A stretch of DNA of 64,000 nucleotides, taken from assembly GCA_902812875.1 (NCBI GenBank), contig CADDZV010000001.1, positions 1 to 64,000 of the forward strand, in the 5' to 3' direction. Numbering within the stretch: position 1 is the stretch's first letter; the number at the start of each line of letters is the position of its first letter. Both the position numbers and the translations under genes were made by a program. The stretch is from Clostridiales bacterium (GTDB taxonomy: Bacteria; Bacillota; Sulfobacillia; CADDZV01). Positions 1 through 64,000 of this stretch are shown here, piece by piece. The notes below the pieces were generated by a model that saw only the letters and a list, made by a program, of their open reading frames with translations, was not told where the DNA came from and searched no databases.

Positions 1-497
1 GCTATGGGACGCTACGTTGCACCACTTGACCCGATGAAGAGGGGACTGAAACCCTGGATCTCGCTCGGGTTCACTGGTAGGTGAAGTTCGTTGCACCACT
101 TGACCCGATGAAGAGGGGACTGAAACCGTGGCCACGGGGGACGATCCGGAAACCGAGGACCAGTTGCACCACTTGACCCGATGAAGAGGGGACTGAAACA
201 TCGTGGCCGCAGTCACCGGGTCGGCTGGCAGCACGAGTTGCACCACTTGACCCGATGAAGAGGGGACTGAAACCGATGTGGCGTGGTACGAACGTACGAA
301 AGCTGCGCTGGTTGCACCACTTGACCCGATGAAGAGGGGACTGAAACCATGGAGGAGTTCCAGCGCCGTGATCCCGCGGGCAGGGTTGCACCACTTGACC
401 CGATGAAGAGGGGACTGAAACAGGTCGTCTACAGCGAACTTGTCGAAGGTGAGCAGCGGCGTTGCACCACTTGACCCGATGAAGAGGGGACTGAAAC
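1..497 (+). CRISPR. CRISPR array, trailer end (7 repeats visible)
   Basis: Seven identical 37-nt repeats start at 16, 90, 163, 237, 311, 385 and 461. Each begins GTTGCACCACTTGACC and ends GGACTGAAAC. The six complete spacers are 36-39 nt and differ from one another, and bases 1-15 are the end of a further spacer, so the array continues left of the window. A repeat ending in GAAAC usually points away from the leader, which would put the leader to the left and the oldest spacers here. No repeat follows 497. No cas gene is present in the window, so the type cannot be assigned. The repeat sequence shows no degeneration even at the last unit. Confidence 0.97.
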
Positions 498-551
498 CTT
501 TGTCACCTTCACCACGTACACCCGCTGGTTAATGGCCGGAAGGAGTGGGGG

Positions 552-1111
552 ATGCGGAACATGAACACAGCTGATGTGAGAATCGTACCACTTGACCAAC
601 GGAGCATCGATCTCTTGCCGCTCCCGTGTGCGGCCTGCGTCTAATGGGAGGATCCGAAGGAGTTCGCCACACACCCGGCACAAGACAGAGGCAACACGCT
701 CAAAAGAGAGTGGATCCGCGAGCGTCTCCAAGCCGCGGGCAAGGGCTATGGCGGATTTGTCGCCCTGCTTGACGGCGTACCCGCGGGCTTCTCCCAGTTT
801 AGCACGGAGCCTTTTCCCCCAGGGGGTTCGGTTACGAGAGCGGTCCGCCCTCGCCGGACAGTCTATCTGTGGCCTGCCTGTATGTCCTGCCCGGAGCGGA
901 GAGGCGCGGCATCGGGCGGGAGCTGCTGAACTTCATAGAGGACGAGGCAGACAGCAGCGGTCTCCAGGCCGTCGAGACCCTGGCCAGGCATGGTTCGGCG
1001 GACAACCCGTCCGGCCCGTGGCCAGAACTCCGCCGGGCCGTCTACCAGGTGGTGCGAGAGAAAGCCGGCTATGCCTTGATGAGGAAAGATGCGGCCCGCA
1101 AATCGCGATAG
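552..1111 (+). pseudogene. GNAT-family N-acetyltransferase, broken by stop and frameshift
   Basis: Reading from ATG 552 (AGGAG at 541-545) gives an N-terminus resembling GNAT proteins (VRIVPLDQ...PCAACV) and then a TAA at 642-644, followed by WEDPKEF. In relatives the stop position is usually a tyrosine (CVYWED-like), so one base change explains it. The same frame continues with REWIRERLQAAG...GGFVALLDGVPAGFSQF to about 820, then coding shifts frame inside a run of five C and five G (about 817-826). It resumes with LYVLPGAERRGIGRELLNFIEDEA, which contains the acetyl-CoA-binding RRGIG motif, and ends at 1111. Two independent lesions make this a decayed gene rather than a recoded one. A downstream start could still give a short C-terminal peptide, but it would lack the N-terminal strands. 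Confidence 0.8.
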
Positions 1112-1248
1112 ACCCGCGCTTGCTGGCGGATAATGCCTGGAAACGTGGATGGGTAACTGCCGGACGATGACCAGACTTATGCCGGACCATGAAAGGGTGG
1201 CACCGGCACGAAAGTGGGGTCAACCTACTGTTCCAACAGGCGGCAAAG

Positions 1249-1284
1249 CCTTGGGAAAGCATCGGGTTGGATACTTTCCCAAGG
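1249..1284. repeat. Perfect 11-bp inverted repeat
   Basis: CCTTGGGAAAG (1249-1259) is the exact reverse complement of CTTTCCCAAGG (1274-1284), with 14 bases between. It lies in the gap between the GNAT pseudogene and the end of the peroxiredoxin gene (1112-1336), which otherwise shows no convincing gene. There is no T-run on either side, so it is not a classic terminator. It could still help end the two converging transcripts. Confidence 0.5.
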
Positions 1285-1336
1285 CCTGGCATTGCTGTGC
1301 TGCCAGGATATCAGCAGCACGACCTTCCTCTGCCGC

Positions 1337-1786
1337 CTAAACGGCACCGTCCGCAAGCTTGCCCAGCACCGCGAGGAGCCTATCCGTGGGCGGAGTGCCT
1401 TTTTCCCGGAACACCACCCGACCCGACTTGTCCACGATGATCACGGTACGTTCGATGCTGGTGCCGTTCGGCTTCAAGGTGCCGTAAGCCGCGGCCACTT
1501 GGCGGCCCTCGTCCACCAGCAACGGAAAACCAAGGCCCAGTTTCGCACTGAACCCCTGGTGCGACCGCAATGACCCCGGATTGATACCAACCAGTTGCGC
1601 CTCGTGGCGAAGAAATTCAGCCATGGCGTCACGCGCCGCGCTCAACTGGCTAATTCAGCCGGGCGTGTTGTCTTTGGGATAAAAAAACATCACCACACGT
1701 TTGACGCCGCGGTAATCCGACAGACGGAAGGTTCCGCCGGTGCCCTCCAACGTAAAATCCGGGGCGATATCCCCAACGTTAGCCAT
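1337..1786 (-). CDS. Selenocysteine-containing peroxiredoxin (AhpC/TSA, BCP-like)
   Basis: A peroxiredoxin of 149 residues is recovered if TGA at 1657-1655 is read through as selenocysteine 44. Before it stands a textbook start ([12 protein letters not shown]...[10 protein letters not shown]), and after it ISQLSAARD...VGINPGS continues in the same frame to TAG at 1337. In BCP-type peroxiredoxins the residue after NTPG is the peroxidatic cysteine, so the TGA sits exactly at the catalytic residue. The protein contains no cysteine anywhere, so there is no resolving Cys and it would be a 1-Sec enzyme needing an outside thiol or electron donor. A candidate SECIS hairpin follows the TGA. The ATG start (1786) overlaps the stop of the upstream Rieske gene by 8 bases, so the two are co-transcribed. 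The alternative is a nonsense mutation, which would be an unlikely coincidence of codon and position. An annotator unaware of Sec would split or truncate this gene. Confidence 0.85.
1619..1654 (-). promoter_or_regulatory. Candidate bacterial SECIS element
   Basis: Directly downstream of the TGA on the minus strand, AGCCA (1651-1647) pairs with TGGCT (1623-1619). Inside that, GGCG (1637-1634) pairs with CGCC (1628-1625) around a five-base loop CGTGA. The apical stem starts 17 bases after the TGA, within the spacing seen for bacterial SECIS elements, and the loop has the G and U expected for SelB contact. Structure drawn by eye; folding energy not computed. Confidence 0.6.
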
Positions 1787-2132
1787 GGGCTACCGTCCCC
1801 GAACCTTCCATATCGATCTCGAGGAACCCTTCGTGGACCCGCACAGGATACGTCCGCAGCGGGACATGGTTTTCTTCCTGGGCGCAAGGAGCTTCCGGCC
1901 GGACACGCGGCTCGCTGACCATGGCGCCGGTGTGAAGATCGAACCGGGCACCGTGCAAAGGACAGACGGCCACACCGCCTTCGACTTCGGTGAGCAGGGC
2001 ACAGCCCACATGCGAGCACACGGCATCCAGGGCATAAATCTGCCCGTCGACCTGTGCGAGCAGTACCGGACGGCCAGCAAACCACGTGTTTACCGCATTG
2101 CGACGCTCAAACACCTTCGTGGATACCGACAT
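1779..2132 (-). CDS. Rieske [2Fe-2S] ferredoxin-type protein
   Basis: Small soluble Rieske domain protein of about 117 residues. The two cluster-binding boxes are visible as CSHVGC (Cys39, His41) and CPLHGARF (Cys57, His60). There is no transmembrane segment, so it resembles the free Rieske ferredoxins that pass electrons to partner enzymes rather than a bc1 subunit. ATG 2132 is chosen because homology starts just after it. A TTG at 2147 has a better-placed GGGAG and adds five residues. Its stop overlaps the start of the seleno-peroxiredoxin, which makes that protein its most likely partner. The partner assignment is inference from gene order. Confidence 0.85.
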
Positions 2133-2254
2133 CGGACGATAAGCCAACTGCCAATCGCTCCCTTCTAATGATTCTGCAATTAATAAGTTATCCAAGCCGA
2201 AGGCAATTCCTGCTGCCTCGCCCAGGGAAATTGAGCCCGCTGCCGGCAGGATCT

Positions 2255-2264
2255 TTGTATACAG
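2255..2264. promoter_or_regulatory. TTGTATACAG operator-like site before the acyl-CoA synthetase
   Basis: TTGTATACAG is 9 of 10 bases of the palindrome TTGTATACAA and fits the TNGT-N(0-3)-ACNA pattern of GntR-family operators. It lies 58 bases before the acyl-CoA synthetase start, in the gap shared with the divergent Rieske gene. Related sites occur at 6807-6915 and 18928-18937. No -35/-10 pair could be assigned with confidence. Confidence 0.4.
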
Positions 2265-2321
2265 CACAGAAATTTCAATGCAAATATGGACTTTTCCGAA
2301 GGGGGTTTGAGGAGCGTGAAC

Positions 2322-3947
2322 ATGACGAACTACGATAAGGAGTACGCGACATTCCAATGGCAGGTGCCGGACCACTTTAACTTTGCTCGCGACACCTTTG
2401 ACCGTCATGCGGCCGATCCCAACAAGCTGGCCATGTGGTGGGTGGACGATGACGGCAACGAACGAAAAATCACCTTTGCGGAATTCCGCGACCGCTCTCG
2501 CCGGCTGGCAAGCGCCCTTACGGCCATGGGCATCCGCAAGGGTGAAGGCGTAATTGTTGTGCTGCCGCGGGTCGTCGCCTGGTGGGAAAGCCTTCTGGCC
2601 ACCCTGCGGGCGGGCATTGTCGTCAGCCCGGGCACGGTCCAGCTTACCCCCAAGGATCTGGCCTACCGGTTCCAGGCTTCGGAGGCGGTGGGGGTGATCA
2701 CCGATCAGGACAATGCCCCCAAAGTCGATGAGGCATTGAAAGAAACCGGCATCCAGCTCAAGGCCAAGCTCATCGTCGGTGGACCACGTGAGGGATGGAC
2801 CGAGTACGAACAGGTAGTGTCAAGCGGAGATCCCACGTTCACAGGTGCGGACACCCTCGCCAGCGACCCGGCCTTGCTGTACTTCACATCGGGGACGACC
2901 GGCTATCCGAAGATGACGCTCCATTCGCAGGCGTCGTACGGCATCGGCCATTTGATCACTGGCAAATACTGGCTGGACCTCACTCCGAACGACCTGCACT
3001 GGAACCTGTCCGACACGGGATGGGCGAAGGCGGCATGGAGCAGTTTCTTCGGACCGTGGATCGTCGGTGCCGCCCTGTTTGTGCATTACTCGCCGCGTTT
3101 CAACCCCAAGAAAACTTTGGAGCTTCTGGCCCGCTATCCGGTGACCACCTTGTGCGGGGCACCGACCAACTACCGCATGATTATCCAGGAGGACCTCTCG
3201 CCGTACCGCTTCCCGAGCCTGCGGCACTGCGTGGCAGCCGGGGAGCCCCTGAACCCGGAGGTCATCGACGTATGGCGGAAGGCCACCGGCCTCACCATCC
3301 GGGACGGGTTTGGCCAGACCGAGTCGGTCCTCGTACTGGGCAACTTCCCGCCGATTCCGGTCAAGCCCGGCTCGATGGGGAAACCGAGCCCTGGTTTCTA
3401 CGTCAGTGTGATCGACGAGAACGGTCACGAACTACCCGCCGGACAAGAGGGCGACGTAGCCATTCGGGTGCGGCCGGAACGGCCGGTTGGCCTTTTCAAG
3501 GAATACTGGAAGGATCCCGAGAAGACGCAGGCCAGCTATCGCGGTGACTGGTACCTCACGGGCGACCGGGCGTACAAGGACGAGGATGGCTATTTCTGGT
3601 TTGTGGGGCGGGCCGATGACGTGATCAAGAGTGCCGGTTACCGCATCGGGCCGTTCGAGGTGGAAAGCGTGCTTCTGGAGCACCCCGCCGTGGCGGAATC
3701 AGCGGTGGTAGCAAGTCCCGACCCCATCCGCGGAGAGATCGTCAAGGCCTTCGTGATCCTGGCCAAAGAGTACGAGCCGAGCGACAGTCTGGTGACCGAA
3801 CTGCAGGAGTTCGTCAAGTCCAAGACGGCACCGTACAAGTACCCGCGGGAGATCGAGTTCGTGCCCGACCTGCCCAAGACCATAAGCGGCAAGATCCGCC
3901 GTGTTGAGCTCCGGGAGCGGGAACTGAAAAAGAAGCTCAGGGCCTAG
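2322..3947 (+). CDS. Acyl-CoA synthetase (AMP-forming, medium-chain/acetyl-CoA synthetase-like)
   Basis: Adenylate-forming enzyme of 541 residues that activates a carboxylic acid to its acyl-CoA through an acyl-AMP. Visible are the phosphate-binding loop YFTSGTTGYPKM, the DGFGQTES motif, YLTGDRAYKDEDGYFWFVGR with the hinge region, and the C-terminal PKTISGKIRR lysine. The order and length fit the MACS (ACSM) branch, whose members prefer medium-chain or aromatic acids. Substrate cannot be read from sequence. ATG 2322 is preferred over upstream in-frame starts because GAGGAG lies seven bases before it. Its stop shares the bases CTAG with the stop of the converging permease gene. An SCP2 protein and a dehydrogenase-like protein lie nearby. 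Confidence 0.92.
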   Translation: MTNYDKEYATFQWQVPDHFNFARDTFDRHAADPNKLAMWWVDDDGNERKITFAEFRDRSRRLASALTAMGIRKGEGVIVVLPRVVAWWESLLATLRAGIVVSPGTVQLTPKDLAYRFQASEAVGVITDQDNAPKVDEALKETGIQLKAKLIVGGPREGWTEYEQVVSSGDPTFTGADTLASDPALLYFTSGTTGYPKMTLHSQASYGIGHLITGKYWLDLTPNDLHWNLSDTGWAKAAWSSFFGPWIVGAALFVHYSPRFNPKKTLELLARYPVTTLCGAPTNYRMIIQEDLSPYRFPSLRHCVAAGEPLNPEVIDVWRKATGLTIRDGFGQTESVLVLGNFPPIPVKPGSMGKPSPGFYVSVIDENGHELPAGQEGDVAIRVRPERPVGLFKEYWKDPEKTQASYRGDWYLTGDRAYKDEDGYFWFVGRADDVIKSAGYRIGPFEVESVLLEHPAVAESAVVASPDPIRGEIVKAFVILAKEYEPSDSLVTELQEFVKSKTAPYKYPREIEFVPDLPKTISGKIRRVELRERELKKKLRA

Positions 3948-5272
3948 CTTGGGGGCCGGGCGCCCGTTTTTTGCTGCCAGGACGACACGTACCGGGCATA
4001 GGCGAAGGCCAAAGCAAGCCCAACGGCGAGTAGCATGGGCACCGCGGTAGGAGCCGGCGGCCACAAGGTGCCCAAAGCCAACAGGGCAAAGAGAAATCCG
4101 GCTGCGGCGATCACCAGGTCTCCCCCGGGGGCACGGAACGGTCGTGCCAGGGTAGGCCTGGTTCGCCGCAGTTTGAGTACGGCGGCTGCCGCCAAGGCAT
4201 AGATTAAAGCCTCAATGGCCGCTGCCAGCAGTATGGGAACAGTGAAGGCGTGGGTGTAGACGACCGCCACGGAGAGAGCCAGCTCGATTGCAAACATGGT
4301 GGAAAGTGCAGACCAGGGCGTGAAGTACCGCAAGTGAATCTTGCCCAGGAACCGAGGCAGGGAGCCCTCGCGGGCCATGGCGTATACAATGCGCGAGTAC
4401 CCCATCATGCCAGCGTTAAACGATGTAAATGTGGCCAGCGCGCTTATGCCCACCAGGAGCCAAAAACCCACTTTGCCGGCCAGCGTCTCTCCCACGATGA
4501 GGTATGGGGTGGGGGACGCCAAAAGACTGGCGATGGGCACTACGCGCCCCATTGCGCCGGTAAAAAGCCCATAACTCACTGCCAGCACTCCCACGGCCGC
4601 TGGCATTGCCCGGGGCAAGTCGAGCCGGTCCTGCACCTCTTCTGCCAGTGGGGTGATCCATTCAAAACCGATGTATAGATAGACTGCGTAGGCCACGGCC
4701 CGTACAAACGCCACCACAGAGAACGGTTTGGCGGCGGCCGACACGGGGTGACCAAGAAACAAAGCACCGGCGGCTGTAAGAACGATGGCGGCCACCATCG
4801 TCGAGGTAAGGACCTCTTGTACGCGGCCGGCCACCTCCACACCACGTATGTTCACCACCAGGAAGAAAGTCAGTGAGGCTGTCACCCACAAAACCACGGG
4901 CACGTGACCGAGGATAGGCACGGAGGCAAACGAATTGGCAAGCACTGACCCGAATATGTACGCCTCCGCAGCCCCGGCGGCCATGGCCAGGAGCACGTAC
5001 ATAAGCGTAACTGTCAGGGCCATCGTCGGGCCAAACGCTTCTCGCATGTACACCTGTACGCCGCCGGCCGTCGGGAACGCCCCCGCGAGCTCACCAAAGC
5101 TCCACGCAGCCACCACGCAGAGCATTCCCGCGGTAGCCACCGCGAGCCATGCCCACTGTGTGCCAATGGCCGCCAGCACCTGCACAGCAGCTACGAGACT
5201 GCTCGATGCCACCGCTAAACCAGCCGCAGAAGCCACCAGGGCCCTCAGGCGTAACGCCCGCTTGAGTTCCAT
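3944..5272 (-). CDS. APC-superfamily amino acid permease
   Basis: Integral membrane protein of 442 residues with about twelve hydrophobic segments, starting with an Ala/Val-rich helix and a GELAGAFPTAGGVQVY stretch. That stretch corresponds to the conserved TM2 region of amino acid-polyamine-organocation transporters. It probably imports an amino acid or a related amine by proton symport; substrate unknown. It is the last gene of the minus-strand run after the saccharopine-dehydrogenase-like and SCP2 genes, 44 bases downstream of the latter. The stop overlaps the acyl-CoA synthetase stop. Confidence 0.85.
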   Translation of the reverse strand: MELKRALRLRALVASAAGLAVASSSLVAAVQVLAAIGTQWAWLAVATAGMLCVVAAWSFGELAGAFPTAGGVQVYMREAFGPTMALTVTLMYVLLAMAAGAAEAYIFGSVLANSFASVPILGHVPVVLWVTASLTFFLVVNIRGVEVAGRVQEVLTSTMVAAIVLTAAGALFLGHPVSAAAKPFSVVAFVRAVAYAVYLYIGFEWITPLAEEVQDRLDLPRAMPAAVGVLAVSYGLFTGAMGRVVPIASLLASPTPYLIVGETLAGKVGFWLLVGISALATFTSFNAGMMGYSRIVYAMAREGSLPRFLGKIHLRYFTPWSALSTMFAIELALSVAVVYTHAFTVPILLAAAIEALIYALAAAAVLKLRRTRPTLARPFRAPGGDLVIAAAGFLFALLALGTLWPPAPTAVPMLLAVGLALAFAYARYVSSWQQKTGARPPS

Positions 5273-5316
5273 ATCCTTCTCTCCTTGGAAGCCGCCCCGC
5301 TTCTACAGGCTGAGGT

Positions 5317-5670
5317 TCATTTCCAAATTACGTCCACGACCGCGTCAAGCCGCATTTCGTCTTTCGCGGAGCCGACAAACTTCAGCCGGCCGGCGGAAAA
5401 CTCGGCCATAGGGTTGAGCCGACCGCGGAAGATACCGATCAGGGTGTCAGCCGGGGCCATGAGGGCAATGTCTTTTGGTGGCTGCGCCGCAGGTAACACA
5501 GCGGTCACCCGGCCGTTTTCCACTACCAGCGTGAAGGTTTCGCCAGTGTCGGCAACGTCGAGATGAATGTTCCGTGTCCATTCCTTGAGCATCTTGCGGA
5601 CAGCAGTATTTTCATTGGCGCGTGCGGCGAATTCTTCGAGGGCAGCCTTCAGCTCATCTCCGGGTGCCAT
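5317..5670 (-). CDS. SCP2 sterol-binding domain protein
   Basis: A 117-residue single-domain protein. The central part (FTLVVENGRVTAVLPAAQ, then DTLIGIFRGRLNPMAEF...GRLKFVG) matches the SCP2 fold, including the short GRLKF strand typical of bacterial members. Such domains bind hydrophobic molecules, often acyl-CoAs or lipids. The start lies two bases after the stop of the upstream dehydrogenase-like gene, so they are translationally coupled. The nearby acyl-CoA synthetase suggests a fatty or aromatic acid carrier role, which is inference. Confidence 0.8.
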   Translation of the reverse strand: MAPGDELKAALEEFAARANENTAVRKMLKEWTRNIHLDVADTGETFTLVVENGRVTAVLPAAQPPKDIALMAPADTLIGIFRGRLNPMAEFSAGRLKFVGSAKDEMRLDAVVDVIWK

Positions 5671-5672
5671 CG

Positions 5673-6776
5673 CTACACCTCCTCGATTTCTATGTCACGC
5701 TCGGCAAGGCGACTCAGGATACGCTCGACCGGCAAGCCACCCTCGGGCGGCACCACCCCCGGCAACTCAATCTCGCCGCTGGCTAGCATCAAAGCCACAA
5801 TGGCGGGGGGTATGCCGGTGAGCCTGTCCATGGTGTCCTCGACCACAAAGCTGTAGTGCACGGGATGACCGTCTTTTGCCCCCGCCACATCAACGCGCAG
5901 GCCGGAAATGGCCGGTGCTGCCGTCTGGCCCATGCGTGACAACAAGGGCAACAGTGGCTGCAGAAGCCCGACCATCGCGTCGACCTTCTTTTCTGTGGAG
6001 ACGAGGTCGAGATCAACCAAGCCCCTCGACAGCGCCTGGATGTCCGCGGGCAAAAGATAGCCCCGAAGGGTGACATTTTGGACGTTCGCGAGAAAACGCG
6101 GTATGGTCACGGGTTCCGGGTGTCCGGTGTAGTAGGCCTGCACACGCCCGATGGGCGGGGGAAACTCGACTTCTTTTAATCCCGTCATCGCCGGTACCGT
6201 GACCCATTCGCCTGCCTGGAAGATAGGCACGTCACGCGTGACAGCATGGATCACGTGGGCAATGACGGCCTGGCCTTCACTGTCCGCCGTGCTGCCCACC
6301 CAGGTGATATCGATGTCCGTCACCTGGTCCATTCGGTCCGCCCCGCGCCGGGCCAGTAGATTAGAGAGGCCTGGCGTCCATCCCATCCCGATTATGGCCG
6401 TCGTGCCACGCCGGCGGGCCATGCTATCAAAGCTCAGCAGTTTCACGGTGGCATCATCATCATCACAGATGTCTACGTAATTCACCCCCGCCGCGATCGC
6501 GGCAGGCAGTACTTTGTCGGCGTAACGGTAAAAAGGGCCGATGCAGTTGACCGCCACATTGGCTCCCTCCAGCGCCGCCAGAAGCGACTGCCGGCTCTGG
6601 GCATCGACAAACCGTACCTCCGGAGCCGGAGTCAACGATCCAGCCAATGCCTGTGCCCGTTCTACACGATAATCTGCAATCACGACATCGACCTTTTGGC
6701 TCGCTACTAGTTCCTTTACCGCCCGGTAACCCATGTCTCCGGCCCCGCCCAACACCACGATCCTGGGACGACTCAC
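5673..6776 (-). CDS. Saccharopine dehydrogenase-like NAD(P)-binding protein
   Basis: A 367-residue Rossmann-fold protein starting PRIVVLGGAGDMGYRAVKEL, with the dinucleotide glycine motif. A second conserved stretch is NVAVNCIGPFYRYADKVLPAAIAAGVNYVDICDD, the hallmark of the saccharopine dehydrogenase family, and GWTPGLSNLLARRGAD follows. Members act on amino-acid or lipid substrates, and the reaction here is not determined. GTG 6776 is chosen since GGAGAGGAGG stands seven bases upstream; the longer reading from 6818 has no such site. It heads a three-gene run with the SCP2 protein and the permease. Three operator-like palindromes lie in its upstream region. Confidence 0.8.
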   Translation of the reverse strand: MSRPRIVVLGGAGDMGYRAVKELVASQKVDVVIADYRVERAQALAGSLTPAPEVRFVDAQSRQSLLAALEGANVAVNCIGPFYRYADKVLPAAIAAGVNYVDICDDDDATVKLLSFDSMARRRGTTAIIGMGWTPGLSNLLARRGADRMDQVTDIDITWVGSTADSEGQAVIAHVIHAVTRDVPIFQAGEWVTVPAMTGLKEVEFPPPIGRVQAYYTGHPEPVTIPRFLANVQNVTLRGYLLPADIQALSRGLVDLDLVSTEKKVDAMVGLLQPLLPLLSRMGQTAAPAISGLRVDVAGAKDGHPVHYSFVVEDTMDRLTGIPPAIVALMLASGEIELPGVVPPEGGLPVERILSRLAERDIEIEEV

Positions 6777-6799
6777 GACCAAGCCTCCTCTCCCGCGGC

Positions 6800-6915
6800 G
6801 TATAAATCGTATACACATAATTTACTTTTGTGCACAGAATTCCTGCCTGTCTGTAGTCGAAAATCGCGCAACTCAGACGGGACAAGTATCAGGCGGGTCG
6901 GGAAGTTGTGCACAA
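6800..6915 (-). promoter_or_regulatory. Upstream region with three TNGTNNACNA-type palindromes
   Basis: TCGTATACAC (6807-6816), TTGTGCACAG (6828-6837) and the perfect palindrome TTGTGCACAA (6906-6915) lie between the helicase stop and the saccharopine-dehydrogenase-like start. The first two are 21 bases apart and the last two 78 bases apart. GTATA...TATAC also forms an imperfect inverted repeat at 6800-6814. The pattern fits GntR-family operators. The AT-rich stretch around 6801-6825 is the likeliest promoter for the minus-strand operon. Confidence 0.4.
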
Positions 6916-6956
6916 TGCGTGCTCGCTAAGTAGGGAAAGGGGGGGAGAGGCAAGCC

Positions 6957-9095
6957 TCACCACACCGGGGAGGTATTCCACAGATTGCGGTCGAGCTCGC
7001 TTAAGAACGGCGAGGCATTTTTGGTGGGGTAGAGTACGAGCAACGCCCGCATGGCGCGCGTCATGCCCACGAACAGGGTGCGGCGCGCCGCCTTGGAAAG
7101 TTCTTCGATCTCGCCGGGATCGGTGACCTCGCCAATCTGGGGGAAGAACTTGTTGTTAAGGTACGGTATCACCACAATTGGAAACTCGAGCCCTTTGGCG
7201 GAGTGGATGGTGATCACCTTTACAGCATTCACTGCGAGGTCCAACTCTGTGCCTCGCATCGGTTCCGCGGCCAAACCCTGCGAACGCAAACCGGCGGCCG
7301 CTGATTTCACCAGGTTATTCGTAGGAGCCAGCACCGCCGCACTGCTTGGCTTCACACGCCAGCGCCGCGACATGGCCATGATGAACTCCGCCGCCAGCCG
7401 CCATTGCTCTTCGTCAGTACCGTAGCTCAGCAAGAACGGGCGCTCGCCCGACAAGACGTAAGAGAGATCGATGGTGTCGGAGTTGGCGGCACCGCTCTGG
7501 CGCAAAAAATCGCTGGCCGCCTCTGCGATCTGTTGCGTGGTACGGTAGTTCCGCCGGAGGACGGCCGACCGGCCTGTGAAGCGGAGGCTTTCGTTTACCT
7601 TTTGCCACGTAAATCCGCGGGAGTAGAGGGATTGGCCTGCATCAGCCGTGAGATAAAGACCCGCCGGGTCGCGTACCATGGCTACCAGGAACGCGAGCGC
7701 GGCCGGTGTGAGGTCCTGAGCTTCGTCAATGACGACGTAATCGTATTTGCTCTGCTCTGAAAGCTTGCTGACCAGAACCATGGCCTGGCGGCGCACGCTC
7801 CCCCAGGTGGCAAGACCCTTCTTCTGCATGGCAGCCTGGTATTCTTTATACAGCTGCCAGACGGCCTCCCGGACAGGGACTGGAAACGGGATCTCCCGGC
7901 CGGTGCGGTCGGCTTTCAGGTATTGGTCGAGGGTATCAAGGCCACGGCCGTCGATGATCCACTCAAACTCATACATGAGATAGTCCGGCCGCATGTTTCG
8001 CAAAACTGTCAGTCGCCTTTCCACATCGGTGGCGTTCTGGGCCGGCGGATGGAAAGAAGCCAAAACCTCCTGCAAGATGGAACGACACTGGGCAGTGTCG
8101 GCCATCTGCAACTCGTGCCCCAAATGCCGCGTGACGAGATCTTTCGCAAGGTAGTCAGCCGTCAGAACGGTGACGGCCTCGACACGCGGGCCAAGGAGCT
8201 GTTCCAGCAGCTGCTGGGAGTACCGCACCAGTGCGTTCGTGTAGGTGGTAAACAGGATTCGCGGTTGCGGTAGTCCCTGAGCTTGAGCCCGGTCAAGGAG
8301 GGCACGGATTCTGTACAAGGCGACGGTGCTCTTTCCAGTACCTGGGCCGCCCCTGATCATGGCGGGACCACGCGTACCGGCGTCCGCCACTTTTTCCTGT
8401 TCGGGATCGAGACGCAAAAGAAATGCGATCAGTTCGCCATCCCGGTAGCGTTCAAGATCGGATGGATCCTGAACCACAAAGTCTGGCTGCTGTTCGAGTT
8501 CGGTGAGGGACCGCGGGTACAACACGTCAAGAATGCGCTGGAGCCACTTTTCCGGCACTTCGCTGAAGAGCAAGTCATCCTCCGTACGGCAACCTGCGAG
8601 CACGCCGTGGTATTCACTAGGTATGCCCAGCTGTTCCAGGAACTCCGGTGTAAGGGTTTTGGGAAGGGGTAGGCTCTCTGTCTTCGCTGGCGCGGGGTTG
8701 GCGGCCGCCACTGCCGTAGCAGCCACCGTAGCTGCGCCCTCCGTGCCCGTGGTGTCAAGCGGCAAACTCTCGTTACCCGCAGCGGCCGGCAGGTCCAGCT
8801 CGTCGTCGTCCAGCTCATCGAGCCCCGTGCGGTAAGCCACATCGCGGTGGCGGACGGAGAGCAACGTCACCCAGCCGCTATCAATCTTGTAGATGACCCG
8901 GTATTTGCCGACCCGCAAACGGTAAAGATCGTCCTGGGATTTCAGCTTTTTCTTGAGCTTGCCGTCCGGGAAAGGGTCGGTGCACAAAAGCCGGATTTTG
9001 TCGATGATGTGCAGGCGCTCATTCTGCGGTAAGGAAGACAATTCGTTGAGAAACGAAAACTTCTGGGCCACGCCCCTGAACAAGGCCTGCTCCAT
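6957..9095 (-). CDS. RelE/ParE-like domain fused to UvrD-type superfamily 1 helicase
   Basis: A 712-residue fusion. Residues about 10-90 look like a RelE/ParE toxin: KLKKKLKSQDDLYRLRVGKYR then VIYKID and LLSVRHRDVAYR, with the conserved arginines and C-terminal Tyr of that fold. An Ala/Pro-rich linker (about 95-145) follows. The rest is a UvrD/Rep-like motor: Walker A GGPGTGKST near 250, DEAQD box, RNYRTT, HSAKGLEFPIVV and FVGMTRAM near the C-terminus. No exonuclease or RecB nuclease domain is obvious. It is flanked by metabolic genes, with no antitoxin gene beside it. Possible roles are DNA or stalled-ribosome/RNA processing, or defence; none is proven. The GC content and start context are like its neighbours. 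Confidence 0.85.
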   Translation of the reverse strand: MEQALFRGVAQKFSFLNELSSLPQNERLHIIDKIRLLCTDPFPDGKLKKKLKSQDDLYRLRVGKYRVIYKIDSGWVTLLSVRHRDVAYRTGLDELDDDELDLPAAAGNESLPLDTTGTEGAATVAATAVAAANPAPAKTESLPLPKTLTPEFLEQLGIPSEYHGVLAGCRTEDDLLFSEVPEKWLQRILDVLYPRSLTELEQQPDFVVQDPSDLERYRDGELIAFLLRLDPEQEKVADAGTRGPAMIRGGPGTGKSTVALYRIRALLDRAQAQGLPQPRILFTTYTNALVRYSQQLLEQLLGPRVEAVTVLTADYLAKDLVTRHLGHELQMADTAQCRSILQEVLASFHPPAQNATDVERRLTVLRNMRPDYLMYEFEWIIDGRGLDTLDQYLKADRTGREIPFPVPVREAVWQLYKEYQAAMQKKGLATWGSVRRQAMVLVSKLSEQSKYDYVVIDEAQDLTPAALAFLVAMVRDPAGLYLTADAGQSLYSRGFTWQKVNESLRFTGRSAVLRRNYRTTQQIAEAASDFLRQSGAANSDTIDLSYVLSGERPFLLSYGTDEEQWRLAAEFIMAMSRRWRVKPSSAAVLAPTNNLVKSAAAGLRSQGLAAEPMRGTELDLAVNAVKVITIHSAKGLEFPIVVIPYLNNKFFPQIGEVTDPGEIEELSKAARRTLFVGMTRAMRALLVLYPTKNASPFLSELDRNLWNTSPVW

Positions 9096-9140
9096 CAGAG
9101 CTCACCCCGCGGACCAGTTGCTGCCAGGGAAACTTAGTGT

Positions 9141-11078
9141 TCATTTCCATACTGGTTCCGCCAGGTCCTGCCGTACACGGAATGGACTGTCGATGAAAAC
9201 CTGGTGCCAGAGCTCAAGCATCATGAGGGTGAAGATCTGGCGGCCCCGCGCCGGCGACAGGCGGGCGGGCCGTTCCGGCTGCAGAAGGTCGTGGACGGCC
9301 TGGGGGTCGAAGTAGCCGCGTGCAATAAACCGCGGCGATTCGAGAAGATCGCGGGCGTAATCGCGCCAGGAACTCTCCACCCAGGCCGAAACCGGTGCCA
9401 CAAAGCCGGTCTTGGGTCTATGTAAGATCTCAGCGGGCACGACTGGCGCGACGGCCTTCTTCAGGATGTATTTGAGCGTACCGTGCCGGAGCTTCAAGCC
9501 GGCTGGGATGCATGCCGCAAGCTCCACCACTTGGTGGTCCAGATATGGCACCCGCACTTCCAGTCCGTAGGCCATGCCGAGCTTGTCGGTCCGCAGCAAG
9601 GTGTCGTCGCCGAGGGTAAAGCGGGTGTCGAAATAAAGCATGCCGGCCAGCATGTGGTCCGTATGCCCGTCCCACCTGGCCGCCAGCGTTTCCTCGCCCC
9701 GGCGACCAAAGCGGCGGGCCATTTCCGGGGCATAGAGGCGTTTTTTCTCCGGCTCGGTGAAGGTTGTTCCTACGCCGCGGTACCACGCCGGCACAGGCAC
9801 CGTGGCTCTCTGCAAAAGGTGATACCCACGCCACTGTGGCGGGAAAAGGCGGGCAAGCGGTGCCACAAAATAGTCTCGCAACCACTGCGGCAACAGGCGG
9901 AAAACGGCCATCGCTTCGGCGGTGCGGTACACGTCGTAGCCGGCAAAAAGTTCATCGGCACCTTCGCCGGACAGCACCGCCTTGACATGCCTACTGGCCA
10001 ACCGACTGATGAAGTACAGGGAAATGATGCCCGGGTCGCCGAGGGGCTCCTCCAGCGAGCGGATCATCTGCGGCAGGGCAGCAGGCACTTCGTCCGGGGC
10101 CAGCGTCGCCTCCACGTGGGCGGTCGCGTACCGGGCGGCGAGCCGGCGGGTCAAAGCGAGTTCGTTGAAGCCGGGGTGGGGGCCATTGGGGCCGCTGAAG
10201 CCAAGCGAAAACGTGGGAATCTGGTAGTCTACCTGGCGGGCCGCCAAAGCCAGCAGCGCGTTAGAATCGACCCCGCTACTTAAAAACACGCCTACCGGCA
10301 CATCTCCCTGCATGTGCCGGGAGACCGTCTCCTCGAGCAGGCTAAAAAGCAAGCCGGCGTAGTCGTCTTCTGTCCAACGCCCGTCCAGCGAGGCCTCGCC
10401 AGGCACCGGCAGACGCCAGTACTCGCGGTTGTCGAGCTTCTCATCTTCGTAGAGAAGGTAGTGGCCAGGTTCGACCTTCCGGATGTCTTTGAAGAGCGTA
10501 TCGGGAGCGGGGACGAACCGGTGCGACAGGTAGGTGTCGATGGCCGCCAAAGACGGAACCCTGGGCACACCGGGGACAGCGAGAAGGGCCTTGATTTCCG
10601 ACGCGAAGGCCACGCCACCTGGTAGCACGGCGTAATAAATCGGCTTGATGCCCAGGCGGTCGCGTGCGATCACTAAACGCCGTCTGGGCTCGTCCCACAG
10701 GGCGAACGCGAACATACCCCGCAGCCGGGGCAGAAAATCGAGGCCGTACTCCTCGTACAGATGAACGATCACTTCCACGTCGCTGGCCGTGGCAAAAGCA
10801 TGGCCGGACTGCAAAAGGGCAGCCCGGAGCTCACGATAGTTGTAGATCTCGCCGTTGCAAACGACGGCTACCGTACGGCGTTCGTTGAAGATCGGCTGGT
10901 GCCCGCCAGCGACGTCAACGATGCTCAGTCGCCGGAAACCAAGCCCAGCCCCCGCGGTTATGTAGGCGCCGCCCTCGTCCGGCCCCCGGTGCCGGATGGC
11001 CTCGCACATGTTGTCGATCAGCCACAGATCGGGCCGGCGGTTTGGATCGGCGTAGGAAACCCCAGCAATGCCGCACAT
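9141..11078 (-). CDS. asnB: Asparagine synthase (glutamine-hydrolysing)
   Basis: A 645-residue class II glutamine amidotransferase. After Met1, Cys2 is the catalytic nucleophile (MCGIAGVSY). The glutaminase domain shows RHRGPDEGG, RLSIVD and CNGEIYNY. The synthetase domain has the PP-loop LSSGVDSNAL, SGEGADELFAGY, and the DTLLRTDKLGMAYGLEVRVP stretch. It transfers glutamine amide nitrogen to aspartate in the cytosol. It is divergent from lysA with a 167-base gap that contains AT-rich promoter-like sequence (TATAAAAGG on the minus strand). Confidence 0.95.
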   Translation of the reverse strand: MCGIAGVSYADPNRRPDLWLIDNMCEAIRHRGPDEGGAYITAGAGLGFRRLSIVDVAGGHQPIFNERRTVAVVCNGEIYNYRELRAALLQSGHAFATASDVEVIVHLYEEYGLDFLPRLRGMFAFALWDEPRRRLVIARDRLGIKPIYYAVLPGGVAFASEIKALLAVPGVPRVPSLAAIDTYLSHRFVPAPDTLFKDIRKVEPGHYLLYEDEKLDNREYWRLPVPGEASLDGRWTEDDYAGLLFSLLEETVSRHMQGDVPVGVFLSSGVDSNALLALAARQVDYQIPTFSLGFSGPNGPHPGFNELALTRRLAARYATAHVEATLAPDEVPAALPQMIRSLEEPLGDPGIISLYFISRLASRHVKAVLSGEGADELFAGYDVYRTAEAMAVFRLLPQWLRDYFVAPLARLFPPQWRGYHLLQRATVPVPAWYRGVGTTFTEPEKKRLYAPEMARRFGRRGEETLAARWDGHTDHMLAGMLYFDTRFTLGDDTLLRTDKLGMAYGLEVRVPYLDHQVVELAACIPAGLKLRHGTLKYILKKAVAPVVPAEILHRPKTGFVAPVSAWVESSWRDYARDLLESPRFIARGYFDPQAVHDLLQPERPARLSPARGRQIFTLMMLELWHQVFIDSPFRVRQDLAEPVWK

Positions 11079-11245
11079 GTGAACCTCGCTCGATTAGTAA
11101 TCAAAAACCTTTTATAGGCTACCCGGAACCGATTAAGGACTCATTAAGCAAGTACAGAAAATGCGAGCCGGCAAAGGGCGCAGGCGAACTGGCCAGTCGT
11201 CGCGAAACAAATAGGCGACACAATGTACGGGGGGCAGGGGAGCCC

Positions 11246-12592
11246 ATGTCGCAGAGTCTCAAGGTCAACGCTGCCGGTCACCTTGAGATCGGTCAGTGTG
11301 ACACCGTTATGCTCGCGTCAGAATTTGGAACGCCCTTATACGTCATGGATGAAGACATGATGCGGAGCCGCATGCAGGAATATCGCCGAGAAATGGCACA
11401 GCAGCTGCCGACTGGGATCGTGGCATACGCAGGCAAAGCGTTCCTCACTACAGCCATGTGCCGCCTGGTAGCGTCAGAAGGCCTGTGGCTCGACGTGGTA
11501 TCGGGCGGCGAGCTGTACACGGCGGTGACCGCAGGCTTTCCGACCGCCCGCATCCTTTTCCATGGCAACAATAAAACCGACGACGAACTGATGCTGGGCC
11601 TCGAGGCCGGTGTTGGCCGGTTTGTGGTAGACAACTTCCGCGAACTCGAACGCCTCGCCGAGCTGGCACGAAAAAAACACGTGCGGCCGGGCGTGCTTTT
11701 GCGGGTGGCTCCGGGGGTAACTGGACACACGCATCAATACATACAGACCGGTCAGGTGGACTCCAAGTTCGGTTTTCCGCTTGTGGAGGGTGTGCATGGG
11801 CTCTGGGCGGCCGTGGCCCGCACCCTGGCCAGCGAGTCGCTGGCACTTCGCGGGCTCCACAGCCACATCGGCTCGCAGATCAACGAACTCGAGCCCTTCG
11901 CACGGGAAGCCAGCGCCCTCATGCAGACGATGGTGGAAATCCGCCGTCGTTTCGGGGTGGTGCTGCCGGAGCTCGATGTCGGGGGAGGGCTCGGTAGCCG
12001 GTACAGCAAGGAGGACAACCCACCCGCGATCGGGGCATACATAGAAGCGATCGCCGCCGCGGTAACCGCAGTGGCCCGCCAGTACGAATACCCGTTGCCC
12101 ATGGTAATAGTCGAACCGGGCCGGTCGATCGTGGCAGAAGCCGGCATTACGCTCTACACGATCGGAGCCAAAAAGGTCATTCCGGATGTGCGTACTTATC
12201 TCGCCGTCGATGGGGGGATGGGGGACAACCCGCGCCCGGCCTTATATCACGCCACCTACCAGGCGGTAGTGGCCAACAAGGCCAACGCCAAGGCCACTGA
12301 AATCGTCACCATTGCCGGCAAGCATTGCGAGTCCGGTGACATCCTCATCTGGGACGCCGAGCTGGCCCCGACGGAACCGGGAGACGTGCTCGCCGTGCTT
12401 TCTACCGGGGCTTATAACTATTCCATGGCCTCGAACTACAACCGGGTACCCCGCCCGGCGGTGGTATTCGTACACGGCGGCGAGGCCGAACTCGTCGTCC
12501 GCAGGGAGAGTTATGCGGATATCGTGCGCAACGACGTGATCCCGGCTCGCCTGGAGAGCCGGGCGGCGGCCGGCGGGCTGGCCCGCCCGTAG
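11246..12592 (+). CDS. lysA: Diaminopimelate decarboxylase family protein
   Basis: PLP-dependent fold III decarboxylase of 448 residues, making lysine from meso-diaminopimelate if it is true LysA. Seen are the PLP lysine in VAYAGKAFLT, LDVVSGGELYTA, the HSHIGSQI glycine loop region, GGGLGSRY, the EPGRSIVAEAG phosphate loop and the CESGD catalytic cysteine near the C-terminus. ATG 11246 follows a GGGGAG site; upstream in-frame codons lack one. The related arginine/ornithine branch is less likely given the CESGD and EPGR context. A LigB-type gene follows 42 bases downstream. Confidence 0.92.
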   Translation: MSQSLKVNAAGHLEIGQCDTVMLASEFGTPLYVMDEDMMRSRMQEYRREMAQQLPTGIVAYAGKAFLTTAMCRLVASEGLWLDVVSGGELYTAVTAGFPTARILFHGNNKTDDELMLGLEAGVGRFVVDNFRELERLAELARKKHVRPGVLLRVAPGVTGHTHQYIQTGQVDSKFGFPLVEGVHGLWAAVARTLASESLALRGLHSHIGSQINELEPFAREASALMQTMVEIRRRFGVVLPELDVGGGLGSRYSKEDNPPAIGAYIEAIAAAVTAVARQYEYPLPMVIVEPGRSIVAEAGITLYTIGAKKVIPDVRTYLAVDGGMGDNPRPALYHATYQAVVANKANAKATEIVTIAGKHCESGDILIWDAELAPTEPGDVLAVLSTGAYNYSMASNYNRVPRPAVVFVHGGEAELVVRRESYADIVRNDVIPARLESRAAAGGLARP

Positions 12593-12634
12593 ACAAGCCG
12601 GCCAGGCTGGGCATTCTCGCAGCAGAAAGGACCG

Positions 12635-13483
12635 ATGAGCATGCCAATTGTCTACGCTTGCATCACGCCCCACGGAGGAGAAATACTCCCAGAACTGGCC
12701 GGGGACGACCTGGCAACCTTGGCTCCCACCCGCGCTGCTATGGAGGAAATCGGCCGCCGCATGACAGCGGCACAGCCAGACGTGATCGTCGTGGCTACCC
12801 CACATAGCCTGCGGCTGGAAGGGTACAACGCCGTGGTGACCGCGGCATACACCGAAGGCCGCCTGGAAGGGCCCGGCGGGGTGGTGGAGGCCAGGTTTGC
12901 CTGCGACCGCACCCTGGCTCGCGAGATCGTACGGCAGACAGCGGCAGCTGGCATTCCGGTAGTGGGCTGCAACTACGGGGCCCTCGATGGTCCCGCATCG
13001 ATGATCCCGCTCGACTGGGGGGCCCTGATCCCGCTTTATTTCCTGGGTGCCCGCATCGGCCAAAGTCCCGAGGAGAGACCTCAGGTCGTCCTGGTCGGGC
13101 CTACACGCGATATCCCGCTTGTGCAGCTGGCCCGTTTCGGGCAGGTCATTGCGGAAGTAGCCGCTTTGTCCGGCAAGCGTGTAGGCTTTGTGGCCAGTGC
13201 CGACCAGGCTCATGCCCACGACCCGAACGGGCCCTACGGTTTTGACCAGGCTGCCGCCGAATACGACGCCCGGGTGGTGGATATCGTACGGCGCGACCGC
13301 CTGGAGGAACTGTTCACGCTCCCCGCCGACCTGGTGGAACGGGCGAAGCCGGACAGCTTATGGCAGATGATCATGCTGTATGGGGTCGAGCAACACACAT
13401 CCCTGCGGGGAGAATTTCTCTCGTACCAGGTGCCCAGCTACTTTGGCATGCTGTGTGCCTCGTACACCCCGGCCAACGGCTGA
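12635..13483 (+). CDS. LigB-type (class III) extradiol dioxygenase family protein
   Basis: A 282-residue protein beginning PIVYACITPHGGEILPEL. The two histidine motifs, TPHGG near residue 13 and ATPHS near residue 57, correspond to iron ligands of class III extradiol dioxygenases. DQAHAHDPNGPYGF near 195 is the conserved C-terminal segment. It could cleave a catechol or be one of the LigB-fold proteins (MEMO/AmmeMemoRadiSam-B-like) without that activity. AAAGG at 12626-12630 fits ATG 12641 slightly better than ATG 12635, a two-residue difference. Probably co-transcribed with lysA. Confidence 0.8.
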   Translation: MSMPIVYACITPHGGEILPELAGDDLATLAPTRAAMEEIGRRMTAAQPDVIVVATPHSLRLEGYNAVVTAAYTEGRLEGPGGVVEARFACDRTLAREIVRQTAAAGIPVVGCNYGALDGPASMIPLDWGALIPLYFLGARIGQSPEERPQVVLVGPTRDIPLVQLARFGQVIAEVAALSGKRVGFVASADQAHAHDPNGPYGFDQAAAEYDARVVDIVRRDRLEELFTLPADLVERAKPDSLWQMIMLYGVEQHTSLRGEFLSYQVPSYFGMLCASYTPANG

Positions 13484-13488
13484 CCAAC

Positions 13489-14208
13489 TCAGCCGGCTTT
13501 TTTGTTTTGTTCGTCCACAAAGGCCCAATAGGAGTAGACCACGGCAAAAAGCGTGGCCCCAAGCACGCCGGCAAGAAAAACGGCCATCCTGGCCACTGGT
13601 GGGAACGGAAGGCCAACCAACCCCAGGAACCCTGCGGCGACAAAGGCGTAACCGCCGACACGATGGGTACGGCGCCAAACGACATCGTCGGCTAAGGTCC
13701 AGGGGGTACGGATTCCCACAAAGTAGTTGTGCCGGACCTGGCCGAGCACGTCGCCCAGGACTATGGAAAGAAGGCTCACCGCCGCCGGTACCACAATGTC
13801 TACCCGCACCGGATGGCCGAGGGCGGCCAGCAATGTGATGGCCTGTATGCCCGACATCATGATGACCAGCGCCAGGCGGATCACCCGGTATGAGCCCCGA
13901 AACGTCGCATAGTTGGCCCGGCGGGGGTCGATAAGCGGCAGAACAAGCATCAACAGATACATGCCGACGATGAGAAGCGGCATGAACGTTACCGCCCATG
14001 TCCGGGACGAATAGGCATCGACCTGTCCCTGTACATTCCAGTGCGACGGCACCCGCAAAGGCAGGTGCGGGTAGGCTATGACCCCGGCCACTGCCACTGC
14101 GAGCCACAACACAAGAGCAGGCCAGTCGGCCAGGATTGTGCCCATGTTGACCCGGTAGTTTCGATCACCGGTGCCGGCGTTGTGCGAGCCATCTATGCGG
14201 TCAGTCAT
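13489..14208 (-). CDS. SdpI-family membrane protein (DUF1648)
   Basis: A 239-residue membrane protein with about six hydrophobic helices. YPHLPLRVPSHWNVQGQVD after the first helix is the DUF1648 motif, and VGIRTPWTLADDVVWRRTHRVGG is the SdpI signature loop. In Bacillus subtilis SdpI gives immunity to the SdpC toxin and sequesters the repressor SdpR. Here the upstream ArsR gene overlaps it by eight bases, the same arrangement as sdpRI. No sdpC-like toxin gene is in view. Confidence 0.88.
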   Translation of the reverse strand: MTDRIDGSHNAGTGDRNYRVNMGTILADWPALVLWLAVAVAGVIAYPHLPLRVPSHWNVQGQVDAYSSRTWAVTFMPLLIVGMYLLMLVLPLIDPRRANYATFRGSYRVIRLALVIMMSGIQAITLLAALGHPVRVDIVVPAAVSLLSIVLGDVLGQVRHNYFVGIRTPWTLADDVVWRRTHRVGGYAFVAAGFLGLVGLPFPPVARMAVFLAGVLGATLFAVVYSYWAFVDEQNKKAG

Positions 14209-14506
14209 GTGCGTTTTCCTCCTCGTGCGGAGCTTTATCCCCGGCGTCTGTGAACTGAAGCAACCAAACCAGGGCGTCCTGGAACACAGTGGTGTTAAGT
14301 GAATAGACGATGTTTTGGCCGCGCCGCTCGTCGACCACCAGATCGGCCTGCTTCAGGATAGTGAGATGGTGCGAAATACTGGCCGGAGTGATGGTGAAGT
14401 TGGCGGCAATCTGCCCAGCGGTAAGGTCCTTTGTTCGCAAAAGGTGCAGGATCTTACGCCGGGTGGGATCGGCCAAGGCTTTGAAAATGTACGTCAATGG
14501 CGGCAC
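14201..14506 (-). CDS. ArsR/SdpR-family transcriptional regulator
   Basis: A 101-residue winged-helix repressor: ALADPTRRKILHLLRTKDLT, then QIAANFTITPASISHHLTIL (recognition helix) and DLVVDERRGQNIVYSLN (wing). It has no CVC metal-binding motif, so metal sensing is unlikely, and it matches the SdpR branch. It probably represses its own promoter in the 191-base gap before moeA, where an AT-rich region around 14550-14580 lies. Confidence 0.88.
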   Translation of the reverse strand: MPPLTYIFKALADPTRRKILHLLRTKDLTAGQIAANFTITPASISHHLTILKQADLVVDERRGQNIVYSLNTTVFQDALVWLLQFTDAGDKAPHEEENAHD

Positions 14507-14583
14507 CCCAACACCCCCCGCGCCGTACTGGCCGATTGGCCATTACTTAGACATTTAGACAACTTTCTAATCATAGTATATGC

Positions 14584-14598
14584 CGCGAAGGGTTCGCG
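14584..14598 (+). other. Short hairpin in the moeA leader
   Basis: CGCGAA (14584-14589) and TTCGCG (14593-14598) form a perfect 6-bp stem with a GGG loop, followed by a G/C-rich stretch to 14640 and AAAAAA. It lies in the moeA leader. I could not fit it to the known molybdenum cofactor riboswitch. Confidence 0.25.
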
Positions 14599-14697
14599 AT
14601 CAACCGGAACCGGGGAGGAATCCCGCTGGGGTCCCGGGGAAGTTAAAAAAGGCGGTCGTGCCGGCCGCAATCTGGACGCGAAACGGAACTGACCAGC

Positions 14698-15948
14698 ATG
14701 AACGAAGGTCGTCTGGCATCTGTGGACCTTGCCCGTGAGATCCTACTCCAAGCGGCCAGCACGCGCGTGGACCGCCTGGGAGAGGGGAAAATCGAGATCG
14801 TCCCGCTTCTTGATAGCCTCGGGCGGGTCGCCGCGCAACCCATTTACGCACTGGAGGATTCGCCGCCGTTTGACCGCGCCGCCGTCGACGGATATGCCCT
14901 CCGATTGCAAGACATGGCAGACGCCGGGGGAAGGCTCGCAGTGGCAGGCGAGGTGGCAGCGGGCGGGGTGCCGCCTGCCCAACTGGTCGGGGGCCAGGCC
15001 CTGCAGGTTGCCACCGGTGCGCCCCTGCCGGCCGGGGCCGATACGGTAGTGCGTCTCGAGGATGTGACCCGCAACGGCCTGGCCATACAAGTAAAATCGT
15101 CCCCGCCGCCGGGAGCCAATGTTGCTTCCAGAGGCGAGGACTTCCACCGCGGTGACCTGCTCATTGAGCGGGGCACGACCCTACGGGCCAAGCACATCGG
15201 ACTGCTTGTGGCGGGCGGGCATGACCGCGTGCCCGTGGTCCGCCGGCCGACGGTGGCTGTAGTGGCGACCGGCGCCGAGGTGGTCAACCCGGGCGCGCCG
15301 CGCGGTCCCGCCCAGGTATGGAATGCCACCGCCTATGCCATCGCCGCGGCCGTGTCCGAGTCAGGCGGAATACCCGTACTTTACGGGCCTTGTCCGGATG
15401 CCGCCGACGCGATCGCGGTGCTTCTCGCACAAGCTCTCGGCACCAGTGACCTTGTCATCACGACCGGCGGGGTATCGGTGGGTGAGTACGATGTGACCCG
15501 GCAGGCAGTGGCGACGCTCGGCGGACAGGAACTTTTCTGGGGAGTGGCGATGAAACCTGGCACGGCCATGTTTGGGGCCGTAGCCGACGGCGTTCTGGTG
15601 GCGGGCCTTTCCGGGTATCCTGCCGCGGCGATGACCCAGTTCGATACTCTCATCCGGCCGGTTTTGGACCGGCTACTTGCGAGGACCGCGGCACCGGTGC
15701 GGGTCCGGGCCACCCTGGCCTCCCCGCTGCCCGCGGCGAACGGGCTGGCCCGCGTTTACCGGGTACGGGTGACCTACCGCGACGGTACCCTGCACGTAGT
15801 CCCTGTCAAAGGCCAGAAGGCCGGTGTACTGGCAGGGGTGGCGGCCGCAAACGCCCTTTTGATGGTGGGCGCAGGAGAGGGCCCGATGGTTACTGGCCAG
15901 GAGGTGGACGTGGAACTCCTTGGCACGGGAGGTGATGGAATTGTCTGA
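14698..15948 (+). CDS. moeA: Molybdopterin molybdenumtransferase
   Basis: A 416-residue MoeA, which inserts molybdate into adenylylated molybdopterin in the last step of cofactor synthesis. Seen are PPFDRAAVDGYAL, GAPLPAGADTVVRLED, VAVVATGAEVV, TTGGVSVGEYD and MKPGTAMFGAV followed by VAGLSGYPAAA, all MoeA hallmarks. Residues 1-180 carry domains I-II, the middle the MoCF/MPTB domain and the end domain IV. It overlaps mobB by 14 bases, starting an operon with mobB and a DUF503 gene. Confidence 0.95.
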   Translation: MNEGRLASVDLAREILLQAASTRVDRLGEGKIEIVPLLDSLGRVAAQPIYALEDSPPFDRAAVDGYALRLQDMADAGGRLAVAGEVAAGGVPPAQLVGGQALQVATGAPLPAGADTVVRLEDVTRNGLAIQVKSSPPPGANVASRGEDFHRGDLLIERGTTLRAKHIGLLVAGGHDRVPVVRRPTVAVVATGAEVVNPGAPRGPAQVWNATAYAIAAAVSESGGIPVLYGPCPDAADAIAVLLAQALGTSDLVITTGGVSVGEYDVTRQAVATLGGQELFWGVAMKPGTAMFGAVADGVLVAGLSGYPAAAMTQFDTLIRPVLDRLLARTAAPVRVRATLASPLPAANGLARVYRVRVTYRDGTLHVVPVKGQKAGVLAGVAAANALLMVGAGEGPMVTGQEVDVELLGTGGDGIV

Positions 15949-16507
15949 CAAACCGGCTGTCGTATGCATCTCCGGTCCCTCCGGTGCCGGGAAGACGACC
16001 CTATTGGCAAAAATGGTGAAAGAGCTTTCGCGGCAGGGATACCGCGTGGCCACGGTCAAGCACGCCGCCCACGGCTTCCAGCTGGACGTGGCGGGCAAGG
16101 ACTCCTGGCGCCACGCCGACGCGGGGGCGGTCGCCGTGGCGGTTTCGGGGCCGTCCCAGTTCGCCCTTCTGGAGACCCCTGCCGCCGAGTATCCGCTCGA
16201 CGCCATTGTGGACAGGCTGCCGCCGGTCGATCTGGTGCTCGCGGAAGGGTACAAAAGCGAGGCCTTGCCCCGCATACACGTCCTGCCGGCCGGTGCCGCC
16301 GTGCCTGCGCCAGCGGACCCGCATGTCATCGCCTTCGTAGCTGCGGACCCGCCTGCCGTGCCGGACGCACAAGCCAGCACAGCCGCACCGGTGTTTCGCC
16401 GCGACAATATCGCCGGGTTGTGCCGTCTGGTGACGCGCCTGATGTGCAAAGGCGGTCCGTCTGCCGAAACCGGCGAACGGGCGAGGGGAGAGGTGCACCG
16501 GCTATGA
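15935..16507 (+). CDS. mobB: Molybdopterin-guanine dinucleotide biosynthesis adaptor protein
   Basis: A 190-residue P-loop GTPase (CISGPSGAGKTTLLAKM) followed by VATVKHAAHGFQLD, SWRHADAGA and the VLAEGYKSEALPRIHV segment, the MobB order. MobB supports MobA in attaching GMP to the molybdenum cofactor. ATG 15935 follows GGGAGG directly inside the moeA end; the longer reading from 15920 lacks a site. Its TGA overlaps the next ATG as ATGA. mobA lies separately near 32.4 kb. Confidence 0.92.
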   Translation: MELSDKPAVVCISGPSGAGKTTLLAKMVKELSRQGYRVATVKHAAHGFQLDVAGKDSWRHADAGAVAVAVSGPSQFALLETPAAEYPLDAIVDRLPPVDLVLAEGYKSEALPRIHVLPAGAAVPAPADPHVIAFVAADPPAVPDAQASTAAPVFRRDNIAGLCRLVTRLMCKGGPSAETGERARGEVHRL

Positions 16508-16821
16508 CCGCCGACATCAACCATGCCGGCCCGGTGCCGCGGGTGGGCCTTTTGTCCATAAAACTGCGGCTCCCTATGTCCAACACCCTCAAAGACAAGC
16601 GTTCCGTGCTGAGGCGGCTGGAAAAAGCCCTCACCAAATCAGCAAACCTCAGTTTTGCCGAAACCGGCGCCCAGGACATGGTGCAGTGGGCCTGGATATC
16701 AGTGGCGTGCGTGGGCAGCTCCTGGCCTTCCGTGGAAGGCATCCTCCAGCAGCTGTTGAGGCACTGCGACGAGGACCCGGAGGTCATCGTGGTTGAGCAT
16801 ATCCTGGAGCGGTTGATGTAA
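16504..16821 (+). CDS. DUF503 (YlxP-like) protein
   Basis: A 105-residue protein with the DUF503 signature VGLLSIKLRLPMSNTLKDKR, then RRLEKALTKSANLSFAETGAQD near the middle and a C-terminal VEHIL. Function unknown; YlxP genes often sit near rbfA/infB. Here it overlaps mobB by four bases (ATGA), so it belongs to this molybdenum cofactor operon. Its start is therefore secure. Confidence 0.85.
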   Translation: MTADINHAGPVPRVGLLSIKLRLPMSNTLKDKRSVLRRLEKALTKSANLSFAETGAQDMVQWAWISVACVGSSWPSVEGILQQLLRHCDEDPEVIVVEHILERLM

Positions 16822-16964
16822 AGCACCTTCCAAATCAAAGACAGGATATGTCGTACCTATGACGTATTCTTGGTCCGATTTCCATGTCCAGCGGTCCAGG
16901 ACACAATCAGTAGCCCGCACTGAGCGTCTCAACGCCGCGGCAGCACGAAGGGCAGGAGACAGCA

Positions 16965-18464
16965 ATGGCCGAGACGCTGTTTGTGGTATCTTTGCTGGCA
17001 GTTTTCGTACTCTTAGGTTTACTGCTTTATAACCTCATACGCCGCACGGGCCGGGCCTGGAAAATCGGGGTTTATCTGCTCGCGGCGGCAGTGCTCGCTA
17101 CCGGCGCCGCCTCAGCCATACCGGGGACATCGCTGCCGGCCGGACAGAATCCCGTCGCAACCGCACCCGCCAATACCGGCGCTCCCTCCGCCACGAGCAC
17201 GCCGGGAGCGGGAACAGGCACCGCTACGACGACCTCGCCGAGGTCCGGTACCGGCACGACGACACCAGCGTCGGTGGACACCGAAACTGCGGCCACCGCG
17301 ATGCCTCCCGTACTGACCATAAGCTACATCGACGTCGGGCAGGCCGACAGCATCTTGGTCGAGCTCCCCAACGGCCAGAACATGCTCATCGACGGCGGGA
17401 ACCGGGCGGACAGCGACACGGTGGTCAACTGCATTCGGAGCCGGGGGATGAAACGCCTTGACATCCTGATCGCGACCCACCCACACGAGGACCACATTGG
17501 CGGCCTGCCGGCGGTGATCCAAACTTTCGACATCGGCCAGGTCTACATGCCTGCCGTCACTACCACCACGAACGCGTTCGCGGACATGGTGGCAGCCATG
17601 CAAGCTAAAAAGTTGCACGCGGTGGCCGTGACTGGCGGTATGGTCTTGTCCCTCGCGCCCATGGCGGCTGGGCAGCCAACGCTGTCCGCGACCTTCCTGG
17701 CGCCAAATGCCAACAGCTACGAAGACCTGAACGATTACAGCGCCGTCCTCCGCCTGGTGTACGGTGGCACCAGTTTTCTTTTCGCGGGAGACGCGGAAAC
17801 CGTGTCAGAGCGCGAGATGCTCGCCGCCGGTTACAATCTCCGGGCCGACGTGCTCAAGGTCGGCCACCACGGCAGTGATTCGTCCACCAGCCCCGGCTTT
17901 CTCCAGGCAGTAAAGCCCCAGTACGCGGTGATCTCGGTTGGGCGCGACAATCTTTACGGTCATCCTGCCCCGAGCACCATCGCAGCCCTGAAAGCCGCCG
18001 GGGTGCAGATCTACCGGACAGACTACCAGGGCACCATCGTTGCCACGTCCGATGGTCAGCACATCCGCTTCAACCACCCCGCCTGGACCCCGGCAACCGT
18101 GGCCACCTCGCCAACCGGCACGACATCCGGTGCCAACACCACGACTGGCACCGCCGGGAGCGCGGCCGTGGTCATCGCCGCGGTGGACTTGAAACGGGAG
18201 GTGGTGACCATCACCAACCAGGGAAGCACGACCGCCGACTTGTCCGGCTGGCTTCTTCTCAGCGTGCAGGGCGGCCAGCATTTCACCTTCCCGGCCGGCG
18301 TGACCCTTGGCCCTGGCCAAACCCTTTTCGTCGTGAGCGGCAAAAACCCGACGCCCGGCCCTGGGCGGCTGATCTGGCCGCAAGGCAACGTGTGGAACAA
18401 CGAAGGCGACCCCGCACAACTGTACGACGCCAAAGGCAACCTTGTCTCCAGCTACCCGCGGTGA
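16965..18464 (+). CDS. ComEC-like metallo-beta-lactamase hydrolase with lamin-tail domain
   Basis: A 499-residue secreted or membrane-anchored protein. An N-terminal helix (about 5-25) and a second helix (about 35-55) precede a Thr/Ala/Pro-rich linker to residue 110. Then comes the ComEC-type MBL domain: SYIDVGQADSILVELPNG, the metal motif THPHEDHIGG, LFAGDAE and KVGHHGSDSST. After a second linker, the C-terminus (about 390-495) has the lamin-tail pattern with LSGWLLLS and GPGQTLFVVSG. The ComEC membrane channel is absent, so it is not the uptake pore; an extracellular nuclease or phosphodiesterase role is plausible. A DUF3006 gene follows. Confidence 0.85.
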   Translation: MAETLFVVSLLAVFVLLGLLLYNLIRRTGRAWKIGVYLLAAAVLATGAASAIPGTSLPAGQNPVATAPANTGAPSATSTPGAGTGTATTTSPRSGTGTTTPASVDTETAATAMPPVLTISYIDVGQADSILVELPNGQNMLIDGGNRADSDTVVNCIRSRGMKRLDILIATHPHEDHIGGLPAVIQTFDIGQVYMPAVTTTTNAFADMVAAMQAKKLHAVAVTGGMVLSLAPMAAGQPTLSATFLAPNANSYEDLNDYSAVLRLVYGGTSFLFAGDAETVSEREMLAAGYNLRADVLKVGHHGSDSSTSPGFLQAVKPQYAVISVGRDNLYGHPAPSTIAALKAAGVQIYRTDYQGTIVATSDGQHIRFNHPAWTPATVATSPTGTTSGANTTTGTAGSAAVVIAAVDLKREVVTITNQGSTTADLSGWLLLSVQGGQHFTFPAGVTLGPGQTLFVVSGKNPTPGPGRLIWPQGNVWNNEGDPAQLYDAKGNLVSSYPR

Positions 18465-18505
18465 CGCTTTGCGGCGGCCGTGGTAAACGGAAAGGATGAC
18501 CTTAC

Positions 18506-18724
18506 GTGCTCATCATCGATCGTTTCGAGGGTGACTTCGCTGTAATAGAATACGGCGAACTTGTCTTCAATCTCCCGCGTAGCCTCTTGCCGCCGGAGGC
18601 TAAAGAAGGCGACGTGCTCAAGATCGAGCTCGCCGTGGACGCCGCGGCTACCCGTGAACGCCAGAAACACGCCGAAGAGCTCACGAAAGACCTCTTCCTC
18701 CGCCGCCCGCCAACGCAAACGTAG
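18506..18724 (+). CDS. DUF3006 family small protein
   Basis: A 72-residue protein beginning LIIDRFEGDFAVIEYGE, the DUF3006 opening, with LPRSLLPPEAKEGDVLKIEL in the middle and a charged tail. GTG 18506 follows AAAGGATG. DUF3006 genes are often found right after ComEC-like MBL hydrolases, as here (41 bases apart), so it may assist that enzyme. Function unknown. Confidence 0.85.
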   Translation: MLIIDRFEGDFAVIEYGELVFNLPRSLLPPEAKEGDVLKIELAVDAAATRERQKHAEELTKDLFLRRPPTQT

Positions 18725-18927
18725 TCCGGCCCCGTGGCAGGGGATGTCGAACGTTGATGGGGGTTGTCAGATCTTGTCATTTTCGCTTTTTAGTTTACAT
18801 AAGATACATTATGCGAAGTAGAGAGCGCACGAGAACGTGAGGAACGTAACGAGGACGCGGCAAGCGGCGTAAGACACGGCCTGCGGCAGCACAGCGGCAG
18901 GAATACCGTGCCGTGTCCAGAACTGGA

Positions 18928-18937
18928 TTGTATACAA
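18928..18937. promoter_or_regulatory. Perfect palindrome TTGTATACAA before the ferredoxin gene
   Basis: A 10-bp perfect palindrome of the TNGTNNACNA class, 54 bases before the ferredoxin start. The AT-rich TTTACATAAGATACATTATG (18793-18812) further upstream is a promoter candidate. The 267-base gap 18725-18991 shows no other gene. Confidence 0.4.
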
Positions 18938-18991
18938 ACTCGCCGAAGGCTTTCATACCGCATGTGTTCGGCAAAAACAGGAGGCATGGTC

Positions 18992-19726
18992 GTGCTTGTA
19001 GACGAGTCGCTTTGTGTCGGATGCGGTTTGTGTGTGGACTATTGCCCCGTGGGGGCGATCAGCATGCCCGGCCCGGTAATCGTCATCGAACAGGACACTT
19101 GCGTCGAGTGCGATGTGTGTTGGCGGTCCGGAGTTTGCCCGACGGACGCGTTTGTGTTCCCCGAGCTTAGCTGGCCGCGGATCGTCCGCCGCAAGTTCAG
19201 CGATCCGCTCATCCCCCACGACCTCACCGGCGTGCCCGGGCGGGGGACAGAGGAGATGAAGACAAACGACGTCACCGGAAGGTATGGCCCGGGCCAAGTG
19301 GGAATCGCGGTGGAAATGGGACGGCCGGGCACGAGCACGAGCTTTGCCAGCGTGCAGAAGGTAACACGCCTTCTGGCTGGCCTTGGTGTTACTTTTGAGC
19401 CGGAAAACCCGGTGACCGGATTTATGCGCGATGTCACGACCGGCGACCTGGACCCCGACATCCTCGCCGAACGTGCACTGTCGGCCATCATCGAGTGCAT
19501 CGTCCCGGTTGACAAGGCCCCGGCCGTGCTTGCTGCGTTGCAGGAAATCGCCCCCACCCTGGACACCGTGTTTAGCCTAGACATCGTCTCGCTGGCCGGC
19601 GACTCGCCGGAGACCAGCCTGGCGGCCAGCGTGGCGAAGGCAGCCGGTCTTCGTCCCAGCATAAACGGCAAAACCAACGCCGGTCTTGGCCGGCCCCTGG
19701 CCGTGTTTCCGAAGGAGGAACGCTAG
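18992..19726 (+). CDS. 4Fe-4S dicluster ferredoxin-domain protein of unknown function
   Basis: A 244-residue protein. The first 55 residues hold CVGCGLCVDYCPVGAI and CVECDVCWRSGVCPTDAF, enough cysteines for two [4Fe-4S] clusters. The remaining roughly 190 residues are not ferredoxin-like: there is a segment around VTRLLAGLGVTFEPENPVTG, then CIVPVDKAPAVLAALQEI, which has the look of a small alpha/beta (ACT-like) domain. GTG 18992 lies seven bases after AGGAGG; ATG 18986 is only one base from it and is unlikely. It is immediately followed by the next gene (TAG then ATG), so the two act together. Confidence 0.75.
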   Translation: MLVDESLCVGCGLCVDYCPVGAISMPGPVIVIEQDTCVECDVCWRSGVCPTDAFVFPELSWPRIVRRKFSDPLIPHDLTGVPGRGTEEMKTNDVTGRYGPGQVGIAVEMGRPGTSTSFASVQKVTRLLAGLGVTFEPENPVTGFMRDVTTGDLDPDILAERALSAIIECIVPVDKAPAVLAALQEIAPTLDTVFSLDIVSLAGDSPETSLAASVAKAAGLRPSINGKTNAGLGRPLAVFPKEER

Positions 19727-20353
19727 ATGACCCATACTCTCCATCGCCGCGGCACCGCGGAGTCCTTGCGGGACGATTACATCGTCTTTGCCATGGCCGC
19801 CAAAGGCGTAAACCGCGACGGCGCCGCTCCCCGGTTACGGCAGTTTCTGGCCACCGCGCTGAAATACGAACCAGTGAACGCCGGCGACATGAAGACCGGC
19901 AACCTCTTCTCCGCCGGGGCAGAAGCCATCATGAACGGGATCGCAGATAATTCGATCGTGCACGCAGTTTTCACCTCCCCTGAAAAGGTGGCTGCCCTGT
20001 TGCAGGAACTGCGGCAACTGGATCTGGGAGTGTCAGTGGTGGTGTCTGGGCTGGTTGACCAGGCCTTTACATGTCTTCATGAGTCGGGCTTGCGTCCCCA
20101 CACGGTGGAGTTTTCCCTCGGGATACATGGGGAGACCGCCCTTTTGCCTGACGAGGATACCCTCACCATCGCCGCCATGTGCGGGCACGGCATGGTGTCG
20201 TTCGCCCTTGTCGAGTACTGGTCGGACCGCGTCCGCCGGGGGCTGGCCACGTCGTCTCAGGCGACCGAAGAGCTTGTACGCCTGTGCCATTGTGGCGTGA
20301 TGAACCCAGTCAGGGTGAAACGTCTGATCGAGGCGGCCGCCAATAAGGCTTGA
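19727..20353 (+). CDS. Conserved-looking protein of unknown function, partner of the ferredoxin
   Basis: A 208-residue soluble protein that I do not recognise. ATG directly follows the ferredoxin stop, with AAGGAGG inside the end of that gene. Features seen: FAMAAKGVNRDGA near 22, MKTGNLFSAGAEAIMNG near 60, SVVVSGLVDQAFTCLHESGL near 108, then MCGHGM near 153 and a CHCGVMNP motif near 190. The Cys/His pairs near 153-190 could bind a metal or a cluster. The strict coupling suggests that it uses electrons or a cluster from the ferredoxin protein. Confidence 0.7.
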   Translation: MTHTLHRRGTAESLRDDYIVFAMAAKGVNRDGAAPRLRQFLATALKYEPVNAGDMKTGNLFSAGAEAIMNGIADNSIVHAVFTSPEKVAALLQELRQLDLGVSVVVSGLVDQAFTCLHESGLRPHTVEFSLGIHGETALLPDEDTLTIAAMCGHGMVSFALVEYWSDRVRRGLATSSQATEELVRLCHCGVMNPVRVKRLIEAAANKA

Positions 20354-20457
20354 AAGGGCAAAATGTGCGTTTTGGACGTCGCGCCCGAAACATGAGGCGC
20401 CCGGCCGCAGTCTATATAAAAGAGGGCAGGCAAAAAGGGGCAGGTGGCGGTTTCTCC

Positions 20458-21483
20458 ATGTACCGTGGATGGTTGAGATCGAGTTCTGTAGCATTTCTGG
20501 CAACCGCGTTTCTCGTTGCCTTTGCCGTTTTGGCCGGTGGGTGTGCGAACCGGCCACTGGTGGCAACGCCAGGGCCCACCGCCTACACCGGTCCTGCGAC
20601 CACGAGCCCTGGCGGGTCGACCCCCGGCTCCACCTCCCCTGCCCCGGCTCCGACCACCGCGGTCGGCCCTTACCGACCCAACACGCACGGGCAGATCATG
20701 GTGATCGTCTACCACAACATTGGACCACAGGAGGGCCGCTGGGAGCGCACTCCAGCCGGCTTCCGCTCCGATCTGCAAGCCCTGTACGACCGGGGTTACC
20801 GGCCGGTGAATCTCGGGGATCTGGTGGCCGGCCGCATCAACGTGCCGAAAGGCTATAGTCCGGTTGTGATCACCTTCGACGACGGTACTGCAGGCCAGTT
20901 CCGCTACGTCACCGGTCCCGACGGCAAAACGGAAATCGACCCCGATTCGGCGATGGGCGTGATGCTGGCTTTCCATCGCGACCACCCGGACTGGCCCCTG
21001 CGTGCCACCTTTTTCATCAACGGCGACCCTTTCCAGCAGCCGGGCTGGCAGGAAAAGCTCAAGTTCATCGTGGAAAATGGCATGGAAATCGGTAACCATA
21101 CCTTGAACCACGTCTACCTGAATAAGGTGTCGGCATCGGAAACGGTAGAACAGGTGGGAAAGGAACAGGCACTCATCGACACCGCCGTACCCGGCTACAA
21201 CGCCACCACCCTCGCCCTGCCCTTTGGAGCCTATCCGGCCTACCCCGACGCGGTCCGCGACGGCACGTACAACGGGGTGCACTACCACATCAGGGCCATG
21301 GTGCTCGTGGGTGCCGGGCCAATTCCGGCACCGTTCAGTCCGCAGTTCGATCCCGAGCGCATTCCACGCATCCAGGCCGTGGATGCCTCGCTCGGTATCA
21401 AGTACACCTTGCCGTTCTGGCTCGATTATTTTGACCGGCACCCGGAGGCCCGCTTCGTGTCAAACGGCACCACTGGAAACTAG
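20458..21483 (+). CDS. Polysaccharide deacetylase lipoprotein (NodB domain)
   Basis: A 341-residue lipoprotein. The signal peptide ends LAVLAGG-Cys, with Cys29 the predicted lipid anchor, and a Thr/Pro/Ser-rich stretch follows. The NodB-type domain shows VITFDDGT, with the catalytic Asp and metal Asp, and MEIGNHTLNHVYLN with the two metal histidines. It probably removes acetyl groups from a cell-envelope glycan outside the membrane. TATATAAAA at 20411-20419 is a promoter candidate. The preceding gene ends about 100 bases upstream. Confidence 0.87.
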   Translation: MYRGWLRSSSVAFLATAFLVAFAVLAGGCANRPLVATPGPTAYTGPATTSPGGSTPGSTSPAPAPTTAVGPYRPNTHGQIMVIVYHNIGPQEGRWERTPAGFRSDLQALYDRGYRPVNLGDLVAGRINVPKGYSPVVITFDDGTAGQFRYVTGPDGKTEIDPDSAMGVMLAFHRDHPDWPLRATFFINGDPFQQPGWQEKLKFIVENGMEIGNHTLNHVYLNKVSASETVEQVGKEQALIDTAVPGYNATTLALPFGAYPAYPDAVRDGTYNGVHYHIRAMVLVGAGPIPAPFSPQFDPERIPRIQAVDASLGIKYTLPFWLDYFDRHPEARFVSNGTTGN

Positions 21484-21486
21484 CAC

Positions 21487-21699
21487 CTACTCCTGTCCCG
21501 GCTCTTGGCGGGGGCTTGAGGGCGGCGGCTCCACTTCCGGCGTATCAGGAGCACCGGGCACCCGCAGCGGCTCGGGCCCCTGCCCCACATCGCCGGGGCC
21601 CGGAACGTGCGGTTCGAACTCACCCGGGTAGGTACGTGCCGGTCCGGCTGGCACCGGCTGGAAGTCGGGCGGCAGGGTTGGGTTTCGCAGCGCGATCAT
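21487..21699 (-). CDS. Small proline-rich protein
   Basis: A 70-residue predicted protein starting MIALRNPTLPPDFQPVPAGP. It is rich in Pro, Gly and Glu and has no helix or membrane segment. I do not recognise it. GGGAGGTG ends six bases before the ATG, an ideal ribosome site, which is the main reason to call it real. It converges on the deacetylase gene with a 3-base gap. Confidence 0.5.
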   Translation of the reverse strand: MIALRNPTLPPDFQPVPAGPARTYPGEFEPHVPGPGDVGQGPEPLRVPGAPDTPEVEPPPSSPRQEPGQE

Positions 21700-21748
21700 C
21701 GATCACACCTCCCAGCGCACAGCATACCCGTCCAGAAGCACAAATAAG

Positions 21749-21778
21749 CGAGAGCACGCCACCTTTGGCGTGCTCTCG
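21749..21778 (-). terminator. Rho-independent terminator of the sulfur operon
   Basis: CGAGAGCACGCCA (21749-21761) pairs perfectly with TGGCGTGCTCTCG (21766-21778) around CCTT. On the minus strand a T-rich run (CTTATTTGTGCTT) follows. It stands 30 bases after the SQR-like stop. Confidence 0.85.
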
Positions 21779-21808
21779 CGGCCAGGGTTCAGGCACGAGC
21801 AACAGCTT

Positions 21809-22951
21809 TTAGCCCGGCAACCGGCCTTTTGGCACCATGTACCAGTAACTTTTGTTCATGACCAGCTTTCCCATGTGCCACAGCACGCTCGGAGCCGGCG
21901 GCTTTGGGGGGTGCTCGTAGTCGAAGTTGAGTATGGTTGCTCGGTTGTTGCCGCTTTCCAAGAAGCACATGACATGGCCATTGTATTGGTGCGAGGGCTT
22001 TTCGCCGCGCAGCTCCTGCACGATGTTCCCCGCTACGATCTCGCCCTCGAAGTGGGCCGCCGCCCCGCTCTTGGAAATGGGCAAGTTGGTGGCATCGCCG
22101 ATGGCGTAGATCCCGTCGGGACCTTCCACCTTGAGCGTATGCCGGTCAGTCGGTACCCACCCGCCACTTTCCGCCAGCGCGGAGCGGGTGACGACGTCCG
22201 CTCCCTTATGCGGTGGGACAAGCACCAAGAGATCAAACGGGATTGTCTCGCCCTCGAGCGACACCAGTTCCTTCTTTCCGGGGTCAACCGATTCCACGTT
22301 GAAGAACGTGTGGATGTGGTAGCCCCGCTCTTCCAGCATAGGCGCCGTGACCGTGGCCACGCTCTCAATCGGGAACACGCGTGGCAGCGGGCTTATGTAG
22401 TGTAGCTCCGTCTTCTGCCGGATCCCCTTCTGCCGCAGCACCCAGTCAAACATGAAGGCGAACTCCAGCGGCGCCGGTGGGCACTTGTACGGCACGCCCG
22501 CAACGCCCACCACGACGCGCCCGCCCTTGAATTTTTCCAAGGCTGCCCGCAGCTCCATCGCTGCTTTGGCCGTATAGAAGTGGTGCGACGCCTCCGCCAG
22601 GCCAGGCACCTCCTCCGGGTGGACGTGCGAACCGGTGGCCAGGACGAGGAAGTCGTACGGGATCTCGCCGTGCTTCTCCGTTGCCACCCGGCGGGACTTC
22701 ACATCCACTACGGCCACGGTGTCGCGGATAAGTTTTACCCGCGGGTACAATAGGCTTTCCTCCGGACGTGCCAGGTTGGCCGGCTCTTCCCAGCCGAACG
22801 GCACGTAAAGAAAGCCCGGCTGGTAGACGTGGTCACCGGTGCGGTCGATCACGATGATGTCAGCCTCGTTGGCCTTGAGCTTTTTGGCCAGCAGGTTGGC
22901 AACCAGCGTGCCCCCGACACCGCCACCCAAGATGACTACCTGCTTTTTCAT
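21809..22951 (-). CDS. FAD-dependent oxidoreductase, sulfide:quinone oxidoreductase-like
   Basis: A 380-residue flavoprotein. The N-terminus VVILGGGVGGTLVANLLAKK is the FAD dinucleotide motif, and LVLATGS and YAIGDATNLP are the second and third FAD motifs. Cys157 in VPYKCPPAPLEF matches the conserved active-site Cys of SQR/FCSD proteins, and a second Cys lies in VMCFLESG near 335; the third Cys of classical SQR is not seen. The C-terminus (MGKLVMNKSYWYM) is amphipathic, as in membrane-bound SQRs. It follows dsrE and tusA genes in one operon, so sulfane sulfur oxidation or reduction is likely. A specific electron acceptor cannot be read. Confidence 0.85.
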   Translation of the reverse strand: MKKQVVILGGGVGGTLVANLLAKKLKANEADIIVIDRTGDHVYQPGFLYVPFGWEEPANLARPEESLLYPRVKLIRDTVAVVDVKSRRVATEKHGEIPYDFLVLATGSHVHPEEVPGLAEASHHFYTAKAAMELRAALEKFKGGRVVVGVAGVPYKCPPAPLEFAFMFDWVLRQKGIRQKTELHYISPLPRVFPIESVATVTAPMLEERGYHIHTFFNVESVDPGKKELVSLEGETIPFDLLVLVPPHKGADVVTRSALAESGGWVPTDRHTLKVEGPDGIYAIGDATNLPISKSGAAAHFEGEIVAGNIVQELRGEKPSHQYNGHVMCFLESGNNRATILNFDYEHPPKPPAPSVLWHMGKLVMNKSYWYMVPKGRLPG

Positions 22952-22967
22952 GCCCGTGGCCTCCAGA

Positions 22968-23216
22968 CTACTTCAACTTCTTGACCACGATTTTGTCGTA
23001 GCCGTTTTCCTGCACCACACCGATGAACTCGTGACCGGCTTTCTGGGCCCAGGCGGGGATGTCTTTTTTGGAACCCGAGTCGGTGGACAGCACCGCAATG
23101 ACGTCCCCCACCTTGCCTTCTTTCATGGCACGGATCAACTCCATGAGCGGTCCCGGGCAAAAGCTCCCGCGAGCGTCGATCGTGCGGTCTATCTTCAGTT
23201 CGCTTAGATCAGGCAT
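22968..23216 (-). CDS. TusA-family sulfur carrier protein
   Basis: An 82-residue protein with [20 protein letters not shown], the TusA active-site Cys in the CPxP motif, then a strand DVIAVLSTD and the end GYDKIVVKK. TusA proteins carry sulfur as a persulfide on this Cys. Located 13 bases after the DsrE-like gene and 16 before the SQR-like gene. It may equally act in sulfur oxidation or in cofactor and tRNA thiolation; context favours the former. Confidence 0.9.
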
Positions 23217-23229
23217 GCTTACGACCTCC

Positions 23230-23649
23230 TTAGATGAACAGCGTAATTTTGCCTTCCTTGGCCATCTCGACGAATTCGCCCACTCCTACGACCTCGTCCA
23301 CGATGGGATCGAGATCTTCTTTCTTAAGACCGAACAGGTCCATGGTCATGCCGCAGGCGTAAACCTTGACGTCGCCGAGTTCCTTGGCGGTTTTCAAGGT
23401 GTCGTACCAAGAGGGCACCTTTTTCTCCGCCAGCATCTGCATCATGGCCGGCCCCATCTCTTCATAGTCTTTGCTGATCTTGAAGTTGCGCTGAGGTTGG
23501 CCCTGCCGGAACGCGTCCAAGCCCCAGAACGTGAGGAAGATGCGGACCTCCATGTTCATGGCCACGCCGCCTGATGCCATGATCGCCACCGGGAACAATT
23601 TGTCTACGGTGCCGTTGAAGACCACGAACGACATACGATCGACTGCCAT
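23230..23649 (-). CDS. DsrE/DsrF-like sulfur-transfer protein
   Basis: A 139-residue protein of the DsrE/peroxiredoxin-like group: [39 protein letters not shown] and [15 protein letters not shown], where Cys near 104 is the likely persulfide site. ATG 23649 has GGAGGTG six bases upstream; the longer frame to 23715 has none as good. First gene of the dsrE-tusA-SQR-like operon. Its role would be to pass sulfane sulfur to or from TusA. Confidence 0.88.
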
Positions 23650-23860
23650 GCCAACACCTCCGAATACCGTGTTCATGGTTTGGAACCACCTGTAGTTTAG
23701 AATGATTCGCATCATGGCTCGATCAGGTTATGACCCGTCTTGGCATCCGATGCTCACCCGTTAAGCGAGTTGGGTGCTGTACCTAGCAGGTACTATGCAC
23801 AAGTGACGTTTATCTATGGCGGGACGGGTGAAAAATGTAGCGGAGGGCAAGAGATAAAAC

Positions 23861-23893
23861 AAAAATAACGGGGCCAGGATCAGCACTGGCCCC
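23861..23893 (-). terminator. Rho-independent terminator of pcp
   Basis: GGGGCCAG (23870-23877) pairs with CTGGCCCC (23886-23893) around eight bases. On the minus strand GTTATTTTTG follows. The hairpin contains the pcp stop codon, so the end of the gene doubles as the stem. Confidence 0.8.
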
Positions 23894-24518
23894 GCATCGT
23901 GCTTGCCAAAGTTTCGATGGCCGCCCGCACACCGGTGATCATCAGTGACAGCGGCATGCTCGGTGCCGACCGCGGAGGGTCGGCACCCGCAACCTGTGCC
24001 GGCAAGAACGGCACGTGGATGAACCCGGCGGGTATATCCATGCCCCGGGATGCCAGATAATGGGGCACCCAATATGCTGCATAGTTACACAGGTACGTAC
24101 CAGCGGAGTTGGAAATGTCGGCCGGTACCCCGTGTTTCCGCATGGCGTCTACCATGGCCCGCAGTGGCAAGGTGGAAAAATACCCGGCCGGGCCCCCAGG
24201 CACAACGGGCACCTCCTGCCGCTCGACGCCGTCGTTGTCCTTGCCATTACACACATTAATGCCGATGCGTTCCGGAGTGATGGCGGCACGCCCGCCGGCC
24301 TGGCCCAGCATCACGATCGCGTCCGGATTATGCCGGGATATGGCGGCCTCTGCCGCCGGCCCAAAGGCTTCCCACCGCACCGGCATCAAGGCTGCGACCA
24401 CCGTGATATCCGGACCGGCGTCATATTCCCGGGCCAGGGCGGTCGCGATCTCCCACGAAGGATTAATGTTATCCGGGCCAAAAGGCTCGAATCCGGTAAC
24501 CAGGATCTTCAGTGTCAA
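23880..24518 (-). CDS. pcp: Pyroglutamyl-peptidase I
   Basis: A 212-residue cysteine peptidase of family C15 that removes N-terminal pyroglutamate from peptides. The opening ILVTGFEPFGPDNINPSWE is diagnostic. The catalytic triad is visible as Glu in TPERIGIN, Cys in SNSAGTYLCNYAAY and His in FIHVPFLP. The start is TTG 24518 with an imperfect AGGCGAG site. The 14-base gap to the aldehyde dehydrogenase suggests one transcript, although the functions seem unrelated. Confidence 0.93.
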   Translation of the reverse strand: MTLKILVTGFEPFGPDNINPSWEIATALAREYDAGPDITVVAALMPVRWEAFGPAAEAAISRHNPDAIVMLGQAGGRAAITPERIGINVCNGKDNDGVERQEVPVVPGGPAGYFSTLPLRAMVDAMRKHGVPADISNSAGTYLCNYAAYWVPHYLASRGMDIPAGFIHVPFLPAQVAGADPPRSAPSMPLSLMITGVRAAIETLASTMRGQC

Positions 24519-24532
24519 CTCGCCTGTCCCCT

Positions 24533-26026
24533 TTACAGCGTCGACACCGGGTTGTCAATCTGGGCCTTCTGCAGACGGCCCGAGAAGTCCACGTAGATGG
24601 TCTTCCACTCGGTCACGTTGTCTAGCAGCGTATGGCCAGCCTCGCGATGGCCGTTGCCGGTATTGCGCGTGCCGCCGAACGGCATGTGGATCTCGGCACC
24701 GATGGTACCAGCATTCACGTAGACAATGCCGGTGGTAAGATCGCGCATTGCCTTGAAGGCCTTGTTGATGTCCTGCGTGTAGATGGAGCTCGAAAGTCCG
24801 TACGCCACGCCGTTGTTGACCTCGATGGCCTCGTCCAAGTCTTTCACCGTGATTACCGACAGAACCGGGCCAAAGATCTCCTCCTGGGCGATCCGCATGT
24901 CGGGCGTGGTCTCGAACACGGTGGGAGCGTAGAAGAACCCGCGGGCCAGCTCACCATCAGTGACCGGGTGGCCGCCAGTCAGAAGTTTCGCACCTTCCTT
25001 GATGCCGATCTGTACGTACTCGTCCACGGTCTTGAGCTGCGAGGCATTAACGAGCGGCCCCACGTCGGTATTCGGGTCAAGCCCGTTGCCAAGCCGCAAG
25101 GCCTCTACCCGCGGGATGAGGCGGTCGAGGAAAGCCTTTTTCACCTTTTCGTGCACGATGACGCGGCTGCAAGCCGTGCAACGCTGCCCGGTAGTGCCAA
25201 ACGCGCTCCAAAGCACGCCCTCCACAGCCAAGTCAAGGTCCGCGTCATCCATAATGGTGATCGCGTTTTTCCCGCCGAGCTCGAGGGAAACCCGCTTGAG
25301 ATGACGCCCGGCCACCTCGGCCACGTGCCGTCCGACGTCGCTGGAGCCAGTGAAGGTGACGAGGTTTACGAGCGGATGCTCGAGCAGGGCATCGCCGACC
25401 ACGCTGCCCGAGCCGTAGATGATGTTCACCACCCCGGGCGGCGCCCCCGCATCATTGAGAGCCCGTACGAGCTCGTATGCCAGCAAGGGCGTGTCACTGG
25501 CGGGCTTGAACACCACAGCGTTCCCCGCCACCAGGGCAGGCATCATCTTCCACGATGGTATGGCGGTCGGGAAGTTCCAAGGCGTGATGACCGCCACCAC
25601 ACCCACCGGGTCACGTACCGACATGGTGAACTTGTTGGGCATCTCGACGGGAGCAGTCATACCGTGCATGCGCCGGCCCTCGCCCGCGGCGAAATAGCTC
25701 ATGTCAATGGCTTCCTGGAGGTCGCCCCGCGCCTCGGCGATGACCTTCCCCATTTCCTGCGTCAGCTTGCGGGCCAGCTCCTCTTTGCGCTGTTCGAGGA
25801 TGCGGGCGACGCGGAACAAAACTTCCGCACGGTGCGGGGCCGGCACTCGCCGCCATTTCTTTTGAGCCTCGTAGGCCGCCCTTACCCCCCGGTCCGCATC
25901 TTCCCGGGTGGCGCGCGGCACCCTGGCCACCACCTCGCCCGTGGCCGGGTTGATGGAGTCAAAATATTCGCCGCTGGACGATTCGACCCACTCGCCATTG
26001 ATCAGCATCTTGATCGTTTCGGCCAT
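24533..26026 (-). CDS. Aldehyde dehydrogenase family protein
   Basis: A 497-residue NAD(P)+-dependent aldehyde dehydrogenase. Visible are VITPWNFP and KPASDTPL of the cofactor site, FTGSSDVG, the catalytic Glu in LELGGKN, Cys in [10 protein letters not shown] and [10 protein letters not shown]. Extra substrate specificity cannot be assigned; semialdehyde or betaine-aldehyde types are possible. AAGGAGG lies eight bases before ATG 26026. Confidence 0.93.
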
Positions 26027-26219
26027 GCTCCAACCTCCTTGTTAGTCGCCTATCGCGCCCGTGCCAGAAAAGCCTGGTGGCTTTACCCGCCGGCCGTGCG
26101 CTGGCGGAAAAAACTTCTCTTCCGGTGCGGTGGCTTCCTGCTGCGAAAAACAGCTCGCCGGCACGGCTTGATTAGGGGCAGGCACGCTGGAGCAATATAG
26201 ACCAGGAGGTGTACTTCCG

Positions 26220-26810
26220 TTGCCAAGCAAGACAGAGCCAGACACAAAGAAAAATGGGCCCGATGCCCCATCGCAACCGCAGGTCAGCTGGCCGAGTCCC
26301 GAGTCGACACCCTCCAAAACCATGGAGGCGTTGCAGCACCAAGCCAGGGAAGTGGCGGCGGCACCGAAAACCCCCTCTGACAACCTGGCGAGCCTGCTCG
26401 CCCAGGTTGTGAACCAAGCCCGTGAACAGCAGCTGTCGGCAGAAAAACAGCTGCAGAGCCAGCTCAGCCAGGCCTCGGCCACCATCAGTGACGCCAAAAA
26501 AATCCAGGCTATCCTGCAGACAGCCCAGACACTCGAAAAGAGCCTTCAGGGCGGCCTCACCGCCGCCTGGCAGAAACCGGAAGAGACCAGTACCACTCTG
26601 CGGGCCCTTGAGCAACAGATCGCGGAGCAGCAAGTCCAGGCAGACGCGCGGCTAGCCCAGGCCCTTACGCAGGCGGTATCTTCCCTTGCCCAGGCCCAAT
26701 CCGCGATGTTCCAGGTGCAGGCCCTTGGCCAGATGGCACAGGCCATCAAGGAGGCCAGCCAGGCGCTGAACCAGGCCCTACCTCCCACGGGACCAACCCA
26801 GCTGCAATAG
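26220..26810 (+). CDS. Coiled-coil Gln/Ala-rich protein of unknown function
   Basis: A 196-residue protein, unrecognised. TTG 26220 is preceded by AGGAGGTG at 26204-26211 with an 8-base spacing. After a Pro/Ser-rich head (1-40), the body is nearly all alpha-helical and Gln/Ala/Ser/Leu-rich (residues about 55-185), with heptad-like LEQQIAEQQVQADARLAQAL. No signal peptide or catalytic motif. It may be a structural or spore-associated protein; that is a guess. Divergent from the aldehyde dehydrogenase. Confidence 0.6.
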   Translation: MPSKTEPDTKKNGPDAPSQPQVSWPSPESTPSKTMEALQHQAREVAAAPKTPSDNLASLLAQVVNQAREQQLSAEKQLQSQLSQASATISDAKKIQAILQTAQTLEKSLQGGLTAAWQKPEETSTTLRALEQQIAEQQVQADARLAQALTQAVSSLAQAQSAMFQVQALGQMAQAIKEASQALNQALPPTGPTQLQ

Positions 26811-26822
26811 TGGCTACGGGGG

Positions 26823-27242
26823 TTAGACGAGGTTCACCCCGACCGTCCCGCCCAAAAGGCCGAGCCCAAGGCCGATGCCGAGCTTGGCGGCTGCTGCCAG
26901 TATGGGGATGGCCTGGGGAAACAACACGTAGCTGATGAGGATGGCCAAAAACGTAAACGCGAACCCTGCGAGCCCGCCGTTCAACCAACCGGTGGTTCCG
27001 GCCCGGCGCCCGGCCACCAGGCCGGCGATGGCCACGCTCAAAAGGTTGACCGAGCTCACCACCCACGACAACGGTGATTCTGGCAGTGAAGTCCGCACGT
27101 AGACCACCGCCAGGATGCCGGTGGCCACTGCCGCGAAGAGAAATCCGGCCAGCACACCGGCCAGAATGGCGCCCGGTCGCACGCGGCCATCGGCTCCGCG
27201 CGCCTTTTGCCCGAAATCAGAGATTGCCTGTCGGGCCTGCAT
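26823..27242 (-). CDS. TIGR04086-family membrane protein
   Basis: A 139-residue protein with four hydrophobic segments beginning near AILAGVLAGFLFAAVATGIL. The pattern GLVAGRRAGTTGWLNGGLAG in the middle is characteristic of the TIGR04086 family (YrzE-like) of Bacillota. Function unknown. ATG 27242 has a GGGAGGGAG site eleven bases upstream. The preceding gene on this strand is the DinG-like helicase. Confidence 0.8.
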   Translation of the reverse strand: MQARQAISDFGQKARGADGRVRPGAILAGVLAGFLFAAVATGILAVVYVRTSLPESPLSWVVSSVNLLSVAIAGLVAGRRAGTTGWLNGGLAGFAFTFLAILISYVLFPQAIPILAAAAKLGIGLGLGLLGGTVGVNLV

Positions 27243-27312
27243 AAGTGCTCGCTCCCTCCCGGAGTTGGCGGTCACCCCTAAATGGCTATGGGTGCCGGCG
27301 GGACGATATGCC

Positions 27313-29565
27313 TCAGAAAACCTCCCCACAGTCCCCCGACGGCGGTTCCTGCCCGCTGAGCCAACGGCCAACAATCTCCGGAAGTTCCCCGGCGGGACCG
27401 CACCACCGGCGCGGCCCCGGCAACGCGTCCCAGAAAGCCCGGCCGTACCTGGCCGTATAAAGCCGGGGATCGAGCACCACCACTACCCCTCTGTCCGTGC
27501 TGGTACGCACCAGACGCCCGAATCCCTGCCGGAAACGCAACACCGCTGCCGGCAGACTCAGGTGCAAAAAGCCGGACCCGCCTTGCCGCTCGATCTCAGC
27601 CAAGCGGGCCTGCTGGACCGGGTTCTGGTAATGTTCAAATGGCAGGCGGACAATGACCACCTGGCTCAAGGCGGGACCGGTCACATCCACCCCTTCCCAA
27701 AAACTCTGCAGACCGAAAATGACCGTTCCGTCGTTTTGAGCCAGTCTGTTCAGCATGGCTCCACGTTCGCTGTCCCCTTCCTGTGCCAGGACCTCGATGC
27801 CGGCGGCGTTGAGCTCGTCCGCCACCAGGGCATGCACCGCCCGCAACATCTCCCGCGCCGTAAAAAGTACCAAGGTGCGGCCACCGGCCTGCCTGACCAG
27901 GGCAGGCAGAACCCGGGCTACTGCGGCGACAAATTCGTCTGCCGCCCTCGGATCGGGGAGATCAGTAGCGACCGCGACCAGTGCCTGGTCGCGATAGTGG
28001 AACGGTGATGGTAAAACCACCTGTGAAACCCCGCCACTGGCGTTCTCCAATCTGTCCAACCCGAGCTCTTCTTCCAGGAAGCGGAACCCCCGGGGTGGCG
28101 TGGCCAGGGCCGCCGAAGTCAGCACAGCGGCTTCTACCTGGCTCCACAAGCGGTCACGCAGGATGTCACCGGTGTGCAAAGGCGTAGCACACAGCTCCAC
28201 GCCAGTCCTCCTGGGGCTGCCCCCCGGCGCCCGGCCGTTTGCGCCTGTTTTTAGCCAATAAACCATCTCTTCCGGCGCGGCGACTCCCAAAACAGCCTGG
28301 AGCCTCATGGCCAGGCTGGCCGCTTTCTGTGCCTGGCGCGCGATGCGCGAGCGGTCACGGCGGTCGGTCCCTTCTTCTTCGGCCCGCCGGTGCAGTAGTT
28401 CCGCGAGCCGGCCGAGGCCCGCGGCAAGCTCGCTGGCGGCGCCCCGCACACCCTCGCCGCCGGCTGGCAGGTCTTCCCAGACCCAGGCCTGCCCAGAAGT
28501 ACCGGGCGGAGCGAGCTTGCCAAAGGGGTCGAACACTAGTGGCACCATTTCTGTCAGCTTCCCGGCCAGCGCGGCGATCTCACCAGTGCTGACAGCGGCC
28601 AAAAGCGGCTGGCCACGCCTGGCCTGGCGGCCCGTGATGGTCTCCAGAAAGCGGGCGATGTCATCGTCGGTCAGGCGCTCTCCGAACTGGTCCTGGGCTA
28701 CGGCTGGCAGGTGATGTGCTTCGTCGATAATCACCGCCTTGTATGGAGGCAGAAAATTCGCGGGGGCTTTCAGTTCAGCCAAGAGCAGGGCATGGTTGAC
28801 GACCAGAATGTGCACCTGAGCCGCGCGGCGCCGGGCTTCGGTAACAAAGCAGCCGCTACGAAACCATTCGCACTCTTCGCCGGTGCATTCTTCGCTCACG
28901 GCGGCCAGGTCGCCCCACGACTCGGGCATCGGACCGCGGGCGGCCTTTTCTTGGCCGGCGGCCTCATATATCCAGGCTGCCCTGGCAGCGAGCGTGGACG
29001 GCGGCACTGCCGTAGCAGGAGCGGAGGCAAGATGGTCCAGAAACTTGTCGAGACACGGGTAGCGCGAACGCCCAAACATGATCGCCGCGGCCAGGCCTGG
29101 AAAGCGTTTTTCCAGCAAAGGGATTTCTTTGTTCCACAGCTGCTCCTGCAGGTTGACGGTGTAGGTCGAAACCACGAGCGTCTCCCCGTTGGCCATGGCC
29201 CAGATCGCTGCCGGCACGAGATATGCCAGACTTTTCCCGGTCCCGGTCCCCGCCTCAGCCAAAAGCGTGCGGCCTTCGTGCAGGGCCCGCTCCACCCGCC
29301 GGGCCATTTCCAGCTGGGACGGGCGCGTCTCCCAGCCACTCACAAGCGTAGACAACGGGCCGTCCGGGCGGAAGTAATCGTCCACAGAGAGCTCCGGGGG
29401 CAAAACTACCGGAGGGCCGTGATCTGTGCCCGGTGCCCCGTGCACCGCCCGCTGCCGGAGGGCCGTGCTGTACTCCGCCACCGCCGGCCCGAGCTCCCCG
29501 GTCTCCCCCGGCACCAGTCCCAGCGCCACCCGCAACCTGTACAGTGGGTCGTGTGCCACCTTCAC
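27313..29565 (-). CDS. DinG/XPD-like ATP-dependent DNA helicase
   Basis: A 750-residue superfamily 2 helicase. Walker A EAGTGTGKSLAYLVP lies near 104, DEAHHLP is motif II, and the end shows RFRQGFGRLVRTSTDRGVVV (motif VI). Four cysteines (RYPCLDKF, then three in EECTGEECEWFRSGCF) match the [4Fe-4S] cluster position of XPD/DinG enzymes. No N-terminal exonuclease domain is present, unlike Bacillus DinG. It unwinds 5'-3' in this family. GTG 29565 overlaps the epimerase stop as GTGA. Confidence 0.92.
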   Translation of the reverse strand: MKVAHDPLYRLRVALGLVPGETGELGPAVAEYSTALRQRAVHGAPGTDHGPPVVLPPELSVDDYFRPDGPLSTLVSGWETRPSQLEMARRVERALHEGRTLLAEAGTGTGKSLAYLVPAAIWAMANGETLVVSTYTVNLQEQLWNKEIPLLEKRFPGLAAAIMFGRSRYPCLDKFLDHLASAPATAVPPSTLAARAAWIYEAAGQEKAARGPMPESWGDLAAVSEECTGEECEWFRSGCFVTEARRRAAQVHILVVNHALLLAELKAPANFLPPYKAVIIDEAHHLPAVAQDQFGERLTDDDIARFLETITGRQARRGQPLLAAVSTGEIAALAGKLTEMVPLVFDPFGKLAPPGTSGQAWVWEDLPAGGEGVRGAASELAAGLGRLAELLHRRAEEEGTDRRDRSRIARQAQKAASLAMRLQAVLGVAAPEEMVYWLKTGANGRAPGGSPRRTGVELCATPLHTGDILRDRLWSQVEAAVLTSAALATPPRGFRFLEEELGLDRLENASGGVSQVVLPSPFHYRDQALVAVATDLPDPRAADEFVAAVARVLPALVRQAGGRTLVLFTAREMLRAVHALVADELNAAGIEVLAQEGDSERGAMLNRLAQNDGTVIFGLQSFWEGVDVTGPALSQVVIVRLPFEHYQNPVQQARLAEIERQGGSGFLHLSLPAAVLRFRQGFGRLVRTSTDRGVVVVLDPRLYTARYGRAFWDALPGPRRWCGPAGELPEIVGRWLSGQEPPSGDCGEVF

Positions 29566-30446
29566 CGGCCCAGGATCCTTTCCATTTCAGCCTCGAACCG
29601 GTGGAGCGTCATGGGGAAGACCTGCGTGGCACGGTCGTCAGACACAACACTGCCCTCCATAAGCATGACGAGCTGGTCGCGGGTGATCGGAACCACGGGA
29701 AAGCCCTCGACGACAGGCAAAAGCCGCAGGAGCACCCCCGCTGGCACCCTGACCAATGGCCGGCGGCGGCCGCTCGCGCGCATAATGATTTGCAGGACTT
29801 GCTTGTAGGTGAAAACATCCGGCCCACCAAGCTCGAAGATCTGCCCTGCCGCTTCCTGGTTGTCGAGTGCCCGCACGAAGTATTGGGCCACGTCGTCCAC
29901 ATACACGGGTTGCATGAGGTAATCGCCGTGGCCGAAAACAGGCATGACCGGGCTCCATCGCAGTACGGAAGCCAGGTACATGAAGAGCTGGTCGCCTTGA
30001 CCGAACACCGGTGCCGGACGGAAGATGACGAAATCAATGCCGCTACTGCGTACGGCTTGTTCCGCCGCCCATTTCGTTACGTGATAACGGGTCGCCGCCC
30101 CCGGCCGCGCTCCCAGTGCACTCATGTGCACAAACCGCTTGACCCCGGCCCGCCGGGCTTCCGCCAGCACATTTTCCGTGCCGCGAATGTGCACGTCCTG
30201 GAAGGAAAACCCCGCCCGTTCCCGGATAATCCCTACCAAATGGATGACGGCCTCACATCCGGTGGCCGCCCCGCGCAGGGACGACACCTCCGTGACGTCG
30301 CCGAAGTGCACCTCGAGCCCAGGCAGCCTGGGTACCCGGTGCCCATGGCCCGGCCGTACGAGGACCCGGACGGGGTGCCCCTCCGCCGCCAAGGCCCGAA
30401 GAATGGCGCGCCCCACGAACCCGGTACCCCCAGTCACGAATACCAC
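29562..30446 (-). CDS. NAD-dependent epimerase/dehydratase (NDUFA9-like)
   Basis: About 294 residues, an atypical short-chain dehydrogenase: VFVTGGTGFVGRAILRALAAEGH is the NAD motif, VRVLVRPG and VIHLVGIIRE follow, then GVKRFVHMSALGA with the catalytic Ser, and YHVTKWAAEQ. The fold matches the NDUFA9 / YfhF-type sugar-epimerase branch. GTG 30446 is picked since GGGAGG lies eight bases upstream; an upstream GTG at 30464 is possible. Co-transcribed with the helicase (4-base overlap). Confidence 0.85.
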   Translation of the reverse strand: MVFVTGGTGFVGRAILRALAAEGHPVRVLVRPGHGHRVPRLPGLEVHFGDVTEVSSLRGAATGCEAVIHLVGIIRERAGFSFQDVHIRGTENVLAEARRAGVKRFVHMSALGARPGAATRYHVTKWAAEQAVRSSGIDFVIFRPAPVFGQGDQLFMYLASVLRWSPVMPVFGHGDYLMQPVYVDDVAQYFVRALDNQEAAGQIFELGGPDVFTYKQVLQIIMRASGRRRPLVRVPAGVLLRLLPVVEGFPVVPITRDQLVMLMEGSVVSDDRATQVFPMTLHRFEAEMERILGR

Positions 30447-30537
30447 GGCGACCGCCTCCCTCACCCGGCTACGGCCACGCCAAGCCCAGGTGGCCTCCTG
30501 CAGAAGCTCTTCTTACGACCGGACCGGCATGCGTGGC

Positions 30538-31029
30538 CTATTTCTGGGGCTTGTCATATTCGCGCAGGCTTACTTCTTCTTGGGCCATGATGTTGTATAT
30601 CTGCTGGAGAGCTTCATCCAGACGCATGATCTCCGCCGGCGACATGCGCTCGAGCACACCCGAGAGATACTCCCGGCGTTTCGCCATGACGGCGTTGTAC
30701 ACTTCTTCCCCCGCCCGGGTTACCCGTAAACGGATGACCCGCCTGTCCTTCTCGTCCCTTTCGCGCTCCACGTAGCGGTTTTTTTCCATCCGGTCGACCA
30801 GATCTGTGAGGGTGCTGGAGGCCAAGTACATGAGATCGCCGAGCTCACCCATGGTGAGACGCCCGTGGCGCATCAGCACCTGCAGGGCGGTGAATTGCGG
30901 CGGCGTGATGTCGAAATTGACCAGGATCTCGCGCCCGCGGTGCCTAACCACGTTGCTGACCATGCGGAGCAGAAACTCTATCTGTTCCACATACTTGTCC
31001 CAATTTGGGAGTTTCTTTTCCTCCGTCAC
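30538..31029 (-). CDS. MarR-family transcriptional regulator
   Basis: A 163-residue winged-helix regulator: DITPPQFTALQVLMRHGRLT, MGELGDLMYLASSTLTDLVD (recognition helix) and RDEKDRRVIRLRVTRAG (wing). It follows ndk by 14 bases and precedes the epimerase gene by 91. The target is unknown; it may regulate this cluster. GTG start with GGAGGTCACC upstream. Confidence 0.9.
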   Translation of the reverse strand: MTEEKKLPNWDKYVEQIEFLLRMVSNVVRHRGREILVNFDITPPQFTALQVLMRHGRLTMGELGDLMYLASSTLTDLVDRMEKNRYVERERDEKDRRVIRLRVTRAGEEVYNAVMAKRREYLSGVLERMSPAEIMRLDEALQQIYNIMAQEEVSLREYDKPQK

Positions 31030-31043
31030 GGTGACCTCCAGGT

Positions 31044-31517
31044 TCAGTGCCGCGGGGAAACCCAGGCTTCCATTGCTTTCTCATAGGTTACGATCTCATC
31101 GGGGCGGAAGAACAACCCGATCTCGCGCTCGGCGGTTTCTGGGGCGTCCGAGCCATGCACCACATTGAACTGGATGTCCAGACCGAAATCGCCGCGGATC
31201 GTGCCTGGGGCCGCCTGCTTGGGATCGGTGCCTCCCATGAGGCGCCGCACCTGGGCCACGGCGTCGTCGCCCTCCCACACCATCGCCAGCACTGGCCCGC
31301 TGGTGATAAAGCTTACCAGGCCTTCAAAGAACGGCTTCGCGCGGTGTTCCCCGTAATGCCGTTCGGCCAGGGCACGGTCGATGAGAATGAACTTCGCTCC
31401 CGCGAGCCGTAATCCTTTCGCTTCCAGTCTCGAAATTATGGCGCCCACTAGTCCGCGCTGGACTCCGTCTGGCTTGACCATCACGAAAGTACGTTGCAAC
31501 CGCACCACCCCATCCAA
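31044..31517 (-). CDS. ndk: Nucleoside diphosphate kinase
   Basis: Phosphotransferase of up to 157 residues. [17 protein letters not shown] is the conserved beginning, and the phosphorylated His is in NVVHGSD near the end. Canonical Ndk would begin at TTG 31499 (LQRTFV...), six residues shorter; TTG 31517 has a GGGGGAAAA site upstream. Keeps NTP pools balanced. Upstream of marR in the same run. Confidence 0.95.
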
Positions 31518-31576
31518 TAAATTTTCCCCCGCCGACCCCGGTTGGTACGCGGGAATCGTCTTCCCGTCGCCAGGAA

Positions 31577-32338
31577 TCAGGGCGCCGCCACCCGGTTGCG
31601 GAGGACGCCAATGCCCTCGATTTCGACCTCCACCACGTCACCCGGCACCAGCGGCCCCACCCCGGCCGGCGTACCCGTCAAAAGGACATCACCCGGCAAG
31701 AGTGTCATCACGCGCGACGCAAACGATACCAGCTCGGCGACGTTGTGGATCAGAAGACTCGTCCGCGAAGACTGCCGGACCTCGCCATTCACCCGGCACG
31801 CGATCGCCAGATCGGAGGGATCAAGGCCGCTCACCACTACCGGTCCCAGGGGCATGAAGGTGTCGAATCCCTTGCCACGGGTCCACTGCCCGTCTTTCTG
31901 CTGGAGGTCGCGGGCGGTGACGTCGTTCGCACAGGTGTATCCAAAAACGTAATTAAGCGCCTCGTCCACCGGCACCGATTTCGCCCGCTTGCCGATCACC
32001 ACGGCCAGCTCGCCCTCGTGGTGGACCAGATGGCTGTCTGGAGGATAGATGATGAACCCCTCGGGATCCAAAAGGGCGGTGGGAGGTTTCAGGAACATCA
32101 CCGGATCCTGCGGCAGCTCGTGGCCCATTTCCTGGGCGTGTGCCCGGTAGTTCACCCCGATACAGACCGCCTTCGACGGCACGGTCGGAGCCAAAAGCTT
32201 AACTGTGCTTGTTTGGTAGACCTTGCCGTTCGGCCGGCCGCCACGCCAGGGGGCAGCAGTCAGCTCGTGTACCTCCTCACCCACCACGGCCCCGTAATGC
32301 CGGCGCCCGGCCACCAAATACCTGCAAAACGTAGCCAC
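31577..32338 (-). CDS. Fumarylacetoacetate hydrolase family protein
   Basis: A 253-residue enzyme of the FAH fold: [14 protein letters not shown], then [31 protein letters not shown] with the metal Glu motif, [11 protein letters not shown] and the [11 protein letters not shown] end. Such proteins hydrolyse, decarboxylate or isomerise beta-keto or hydroxy acids and need Mg or Mn. The substrate is not shown. GTG 32338 has an AGAGGGGTG site; the frame is open to 32377. Confidence 0.88.
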
Positions 32339-32413
32339 ACAAACACCCCTCTTCCACGGCGGTCCTTGGGCCACCATGAATAAACGGGCACAAAGCCCGT
32401 CCCTGACGTGATT

Positions 32414-33055
32414 CTACAGCCTGCCCCGCGTTCCTTCCGTTCCGGCCGCAGCAGCCATTTCGCGCACGATTTCTTCCGCCCGCCGGTAGTCCGCAGGCGT
32501 ATTGATGTTGAAAAAGAGCATGGCAGGATCTTCGACCGTAGCGACTTCGCTCCGCGACAGCCAGCGTATCTCGAGTCGCGACAAAAAACGGTGCACGGCC
32601 AGCTCGCCCGCTGCGAGGGCTTCTTCGGCTTTTGCCGCCACGCGGCGGTGATAAAGACCTTGCAACGGCTCGCTTCGCCCGTCCACAAACGGTATGACGG
32701 CGTCCTCGCCCGCCCAGACCGAGCGGGCCAGCCGCACCAGCCCGGCAGCGGCAAACGGCATGTCGCAGGCACTGACAAAAACAAGCGGCGTCTCCGCGTG
32801 GGAGAGCGCCGCGTGGATGCCCCCGAGCGGCCCGCGCCCGGGATAGATATCGGTAATCACCGGGAAGCTGGAGAGCTCGAAGGTTTTCGCCCGAGCAACC
32901 ACCACAACCTGCCCGCACGCCTCGGAGAGAGCCGTAACCACGCGTTCGATGACGGGCCGGCCACCAAGCGTCAGCATGGTTTTGTCGCGCCCGAGGCGCG
33001 TACCAAGACCGCCCGCCAAAACCGCCCCCGTCACGTCGTGTAGCCGGTCGACCAT
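32414..33055 (-). CDS. mobA: Molybdenum cofactor guanylyltransferase
   Basis: A 213-residue nucleotidyltransferase: VTGAVLAGGLGTRLGRDKTML is the GTP-binding signature, VSACDMPFAAAGL holds the metal Asp and FFNINTPADYRRA lies at the C-terminus. It links GMP to molybdopterin for DMSO-reductase-type enzymes. It lies apart from moeA-mobB. Convergent or overlapping genes are not seen; the aldo/keto reductase ends 17 bases upstream. Confidence 0.93.
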   Translation of the reverse strand: MVDRLHDVTGAVLAGGLGTRLGRDKTMLTLGGRPVIERVVTALSEACGQVVVVARAKTFELSSFPVITDIYPGRGPLGGIHAALSHAETPLVFVSACDMPFAAAGLVRLARSVWAGEDAVIPFVDGRSEPLQGLYHRRVAAKAEEALAAGELAVHRFLSRLEIRWLSRSEVATVEDPAMLFFNINTPADYRRAEEIVREMAAAAGTEGTRGRL

Positions 33056-33072
33056 GGATGCCAGCTACCTGC

Positions 33073-34077
33073 CTAACGGTCGCCAGCCTGGCGTGCAATC
33101 ATCCAGCGGGGATAGCGTGGAGGCGTCGCGGTCATGCTGTCCAGCACGGCCAGGTCGTCCCCCGTCATCTGCACGTCGGCGGCCTTGAGGTTCTCTTCCA
33201 GCTGGCCAAAGTTGCGGGCGCCGATGATCACCGAGTTCACCCACGGCTTTGCCAACAGCCACGCCAGGGCAAGCTGGGCCGGGGTCGCCTGATACCGCCC
33301 CCCCATTTCCCGCAACTTGTCTACCACCTGGAAACCGAGCTCCCGGTCGAAGGGCGGGAACCACATGCCACGATCGTGAAAACGCGTGCCGGCGCCGGGT
33401 TCCTCGTCGCGCCGGTACTTGCCGGCCAGAAATCCCCCGGAAAGCGGACTCCAGACCAAAAGGCCGACGCCCTGGTCCTGCAACAGCGGTACCACTTCTT
33501 CTTCGATGTCGCGGCACAAAAGGCTGTAGTGCATCTGGGCGCTGATGAAACGCGCTTGATGCCGGCAGTCCGACCGGCCTAGAGCCAGGGCGATCTGCCA
33601 CGCAGCGTAGTTGGAAACGCCAATGTAGCGTGCCTTGCCTGAGCGGACGACCGCGTCCAGTGCGTCCAGGGTCTCGTCCAAAGGAGTAAGGGCGTCCCAG
33701 CCGTGCACCTGGTAGAGGTCGACATAGTCGGTGTCCAGACGCCGCAGGCTCTGTTCGATGGCAGACAAAATATGCTTGTGGGAAAGACCGGCATCGTTGG
33801 GCCCGGTGCCCATGCGTCCCCGTACCTTGGTGGCAATCACAAGCCCCTCGCGACGGCCCTTGATGGCCTGCCCCAGCATCTCTTCTGCCTGCCCGCCCGA
33901 ATACACGTCGGCTGTATCAAAGAAATTGACCCCAGCATCGATGGCCCTGGCGACCATTTCGTTGGCTGTTTTTTGGTCGACCCCGCCCAGTTTCCACTGG
34001 CTTTGCCCAAATGTCATGGTGCCGAAACAAAGCTCCGACACTATGAGGCCTGTGCGGCCAAGATTCCGCATGCGCAT
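33073..34077 (-). CDS. Aldo/keto reductase
   Basis: A 334-residue NADP(H) oxidoreductase of the (beta/alpha)8 fold. RNLGRTGLIVSELCFGTMTFG starts it; FFDTADVYSGGQAE holds catalytic Asp and Tyr; VIATKVRG gives the Lys; YVDLYQVHGWD the His; NYAAWQIA and VNSVIIGARNFGQLEEN follow. Substrate unknown. ATG 34077 with GGGGGG seven bases upstream. Its upstream 175 bases up to the tRNA hold its promoter. Confidence 0.93.
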   Translation of the reverse strand: MRMRNLGRTGLIVSELCFGTMTFGQSQWKLGGVDQKTANEMVARAIDAGVNFFDTADVYSGGQAEEMLGQAIKGRREGLVIATKVRGRMGTGPNDAGLSHKHILSAIEQSLRRLDTDYVDLYQVHGWDALTPLDETLDALDAVVRSGKARYIGVSNYAAWQIALALGRSDCRHQARFISAQMHYSLLCRDIEEEVVPLLQDQGVGLLVWSPLSGGFLAGKYRRDEEPGAGTRFHDRGMWFPPFDRELGFQVVDKLREMGGRYQATPAQLALAWLLAKPWVNSVIIGARNFGQLEENLKAADVQMTGDDLAVLDSMTATPPRYPRWMIARQAGDR

Positions 34078-34252
34078 GCTTTTGCCCCCCGCGTTCTCCA
34101 CCGCACCGCGATAGAAACGGCACGGCAAATTGGTGTGCATTTATTGTGCTTCTTTTTCGCGCTTCTGCCGGCAAAACCTCTGACATTGCCTGTCGTTGAC
34201 ACTGCGCTGGCCGAGTCATACACTAAAGATGCTTACTGAGGCAAGGCGTCAT

Positions 34253-34329
34253 CGGGGTGTAGCGCAGACCGGTAGCGCGCTTGAATGGGGTTCAAGAGGT
34301 CCCGGGTTCAAATCCCGGCACTCCGACCA
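34253..34329 (+). tRNA. tRNA-Pro (anticodon GGG)
   Basis: A complete cloverleaf. The acceptor stem CGGGGTG pairs with CACTCCG (one G-T). The anticodon stem CTTGA/TCAAG holds the loop ATGGGGT, so the anticodon is GGG and it reads CCC/CCT proline codons. The T arm has GGTTCAAATC. CCA is encoded (34327-34329). Confidence 0.97.
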
Positions 34330-34368
34330 GCAACGTCACTACAATGTTCGTCCTGTCTACGGATCGAT

Positions 34369-34406
34369 GGACGCGGTTCCTGCTGGGACCGCGTCCTTAA
34401 TTTTTA
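34369..34406 (+). terminator. Rho-independent terminator of tRNA-Pro
   Basis: GGACGCGGT (34369-34377) pairs with ACCGCGTCC (34388-34396) around ten bases and is followed by TTAATTTTTA. The plus-strand orientation serves the tRNA. Confidence 0.85.
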
Positions 34407-34443
34407 TGGCGTGTTTTCGCACCCAATGGGGAATGCGGTGCCG

Positions 34444-35619
34444 CTAGCCGCTGTGGCTGGCCGTCTCGCGTGGCTTTTCTTGCAAACCGAGCACGAAAGG
34501 AATGCTGAACAACATCGCCACGGCCACGGTCCAAAGCCCGGTCTGGGGAGAGAAATGCTGGGCCACCAAACCCGTCAGCGAAACGCCCAAGGCCCCCAGC
34601 GTGTTTCCGAGCCCGAGGGTCAAACCCGAAGCCATAGCCTTGTTTTCCGGGAAGAGGTTCTGGCCAAAGACCATCACCACCGAGCCGGACGAATACAACG
34701 ACGCCCCCAGGAGTGCGCCGAGCACCACGATCGCCACCGGGCTTTGGAATAGCAAAAACAGCGAAAGCCACAGGCTCGAAAGGAGGGCCGAGCCGATCAG
34801 GACCGGTTTGGCACCGATGTAATCTGAAAGCGTGCCCCCGGTAAAGTTGCCGATACTACCGGCCACGAACAAAAGTGACACGAACGCAGCCGCATCAGTG
34901 ATGGGACGGCCAGTCGTCTTCCACCAGATGGGAACCAGCGTGGTAACGGTGAGGGTGGTCACGGACCGTAAGCCGACCAGTGCCAGAAGCCCGCCGGCCT
35001 GACGCAGTCCTCGTACAAATTCGGGCGTCAGCATCGCCCCTTGGCGCGGCCGGGGCGAGGGTGCCGGGGACATTGCCCAGGAGATAATTGCCGCCATCAA
35101 AAGTCCCGGCAAGGCCACTGCCAATAGGCCTTGCCGCCCGCCGATCAGATAAGCCGCGGCGGCGAGTACGGGGGCAAACGCCCGCCCGAGATTGCCACCG
35201 ATCATGAACAGTCCCATGCCCATCCCTTTGCGGCGGCCACCGATCTCGCCCACCAGGCTGGACGCGTGCGGGTGGAAGGCAGCGTTACCAAGGCCGCTCA
35301 CCAGCAAAAGTAAAAGCAAAAGCCCATAGCTTGGAGCCAGTCCCCAGGCCAGGGCGGCAAACACCGCCCCCACCACGAGCCCCCCAACCACAAACATCCG
35401 GCCGCCAGCCCGGTCGGCCCACAAGCCCATGACAGGCTGCAATAACTGGGTAGTGAACGAGCTCACGGTGTTGACGAAACCCGCTGCCGCGGTTCCGAAA
35501 TGCAGAATTGGCATGAGCTCCGGCAACAGGATCGGATAAAGATTCGGGTACGTGTCGTTCACGAAATGAGCCAGGCTGAAGGCTCCTGTTTTCCAGAACC
35601 TCGTGTGCGACTGTGCCAT
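34444..35619 (-). CDS. MFS transporter, fosmidomycin-resistance (Fsr)-like
   Basis: A 391-residue major facilitator with 12 predicted helices. FSLAHFVNDTYPNLYPILLPEL at the first helix is characteristic of Fsr-type exporters. GLWADRAGGRMF is the loop 2-3 motif. Likely drug or metabolite efflux; substrate not known. ATG 35619 follows a GGAGG at 11 bases; ATG 35652 is also open. The next minus-strand gene upstream ends at 35673. Confidence 0.85.
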   Translation of the reverse strand: MAQSHTRFWKTGAFSLAHFVNDTYPNLYPILLPELMPILHFGTAAAGFVNTVSSFTTQLLQPVMGLWADRAGGRMFVVGGLVVGAVFAALAWGLAPSYGLLLLLLLVSGLGNAAFHPHASSLVGEIGGRRKGMGMGLFMIGGNLGRAFAPVLAAAAYLIGGRQGLLAVALPGLLMAAIISWAMSPAPSPRPRQGAMLTPEFVRGLRQAGGLLALVGLRSVTTLTVTTLVPIWWKTTGRPITDAAAFVSLLFVAGSIGNFTGGTLSDYIGAKPVLIGSALLSSLWLSLFLLFQSPVAIVVLGALLGASLYSSGSVVMVFGQNLFPENKAMASGLTLGLGNTLGALGVSLTGLVAQHFSPQTGLWTVAVAMLFSIPFVLGLQEKPRETASHSG

Positions 35620-35672
35620 TGCCGACGTGGCCTCCGTTTCTATCCGGTCCATAGCACGTGACGGTGCACCCG

Positions 35673-37088
35673 TCACTTGACCGCCGCTGGCACGGTATCG
35701 CCGCGGACAAGCGAAGCGAGGGCACCGATCCCCGCCAGGATGGCTGCTGCCACCAGTGCCGCTCGCAGGCCGGACATGAAGGCCTGCGCGGTCGCCGCCG
35801 GATTGTTCTGTATATGCCACTGGTATTGCCAGTTGAACACCGCTGTGCTAAGAGCAATGCCAAATACCATGCCCACATTGCGGACGGTTGCCAGCACTCC
35901 GGACCCGACCCCAAGGCGATGCCGCGGCACGCTGCCCATCACGGCACTGTTGTTAGGAGACTGGAAGAGTGCCAGACAGACACCAAATGCAAACAGCCGC
36001 CAGCCGATATCGAATGTACGTGACTGCGGACCCAGTCTGGTCATCGCAAGGAGGATGGCAGTCACCAAGCTCTGGCCGGCAAAGGCAAGCCACTGCGTGC
36101 CGAGCCGGTCGGACAGGCTGCCCGCCAGGGGTGCCACCAGCAGCGTGGCCACCGCGGTTATAGTCATAACCAGTCCGACGTGACCCGGGTCATAACCCAA
36201 TAGCTGCTGCAGGTAAAACGGGATCAGGAAAAGCATAGCATTCTGGGCGGTAAAGTTGAGAAACGCCGCCAGGTTCGCGGCCGAAAACACCCGGTTCCGG
36301 AAAAGAGCAAGATCCAGCATCGGCTGGGCAGCGCGGACCTCCCACCACATGAACGCTGCCAGCGCCGCCACCCCCAACGCGGAAAGCCCGATCGACAACG
36401 GCGACACAAAGCCCCATTCCTCACCGTAGCTGCCCACCAACAGAAGGCTTCCCAAGGCCACGAAACCCAGCACAGCTCCGCCCAGGTCGAACTGCTGTCT
36501 GGTCAAGTGCTCGGGTGCCGGTACCACGTGATACGACCAGACCAGGCTCGAAAGCCCGATCGGGACGTTGATCAGGAATATGGCATGCCAAGTGGAAACC
36601 GTTAGGAGCAAACCACCAAGGGCAGGCCCGAAGGCGAGACCGGTAGCGATAGACATAGCGTTTATCCCCAAAGCACGCCCGCGCTCGTACGGAGGAAAGG
36701 TGGCCGTGATGATAGCAGGGCCGACGGCCATGAACATACCGGCACCAGCAGCCTGGATGGCGCGGAAGAATATCAGCACATAGATATTTGGTGCCAGAGC
36801 ACAAGCGGCCGACGAGAGCGTGAAGATCGCCACTCCGGCCAAGAGCACGCGCCGGAACCCAAACATGTCACCGAGCCGACCGTATGTCAGGATCAGGGTG
36901 CCCAGCACGAGCAGGTACGCCATCGACACCCACCCTACAGTGTTCATGCCCGTGTGAAACGCCGCGCTGAGGGTAGGCAGGGCCACATTCACCACACTGC
37001 CGTCGATGGGCCCGAGGATCGCCGAAAGCATGACGGCAGCCAAAATCACCCACCGCCGGGGGTTTGCAGTTGCCTCGCTATTCTCCAC
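35673..37088 (-). CDS. MFS transporter, DHA2 (EmrB/QacA) type
   Basis: About 471 residues with 14 predicted helices: MLSAILGPIDGSVVNVALPT is the DHA2 first-helix motif, RLGDMFGFRRVLLAG the loop motif, and PAIITATFPPYERGRALG the helix 5 antiporter motif. It probably exports drugs by proton antiport. GTG 37088 has a GGAGGT site ten bases away; the frame is open to 37118. It runs into the Fsr-like gene. Confidence 0.85.
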   Translation of the reverse strand: MENSEATANPRRWVILAAVMLSAILGPIDGSVVNVALPTLSAAFHTGMNTVGWVSMAYLLVLGTLILTYGRLGDMFGFRRVLLAGVAIFTLSSAACALAPNIYVLIFFRAIQAAGAGMFMAVGPAIITATFPPYERGRALGINAMSIATGLAFGPALGGLLLTVSTWHAIFLINVPIGLSSLVWSYHVVPAPEHLTRQQFDLGGAVLGFVALGSLLLVGSYGEEWGFVSPLSIGLSALGVAALAAFMWWEVRAAQPMLDLALFRNRVFSAANLAAFLNFTAQNAMLFLIPFYLQQLLGYDPGHVGLVMTITAVATLLVAPLAGSLSDRLGTQWLAFAGQSLVTAILLAMTRLGPQSRTFDIGWRLFAFGVCLALFQSPNNSAVMGSVPRHRLGVGSGVLATVRNVGMVFGIALSTAVFNWQYQWHIQNNPAATAQAFMSGLRAALVAAAILAGIGALASLVRGDTVPAAVK

Positions 37089-37223
37089 CTGAGTCCGGAC
37101 CTCCACACGCAGGAACACACACTCCCATGAAGAATACTTCGAAAGCAGAAGTTTCGTCCAGAGTCTGACGACCGGGCGCGGCGACCGGTAGTCGTCCGGC
37201 CTTTTGTCAAGGAGCGAAGAAAA

Positions 37224-38471
37224 GTGGATTCCCTAAAGCCCACCCAGGCCCCCTCTGCAGTCTCCCCCGTTCGTGACCGCAATCTTCTTTTTTTGGCGCG
37301 GGCCATTCGAACGTTCGCCTACGGTTTTTTCGCAGCCAGCTTCCCCCTGTACCTCGAAAGCCGCGGTATCTCAAGTGGGCTAGTGGGAGTGGTGTTCAGC
37401 GTGGCTCTGGCCGGGGGCGCCATACTCACGACATCGTTCGCGCTCATTGCCAGCCGGTGGGGAAGGCGGCGGCTCCTGCAGCTTACGGCTGCCCTGATGA
37501 TCATGGGGGGAGCCCTGGTAGCAAGCTCGACAAACCCGTTTGTGCTAATGGTGGCCGCCGCGATCGGCATGCTGAGCCCGAGCGGCCAGGAGATCGGCCC
37601 CTTCATGTCGCTCGAGCAAGCCATCATGTCCGGGGTTTCCGAGGGTCGGCAGACCTGGGCCTATGCCTGGTACAACCTGATTGCCTCGTTCTCAACGGCC
37701 TTCGGAGCCTTGGTAGCCGGCCTTAGCGCCCTGGCTCCCCACTGGGGGATCACCCAGACCAGTGCAGAGGGGCTTCTCATGTGGGCATACGCGGCGGTGG
37801 GACTGGTACTCTTGGTGCTGTACACCCGCCTCGGCCCCGCCGCAGAGGTGAAACCGACGGCCGCCGGGCCGCACGCCCCTTTGCACCGCTCGCGCAAAGT
37901 TGTGCTGCAGCTTACGGCCCTGTTCGGCGTCGATGCCATGGCGGGTGGCCTCGTCGTCCAGGGAATGCTTGCCCTGTGGTTCCACCAGCGGTTTGGGATC
38001 GGTCTGGGGGTAATCGGACCGATCCTCTCCGCGGCCAACCTACTTTCCGGCCTTTCGTTCCTGCTGGCGGCCAGGCTGGCAGACAGGTTTGGGCTTCTCA
38101 ACACCATGGTCTTTTCACATTTGCCGTCCAACGTGCTTCTGATGCTGGTGCCATTCATGCCGAACCTGCCACTGGCCGCCCTGGTGCTGCTCGCCCGTTT
38201 TGCCCTGTCGCAGATGGACGTTCCCACACGCCAGGCCTACACGATGGCAATCGTGGAACCGGACGAACGGGCAGCCGCCGCGGGTCTCACCAATGCCGTC
38301 CGACCCGCGGCCAGTGTCATCTCTCCGACCGTGTCAGGCCTCGTTCTGTCGATGGCGGGCGGGGCGATTCCGTTCGTGCTCTCGGGCGGGCTGAAAGTCG
38401 CATACGACCTTTCCCTCTACGCCATGCTTCGGAAGGTGCCAGTGCCGGGGGAAAGCCGCCAGCCCGCCTGA
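37224..38471 (+). CDS. MFS transporter
   Basis: A 415-residue membrane protein with 12 predicted helices. NLLFLARAIRTFAYGFFAAS opens it and SRWGRRRLLQLTA is the loop 2-3 motif. Substrate unknown. GTG 37224 follows AAGGAG by nine bases. Divergent from the DHA2 transporter over a roughly 135-base promoter region. No strong terminator was seen; GGGCGGCGCCC at 38478-38488 may serve both converging genes. Confidence 0.85.
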   Translation: MDSLKPTQAPSAVSPVRDRNLLFLARAIRTFAYGFFAASFPLYLESRGISSGLVGVVFSVALAGGAILTTSFALIASRWGRRRLLQLTAALMIMGGALVASSTNPFVLMVAAAIGMLSPSGQEIGPFMSLEQAIMSGVSEGRQTWAYAWYNLIASFSTAFGALVAGLSALAPHWGITQTSAEGLLMWAYAAVGLVLLVLYTRLGPAAEVKPTAAGPHAPLHRSRKVVLQLTALFGVDAMAGGLVVQGMLALWFHQRFGIGLGVIGPILSAANLLSGLSFLLAARLADRFGLLNTMVFSHLPSNVLLMLVPFMPNLPLAALVLLARFALSQMDVPTRQAYTMAIVEPDERAAAAGLTNAVRPAASVISPTVSGLVLSMAGGAIPFVLSGGLKVAYDLSLYAMLRKVPVPGESRQPA

Positions 38472-38515
38472 GCCCTGGGCGGCGCCCCGGCACTGTACCT
38501 TTCCATTGACCACAC

Positions 38516-39715
38516 TCAGCAAATGAGGGACTCGAGATCGCGGGGGTAATACGTCAGCCGCTCGATGCCGTTTTCCGTCACCAATATGGTGTCGGAATGG
38601 CGGAACCCGCCCAGGTTGTCCACGTAGATCCCCGGCTCGACGCTGAAAACCATGCCTGGCCGGATCATCGTGTGATCGCCAATGTCAAAAAACGGTGCCT
38701 CGTGCCCCTCCAGCCCGAGCCCGTGCCCGGTATGATGCCGCCAATAGGCTTCGATGCCGTGATCCTTGTAGAACTGGCGCACCGCCCGGTCCACGTCGGC
38801 ACACTCGATACCGGGGCGAATGGTGTCAAAGGCCAAGTCCTGCACCTCCAACATCAGCTGGAAGTACTTGCGCTCCTCGGCCCCGGCGCGCGTCACAAAC
38901 ATCGTCCGCTCGAGTTCACTGTCGTACCCGCCCACGGTGGCACCGGCACCGCTCACCAGGATGTCCCCCTCTTGGAACACGGCGTTGATGGTCATGGCGT
39001 GCGGGATCGCCGCATTGCGTCCCACCTGGCCACGGAAACCGGCCGCGGCTCCGCTCCCCCGCAAAGGCCGGTAGAACTGCCCCAGGGTCATGAGCATGGC
39101 CCTGGTCGCCTCCAGGGATGCCCGTTCGGAAACATCTGTTTCCATGGCTCCGGGTTTGGCATACTGCTGCAGGAGTGTGTGGGCGAGATTGCCCCAGCGG
39201 GCGCTCTCCCGGATGAGGGCGATTTCCGACGGCGACTTGATCATGCGCTGTTCCTGCACCAGACGACGGCAATCCACAACCCGCACGCCCGCCGCCTCCG
39301 ACAGGGACGGCCCCATATAACCCCAGGGCGAAATATACCCGTCGTGGTCCGCCCCGATCGGACCGGTCCCAAGGCCGAGGTCGCGCAGGATTAAGGCCAG
39401 CTGGGCCATGGGATGTACGGCATCCGGGTACTCATCGTAGTGTCTGACCTCGCCCACCGCCGCCTGCTTTTCCGCATGCTCGCGCTCGAGCCGGGGTACG
39501 AGGAGCACCGAGCGGCGGTCGTGCGAGATCACCAACGCGATGGGCCGCTCGGTCGGAATAAAGGCAAAATTGGTGAAGTAAAACACGGAAGCCGGGTCGA
39601 AAATAACCGCCCCCGCCATTCCCTCCTCGGCCAACCGGGTGGCAAATTGCCCGCGGCGGTTGGAGAGCTCTTCCGCTGAAATCTGCAAAGGTGCACCTAC
39701 GAATCTTTCTGCCAC
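38516..39715 (-). CDS. M24 family (Xaa-Pro peptidase/creatinase-like) protein
   Basis: A 399-residue pita-bread protein: an N-terminal creatinase-like domain (to about 160) and an M24 catalytic-type domain. HTGHGLGLEGHE, SVEPGIYVDN and LVTENGIERL are intact. The usual metal-binding Asp pair in IDAGA...SDITRT is here SGAGA...SELERT: Gly replaces the first Asp and Glu the second. It may thus act with one metal or none, like creatinase-type members. GTG 39715 has GGAGGAG six bases upstream and is preferred over ATG 39742. The function may be peptidase or C-N hydrolase. Confidence 0.8.
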   Translation of the reverse strand: MAERFVGAPLQISAEELSNRRGQFATRLAEEGMAGAVIFDPASVFYFTNFAFIPTERPIALVISHDRRSVLLVPRLEREHAEKQAAVGEVRHYDEYPDAVHPMAQLALILRDLGLGTGPIGADHDGYISPWGYMGPSLSEAAGVRVVDCRRLVQEQRMIKSPSEIALIRESARWGNLAHTLLQQYAKPGAMETDVSERASLEATRAMLMTLGQFYRPLRGSGAAAGFRGQVGRNAAIPHAMTINAVFQEGDILVSGAGATVGGYDSELERTMFVTRAGAEERKYFQLMLEVQDLAFDTIRPGIECADVDRAVRQFYKDHGIEAYWRHHTGHGLGLEGHEAPFFDIGDHTMIRPGMVFSVEPGIYVDNLGGFRHSDTILVTENGIERLTYYPRDLESLIC

Positions 39716-39780
39716 GTTTCTCTCCTCCGTAATCAAAACCATGATTGTGTAACGCCCCGGCCCTGTATCCGAACGCGGCA

Positions 39781-41082
39781 TCAGGTTCCCGTGCCGCGCA
39801 GGAAAAAGACCGTGTCGAGCTTTGCCATTCCGGCCACCTTTTGCACCTCGTCCCGGCCGACCTCGGCGATGCTGGCTAGCATTTCGGCGGTGCTACGCAC
39901 TCGGCCTTCGACTACGCCCTGCAGATAATGCTGGACACGCCAGCCGGAGCTGTCCAGGCTCGAACGGATGCGGGTGACAAGCGAACGTCTGGCCACCTCG
40001 AGCTCCTGGTCCGTAAAGCCACCTTGGGCAACGGCGTCGAACTGTTTTTGCATTATGCTTTCGGCTTCCCCCGCTTTGTTCGGATCAATGCCCGCACAGG
40101 CCAGGATGATGCCCTTCGCAGGCTCCCACGCCGTGAAGGCGGTGTAAGCCAAGTGGGCCTCCTCCCGGACGTGCTTGAACAAAAGCGAATGCACACCGCC
40201 GCCAAGCAGGTTCTGGTATACCTGGACAGCATAAAGAAGCGGATCATTCCAGCCCACGGGCACACGCCAGCCCATGACCAGCCAACCCTGCGAAGTGGGG
40301 TGGTCCTCGGTCACGCGGCGGGGCGTGGCTGGAGCTTGGCCGAGCGTGGTCGGCGGCACCGGCGCGATGGCACCCGGCGTTCGCCGCCAGAGGTCGGCGA
40401 CTACCTGCGTAATTGCCTCCACGTCCACGTTCCCGACCACAAACACGTGGATGGGACTTTGCTGCAGGACGCGCTCATGGTAGCTCGAGAGGCTTTCCGG
40501 GGTCACGGCCTCCAGGGTGTCTAGGTCACCGAGGACGTACGTGCCGAACGGTTCCTCGCGGCACATTTCCTCCGTACAGCGCCACAGGGCATAGCTCTGC
40601 TTGTTGTTCACCAGGCTTTTTATACGGGCTTGCTGGAGCGCCTTTTCCTGGGCCACATAATCTGGCCGTAACGAATGTCCTACCCGCGCAGGCGAACTGA
40701 CAAACTCGTGCATGAGGGCCAAAAGCCCGTTTGTGAGACCACGTTCCCCCACCAGCGTCTCGTCGGGCAAAGCCCCGCCAAAACTGATGGCCTGGTGTTC
40801 ACCGACCTTGCGCGTACTTCCTTCGAGGCTGGCTCCGTACATGTCGGACAGGGTCTCCTCGAGCGAGAGGGCAGTGGGATGATGCGTTGACCCGCGGCGG
40901 AGCACAAGCGGCAAGAGACCGGCACTGGCTGCCTCCGCACGATCAAGCGGGCGAAGGGCAAACGCCGCCAGGCGTACCGTCTTGAACTGCTTGGTGGGCC
41001 ACAAATGCAAGCTAAGACCGTCACCAAGTGCCAAATGGACGAACTCTTCCGCTGCCGGCCCTTGCGATGATTCGGACGGCAT
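39781..41082 (-). CDS. M16 family peptidase, inactive-type subunit (YmfF-like)
   Basis: A 433-residue M16 protein with the usual two-domain layout, but no HXXEH zinc motif in the N-terminal part (LPLVLRRGSTHHP is at that place). C-terminal YQNLLGGGVHSLLFKHVREEAHLAYTA is the substrate-binding R/Y region. Such partners pair with an active M16 subunit. It begins inside the end of the upstream M16 gene (TGATG), so stoichiometric co-expression is expected. Confidence 0.85.
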   Translation of the reverse strand: MPSESSQGPAAEEFVHLALGDGLSLHLWPTKQFKTVRLAAFALRPLDRAEAASAGLLPLVLRRGSTHHPTALSLEETLSDMYGASLEGSTRKVGEHQAISFGGALPDETLVGERGLTNGLLALMHEFVSSPARVGHSLRPDYVAQEKALQQARIKSLVNNKQSYALWRCTEEMCREEPFGTYVLGDLDTLEAVTPESLSSYHERVLQQSPIHVFVVGNVDVEAITQVVADLWRRTPGAIAPVPPTTLGQAPATPRRVTEDHPTSQGWLVMGWRVPVGWNDPLLYAVQVYQNLLGGGVHSLLFKHVREEAHLAYTAFTAWEPAKGIILACAGIDPNKAGEAESIMQKQFDAVAQGGFTDQELEVARRSLVTRIRSSLDSSGWRVQHYLQGVVEGRVRSTAEMLASIAEVGRDEVQKVAGMAKLDTVFFLRGTGT

Positions 41083-42401
41083 CACACCCCACCCCCCACG
41101 GCTGCCATGGTACCAGAATCAGGCGGCGTCACAGTCGAGATGCTTGCCGCCTCGCGGCGCAGGTTGGAGCGGAGAAAGCTCGTTACTTCCTCCATGTCGA
41201 CGGTGCGGATCACGCGGGCCACATCCAGCAAATCCCAGTTCCAAAACCGGTATGTAATGTACTGGTGGGCCAGACCATCGGGCTGGTCCAGCAACGCCGG
41301 CAGGTTGCCAATAAGCTGGCGCCTCACACGCTCAAAACCAGTGGGGTCGAGCCCATCGCGGTAAAACGCTTCGATCCGCTGGAAGGTTTTATCGACAAAC
41401 TTTTCCGGATGTTCGCTTTGACCACCCATCAGCACGTAGCTCGCTTTGGGGTACTGCTCGTAACCGGCACCAAATCCTTCGGTGATCGTGCCGTCCTGGT
41501 ACAGTTCCTGGTACCAGCCCGTCGCCTCGCCGAAAAGAGCCTGCAAGCCAACGCTGGCCAAGATCTCGCGCCGCAATCCCTCGGCACCGGTAGGATCGAC
41601 CTGCGGGCCCTTGAAGCCCACGTACACGTAAGGACGTGAAACCGGCATTTCCCTCGTTACCCGTGCTTCCACGACCCCCTCCGGTTCGTCCGGATAAAAC
41701 CGCTCCACTGCGGGCGGCGGCCCAGACGGCATGTCGAGGGCCTGGGCGGCCAGCTCGACCACCGCCCCTGGCTCGACGTCGCCTACCACGCAAAGAATCA
41801 TTCGCCGCGGGTCGTAGAACGTCTGGTGGCACTGCGTCAACAGCTCTGGCGTAATCCCCTGAATTGATTCCACGGTGCCCGCCACGTAATCGCGGATGGG
41901 GTGGCTTTTGTACATCGCCTGTAGAAGGTTGGCGTAGACCATGAACGAAGGGTGGTCCAGGTACATCCTGATCTCCTGTTCGATGATGCCCTTCTGCTTC
42001 GCCACACTCTCGGGGGTAAAGATTCCTTTCTGGACGTACCGGATTAGCGTGTCGAGCGCGGGTTCAAAATTGTCCACGGCCGAAAAAAGGTAGATCGTGT
42101 AAGCGGTACCCGTGTAGGCGTTCGGATCGGCGCCAAGTGCCGAAAAGGCGTCCATGACGGGTTGGTCAGGCTTCTCAAACATTTCGTGTTCCAAAAAATG
42201 GGCGATGCCTGCCGGCACTTCGATAAACTCGCCCCCGGCTGTGCGGAACCGGCGGTCGATGGCACCGAAATGGGTGCCGAAGGCCGCATACTTGCGGTGG
42301 AACCCCGGACGCGGCCACACCGCCACTTCCATGCCCCCTGGCAGGACCGTGTGGTAGAATTCGGCCGCCATCTCCGGCCAGGGAATCTTGGTTATTTCCA
42401 T
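41082..42401 (-). CDS. M16 family zinc peptidase (YmfH-like)
   Basis: A 439-residue M16 protease with the inverted zinc motif HFLEHEMFE near 67-75 and a distal Glu in the following helix region. FGATGWYQELYQDGTI and PYVYVGFKGP are further along. Forms a pair with the next gene like Bacillus YmfH/YmfF. It probably cleaves small peptides. Overlap with the partner as TGATG. The thrB start lies 25 bases upstream. Confidence 0.9.
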   Translation of the reverse strand: MEITKIPWPEMAAEFYHTVLPGGMEVAVWPRPGFHRKYAAFGTHFGAIDRRFRTAGGEFIEVPAGIAHFLEHEMFEKPDQPVMDAFSALGADPNAYTGTAYTIYLFSAVDNFEPALDTLIRYVQKGIFTPESVAKQKGIIEQEIRMYLDHPSFMVYANLLQAMYKSHPIRDYVAGTVESIQGITPELLTQCHQTFYDPRRMILCVVGDVEPGAVVELAAQALDMPSGPPPAVERFYPDEPEGVVEARVTREMPVSRPYVYVGFKGPQVDPTGAEGLRREILASVGLQALFGEATGWYQELYQDGTITEGFGAGYEQYPKASYVLMGGQSEHPEKFVDKTFQRIEAFYRDGLDPTGFERVRRQLIGNLPALLDQPDGLAHQYITYRFWNWDLLDVARVIRTVDMEEVTSFLRSNLRREAASISTVTPPDSGTMAAVGGGV

Positions 42402-42425
42402 GGGCCGACCTCCTCCCCGCCCCGG

Positions 42426-43394
42426 CTACTCCACTGGCACCTCGGTGGCCCCGGTCATGGCCAGGGTAGTGCGAAGCAGATGCCAAGGCACCCGTTGGTT
42501 TTGTGCCCATCTCTCGAGACCAAAATGCAGGTTGTTTTCCGCGCCGGGCGGTGCCCACACGACCACCGCCGGCCCCGCTCCACTGAGGGCAGCACCGTAC
42601 GCCCCCCACGACCGGCAGGCGGCAAGCAAATCCTCGAGCCAGGGGTACAACGAACGCCGGTACGGCTGGTGCACACGGTCCCGCGTGGCCTCAACCAAAA
42701 GCTCCGGCCGCCCCTCCCCAAACGCGGTAACCAGAAGGGCCACCCTGGCCAGGTTGTGCACCGCGTCGGCAAGGGGTACGCTGTCCGGCAAGGCCCCGCG
42801 CGCCTCCCACGTAGACACCTCGAGCTCAGGATACAACACGTACCAGGCCGGGTCGATGCGGCTAAAGATGCCGAGCCGCTGGTAGCTGATCTCGCCGTCA
42901 CCCGTGGCGTACGCCACGGTCATGCCGCCGGTGAGGCAAGGCACCAGGTTATCCGGGTGTCCTTCCATGGGCAGCGCCAGCTGGAGGAGCTCGCGCACGC
43001 CTAGGCCGCCGCCCAGGAGAAGATTGGCTGCCGTCATACCCCCCACAATGGCCGCCGCACTGCTGCCGAGCCCGCGGGCAAGCGGGATGCGATTCAACAG
43101 GGTCAGGCGGAAGCCACTCCCACCGGCGTGGGTACTCTCGCCGGCTTTGGAATGGCGGCTCTCTACCGCCCGCCGTACGGCTGCCACTGCCCGCCACGCC
43201 AGGTTGGAAGTGTCTCTCGGCAGGCTTGCGGCGCCTTCTCCTTCGATGACTATCTCGTCCTTTTCTGCCCAGGCCAGCTCGACCTCGTTGTAGATCTCCA
43301 GGGCCGCACCCAGGCAGTCAAACCCTGGACCCAGGTTGGCCGTGGTAGCCGGCACTCGCACACGCACCTTGGACGCTCCGCGATCCGGCCTCAT
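42426..43394 (-). CDS. thrB: Homoserine kinase
   Basis: A 322-residue GHMP kinase. VRVRVPATTANLGPGFDCLGAAL is the ThrB start, IPLARGLGSSAAAIVGG is the ATP-binding loop, and GAALSGAGPAVVVWAP is motif 3. It makes O-phosphohomoserine for the following threonine synthase. GGAGGTG is six bases before ATG 43394. Threonine genes thrC-thrB run in this order on the minus strand. Confidence 0.95.
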   Translation of the reverse strand: MRPDRGASKVRVRVPATTANLGPGFDCLGAALEIYNEVELAWAEKDEIVIEGEGAASLPRDTSNLAWRAVAAVRRAVESRHSKAGESTHAGGSGFRLTLLNRIPLARGLGSSAAAIVGGMTAANLLLGGGLGVRELLQLALPMEGHPDNLVPCLTGGMTVAYATGDGEISYQRLGIFSRIDPAWYVLYPELEVSTWEARGALPDSVPLADAVHNLARVALLVTAFGEGRPELLVEATRDRVHQPYRRSLYPWLEDLLAACRSWGAYGAALSGAGPAVVVWAPPGAENNLHFGLERWAQNQRVPWHLLRTTLAMTGATEVPVE

Positions 43395-43433
43395 GGTGCC
43401 ACCTCCCCGTGCAGTCCTTGATCCCGCTTCGGT

Positions 43434-44501
43434 TCACCCAAGACCCAAAACACTTTCCAGTTCGGTAAGGGCAATTCCTATGGTCTGGGGAGCAAATCCA
43501 AGCCGGCTCGCTTGCTCTGGATCCTTGAGGCCGTGCCCCGTCAGGACGCACACGACGCTTCCGGCTGGCCGGTCGCGCCAGTAGCCGGCTCGGTAAAGGC
43601 TGATCAGTCCCGCCACCGAGGCCGCCGAAGCCGGCTCGCACCAGATGCCTTCTTCCTGTGCGACTAGGCGCTGGGCTTGTGCAATCTCGTCGTCCGATAC
43701 GGCCCAGAACCGCCCGCCGCTCTCGTCGGCCGCCGCTTGAGCCAATTTACGGCTCGCAGGACGGCCGATCCGGATGGCACTGGCAAAGGTACGGGGATTG
43801 TCGATGTCAGCCCCCTGCACCATCGCGGCCGCCCCCTCCGCCTGGATGCCCAGCATTACCGGCAGCTGGCCGGACCACCCCGCCTGCCGATATTCTTTGA
43901 ATCCCATCCAATATGCAGAAATGTTGCCAGCGTTTCCGACCGGCAGCACGAGGTAGTCCGGGGCATCGCCTAACGCATCAACGATTTCGAAGGCCGCCGT
44001 TTTTTGCCCCTGCAGGCGATACGGGTTGACCGAATTGACAAGCTCCACCTCCGGGTGGCGTGCCACGAGTTCCCGCACGAGCTGCAGGGCCGCATCGAAG
44101 TTGCCATCGACCTGCACCACGCGTGCCCCGTGGGCGATGGCCTGGGCGAGCTTCCCCATCGCCACCCCCCCGGCCGGAATCACCACGTAAGAAGGCAGGC
44201 CCGCTCTGGCCGCGTAACTGGCCGCCGATGCCGCAGTATTGCCAGTGGAGGCACAGATGACGGCTTTGGCCCCGCGTTCGCTGGCCATGGTCATCGCCAC
44301 CGTCATGCCCCGGTCCTTGAAAGAGCCGGTAGGATTCTGGCCTTCGACCTTGAGGTACACAGGCAGCCCACCCACGGCCCGTGACACGGCCGGTGCAGGC
44401 ACCAAAGGCGTGGACCCCTCGCCCAGGGTCACGGGCGATGTCGCGGCTGGCACCGGCAAGAACTCGCGGTACCGGTTTATGATCCCCTGCGTGCTCTTCA
44501 C
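43434..44501 (-). CDS. thrC: Threonine synthase
   Basis: A 355-residue PLP enzyme that turns O-phosphohomoserine into threonine. [17 protein letters not shown] has the PLP lysine, [21 protein letters not shown] and [17 protein letters not shown] (phosphate loop) follow. GTG 44501 directly follows the CPBP stop TAG, with AAGGAG inside that gene's end. A neighbouring homoserine kinase confirms the assignment. Confidence 0.95.
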
Positions 44502-45503
44502 CTATCTCTCTCCTTCCGCTGCCGGCAGTTGCAACGCCAGTCTTACCCGGCGGGCGACCCGCGGCAGAACAAACATGAAAATCAACAGCTCAAGACCGTA
44601 ATAAAAGATGAACCCAGCCGTGCTTGGCAGCCAAATCTCTTGGGCACGAAAGTCAAAAGTGTAAAACCCGGAAGCGATGGTGGTGTTGTAGAGTACGTGG
44701 GCGACCGTGGAGGGCGCGACGTGCCCGAATTCCTGGAAAATGATGCACATGCCCACGCCGAAGGTGGCCGCAAACACCACATACGACCCCATGGCGCCGA
44801 AGTCGAGCGGAGCAAGATCATAGTTTATGTGATATAGACCGAACAAAAGAGCGGCAAGCCCAGTGGTCGGTACCACGCCCCAAAAACGACGCCATGACCG
44901 CAGGAGAAAGGCACGGAAGAAAAGCTCTTCTGCCAAGTTACCGATTCCGAATATGACAAGGTTTGGTACGATCAGCGGAGACCAGGAACCATACCAGGTC
45001 ACACTGACACCGTGGGCACCGAGAAAGTAGTAAAGCCCGGTCAGCCCCTCGATGACCACCCACACGAAAACGGCCATGACCAACCCCGCGACAAGGTAAC
45101 GATCGAGATACCGGCCGCCGAGGCCAAGCCATTCCCGGTCACGCCCGTACACGCGAAACGCCACCGCAAACACAAGAGTGTAGATGACGGCCTTATCCCA
45201 GATGCCACGCGTCGCCACGTACAAGGGGAGGCGCACCGCCATGATCAACACAAACACCAGCAATGCCCACCCCAAGGACGACCAGGGATCGGGTGCCTTG
45301 CGGCCGCCCGCGGTGGCCGGAGCGGGCACCCTGCGCGCCGCCCATGCGGTCACTAGTAGCGCGGCCACCAGGAGAATGATCTGGCTTGCGAGGTAAAATG
45401 ACGGTGGTGCTAAGCGAGCCACCACTACGGTAAGTGCGGCTATGGTGATATAGGGCAAGACAACCCCTTGCAGAATCAAATGGGCCATCCTTTCCCGCGG
45501 CAC
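44502..45503 (-). CDS. CPBP-family intramembrane metalloprotease
   Basis: A 333-residue membrane protein with about eight helices. NLAEELFFRAFLLRSWRR has the EExxxR motif of CPBP (Abi) proteases, and ALLFGLYHINYD the conserved His. Substrate unknown. Its stop touches the thrC start, so it is translated with thr genes without an evident functional link. The region upstream to HU's terminator holds its promoter. Confidence 0.88.
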   Translation of the reverse strand: MPRERMAHLILQGVVLPYITIAALTVVVARLAPPSFYLASQIILLVAALLVTAWAARRVPAPATAGGRKAPDPWSSLGWALLVFVLIMAVRLPLYVATRGIWDKAVIYTLVFAVAFRVYGRDREWLGLGGRYLDRYLVAGLVMAVFVWVVIEGLTGLYYFLGAHGVSVTWYGSWSPLIVPNLVIFGIGNLAEELFFRAFLLRSWRRFWGVVPTTGLAALLFGLYHINYDLAPLDFGAMGSYVVFAATFGVGMCIIFQEFGHVAPSTVAHVLYNTTIASGFYTFDFRAQEIWLPSTAGFIFYYGLELLIFMFVLPRVARRVRLALQLPAAEGER

Positions 45504-45540
45504 AAAAGCCGCCTGCCAGTATCGACCCGCCCCAATGGAA

Positions 45541-45569
45541 GAAAAAGCCCCGGGGCTTCCGCCCGGGGC
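45541..45569 (-). terminator. Rho-independent terminator of HU
   Basis: GCCCCGGG (45547-45554) and CCCGGGGC (45562-45569) pair around GCTTCCG. On the minus strand CTTTTTCTTCC follows. It is 27 bases beyond the HU stop. Confidence 0.85.
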
Positions 45570-45595
45570 CGGTAGTACTTACGAGGGTGAAGCCC

Positions 45596-45871
45596 TTAAC
45601 GAACGGCTTCTTTTAGGGCTTTACCTGCCTTGAACACCGGTACCCGGCGGGCAGCGATGCTTATTACCTTCCCGCTCTGCGGGTTGCGACCCTTGCGGGC
45701 AGCGCGATTCCGAATGCTGAAGGTGCCGAACCCAACGAGGGAAACCTTGTCCCCGGCCCCCAAAGCCCCGGAAATCGCACCCAGGACGGCATCCACGGCC
45801 TTGGCTGAATCCTTCTTGGTGAACCCGGTCGTATCCGCTACCTTATTTACCAGTTCCGCTTTGGTCATTGT
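45596..45871 (-). CDS. hup: HU family DNA-binding protein
   Basis: A 91-residue nucleoid protein. [20 protein letters not shown] starts it, [26 protein letters not shown] is the HU arm motif (GRNPxTG-like) and [11 protein letters not shown] ends it. It bends DNA and shapes the nucleoid. ATG 45871 lies five bases after GGAGGTG. It has its own terminator. Confidence 0.95.
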
Positions 45872-45949
45872 GTCACCTCCCTCTCCCTCTGAATATCTTT
45901 GCACGCTGCTCTGCGGGCCGCTTGCTTCCGGCCCTTTGACCGCTGGGCT

Positions 45950-46012
45950 CTATTCGCTTTCATCGGTGATTTTCCTGCTTCTATCCAGTTCGGCCAGACA
46001 TTTTTTACACAT
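45950..46012 (-). CDS. Possible 20-codon peptide with CxxC
   Basis: A short frame between the CoA-activase homologue and HU: MCKKCLAELD followed by RSRKITDESE and a stop. The CKKC motif is notable, but the upstream ribosome site (GCGAGA) is weak. It might be only part of the HU leader. Confidence 0.2.
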   Translation of the reverse strand: MCKKCLAELDRSRKITDESE

Positions 46013-46022
46013 TTTCTCGCGC

Positions 46023-48722
46023 TTATCCCAGCCGCGACCCCACCGAGCGTCCGGCCAGGCCAAGCAACGTCCCGGCGAGACGCCTCTTCAACGCCCGGAA
46101 CCATGTTAGGGGCAGGGCTTGCCAGCGCCCCTCCCCGACAGTCTCACGCAGAACGGCGGCGAAAGTCGCGAGTTCCGTTCGCAGCCGTTCGGTGTCGTTC
46201 TCGCGGTCAAAACTCAGGGCAAGATACGGTACACCGTAAAACGACGCGAGCTCAGCCATCGCCCCCTTGACGAGCCCTTCTGGCATGCACTTGAACGGAT
46301 AAACATGCACGATGCCGTCGCAGCCATCCTCGAGAAGGCGCCGGGCGGCCGCCACGGACACGATGCCTTCGCCCCCAGCATCGCGCCAGGCAAAAGGCCG
46401 CGCGTCCTGGCCCCGGCCGGTGGTACCTCCCCGGTACCACCCGCGCAGCGCACCCCAGGATGCCCACCGGGAGAGTAGCGGCTGCCGCCACACCGCCCGC
46501 CGTACCATCTCCTTGAGGGAGTGGCCCACAAAGGCTCGCACCGATGTGCCTGGCACCACCTCGATCCCCTCGTCGCCGAGAAGCTTTTCCAAGGCACCCC
46601 GGTTGGCATATGACGCGGTGGCCACGTAAATTTCTCCTACGGCCGCCACCCGCGGCTTTTTCGTCCGGTCCACCGGCACCTGCCGCAAAAGCCCCAGAGC
46701 CTTATGGCGCGCCCGTCGTATGCCGAGCAATCCGTGCGCCCCGGCCAGCACCTCCAGTGCCTGGTGATAAGCGTTTGTAATATCACCGGTCCTCATCTCG
46801 TGGGCATGTACAGTCATGGCCAAAGCTCGCACGTCCTCTACGGCCCCCATCTTCTCCCATCCGCACAAGAAAACATGGGCCAGGGTGCCCCACATGTTCA
46901 GTGTCACGGCCAGCCTGTGCCATGGCCGCATCCCCCGCCACTGCGTGCGGCTGGCCGTGAGGTACGCCTGGAAAGCCCGCATCCGCCTGGCCTTGCCGGT
47001 GCGGGCGAATTCCTCCAAGACTTCCCACAGCCCGTCCAGACCGGCGGTGACCAGCGAGACGGTGTGGCCGTGCGGGGCGAGGACTTCTGCCAATTGTGCT
47101 GCCAGGTGACGCTTGTGGGCAATCGCATACCAACCGAATGTACACGGACCCTCGCCTCTGGCCATCAGGACAACAAATCGCAGCGGCACCGGCGGTTGCC
47201 CGCGCAAGGCAGCCTCCCGCTCGAAGTGAGCTTGTGCCTCCATGATGGACCGTTTGAGGGTACCGGTCGCGGCAGCATACGGCGAGCAAGATTCTGTGTA
47301 CAGATCATTCCCGAGCTTCATGGCCTCGGCATCGAGAGCCTTTGGCGGCCAGGCATACTGGGTGAGTCCAAGCTGGTGCAGGATTTCCATCACCGGCAGG
47401 TTGACGACCGGCCCCATGTCCGGCCAGACGATAACGGGGCGGGCTGGCCGGCCGGAAGCGGGTGCGGCCCCGGTAGGTCCTGCGGCGGTGGTGTTTGCCG
47501 GCACCGCGGCTGCCGCACGCATCCGCCGGTCGCGCCGCCTTTCGAGAAACCCAATGATGGTCTCGTATCGAGTGAAAAAGCCGCCATCCGATACGGGCTC
47601 GTCGAACTTGAACACCCAGCAGGGCAGTCCCAGACGGCGTATCTTGTCGGCCAAGTAGTCGTTCATGAACGCGTCCGGGTGGCAGCCAAAGCTGCCCGCC
47701 ACCACAAAACCATCCACCTTGTCCTGCGCCCAGCGGATAAAAGCCTCATAAAGCCGATGGGTGTCGTAATAGCCGGCCTTTTCGTCGTAATAAGGCTTCA
47801 ATTCATTCGCCGGTACATCGTAGGGGGTGATCACCACCACGCCCCGCCGCCGGAAAAAGGTTTTGGCGCCGGCAGACAGGGCCGGGTCTTCAATCAGGTA
47901 CCTGCGGCCCAAAAGCCCGATCCGCACCCGCCCGGGGTCGGCCAACAGGGCGGAAAGACGCCGTGCAGACGCGTTGGCGTCATCGTGCTCCATGACATAT
48001 ACCCACGCCCGGTCCAGGTATTGTTGCACCCGGTGCAAATGAGGGGCAAGCCTGCCCCACCACCGCCTGGGCACCAGGAACTCGCCCCGTACCCACGGCC
48101 CAAATCGAAAAACCGAACGATACAACTCGAAGCACACCGGCAAAAGGTAATCACGGCTGAGGTGGCGGATTTCCGGTTCGAGAATGGGCGGCAATGGCCG
48201 CCTTCCCGCCGCATCGGTATGCGGCCACCAAGGTCCCGCCAGCCGTGCCAGTAGCCAGGAAAGCCAGCCCGGCGCCCGGGCAAGCGCCTGGCCCACCGAC
48301 GACCCAAGACTGCGGACGGTGGCACCGGCAAGGTCCCTGTACTTCGAACACGTGGAGGCTTTGTTGTCTTCCGAGAGGATGATGGGCATGACCAGGTAAT
48401 CGAGATCGAGATGGGCTGCCAAAAGAGCTTGCACATGCCCGACGTAGATGCGAAGCGGCAGGCAGAGTTCTGCGTTCGCCAAGCCCGCGGCCACGGCCTG
48501 GATGGCAGGCGTGGTCACTTGGCTTTTTACCACCCGGGCACCGGCCTCCTCCAAAAACCGTGCCAACAGATGGGACGACAGATAGTGCCCGGTGAAAGCC
48601 ATTACCATGCCAACCTTGGGTGGCATTTTCTGCTTGCGGAAACCGGGCGCGGTGCTGGTCTTCAGCGCCGGCGTGATGTCACGCCCGCTTGTACGCCGTT
48701 TGTCCCAAAAGGCTGGCCACAT
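46023..48722 (-). CDS. Acyl-CoA dehydratase activase-related protein (DUF2229/HgdC partner)
   Basis: An 899-residue protein of the 2-hydroxyacyl-CoA dehydratase-like group. The N-terminal part (VGMVMAFTGHYLSSHLLARF, then NAELCLPLRIYVGHVQAL) and FSEDNKAST-like IILSEDNKASTC hold cysteines for an Fe-S cluster. GSFGCHPDAFMND and VIHVYPFKCMPEGL-like segments recur. It resembles the second half of large proteins in which a BadF-type ATPase is fused to this domain; here they are separate, overlapping by 44 bases. Substrate unknown. ATG 48722 follows GAGGAGG. Confidence 0.82.
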   Translation of the reverse strand: MWPAFWDKRRTSGRDITPALKTSTAPGFRKQKMPPKVGMVMAFTGHYLSSHLLARFLEEAGARVVKSQVTTPAIQAVAAGLANAELCLPLRIYVGHVQALLAAHLDLDYLVMPIILSEDNKASTCSKYRDLAGATVRSLGSSVGQALARAPGWLSWLLARLAGPWWPHTDAAGRRPLPPILEPEIRHLSRDYLLPVCFELYRSVFRFGPWVRGEFLVPRRWWGRLAPHLHRVQQYLDRAWVYVMEHDDANASARRLSALLADPGRVRIGLLGRRYLIEDPALSAGAKTFFRRRGVVVITPYDVPANELKPYYDEKAGYYDTHRLYEAFIRWAQDKVDGFVVAGSFGCHPDAFMNDYLADKIRRLGLPCWVFKFDEPVSDGGFFTRYETIIGFLERRRDRRMRAAAAVPANTTAAGPTGAAPASGRPARPVIVWPDMGPVVNLPVMEILHQLGLTQYAWPPKALDAEAMKLGNDLYTESCSPYAAATGTLKRSIMEAQAHFEREAALRGQPPVPLRFVVLMARGEGPCTFGWYAIAHKRHLAAQLAEVLAPHGHTVSLVTAGLDGLWEVLEEFARTGKARRMRAFQAYLTASRTQWRGMRPWHRLAVTLNMWGTLAHVFLCGWEKMGAVEDVRALAMTVHAHEMRTGDITNAYHQALEVLAGAHGLLGIRRARHKALGLLRQVPVDRTKKPRVAAVGEIYVATASYANRGALEKLLGDEGIEVVPGTSVRAFVGHSLKEMVRRAVWRQPLLSRWASWGALRGWYRGGTTGRGQDARPFAWRDAGGEGIVSVAAARRLLEDGCDGIVHVYPFKCMPEGLVKGAMAELASFYGVPYLALSFDRENDTERLRTELATFAAVLRETVGEGRWQALPLTWFRALKRRLAGTLLGLAGRSVGSRLG

Positions 48723-50895
48723 GGCTTGCCTCCTCGGAGGATGTGATTACACCGTCAAAAAAACCCAGCGGGCAATCGACAGACTTGTACCCTGCCACCG
48801 GCTCACCGTCGGACAAGAGTGCGATGACCCCTGGGCATTGCCGCCCGCACCGCGGGTGCCGGCAGACCAAAGTCCGCGTCTCGAAATGGGCACGTGCCGC
48901 GTGGTCAAAACCCCAAAAACGCGACGACCACCCGGTTTCCCACCTTTCGCGTGCCACGAGGGCCGCCCCCAGGGCCCCGGCACCCACGACCAACCGCGGG
49001 TCGTCCGCCACGAAAAACTCGTCCGGACCAAGCCCGAGGGCGGTGCGGAACGCTTCCTGCAAGGCGGTGTTCAAAAAGGCGCCGCCCTGGGCCACCACCG
49101 GCAGCCGGATGTTCTGGCCCTTGGCCGTGTCGGTCAGATAAGTCCGGCAGACTGCGTAGGCCACCCCCAAAAGGAGGTCCGGTACCGGGAACCCCTGCCT
49201 GGCCTTGTGCACCACATCCGTTTCCCCGAACACCGCACACCGGCCGGCGATACGCGCTGGCACCCGTGACTGCATGGCCACACGCCCATAATCCTCGATA
49301 TCCACGTGGAACCGCGCCGCCACCGCTTCCAGAAACGCCCCCGAGCCGGCGGCACACTTGTCGTTCATGGCGAAGCTGATCCCGTGCCCGCCCGTTGTGA
49401 TGATCTTCGAATCGTTGCCACCGATGTCTATCACGGTGCCCACGTCCGGCACGATGTCGCGGGCAAAACGGTAGTGGGCAATAATCTCGCTCACAAAACA
49501 GTCGGCATTTTCGGGGGCGGGTCGGCTTAGCATGTGGTAGGCAAGTTCACCGGCACTGCCGGTAACCCCGATGGCACCCCACCGGGCCCGCTCCGGCAGG
49601 GCCTGTTGAAGGCCAGCGGCGGCCGCACCGATGGCATCGAGGGCGTTGCCGGCCGTCGGCACGGTTCCGACGGCCACCACCTCGTAACCGTGACCGGTGG
49701 ACTGGATGAGAGCATACTTCGTACCCCGCGAGCCACAGTCAATGCCAGCAAAGTACTCGCTCCGGGCGAGCCGCCGTGGTCGTGACCGGGCAGGCGGCAC
49801 TGGCGTTTTGGGCCGTACCACCACGTAGGGCATCTGCCTGGCGGGCGGCTCATCCGAAAGATGTCCGGGCTTTTTAGCCCCTTCGCACCGGCCGCCAAAG
49901 ACGTCGATCACCCGCAAATCGTCTCCTGCCCCGCTCACGGCTTCGGTGACCTCGCAGCTGTTCTGGCATCCGCGGCAGTAGCGGATCCGGCTCGAAACAC
50001 TGCCGCGCAAAAAATCTTCTGGCCATCCACTGCCGGCCGTGTCGCCAAGCCCCGTGCCCGTGTCCCGGGCAATCACCGCCATGCCAATGGCGCCAAGCAC
50101 GGAATGAAACGGCGGGGCAAAGACCGGCATACCGAGGGCCCGCTCGAAAGCCTGCCGTACCCCTTCGTTGGCCGCGACGCCGCCCTGGAAGATCACGGGC
50201 GGCACCACCGGATGACCACGCAGGACATTCTGGACGTAGTTTTTGACCAGTGCGTCGCACACCCCCGCCAGACGGTCCTCGAGGGGAACCCCGCGCTGGG
50301 TAAGGTGACGAAAGGCCCGGCGGGCAAACACCGTGCAGGTAGCGTCAACGTAGGCCGGCGACGAAGACTGAGCCACGAGTGGCCCGATATCTTCCACGCT
50401 GATTTGGCATTCCTGTGCCAGCTGCACGAGAAACTCGCCCGTACCGGCGGCACAGATGCTGTTCATGTTGAAGTAGACCGGCATTCCCTCGTCGTCGAAC
50501 ACGATCACCTTGGCATCCTGCCCGCCGATCTCGATCACGGTACCCGCGCGCGAAAGCACCTCCCCCGACCGGTCGCGGACCATCCCTCGCCGCAGAATGT
50601 ACCCAACCCCGGTGGCATGGGCGAAGATCTCCGTTCTCGCCAAGGCACCCCCCAAAAGGTGGGCAAAAAGCTCGCGGCCGCTGCCCGTGACACCACTGCC
50701 AACTACACGCGCCCGGTCGAACTGGCCCAAGTACCGGGTAAGGGCGGCACGTGCCGCCTCGAGTTGCGATGCATACTGGTCGTGCCGGACATACACCGGT
50801 GTGCCAAGTATGTCGCCCGCGCCGTCCACCCCGGCCACCTTCACCGTGGCGGAGCCGATATCCATGCCCAGAAAGATTTCTTTCGTTTCCGGCAA
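48679..50895 (-). CDS. Acyl-CoA dehydratase activase (BadF/BadG/BcrA/BcrD-type ATPase), duplicated
   Basis: A 738-residue protein with two ASKHA ATPase modules: residues about 5-280 start FLGMDIGSATVKVAG and contain VIEIGGQDAKVIVFD and CAAGTGEFL; residues about 385-665 start YFAGIDCGSRGTKYALI with VIDIGGNDSKII and CAAGSGAFL. Cys in these loops would bind a [4Fe-4S] cluster between subunits, as in HgdC, which delivers an ATP-driven electron to a dehydratase. It is followed by its large partner protein. A dehydratase alpha/beta pair is not in the window. Confidence 0.88.
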   Translation of the reverse strand: MPETKEIFLGMDIGSATVKVAGVDGAGDILGTPVYVRHDQYASQLEAARAALTRYLGQFDRARVVGSGVTGSGRELFAHLLGGALARTEIFAHATGVGYILRRGMVRDRSGEVLSRAGTVIEIGGQDAKVIVFDDEGMPVYFNMNSICAAGTGEFLVQLAQECQISVEDIGPLVAQSSSPAYVDATCTVFARRAFRHLTQRGVPLEDRLAGVCDALVKNYVQNVLRGHPVVPPVIFQGGVAANEGVRQAFERALGMPVFAPPFHSVLGAIGMAVIARDTGTGLGDTAGSGWPEDFLRGSVSSRIRYCRGCQNSCEVTEAVSGAGDDLRVIDVFGGRCEGAKKPGHLSDEPPARQMPYVVVRPKTPVPPARSRPRRLARSEYFAGIDCGSRGTKYALIQSTGHGYEVVAVGTVPTAGNALDAIGAAAAGLQQALPERARWGAIGVTGSAGELAYHMLSRPAPENADCFVSEIIAHYRFARDIVPDVGTVIDIGGNDSKIITTGGHGISFAMNDKCAAGSGAFLEAVAARFHVDIEDYGRVAMQSRVPARIAGRCAVFGETDVVHKARQGFPVPDLLLGVAYAVCRTYLTDTAKGQNIRLPVVAQGGAFLNTALQEAFRTALGLGPDEFFVADDPRLVVGAGALGAALVARERWETGWSSRFWGFDHAARAHFETRTLVCRHPRCGRQCPGVIALLSDGEPVAGYKSVDCPLGFFDGVITSSEEASHVASLLGQTAYKRA

Positions 50896-51030
50896 CCGAA
50901 GACCACCCCGTGCCCTGCCTGTCCAGGCGGCATCATTCCGATATGTTTGCCTGCACGAGGCGAATATAAACAGCCAGGCCGGCTGTGTGCCGGCCTGGCC
51001 GCCGTTAAACCATGTGCATGCCGGAACCCA

Positions 51031-52509
51031 TCAAATGATGATGCAGATAAGCCCGCCGGTACCCTCGTTGACGATCCGGTGCACAGTCTCCTGAAGCTTT
51101 TCCTGCACGTTTTCCGGGATGCGGTACAGCTTCGACTGGATGCCCTCCCGGATGATGTCCGCGAGGGAGCGACCGAAGAAGTCAGATTCCCACACCTTGC
51201 TCGGGTCGTCCTCGAACTGCTGGAGTAAGTAGCGGACCATCTCCTCCCCCTGTTTTTCCGCACCGATAAACGGCGTGACCTCCGTCTCCACGTCGGCCCG
51301 GATCAGATGGATCGACGGGGCCGAAGCCCGCAGGCGCACCCCAAAGCGACCGCCCTGGCGGATGAGCTCCGGCTCCTCGAAGCTGATTTCGCTGATTTGC
51401 GGCGGTACCATGCCGTAGCCGGTCTCGCGGACCTCTTTCAGACCGGCCGCCACCACGTCGTATTCCCGCTTCGCTACCGCCCAGTCCTTGAGAAGCCGCA
51501 GAAGCTGTTCCTTGCCCTCCAGGGGCTGACCGGCGATTTCGCCAAGCACCTGCAGGAAGTACTCTTCGTGCGTGCCCACCTCGATGTGGGCCACGCCCGT
51601 GCCAAGGTCCAGGTTGCGCAGGGTGCACGAGGCCACCCGTTCGTGCCTGGCCAATGCGGCGGTAGCCGGCTCGATGTCACGCACGCGGCGGATGCTCTTG
51701 ACGGCCTGTGCAGCCGCACTTTCCAGCGACTCGCGGAGCCAGTGGTTTTTGTCGAGCTCCCGCACCCACAGCGGCAGCTCCAGCGTGACCTCGCGAACCG
51801 GGAATTCGTAGAGAAGGTCTTCCATGATGATATACGTGTCTTCCAGCGACATGCGGGCGGCGTCTACGGGGAGTACCGGCACGTCGTAGGTGTGCTCGAG
51901 CTCGGCGGCCAGCTCGCGGGTACCGGTTTCGTCCGGGTGCGTCGAATTCAGAAGCACAATGAACGGCCGGCCCAGGTTTTTCAGTTCCTGCACAACGCGC
52001 TCTTCCGCGTCGATGTAGGCCCGCCGGAGCAGGCCGGTGACCGATCCATCTGTGGTCACAAGGATGCCCATGGTCGAGTGGTCGGTGATCACCTTCTGGG
52101 TGCCGATCTCGGCCGCCTGTTCGAACGGCATCGGCTCCTCGGACCAGGGCGTGTTCACCAGGCGGGGTACGTCTTCCTCGGCGTAGCCCAGGGCACCCTG
52201 CACTCCGTAGCCGACGCAGTCCACGAGGCGCACCCGCATGCTGATGTTGTCGCGGATCACCACCTCCACGCCGTCGTCCGGAACAAATTTGGGCTCCGTG
52301 GTCATAATGGTCCGGCCGGTACCACCCTGGGGCAAGGAGTCATGCGCCCGTTCGCGCTCGTTCGGGTCCTTGATGTTCGGCAGCACCAAAAGCTCCATGA
52401 ACCTGCGGATAAACGTCGACTTGCCGGTGCGTACCGGCCCCACGACACCGATATAGATGTCGCCGCCTGTGCGTTCGGCGATGTCCCGGAAGATATCGAA
52501 TGTTTCCAC
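51031..52509 (-). CDS. spoIVA: Stage IV sporulation protein A
   Basis: A 492-residue coat-morphogenesis ATPase: FDIFRDIAERTGGDIYIGVVGPVRTGKSTFIR includes the P-loop, followed by MELLVLPNI and DSLPQGGTGRTIMTTEPKF. The middle domain has SLEDTYIIMEDLLYEFP, and the C-terminus GGLICIII. It polymerises on the forespore surface as the base of the coat. The GTG 52509 start has GGAGG nine bases upstream; the frame is open to 52611 but nothing conserved is there. Strong proof of endospore formation. Confidence 0.97.
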   Translation of the reverse strand: METFDIFRDIAERTGGDIYIGVVGPVRTGKSTFIRRFMELLVLPNIKDPNERERAHDSLPQGGTGRTIMTTEPKFVPDDGVEVVIRDNISMRVRLVDCVGYGVQGALGYAEEDVPRLVNTPWSEEPMPFEQAAEIGTQKVITDHSTMGILVTTDGSVTGLLRRAYIDAEERVVQELKNLGRPFIVLLNSTHPDETGTRELAAELEHTYDVPVLPVDAARMSLEDTYIIMEDLLYEFPVREVTLELPLWVRELDKNHWLRESLESAAAQAVKSIRRVRDIEPATAALARHERVASCTLRNLDLGTGVAHIEVGTHEEYFLQVLGEIAGQPLEGKEQLLRLLKDWAVAKREYDVVAAGLKEVRETGYGMVPPQISEISFEEPELIRQGGRFGVRLRASAPSIHLIRADVETEVTPFIGAEKQGEEMVRYLLQQFEDDPSKVWESDFFGRSLADIIREGIQSKLYRIPENVQEKLQETVHRIVNEGTGGLICIII

Positions 52510-52649
52510 CGCCCGTTCCCTCCTTGGCGCCTGGTCCCGCTTGCATGTATATGGAGGCCGGGAACGGCTTATGTCCCAACGGGCAGGTTCTACCCGCTTA
52601 CGCGGCCCCACTTTCCCTGGGACACTCTATGCTGCTCCCCTGGCAGTCA

Positions 52650-53999
52650 TTACTTTTCGGCGGTGGTCCCTTTCCGGCGGCGCCGGAACAAAAGCCGCAC
52701 AGGCGACCCCTCAAAGCCGAACGCCGCGCGGAGCTGATTTTCGAGATAGCGGGCGTAGGCAAAATGAACGGACTCCGGGTCATTGACAAGAAAGACAAAA
52801 GTGGGCGGCACGCCCGGTGCCTGCCTGACGTAGTGGATGCGCAGTTGGTGGCCACGGTTGTCCGGTGGCGGGTTGAGCACCACCGCCCGTGCAACAATGT
52901 CATGCAATACATGGGCCGGCACCCTGGTACGGCGGGAATCGGCCACCCTCTTCACCAGGTCTAGCAGTTTGCCTACCCGCAGGCCAGTGAGAGCCGACAC
53001 GGTGATTACTGCGGCATACGGGGCAAAAGCCAGCCGAGCCCTCACTTGTTCCTCGTACTCCTTGGCGGTGGTCGGGGTTTTGGGCAGAAGGTCCCACTTG
53101 TTCACCACCACTACCAACCCACAACCAACCTCGTGCGCGTGGCCGGCCAGGCGCTGGTCCTGCTCGGTGACCCCTTCCTGGGCGTCAATCACGAGCAACG
53201 CCACGTCGGCGCGTTCCACCGCCCCGAGCCCACGCAGCACCCCGTAATGCTCGACGGGGTCCTTGATGCGGCTCTTCCGCCGCATCCCGGCCGTGTCGAC
53301 GAGCACAAAGCGCTGCCCGTCACGTTCCACGACCACGTCCACCGCGTCCCGGGTGGTACCGGGGATTTCGCTCACGATCACGCGTTCATACCCGAGCAGG
53401 GCATTGACTAGCGACGACTTGCCCACGTTGGGGCGCCCCACCACCGCCACGCGGATGTCGTCTTTCGACGGCAATGGCTCCGGCCCGTCGGCCGCCGGTG
53501 GCAGACGCTCCACCACCAAGTCGAGAAGGTCGCCGATGCCTTGGCCGTGTTCGGCCGCCACTGGCACCGGCTCTCCCAGGCCCAGGGCAAAAAACTCCGT
53601 CGCCAAGGCTGGTCCCCCGGCGCCCTCGGTCTTGTTGGCGGCCAGTATGACGGGTTTCTGTACCCGGCGAAGACGACCGGCCAGTTCCTCATCGTCCGGC
53701 AGAAGGCCGGCACGGGCGTCCACGACGAAAATCAGCACGGCGGCCTCGGCAATGGCCTCCTCGGCCTGCCGACGCACGCTTGCGGCGAGCAAAGCCTTGT
53801 CACCCGCACTGATGCCACCGGTGTCGACAAGGAGAAACCGCCGCCCGTTCCATTCGCATTCCGCGTAGAGCCGGTCCCTGGTGACCCCAGGGGTCGGATC
53901 CACCACTGCCGCGCGCCTGCCCACGATGCGGTTGAACAGCGTTGATTTGCCGACATTCGGTCTGCCGACGATGGCCACCACGGGCAGCAAGGTAGTCAC
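52650..53999 (-). CDS. der: Ribosome biogenesis GTPase
   Basis: A 449-residue protein with two tandem GTPase domains (GRPNVGKSTLFN near 9 and GRPNVGKSSLVN near 180, each followed by DTGG or DTAGM and NK.D) and a C-terminal KH-like domain. Needed for 50S assembly. The open frame extends to 54242, but homology begins at GTG 53999, after GGGGGGAG; TTG 53990 is also possible. The 54.1-kb gene upstream reads in the same direction. Confidence 0.95.
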   Translation of the reverse strand: MTTLLPVVAIVGRPNVGKSTLFNRIVGRRAAVVDPTPGVTRDRLYAECEWNGRRFLLVDTGGISAGDKALLAASVRRQAEEAIAEAAVLIFVVDARAGLLPDDEELAGRLRRVQKPVILAANKTEGAGGPALATEFFALGLGEPVPVAAEHGQGIGDLLDLVVERLPPAADGPEPLPSKDDIRVAVVGRPNVGKSSLVNALLGYERVIVSEIPGTTRDAVDVVVERDGQRFVLVDTAGMRRKSRIKDPVEHYGVLRGLGAVERADVALLVIDAQEGVTEQDQRLAGHAHEVGCGLVVVVNKWDLLPKTPTTAKEYEEQVRARLAFAPYAAVITVSALTGLRVGKLLDLVKRVADSRRTRVPAHVLHDIVARAVVLNPPPDNRGHQLRIHYVRQAPGVPPTFVFLVNDPESVHFAYARYLENQLRAAFGFEGSPVRLLFRRRRKGTTAEK

Positions 54000-54063
54000 A
54001 CTCCCCCCAAAGGTCCGCAAATACTGCAGGCTCTTCCCATTATCAGGACCCTGGACCCCTCGG

Positions 54064-54930
54064 TCAACCTGGCGTTCCCAGGCGGGGACGCCACCGGCGT
54101 CCCTGTTCAGCCGCCCGCACGTAGAGACTGTAATTTTTGATGATGCCGTACGCGGCCAGCGGGCGGCCCACCTGCACGAGCCCAAGCCGCCGCGAAAGGT
54201 AGCCGCCCGCCCGCACGAAGATGCCGCTGCCGTTGATTGCATTCACAAAAAACGTCCTCCCGGCGGGCAGCCGCAGGGCCTGCATCACCCCGTCCAGGAC
54301 TTCCCGTATCGTGCCCTCGTAGTGTCCGAGCCCAACCACGTAAACGTCCTTGCCGTCGCCGTCGGTGCCCATGAATATCACTGTGCCGATGTCGCTGTGC
54401 CGGGCACGGTCAAACTCCGGTGCCGCCATCACTTCAGCGACCGACGGCCGCCGGTTGCTCGGAAGCCGGCCGAGGTGGATGTTGGCCGCGGTCACCGACG
54501 TGTGCGCCGACCCGAAGCAATGATAGAAAACCTTCGGGGCGTCCGAACCGGCGGGCGGCAGGCGCGTGGCGCGAAGGCTCACGGGCCCCTCGTATGACCG
54601 CAGCTCATCGTCGCCGGGCATGCCATCCACCAAGTGGGCAATGGTCCCGGCGGGCAGAAAAAACAGCCGCCCCGGATCTTGACCGTAGGCCTGGGTAAGA
54701 CCACGGCAGGCCCGCAGGGCAATGTACGCGGCCGTGCCGGGCAGGGCTACGGCGTAGACCGGCCGCCCAGCCCGGTCGTCCCCGAGGTACAACAGGTGTC
54801 CGGGCGCGTTTGCGTCTCCAGCCGGCGCCGTGCGTGCGGTCCCGCACCGGGCAAGGTAGCGGCTGGCGGCTTCGCGGGCCAGCACATACCGCGGGGCATG
54901 GAAAATCAGGGGTTTGTCAGTGCCGGACAA
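54064..54930 (-). CDS. Tandem DUF3189 protein
   Basis: A 288-residue protein made of two similar halves. The second (about 130-270) is typical DUF3189: KVFYHCFGSAHTSVTAANIHLG, VIFMGTDGDGKDVYVVGLGHYE, AINGSGIFVRAGGYLSRRLG. The first (8-125) is a diverged copy (LIFHAPRYVLAREAA, LLYLGDDRAGRPVYAVALPG) that has lost the CFGSAH motif. It overlaps the small YIEGIA partner by 14 bases, so the start (TTG 54930) lies in that gene. Function unknown, presumably sporulation related. Confidence 0.8.
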   Translation of the reverse strand: MSGTDKPLIFHAPRYVLAREAASRYLARCGTARTAPAGDANAPGHLLYLGDDRAGRPVYAVALPGTAAYIALRACRGLTQAYGQDPGRLFFLPAGTIAHLVDGMPGDDELRSYEGPVSLRATRLPPAGSDAPKVFYHCFGSAHTSVTAANIHLGRLPSNRRPSVAEVMAAPEFDRARHSDIGTVIFMGTDGDGKDVYVVGLGHYEGTIREVLDGVMQALRLPAGRTFFVNAINGSGIFVRAGGYLSRRLGLVQVGRPLAAYGIIKNYSLYVRAAEQGRRWRPRLGTPG

Positions 54931-55108
54931 TCAAATACGTTCCGTTCTCGAGGTCGTGTACGACGGCTTGAAAGATACGCGCCATGTAGTTGGCGATCCG
55001 CTCACGCTCCTTTTCATCCCGGGCGACGATGGTCGGCAAGCCAGCCACGGACTCCCGGTCGATGGTCACTGCGGCGATAATGTCACCAACGGTCTCGATC
55101 TGCTCCAA
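54917..55108 (-). CDS. Capping complex subunit for YIEGIA
   Basis: A 63-residue protein: VTIDRESVAGLPTIVARDEKER, then ANYMARIFQAVVHDLENGTY. Size and the position right after YIEGIA identify it with the small partner seen in many sporulating Bacillota. TTG 55108 lies seven bases after GGGAGGGA. Function unknown. Confidence 0.85.
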   Translation of the reverse strand: MEQIETVGDIIAAVTIDRESVAGLPTIVARDEKERERIANYMARIFQAVVHDLENGTYLIVRH

Positions 55109-55151
55109 AGTGCGTCCCTCCCGTTTTCGGTGGCGTCGCGTCCCGCCGCCA

Positions 55152-56051
55152 TCAATCCGCCGCCCGCCGGCCGGGCCGGACGCTGTTCGGCCGCCTTACC
55201 GAGGCCTCCAGAAGCGGCGTACGCTTCACCACCTCAAGAAGCGGGCCGATGTCTGGCTCCATGAGCATGGCCGCCAAGACCACGTTGCCCGACCGCAGGT
55301 CACGGCGCGCAAGAGGGGTCAACTCGGGGGTGTCGACGTCTATATAAACGCCGAGGATGGCGGCGGCATCGTGCACCATCGCCTGGCGCTGCCCCGGCGA
55401 AGCCAGGGTGTCACGGGCGTTTTCGTCTATTGGCTCCAGCACCACCGCGAGGCCCCGCTCGCGCCATTTCTCGCGAGCGTCACGGAGCCCCACGTCCATC
55501 AGCACCACCCCTTCGATCTCCAGCAGGCTGCCATTGAACTCGAGGCGCCCGGGACGCACCCTGGCAATATCGCCCACGGTTTTTCCGCGCATCACCACAA
55601 ACCCAAGCACACCCACCGCCGCTCCCCCGAGCAGCGCCAACAGCGGATTGTGCGAAAAGAGGGCCACCCCGCTCGTGAGTAGAGCCACTGCCATCACCAC
55701 GTAGTTCCTGGCCTCGAAGGCCCGCGCCATGCCCTCGATGTAGGCCGGTCCACGGGGCACCAGTTCCACGCGGTCGATCCTGGACAAGTAACGCCGCTCC
55801 ATGTCCCGCACCCCGGTGAACTGCTGGCCGACGAGCACCAAAAACGTGGCGGCCGTCCACTGGTGTTCCTGCAAGGCCGGCAGCACGGCAGCACCGGTAA
55901 AGGCGGCGAGCACGCCTATGGCCAGGTGCGAAAGATAGGCCTCCGGATAGGTGGGATACTGGCGGTAATCCACGCGCAAAAGCATGAGCCGCGCCACCGT
56001 TCCCGCCACCACGCCAAGAAAAACCGCCATCCACGGTAGCTCCGGCACCAT
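55152..56051 (-). CDS. YIEGIA family protein
   Basis: A 299-residue membrane protein. The family-naming motif appears as GPAYIEGMARAFEARNYVVM (Met in place of Ile). There are about four hydrophobic segments in the N-terminal 180 residues and then a soluble C-terminal domain with VGDIARVRPGRLEFNG. Its ATG overlaps the SpoIIP-type stop as TGATG, so it is co-translated. Found mainly in spore-formers; role unknown. Confidence 0.88.
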   Translation of the reverse strand: MVPELPWMAVFLGVVAGTVARLMLLRVDYRQYPTYPEAYLSHLAIGVLAAFTGAAVLPALQEHQWTAATFLVLVGQQFTGVRDMERRYLSRIDRVELVPRGPAYIEGMARAFEARNYVVMAVALLTSGVALFSHNPLLALLGGAAVGVLGFVVMRGKTVGDIARVRPGRLEFNGSLLEIEGVVLMDVGLRDAREKWRERGLAVVLEPIDENARDTLASPGQRQAMVHDAAAILGVYIDVDTPELTPLARRDLRSGNVVLAAMLMEPDIGPLLEVVKRTPLLEASVRRPNSVRPGRRAAD

Positions 56052-57130
56052 CAGGCCGGCCGCCGCCCCCGTATCATGGTCTTGAGACTCTCCCAGATGT
56101 GTCCCAGCCGCGTGGCGGCTTGGAGCACGCCACCACTCGCAATCACCAGATACGTACCGCCCCCCAGGACCACGGCCATCAGCAACCAGAAAAGGACCGA
56201 CCACGAGATGCGCTCCTGGGTCTGCCACAGGGCGGGTGAGTTCCACACCGCGGGGACAAGGCTGGCCAGCATGGCCGCGCCCTTCTCAGCGTCCTCTTTT
56301 TGGCTGTGATCATCGCCCACCTCGAGAAGCAGGCTGTGGGGCGACAAGTCCTGGTTGTAGTTGCCGTGGGCGTATAGAATCCCGCGGATAAGCCCGGGGA
56401 ACCTTTGGTCAGCTGCCGCCTTCAAGGCCTGTGCAAACGCAAGGTTGTTGGCCATGGCCGGGTTCTGGCGTCCCACCACCAGCATGACCTGGGCAACCGT
56501 CGTCCCGTCGACGGTGCGGCTGTACTCAGCCGCGGGCCCGGCATCGCGGTGCACGTCGAAAAGCACGTTTGCCCCCTGCCGCAACAGGTTGGCGGCGGTC
56601 CGCCGCGAGCGGGCGTAGGCGCCCGCATCGTGCGGCAGATGGACAGCCTCGTCATGGAGGACAGCCAGGCCGGCCTGCTGCAGCGCCCGCGCCAGGGCCG
56701 CGCCCACATCGTAGATGCCGCCGCGGTCGTCAATGGCAGAGGTGCCGTCCGAAGGGATGTACGATTCGTCGCTGTGGGTGTGATAAATGCCCACCGCGGG
56801 TGGAGCAGCTGCCGAGAGCAGTACTGTCGAGGCCGGCAGATACGGCCCGAGGTCCTCCTGGCGCTCGAAACGGGCAGTGGCGACGCGGTCACGAACGGCT
56901 ACCACCACAAAAACCCGGTTGTCTGTCGTCACGAATTCGTCTCCCACGACGACACCAAGCCCAGTCGAGACTATGGGATGGCCGCTTTCGTCCACGATCG
57001 AATAGTACCCGTCGGAAAGCTCAGGCGGTTCGAAGACAGCCGGCGCCAGGGCGCACCCCGGCATCGCCCCGGCCAATACGCCGGCGGATATGACGGCGAC
57101 CACCAGCGCCAGGAACCAAAGCCTCCTCAC
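56051..57130 (-). CDS. spoIIP: Stage II sporulation protein P-like amidase
   Basis: A 359-residue protein with an N-terminal signal/anchor helix (RRLWFLALVVAVISAGVLAGA) and a C-terminal helix (VLFWLLMAVVLGGGTYLV). Between are the zinc-site histidines in GIYHTHSDESY and FDVHRDAG, and the Glu in LLLEVGDDHS. SpoIIP cleaves peptidoglycan during engulfment. GTG 57130 overlaps the previous stop as GTGA; the frame runs to 57541 without homology. It is shorter than Bacillus SpoIIP, so it may be the SpoIIP-like relative linked to YIEGIA. Confidence 0.85.
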   Translation of the reverse strand: MRRLWFLALVVAVISAGVLAGAMPGCALAPAVFEPPELSDGYYSIVDESGHPIVSTGLGVVVGDEFVTTDNRVFVVVAVRDRVATARFERQEDLGPYLPASTVLLSAAAPPAVGIYHTHSDESYIPSDGTSAIDDRGGIYDVGAALARALQQAGLAVLHDEAVHLPHDAGAYARSRRTAANLLRQGANVLFDVHRDAGPAAEYSRTVDGTTVAQVMLVVGRQNPAMANNLAFAQALKAAADQRFPGLIRGILYAHGNYNQDLSPHSLLLEVGDDHSQKEDAEKGAAMLASLVPAVWNSPALWQTQERISWSVLFWLLMAVVLGGGTYLVIASGGVLQAATRLGHIWESLKTMIRGRRPA

Positions 57131-57759
57131 AGCCGCTCGCCCCGATTCCGGGGACCGCCTTGCCAGGCTTCGCGCACCTCGCCCACCATTTCGGCCACCG
57201 CCACCCCCACCAGCCCTGCCAGCACCGTTGTATCGAAGGCGCCTGCCCCACCCAGCCACGTGCTGCCAGGCACACCCCGGTACAAAAGCGACAAATACTG
57301 GGCGAGGTCTTGCACCACGGTACCCAGCACACCGGCCACAAAGGCTCCCCGGCGCGAGCGCCCGGCGAGGTACGCCACCAGCCCAGCCGTCACCCCAAAA
57401 AGATAGGTGGGTTCGGCAAACATCTGGGCGGGTTCGGCGGGCATCAGACGGGCCAAGGCGTACAGGAACCCAGCGGTGATAACCACCCCGACTATCGTTC
57501 TGGTCTTCTCGCGGGCCGTGTCTGCGGTCGCCAAGAGCCACACCGCCACTGCGGCCGGAACGACACTGCCGCCGAGGTTCACCCGCAGGCTTATCGGGCC
57601 GGGCACCACGGTAAAGTTCACGAGGCTTGCCACCGCGATCAGCACAAGCACCACAAGGACCTGCCGGTCGGTGAGCCGCATGCGGTCGAGCGCCCGCTCA
57701 GCCAGGCCGAAGTAAACGGCCGCGGCGGCGATGAGTAAGGCGATCATGCCAACGGGCAA
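57127..57759 (-). CDS. DUF1614 membrane protein
   Basis: A 210-residue protein with about six helices. LRVNLGGSVVPAAVAVWLLAT and GAGAFDTTVLAGLVGVAVAEM are conserved DUF1614 regions. Function unknown. First of a coupled set with spoIIP, YIEGIA, its small partner and DUF3189. The start has no strong site; ATG 57759 is the most upstream. Confidence 0.8.
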   Translation of the reverse strand: MPVGMIALLIAAAAVYFGLAERALDRMRLTDRQVLVVLVLIAVASLVNFTVVPGPISLRVNLGGSVVPAAVAVWLLATADTAREKTRTIVGVVITAGFLYALARLMPAEPAQMFAEPTYLFGVTAGLVAYLAGRSRRGAFVAGVLGTVVQDLAQYLSLLYRGVPGSTWLGGAGAFDTTVLAGLVGVAVAEMVGEVREAWQGGPRNRGERL

Positions 57760-57851
57760 AAGCTACACCTCTTGACGACGAAGTTGAGCGGACAGGCAAA
57801 AATCACAATGTCACGGCCTATTCTGCCCTCGCACTCGCCCGCAAATACAAA

Positions 57852-57878
57852 AGCCCCGGCCATGTGGTGGCCGGGGCT
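57852..57878 (-). terminator. Rho-independent terminator of ispH-rpsA
   Basis: AGCCCCGGCC (57852-57861) and GGCCGGGGCT (57869-57878) form a 10-bp stem around seven bases. On the minus strand TTTGTATTTG follows. It stands 32 bases past the stop. Confidence 0.85.
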
Positions 57879-57909
57879 CACTTGCCGGTAAATCGTTGGC
57901 GGTCAGTTA

Positions 57910-60006
57910 CTAGTCTTGTCCGGATTTGTCCTCGTCCCGTGCCTGCAGGCGATCGAGCACATCGCCCACCATGTCCCCCAGGGTAACCCCTTCGGACTTC
58001 TGCTGGCTTGTGACCTCGGCCGCCTCGTGCCGGTTCTTTTCGTGCTCGGCTTCCCGGATGGACAAAGAGATCCGTTTTTGCTCGGGATTTATGGACAAAA
58101 TCTTGACGGGCACCACCTGGCCCACGCTTACCACTTCCTCGGGATGGGCGACCCGGTGCGGAGCAAGCTGGGAGATGTGCACAAGGCCATCGAGCCCCTC
58201 CTCGAGCTCAACGAAGGCACCGAAGCCGGTCAGCCGCACCACTTTGCCTTCCACGATGTCGCCCTCGTGATACTTGGAAGCCGCCTGGGTCCACGGATCG
58301 GGCAAAAGCTGCTTGAGACCGAGGGAAATCCGCTGCCGCTCCCGGTCCACCTTGAGAACCTTGACGTTGATGGTGTCTCCCTCGTGCAACACCTCGGAGG
58401 GATGGCGGACACGCGTCCATGAGAGCTCGGACACGTGCAAGAGGCCGTCCACCCCGCCGATATCGACAAACGCACCGAAATCAGTCAGGCGCTTGACCTT
58501 GCCCGGGAGCACGTCGCCTTCCTGGATTGTATTCCAGATCTTTTCGCGAGCCTTCTGGCGTTCCTCTTCCAGAACCGCCTTCTCCGAGAGAATGGCCTTG
58601 CGTGCCTTGCGGTCCACCTCCAGGACGCGCGCCCGCACCTCGGTGCCAACGTATGGGCTGAGGTCGCGGATGAATTCGAGGCCTACCTGACTGGCCGGCA
58701 TAAATGCCCGCACACCGGCGTCCACGATGAGGCCGCCCTTGGTGGTCTCCGTGACCCTGGCGGTGATGACCTCGCCATTCTGCAAGGCTTCTTCCAGCCG
58801 GCTCCAGGCCTTGTCTTCCTCTGCCCGCCGGCGGGAAAGGAGCGGCCGCCCCTCGTCCTTGTCGTCGATGCGTAGAACCACCACATCGATCTCGTCGCCA
58901 ACCTCAACCTCGCGGCCGGCCGTGGGCACTCCCGCGGGATAGATGTCGTGAGGGCGTACCAGTCCTTCGGTTTTATACCCGACGTCGACAAGCAGCCCAT
59001 CATCGGTCTTGGCCACCACCCGGCCGGTCACGAGCTGGCCTGGCCGCAGGCCGATCATGTCCTCGGTCATGTGCTCCTCCTCCGGTTCCGCAGCGGCAGG
59101 TTCCGTAGCACCCGCCGGTACAGAGGGCTCGCTTGTGTCGCCGCCTGTGTACTTTTCTTCTTCCGTAGTCCCATCGAACGACTGCATTCTCCTCACGACC
59201 TCCTCGGTAATCCACTCGGGCGTCGATGCTCCGGCGGTGACGCCCACCCGCCGTACTCCCAGAAACCATTCGGGACGCAGTTCATCCGCATCCTCGATAT
59301 GATAGGCTGGCTTGCCGCTGTCGTGCACTACACTAGCAAGATTACGCGTGTTGGCACTGTTGCGTCCCCCGATCACGACCATCATATCGACCTGGGCGGC
59401 CAGCTCACGGGCGTAGCGCTGGGCATCGCTCGTCCAATCGCACATGGTTTTCTCTACGCGCAGCTGTCTGGCCTTCTGGCGGATGACCGCAGTAATATCA
59501 TTCACATCTTCTGCCCGGTGGGTCGTCTGCGAAAGCACCGCAACCTTTTCTGCCGGCGGCAAGGCCTCCGCCTCGGCGCGGTTCGACACCACCACGGCAC
59601 GACCGTCGGTGTGGGCCACGATCCCACGCACTTCCGCATGGGCCGGGTCGCCGATGATGACAACCTGGTAGCCGGCACTTGTCAGGCTGGCCGCCAGCCG
59701 TTGGGCGCGTTTCACCTTGGGGCAGGTGGCATCGTAAATCTGCAGGCCACGGGCTTGTGCCTGTGCCCTGAGGGCAGGAGAGATACCATGAGAGGGAAAA
59801 ACCACGGCGCCGCCTGGCACCGATGCGAGCGATTCCGACAGGTGCACACCCTTTTCCGCAAGACGGGCCACCTCATGACGGTTGTGGATCAACTCGCCGA
59901 GTGTGTGCACGCCTTCTGGATGTTCACTGGCCGCCTTCTGGGCAATTTCGATGGCCCGTTTTACACCCTCGCAAAAGCCGGCCTTCTGGGCGATGATAAT
60001 CTCCAA
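57910..60006 (-). CDS. ispH: IspH (HMBPP reductase) fused to ribosomal protein S1
   Basis: A 698-residue bifunctional protein. Residues 1-280 are IspH: GFCEGVKRAIE (Cys12), ATCPKVKRAQ and MCDWTSDAQ hold the [4Fe-4S] cysteines, and TAGASTPEWITEEVV closes it. A Glu/Ala-rich linker (285-320) leads to four S1 RNA-binding domains, each starting in the style GQLVTGRVV, GEVITARVTE, GDVLPGKVKR, GDIVEGKVVR. IspH makes IPP and DMAPP; S1 binds mRNA on the ribosome. The same fusion is known in clostridia. The upstream 44-base gap leads to plsC. Confidence 0.96.
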   Translation of the reverse strand: MEIIIAQKAGFCEGVKRAIEIAQKAASEHPEGVHTLGELIHNRHEVARLAEKGVHLSESLASVPGGAVVFPSHGISPALRAQAQARGLQIYDATCPKVKRAQRLAASLTSAGYQVVIIGDPAHAEVRGIVAHTDGRAVVVSNRAEAEALPPAEKVAVLSQTTHRAEDVNDITAVIRQKARQLRVEKTMCDWTSDAQRYARELAAQVDMMVVIGGRNSANTRNLASVVHDSGKPAYHIEDADELRPEWFLGVRRVGVTAGASTPEWITEEVVRRMQSFDGTTEEEKYTGGDTSEPSVPAGATEPAAAEPEEEHMTEDMIGLRPGQLVTGRVVAKTDDGLLVDVGYKTEGLVRPHDIYPAGVPTAGREVEVGDEIDVVVLRIDDKDEGRPLLSRRRAEEDKAWSRLEEALQNGEVITARVTETTKGGLIVDAGVRAFMPASQVGLEFIRDLSPYVGTEVRARVLEVDRKARKAILSEKAVLEEERQKAREKIWNTIQEGDVLPGKVKRLTDFGAFVDIGGVDGLLHVSELSWTRVRHPSEVLHEGDTINVKVLKVDRERQRISLGLKQLLPDPWTQAASKYHEGDIVEGKVVRLTGFGAFVELEEGLDGLVHISQLAPHRVAHPEEVVSVGQVVPVKILSINPEQKRISLSIREAEHEKNRHEAAEVTSQQKSEGVTLGDMVGDVLDRLQARDEDKSGQD

Positions 60007-60050
60007 AGTCAGCTACCCCGGACAGTTACTGTGGCAATGCCAGATACAAT

Positions 60051-60692
60051 CTACACCGAATCGGCTTTAGTGTCTAACATTTTATTGAATTCGCGGACCG
60101 GCCATTGGCGGCCGCACAAGCCCGCAATGGAGGCCATCATGCGGTCGGAGGCCCTGGCTGCTGTGGCCATGTCCGCCCGCCCGTGCCGGAGATCGTCCAT
60201 GTCGATGGCGGGCCCGACACTGACAGACATGCGGCGGAACAGCCGGTACCGGCCGATAATCCCTGCCGGCACCACCGTGACGGGCGTTCGCAAAGCGATG
60301 TAGCCGGCGCCTGGTTCGGGGGCCTTGAGAACATCGGTGCGGCTGCGGGTGCCTTCCGGGAAAAGCCCCACGACGCGGCCGCGGGAAAGAAGCTCAAACG
60401 CCTGGCGCAGCGAGGCCCGGTCCGCCGTACCGCGGCGTACGGGGAAGGCGCCCAGCCACCGCAGTACAGTACCGAAGACGCGGTTCTGATAAAGCTCGGC
60501 TTTGGCCATGAAGTGCACCTGTCTAGGCAGGACCACGCCCAGGAGAACCGGGTCCCACCAGCTCTTGTGGTTGGCCACCACCAGCACCGGTCCGGTTTTT
60601 GGCAGGTGCTCCCGCCCTGACACCCGCGGCCAAAAAAGCAGGTACACGATGGGGGCCACGATCATCCGGGCAAACGCGTAAAATGCGCTCAC
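60051..60692 (-). CDS. plsC: 1-acyl-sn-glycerol-3-phosphate acyltransferase
   Basis: A 213-residue membrane-associated acyltransferase. VVANHKSWWDPVLLG has the H(X4)D active site; FPVRRGTADR and LFPEGTRS are the substrate motifs. GTG 60692 overlaps the cmk stop as GTGA; the longer frame to 60737 lies inside cmk. It adds the second acyl chain in phosphatidic acid synthesis. Confidence 0.93.
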   Translation of the reverse strand: MSAFYAFARMIVAPIVYLLFWPRVSGREHLPKTGPVLVVANHKSWWDPVLLGVVLPRQVHFMAKAELYQNRVFGTVLRWLGAFPVRRGTADRASLRQAFELLSRGRVVGLFPEGTRSRTDVLKAPEPGAGYIALRTPVTVVPAGIIGRYRLFRRMSVSVGPAIDMDDLRHGRADMATAARASDRMMASIAGLCGRQWPVREFNKMLDTKADSV

Positions 60693-61396
60693 TTTTCCTT
60701 GCCCCCTGGCAAAGCCACTATCCCTTTCGCCAGGCACACGTTAATGGCCTCGGCCAGCACGTCTGCCGCCTCCCGGCCGGTGGTGTCGATGACCACGGCG
60801 TCCTCGGCCTGCGACAGCGGGTCGATCGCCCTGCCCTGGTCAAGGCTGTCGCGCCGGTGGAGCTCACGGGCCACATGCTCGTGTCCCGTGGCAAGACCGC
60901 TCCGGGCCAGGTCAGCCTGCCGGCGGGCGGCGCGTTCCTCGAGCGAACAGGTCACGTATATTTTCACCTTGGCCCACGGCAATACCTTGGTCCCGATGTC
61001 ACGGCCATCCATGACCATGCAACCACCCTCGGCCAAAGCCCGCTGGCGGGCCACCAGGAACGATCGGACAGCCTGGTGACGGGAAACCACCGACACCGCC
61101 TGGTTTACGGCCGGCCCGCGCAAGTGGGGGGTAACGTCTTCACCATCGAGAAAAACCTGCGAGGGCTGCCCGCCGGTTCCCGGCGTCACCTGCAGGTCGA
61201 GGTTACGCAACATGGCGGCAATGGCGGTAGCGTCATCGGGGTCGATGTCCCGGCGCAGGCACGCCAGCGTGACAGCTCTGTACATGGCACCGGTGTCGAC
61301 ATAGCGGTAGTGAAAATGGGCACTCAAGCCGCGGGCCAGCGTGCTTTTCCCGGCGCCGGCCGGGCCGTCAATGGCGATGAGAGTGTCAGGATGCAA
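60689..61396 (-). CDS. cmk: Cytidylate kinase
   Basis: A 235-residue kinase: IAIDGPAGAGKSTLARGLSA is the P-loop, YRYVDTGAMYRAVTL the NMP site, VMDGRDIGTKVLPWAKVKIYV and RDSLDQGRAIDPL follow. Phosphorylates CMP and dCMP. Followed by plsC and ispH-rpsA in one run, as in related genomes. The 99-base gap to the upstream GerMN gene may hold a promoter. Confidence 0.95.
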   Translation of the reverse strand: MHPDTLIAIDGPAGAGKSTLARGLSAHFHYRYVDTGAMYRAVTLACLRRDIDPDDATAIAAMLRNLDLQVTPGTGGQPSQVFLDGEDVTPHLRGPAVNQAVSVVSRHQAVRSFLVARQRALAEGGCMVMDGRDIGTKVLPWAKVKIYVTCSLEERAARRQADLARSGLATGHEHVARELHRRDSLDQGRAIDPLSQAEDAVVIDTTGREAADVLAEAINVCLAKGIVALPGGKEK

Positions 61397-61494
61397 GGCG
61401 AACGTGGCCCTCCCCCACGTGCCGGTTGGCTTGATGTCGGTTGCGAAGTCGGCTCCGCGAACCGCGAAGATTATAGCACAGGGTAGACCACGGC

Positions 61495-62406
61495 TTACGG
61501 GCCGGCGGCCGGCAGTGGACGTTCGATTGGCAGTGGCAGCCAGGCACGGTTCAGGCGGTCCGGGGTGGGACCGCCGGCACCAAACGGCCGCTCCGGTCCC
61601 ACCATTTCGCCATCAACCAGCAGCACCACCTCGCGCACGGCCGGAAATTCCAATACCGTGCCGACGATTTCTGCCAGCCGCAAGTTGAGGGTTGCGGGGA
61701 CGGCGCCGGACTCGGCCCGGCCGTCAACATCCACATAAGCCACGTCGCCTTCCACGTCCACGCGATGCAGCGTGGTTCCAGGTGGCAACAGGGTGAAAAT
61801 GCCTTCTTTCTGTTCCGACCCGGTGGGTCCGGCGAACAGCGCTGTGAGGGCCGTGGTGAGGGCCTGCTCCAGCACGTCCTGATTTCCCGCGGCCGGTGGC
61901 AAGGCCCGTTTTACGGGTACCAGCACAAAATCAGGGCCGCGCCGTGCCAGGAAAAGCACCGCGACCGCGTCCGGACGCCGGATCTGCACCCGGCCCACGA
62001 TCGCGATGCTTCGCCAGGTGGCAGCGTATGTGCCGGGGGACGGAACGAGCACAGCGTCACCTACGGCCGTCACGCTGAAAAAAAGCACCTGGGCGACGCG
62101 GCTGCCGTCGATCTCGAGGAGATCCTCCGGGTTGACCGGAACGGCCACTTCCTCAGTGCGGAAATAGGCCACTGGTCGGCTATTCACAAGCACCGCCACG
62201 CGCGGCTGCGGCCGGCCGCTTGCTTCGTGCAGCTGCACCCACAGGCCGGTGTCCACACCGCCGTCGGGAGAACTGGCGGCCGGCGCTATGGCGGGCACCG
62301 CCCCGCTCGGCCACAGATGCCAGCTGGCCACAAAGGCAAAAAGCACGGCGGTGGCAATTAAAAACCGGCGTGCGTGGTGGGTCTTGGGGCGCAACAAAAA
62401 TACCAC
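61495..62406 (-). CDS. GerMN-domain (sporulation/germination) protein
   Basis: A 303-residue protein with an N-terminal membrane anchor (FLIATAVLFAFVASWHLW). The C-terminal half has the GerMN pattern: ALFAGPTGSEQKEGIFTLLPPG, DVEGDVAYVDVDG and EIVGTVLEFPAVREVVLLVDG. Residues 60-180 are not assigned. The GTG start lies in the 3' arm of a hairpin, and nearby TTG codons are alternatives. Related to spore-germination proteins. Confidence 0.75.
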   Translation of the reverse strand: MVFLLRPKTHHARRFLIATAVLFAFVASWHLWPSGAVPAIAPAASSPDGGVDTGLWVQLHEASGRPQPRVAVLVNSRPVAYFRTEEVAVPVNPEDLLEIDGSRVAQVLFFSVTAVGDAVLVPSPGTYAATWRSIAIVGRVQIRRPDAVAVLFLARRGPDFVLVPVKRALPPAAGNQDVLEQALTTALTALFAGPTGSEQKEGIFTLLPPGTTLHRVDVEGDVAYVDVDGRAESGAVPATLNLRLAEIVGTVLEFPAVREVVLLVDGEMVGPERPFGAGGPTPDRLNRAWLPLPIERPLPAAGP

Positions 62407-62450
62407 CCCCGCAGGGAGCCGTTACACGGCTATGCGGAAGCGGTATTTTT
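62396..62450 (-). terminator. Structured terminator-like hairpin overlapping the GerMN start
   Basis: AAAAATACC (62396-62404) and GGTATTTTT (62442-62450) pair around an inner structure: CCGC/GCGG and AGCCG/CGGCT with loop TTACA. On the minus strand it follows the DUF59-type gene and ends in TTTTTG, so it fits a bidirectional terminator. Its 3' arm contains the GTG start of the next gene. Confidence 0.6.
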
Positions 62451-62472
62451 CATGCCCACTTTTTGGATGGCA

Positions 62473-62820
62473 TTACCACCCGTACAGACGCGCCCTGGCC
62501 TCTTCGCTCATCATGTCGGGTGTCCAAGGTGGGTCCCAGACAAGCTCCACCTGCACGTCTTTGACCCCCTCCACTTGCCGAAGGGCCCACTTGGCGTCCT
62601 CCGTGATGGTGGCCGCCAGCGGGCAACCAGGAGCGGTCATCGTCATGGTCAGTACCACCGTACCGTCATCGTGGATGTCGATGTCGTAAACCAGGCCCAG
62701 GTCAACGATGTCCATCCCCAGCTCCGGGTCTATCACCTGCTTCAGGGCCTCGCGTATCTCGGCCTCGTCGGGTTTCACCTGTCCCCGGGCGTCGGCTTTT
62801 GTGTCATCCATGGTGCCCAC
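62473..62820 (-). CDS. Fe-S assembly factor (DUF59/MIP18-like, PaaD-related)
   Basis: A 115-residue protein: EIREALKQVIDPELGMDIVDLGLVYDIDI is the MIP18 start, MTMTAPGCPLAATI has the conserved Cys, and VELVWDPPWTPDMM is its end. Such SufT/PaaD-like proteins help deliver Fe-S clusters. It is next to the Mrp gene, which carries the same domain at its N-terminus. The start ATG is taken at 62820; ATG 62811 is also possible. Confidence 0.9.
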   Translation of the reverse strand: MGTMDDTKADARGQVKPDEAEIREALKQVIDPELGMDIVDLGLVYDIDIHDDGTVVLTMTMTAPGCPLAATITEDAKWALRQVEGVKDVQVELVWDPPWTPDMMSEEARARLYGW

Positions 62821-62849
62821 GCTCCCTGGCAGACTAATGGTTCCGCATG

Positions 62850-63944
62850 CTATTCGGCCGCAGTGGGCTGTGGCCGCACCGGCTGGGCCTCGACCACGGC
62901 TGCGGCCAGGTCGGCAAAAGCCTTGGCCGCATCATCCTGCGGAGCCACGGCCATTACCGGTGCCCCTTCGTCACTCCCACGCTGGATGGCTTCGGTCATC
63001 GGTATCCGTCCCAGCACCGGCACCGACAGGGACGTGGCTACCATGTCGCCGCCGCCGCGGCCGAACAGATAGCTCACCTCCCCGCAGTGCGGGCAGCGGA
63101 AGTAAGACATATTTTCTACCACTCCGAGCACGCCCATTCCGGCCCGGAAGGCCATGGCGCCCGCCCGCAGGGCCACGTGGGACGCCGCCTCCTGCGGGGT
63201 CGTCACGATCAGCATTTCGGAGCGAGGAATGAGCTGGACCACGTTCAGGGTCATGTCGCCGGTCCCCGGCGGCAGGTCGAGAAGAAGGTAATCGAGCTCG
63301 CCCCAGTGCACATCGGTGATCATCTGCTCAAAATACTTCCGGAGCAGCGGCGCCCGCCAGATAACGGGCTGGTCCTCGCTTTCCAGGAAAAATCCCATTG
63401 ACATGACCCGGACTCCGAACTGGACGATGGGCAACAGGGTTTCGTTAAGAACCGTGGGGTGCTCGCCCAAAAGCCCCATCAACCTGGGTACGGAAAAGCC
63501 AAGTATGTCGGCATCCAAAAGCCCCACCGAGGCACCACGCCGTGCCAGGGCAATGGCCAGGTTTACTGTGACGGTGGATTTGCCAACCCCGCCTTTGCCG
63601 CTTGCCACCGCGATCACCCGGGTGGGAGAATCCTCCTCCAGAAGAGGAGACTCCGGCTTGGGGCCGCGCAACCGGGCAGTCAGGGCCTCCAGTTCCTCTT
63701 TGGTCATCACGGTGAGATTCACATTCACCGTGCTCACGCCTGGAATTGACCGTACCGCGTCCCGCACGTCCGCACCGATGCTGCCCTGCAATGGGCAGCC
63801 TTCCACCGTCAGCGCAATGGTGACATCGACGGCCCCGTCGTCGATGGTGATGTCCTTTACCATGCCAAGTTCCACGATGCTCCGGCCGATCTCCGGATCC
63901 TTTACGCGGGCAAGCGCCTGCAAGATTTCGTCCTTGGTGGGCAC
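62850..63944 (-). CDS. mrp: Mrp/NBP35-type Fe-S cluster carrier ATPase
   Basis: A 364-residue protein. The N-terminal DUF59-like part (to 85) has VEGCPLQGSIG; the P-loop ASGKGGVGKSTVTVNLAIAL is deviant Walker A; DLPPGTGDM follows; the ENMSYFRCPHCG motif near 265 has the two cluster Cys. It carries and delivers Fe-S clusters. GTG 63944 has GGAGGTGGAGG upstream; the open frame to 63998 is less likely. It ends at the window edge region; nothing else is seen at 63945-64000. Confidence 0.94.
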   Translation of the reverse strand: MPTKDEILQALARVKDPEIGRSIVELGMVKDITIDDGAVDVTIALTVEGCPLQGSIGADVRDAVRSIPGVSTVNVNLTVMTKEELEALTARLRGPKPESPLLEEDSPTRVIAVASGKGGVGKSTVTVNLAIALARRGASVGLLDADILGFSVPRLMGLLGEHPTVLNETLLPIVQFGVRVMSMGFFLESEDQPVIWRAPLLRKYFEQMITDVHWGELDYLLLDLPPGTGDMTLNVVQLIPRSEMLIVTTPQEAASHVALRAGAMAFRAGMGVLGVVENMSYFRCPHCGEVSYLFGRGGGDMVATSLSVPVLGRIPMTEAIQRGSDEGAPVMAVAPQDDAAKAFADLAAAVVEAQPVRPQPTAAE

Positions 63945-64000
63945 GCCCTCCACCTCCCCAGGGCATGCTAAGCCCATCGTTTGCGGAAAGTCAAGCACGC

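Follow-up and report, generated by a model that had tools for sequence, protein, structure and literature searches.

Selenocysteine (Sec) peroxiredoxins of COG1225 carrying a TxxU motif were reported in 2005, when 43 such genes were found in Sargasso Sea data (PMC1088965). A peroxiredoxin is included among the selenoproteins of Symbiobacterium thermophilum (Zhang et al. 2006, PMC1794560), and Prx (PF00578) with the TxxU motif figures in a 2026 review (PMC13188914). Sec peroxiredoxins of COG1225 are already known as a kind, and the gene described in the current study adds one more. It lies in the window, i.e. the whole stretch of 64,000 nucleotides that was analysed, which belongs to a fragmented draft genome (1.85 Mb in 88 contigs, 96% complete).

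The peroxiredoxin gene and its in-frame TGA

The peroxiredoxin gene occupies positions 1337..1786 of the minus strand, from an ATG at 1786-1784 to a TAG at 1339-1337, and has 149 codons, including a single TGA. This TGA is codon 44 (1655..1657, minus strand), where it would encode a putative Sec. The read-through product is 149 aa long and ends in ADGAV directly before the TAG. The initial annotation had placed the TGA at the position of the peroxidatic Cys of a BCP-type peroxiredoxin, with both flanks in one frame. Comparison of the read-through protein with BCP and other peroxiredoxin families bore this out: a single AhpC-TSA domain (PF00578, E=1.6e-33) covered residues 4-125 and spanned the TGA, matches to the sequences of solved BCP, Bcp1 and AhpE proteins were also obtained, and in an alignment with 29 relatives codon 44 fell in the catalytic column, which holds Cys or Sec without exception. 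Conserved sequence thus lies on either side of an in-frame UGA at a redox position, for which homologs with Cys exist, as is expected of a selenoprotein gene.

Among the 30 aligned sequences, positions 41, 44 and 113 were invariant and Pro37 almost so; together, Pro37, Thr41, residue 44 and Arg113 are the active-site positions of the peroxiredoxin superfamily. The AlphaFold2 model had a pLDDT of 96.6, and the top matches found for it by Foldseek were BCP, 5enu, Bcp1 and AhpE. The protein therefore has both the fold and the active-site Pro, Thr, Cys/Sec and Arg by which the superfamily is recognized. No Cys codon is present in the gene, leaving the peroxidatic residue as the only Cys or Sec in the chain. 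This agrees with the 1-Sec form that had been proposed, the counterpart of the 1-Cys type.

From base composition alone, the chance of a frame staying open for 106 codons past the TGA is about 0.03, so that its openness is weak evidence. Judged from the sequence, the case for read-through rests instead on the homology found on both sides of the TGA and on the TGAs of relatives.

Sec/Cys alternation and the downstream hairpin

In a tree of 54 rows built with the catalytic column masked, the window protein fell into a clade of 20 (support 100/98), in which its nearest relative was L080 (99/84). Nine members of this clade are Sec forms and 11 are Cys forms. Over the 54-row tree, at least five changes between Sec and Cys are forced by supported branches, and the best tree has seven. 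Each genome that contributes a Sec member to the clade also encodes SelA. Among the genomes of the Cys members it was absent in five (f17) and kept in f9 and f154, and the Cys state is therefore linked to loss of the Sec trait only sometimes. Both states occur within genus g10, Sec in L044 and Cys in L077 and L082; the latter two and L078, compared with L044, were seen as Sec-to-Cys switches between close relatives that still carry SelA.

The Cys at CP+5 was missing from 15/15 Sec forms, against 8/39 Cys forms, an association that amounts to a trend. A general loss of the resolving Cys in Sec forms was considered and rejected, as there are too few tree-independent contrasts and 7 of the 11 Cys members of the clade also lack the CP+5 Cys. 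Six other Sec peroxiredoxins (L055, L058, L066, L067, L071 and L085) have a Cys at CP+54, not CP+5, which is a possible alternative resolving position.

A putative bacterial SECIS stem-loop was located just 3' of the UGA, at 1611..1647 (minus strand). Its upper stem of four pairs (GGCG/CGCC) and its loop (CGUGA) form the element GGCG-CGUGA-CGCC at 1625..1637 (minus strand), which is conserved among the Sec genes; below it, the outer helices AGUU/AAUU and AGC/GCU are given as folded, and their outer extent is uncertain. The apical loop begins 21 nt after the UGA, a position that agrees with the published bacterial SECIS model (PMC13188914). The lowest-energy fold varied with the stretch folded: 51 nt gave the SECIS-like fold (-17.4 kcal/mol), whereas 48 nt starting at the UGA gave a fold differing from this hairpin (-14.1 kcal/mol). 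Folding energy was not significant against dinucleotide shuffles (z -1.18) or against synonymous ones; it was therefore dropped as evidence for a SECIS, and comparative tests of the hairpin were used instead.

When the clade's nine Sec genes were compared, every upper-stem pair was intact (36 of 36 cells for the four pairs). Two of these pairs vary, one between CG, GC and UG and the other between GC and AU, and both join third codon positions, so that the changes read in the aligned sequences as compensatory and synonymous. The hairpin rule (all four pairs plus GG or GU in the loop), which was fixed after the alignment had been seen and applied to related rows, was passed by 9/9 Sec genes and by 1/11 Cys genes, where synonymous codon choice predicts 0.73 and 0.53, respectively; five of the Cys genes are barred from passing (P_syn 0.000) by different amino acids in this stretch. 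Where the loop encodes Arg, the codon was CGU or CGG in 9/9 Sec genes but in only 2 of the 7 such Cys genes (Fisher p 0.005), a comparison with only three tree-independent contrasts. These results uphold the earlier claim of a SECIS-like hairpin at the right distance, with the support coming from comparison and not from folding energy alone.

The Cys gene L078 retains the hairpin (P 0.115), possibly as a relic or by chance. Given this hairpin and the alternation of Sec and Cys among close relatives, the clade offers a convenient natural series, which can serve to ask what a peroxidase gains from selenium and how recoding signals degenerate.

Sec machinery, related genomes and other readings of the TGA

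The initial annotation had named selA, selB, selD and tRNA-Sec as the genes to look for, a genome devoid of Sec machinery being an argument against it. All four were found in the draft genome, and that objection fails. The tRNA-Sec has the anticodon TCA (UCA), SelB is nearly full length (model positions 1-576 of 581), SelA is present, and SelD has an in-frame TGA of its own within SGUACK. In addition, two adjoining genes of AhpC-type peroxiredoxins (C12:23313-24323, minus strand; within locus L073, C12:18000-30000) each have a TGA at the catalytic Cys (FTFVU) and probably encode two further selenoproteins. Standard annotation is likely to shorten or miss all three TGA-bearing peroxiredoxins of this genome.

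Besides this genome, 32 of the 399 genomes of the phylum were listed with a TGA-containing peroxiredoxin match. SelA scored above its cut-off in 32/32 of these, compared with 255 of all 398 genomes other than this one (p 3e-7, hypergeometric test), a value that is only indicative because the genomes are related and the list is bounded by E-value. The position of the TGA was read in 15 genes (the window gene and 14 others) and fell on the catalytic codon in 15/15, the other listed matches being counted by the presence of a TGA alone. A search of its own order for relatives returned only the genome itself. With tblastn against plasmids, no relatives of at least 60% identity were detected, only lower ones, and the relatives found in a scan of genome contigs were all of the canonical Cys type.

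The recurrence of the TGA bears on the possibility that the gene is a pseudogene, or that a sequencing or assembly error has made a TGA from TGC or TGT. A lone stop in a draft, metagenome-like assembly might suggest as much, but codon 44 is likewise TGA in six more distant relatives and, within the clade, in no fewer than eight other members, and its return at this codon in many related genomes makes an isolated base error unlikely. Moreover, the rest of the frame is intact, the hairpin is conserved at synonymous positions and the genome has the Sec machinery, all of which renders decay or error extremely improbable. No more credit can be given to a stop of translation at the UGA followed by a separate protein: a 102-aa ORF does exist downstream (1337-1645, starting with TTG), but its product would lack the catalytic residue as well as the initial strands, and the domain match continues across the UGA. 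That TGA is a general sense codon of this genome (Trp or Gly), as its in-frame presence in several genes might imply, is practically excluded, since TGA is an ordinary stop that ends 19 of the 42 window ORFs of at least 300 codons (counted mechanically, some not being genes), selA and selB have no internal TGA, the in-frame TGAs found are all at redox-active Cys/Sec positions, and a dedicated tRNA-Sec is present.

Proposed mechanism and comparison with known peroxiredoxins

We conclude with high confidence that the gene encodes a one-selenocysteine peroxiredoxin, in which the UGA at codon 44 is recoded via SelB and the downstream stem-loop. The product is very probably a real selenoprotein working as a 1-Sec peroxidase. 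The following steps are inferred, from insertion of Sec in the cell to the peroxidase activity and its catalytic cycle. SelB carrying Sec-tRNA-Sec would recode the UGA, guided by the stem-loop just 3' of it. The selenolate of Sec44, held in a standard peroxiredoxin pocket (Pro37, Thr41 and Arg113), would then attack the peroxide and become a selenenic acid. As the chain has neither a Cys nor a second Sec, reduction of this selenenic acid would need an outside reductant, presumably an external thiol or a redox protein.

Upstream of the peroxiredoxin gene, on the same strand, lies a gene for a sulredoxin-like Rieske [2Fe-2S] protein (1779..2168, ORF to 2408, minus strand), identified by profile matches to NCBIfam sulredoxin (E 4.5e-21, under the cut-off) and Pfam Rieske (E 1.5e-12). 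Its start is uncertain because the ORF runs into a divergent AMP-binding (acyl-CoA synthetase) gene (2286-3947, plus strand). Its stop overlaps the peroxiredoxin start by 8 nt (ATGGCTAA), and the two genes may therefore be co-translated. A conserved Rieske-peroxiredoxin operon was considered and rejected, as the Rieske neighbour was not found at the peroxiredoxin loci of relatives. The 8-nt overlap and the lack of an internal resolving residue in the peroxiredoxin would suit a Rieske protein acting as dedicated electron donor, in a relay from iron-sulfur to selenenic acid that needs no thiols; against this stands the missing Rieske neighbour beside the relatives' genes, and we consider such a relay very unlikely. 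To our knowledge, there is no precedent for a Rieske iron-sulfur donor to a selenenic acid. Separately, a CRISPR-like array was observed at the contig end (window 16-515 and beyond), in which a 37-nt repeat (GTTGCACCACTTGACCCGATGAAGAGGGGACTGAAAC) occurs seven times at a spacing of 73-76 nt.

The 1-Sec peroxiredoxin resembles BCP/PrxQ proteins (Sulfolobus Bcp1, 3drn; Xanthomonas PrxQ; 5enu) in fold (TM 0.83-0.92) and in the active-site motif PxxxTxx(C/U) plus Arg. Unlike them, it has no resolving Cys at CP+5 and no insertion of about six residues near columns 125-131 of alignment A2, and it scored below the curated BCP cut-off (PRK09437, NF006960; 69.6 vs 140 bits). It is not a two-Cys BCP, as judged from the lack of the resolving Cys and from this score. 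Of the BCP assignment first made, the BCP-like AhpC/TSA fold stands, but the protein is placed in a sister clade of shorter proteins, not with the canonical two-Cys type.

The 1-Cys AhpE of Mycobacterium tuberculosis (1xxu/4x0x) likewise has one catalytic residue and a similar fold (TM about 0.9), but it has Cys in place of Sec and shares 33% identity in the structural alignment. PrxU is a Sec enzyme from an anaerobic Firmicute. The window protein shares the peroxiredoxin domain with PrxU but is not a member of that family, its score of 43.4 bits being below the NF040737 cut-off of 270.

By their published descriptions, the Sec peroxiredoxins of COG1225 (PMC1088965; PMC1794560; PMC13188914) share with the window protein the AhpC/TSA domain, a TxxU motif whose Sec is the peroxidatic residue, a bacterial SECIS just 3' and widespread Cys homologs. 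Judged against those descriptions, the window peroxiredoxin differs in belonging to another lineage and in having no Cys at all.
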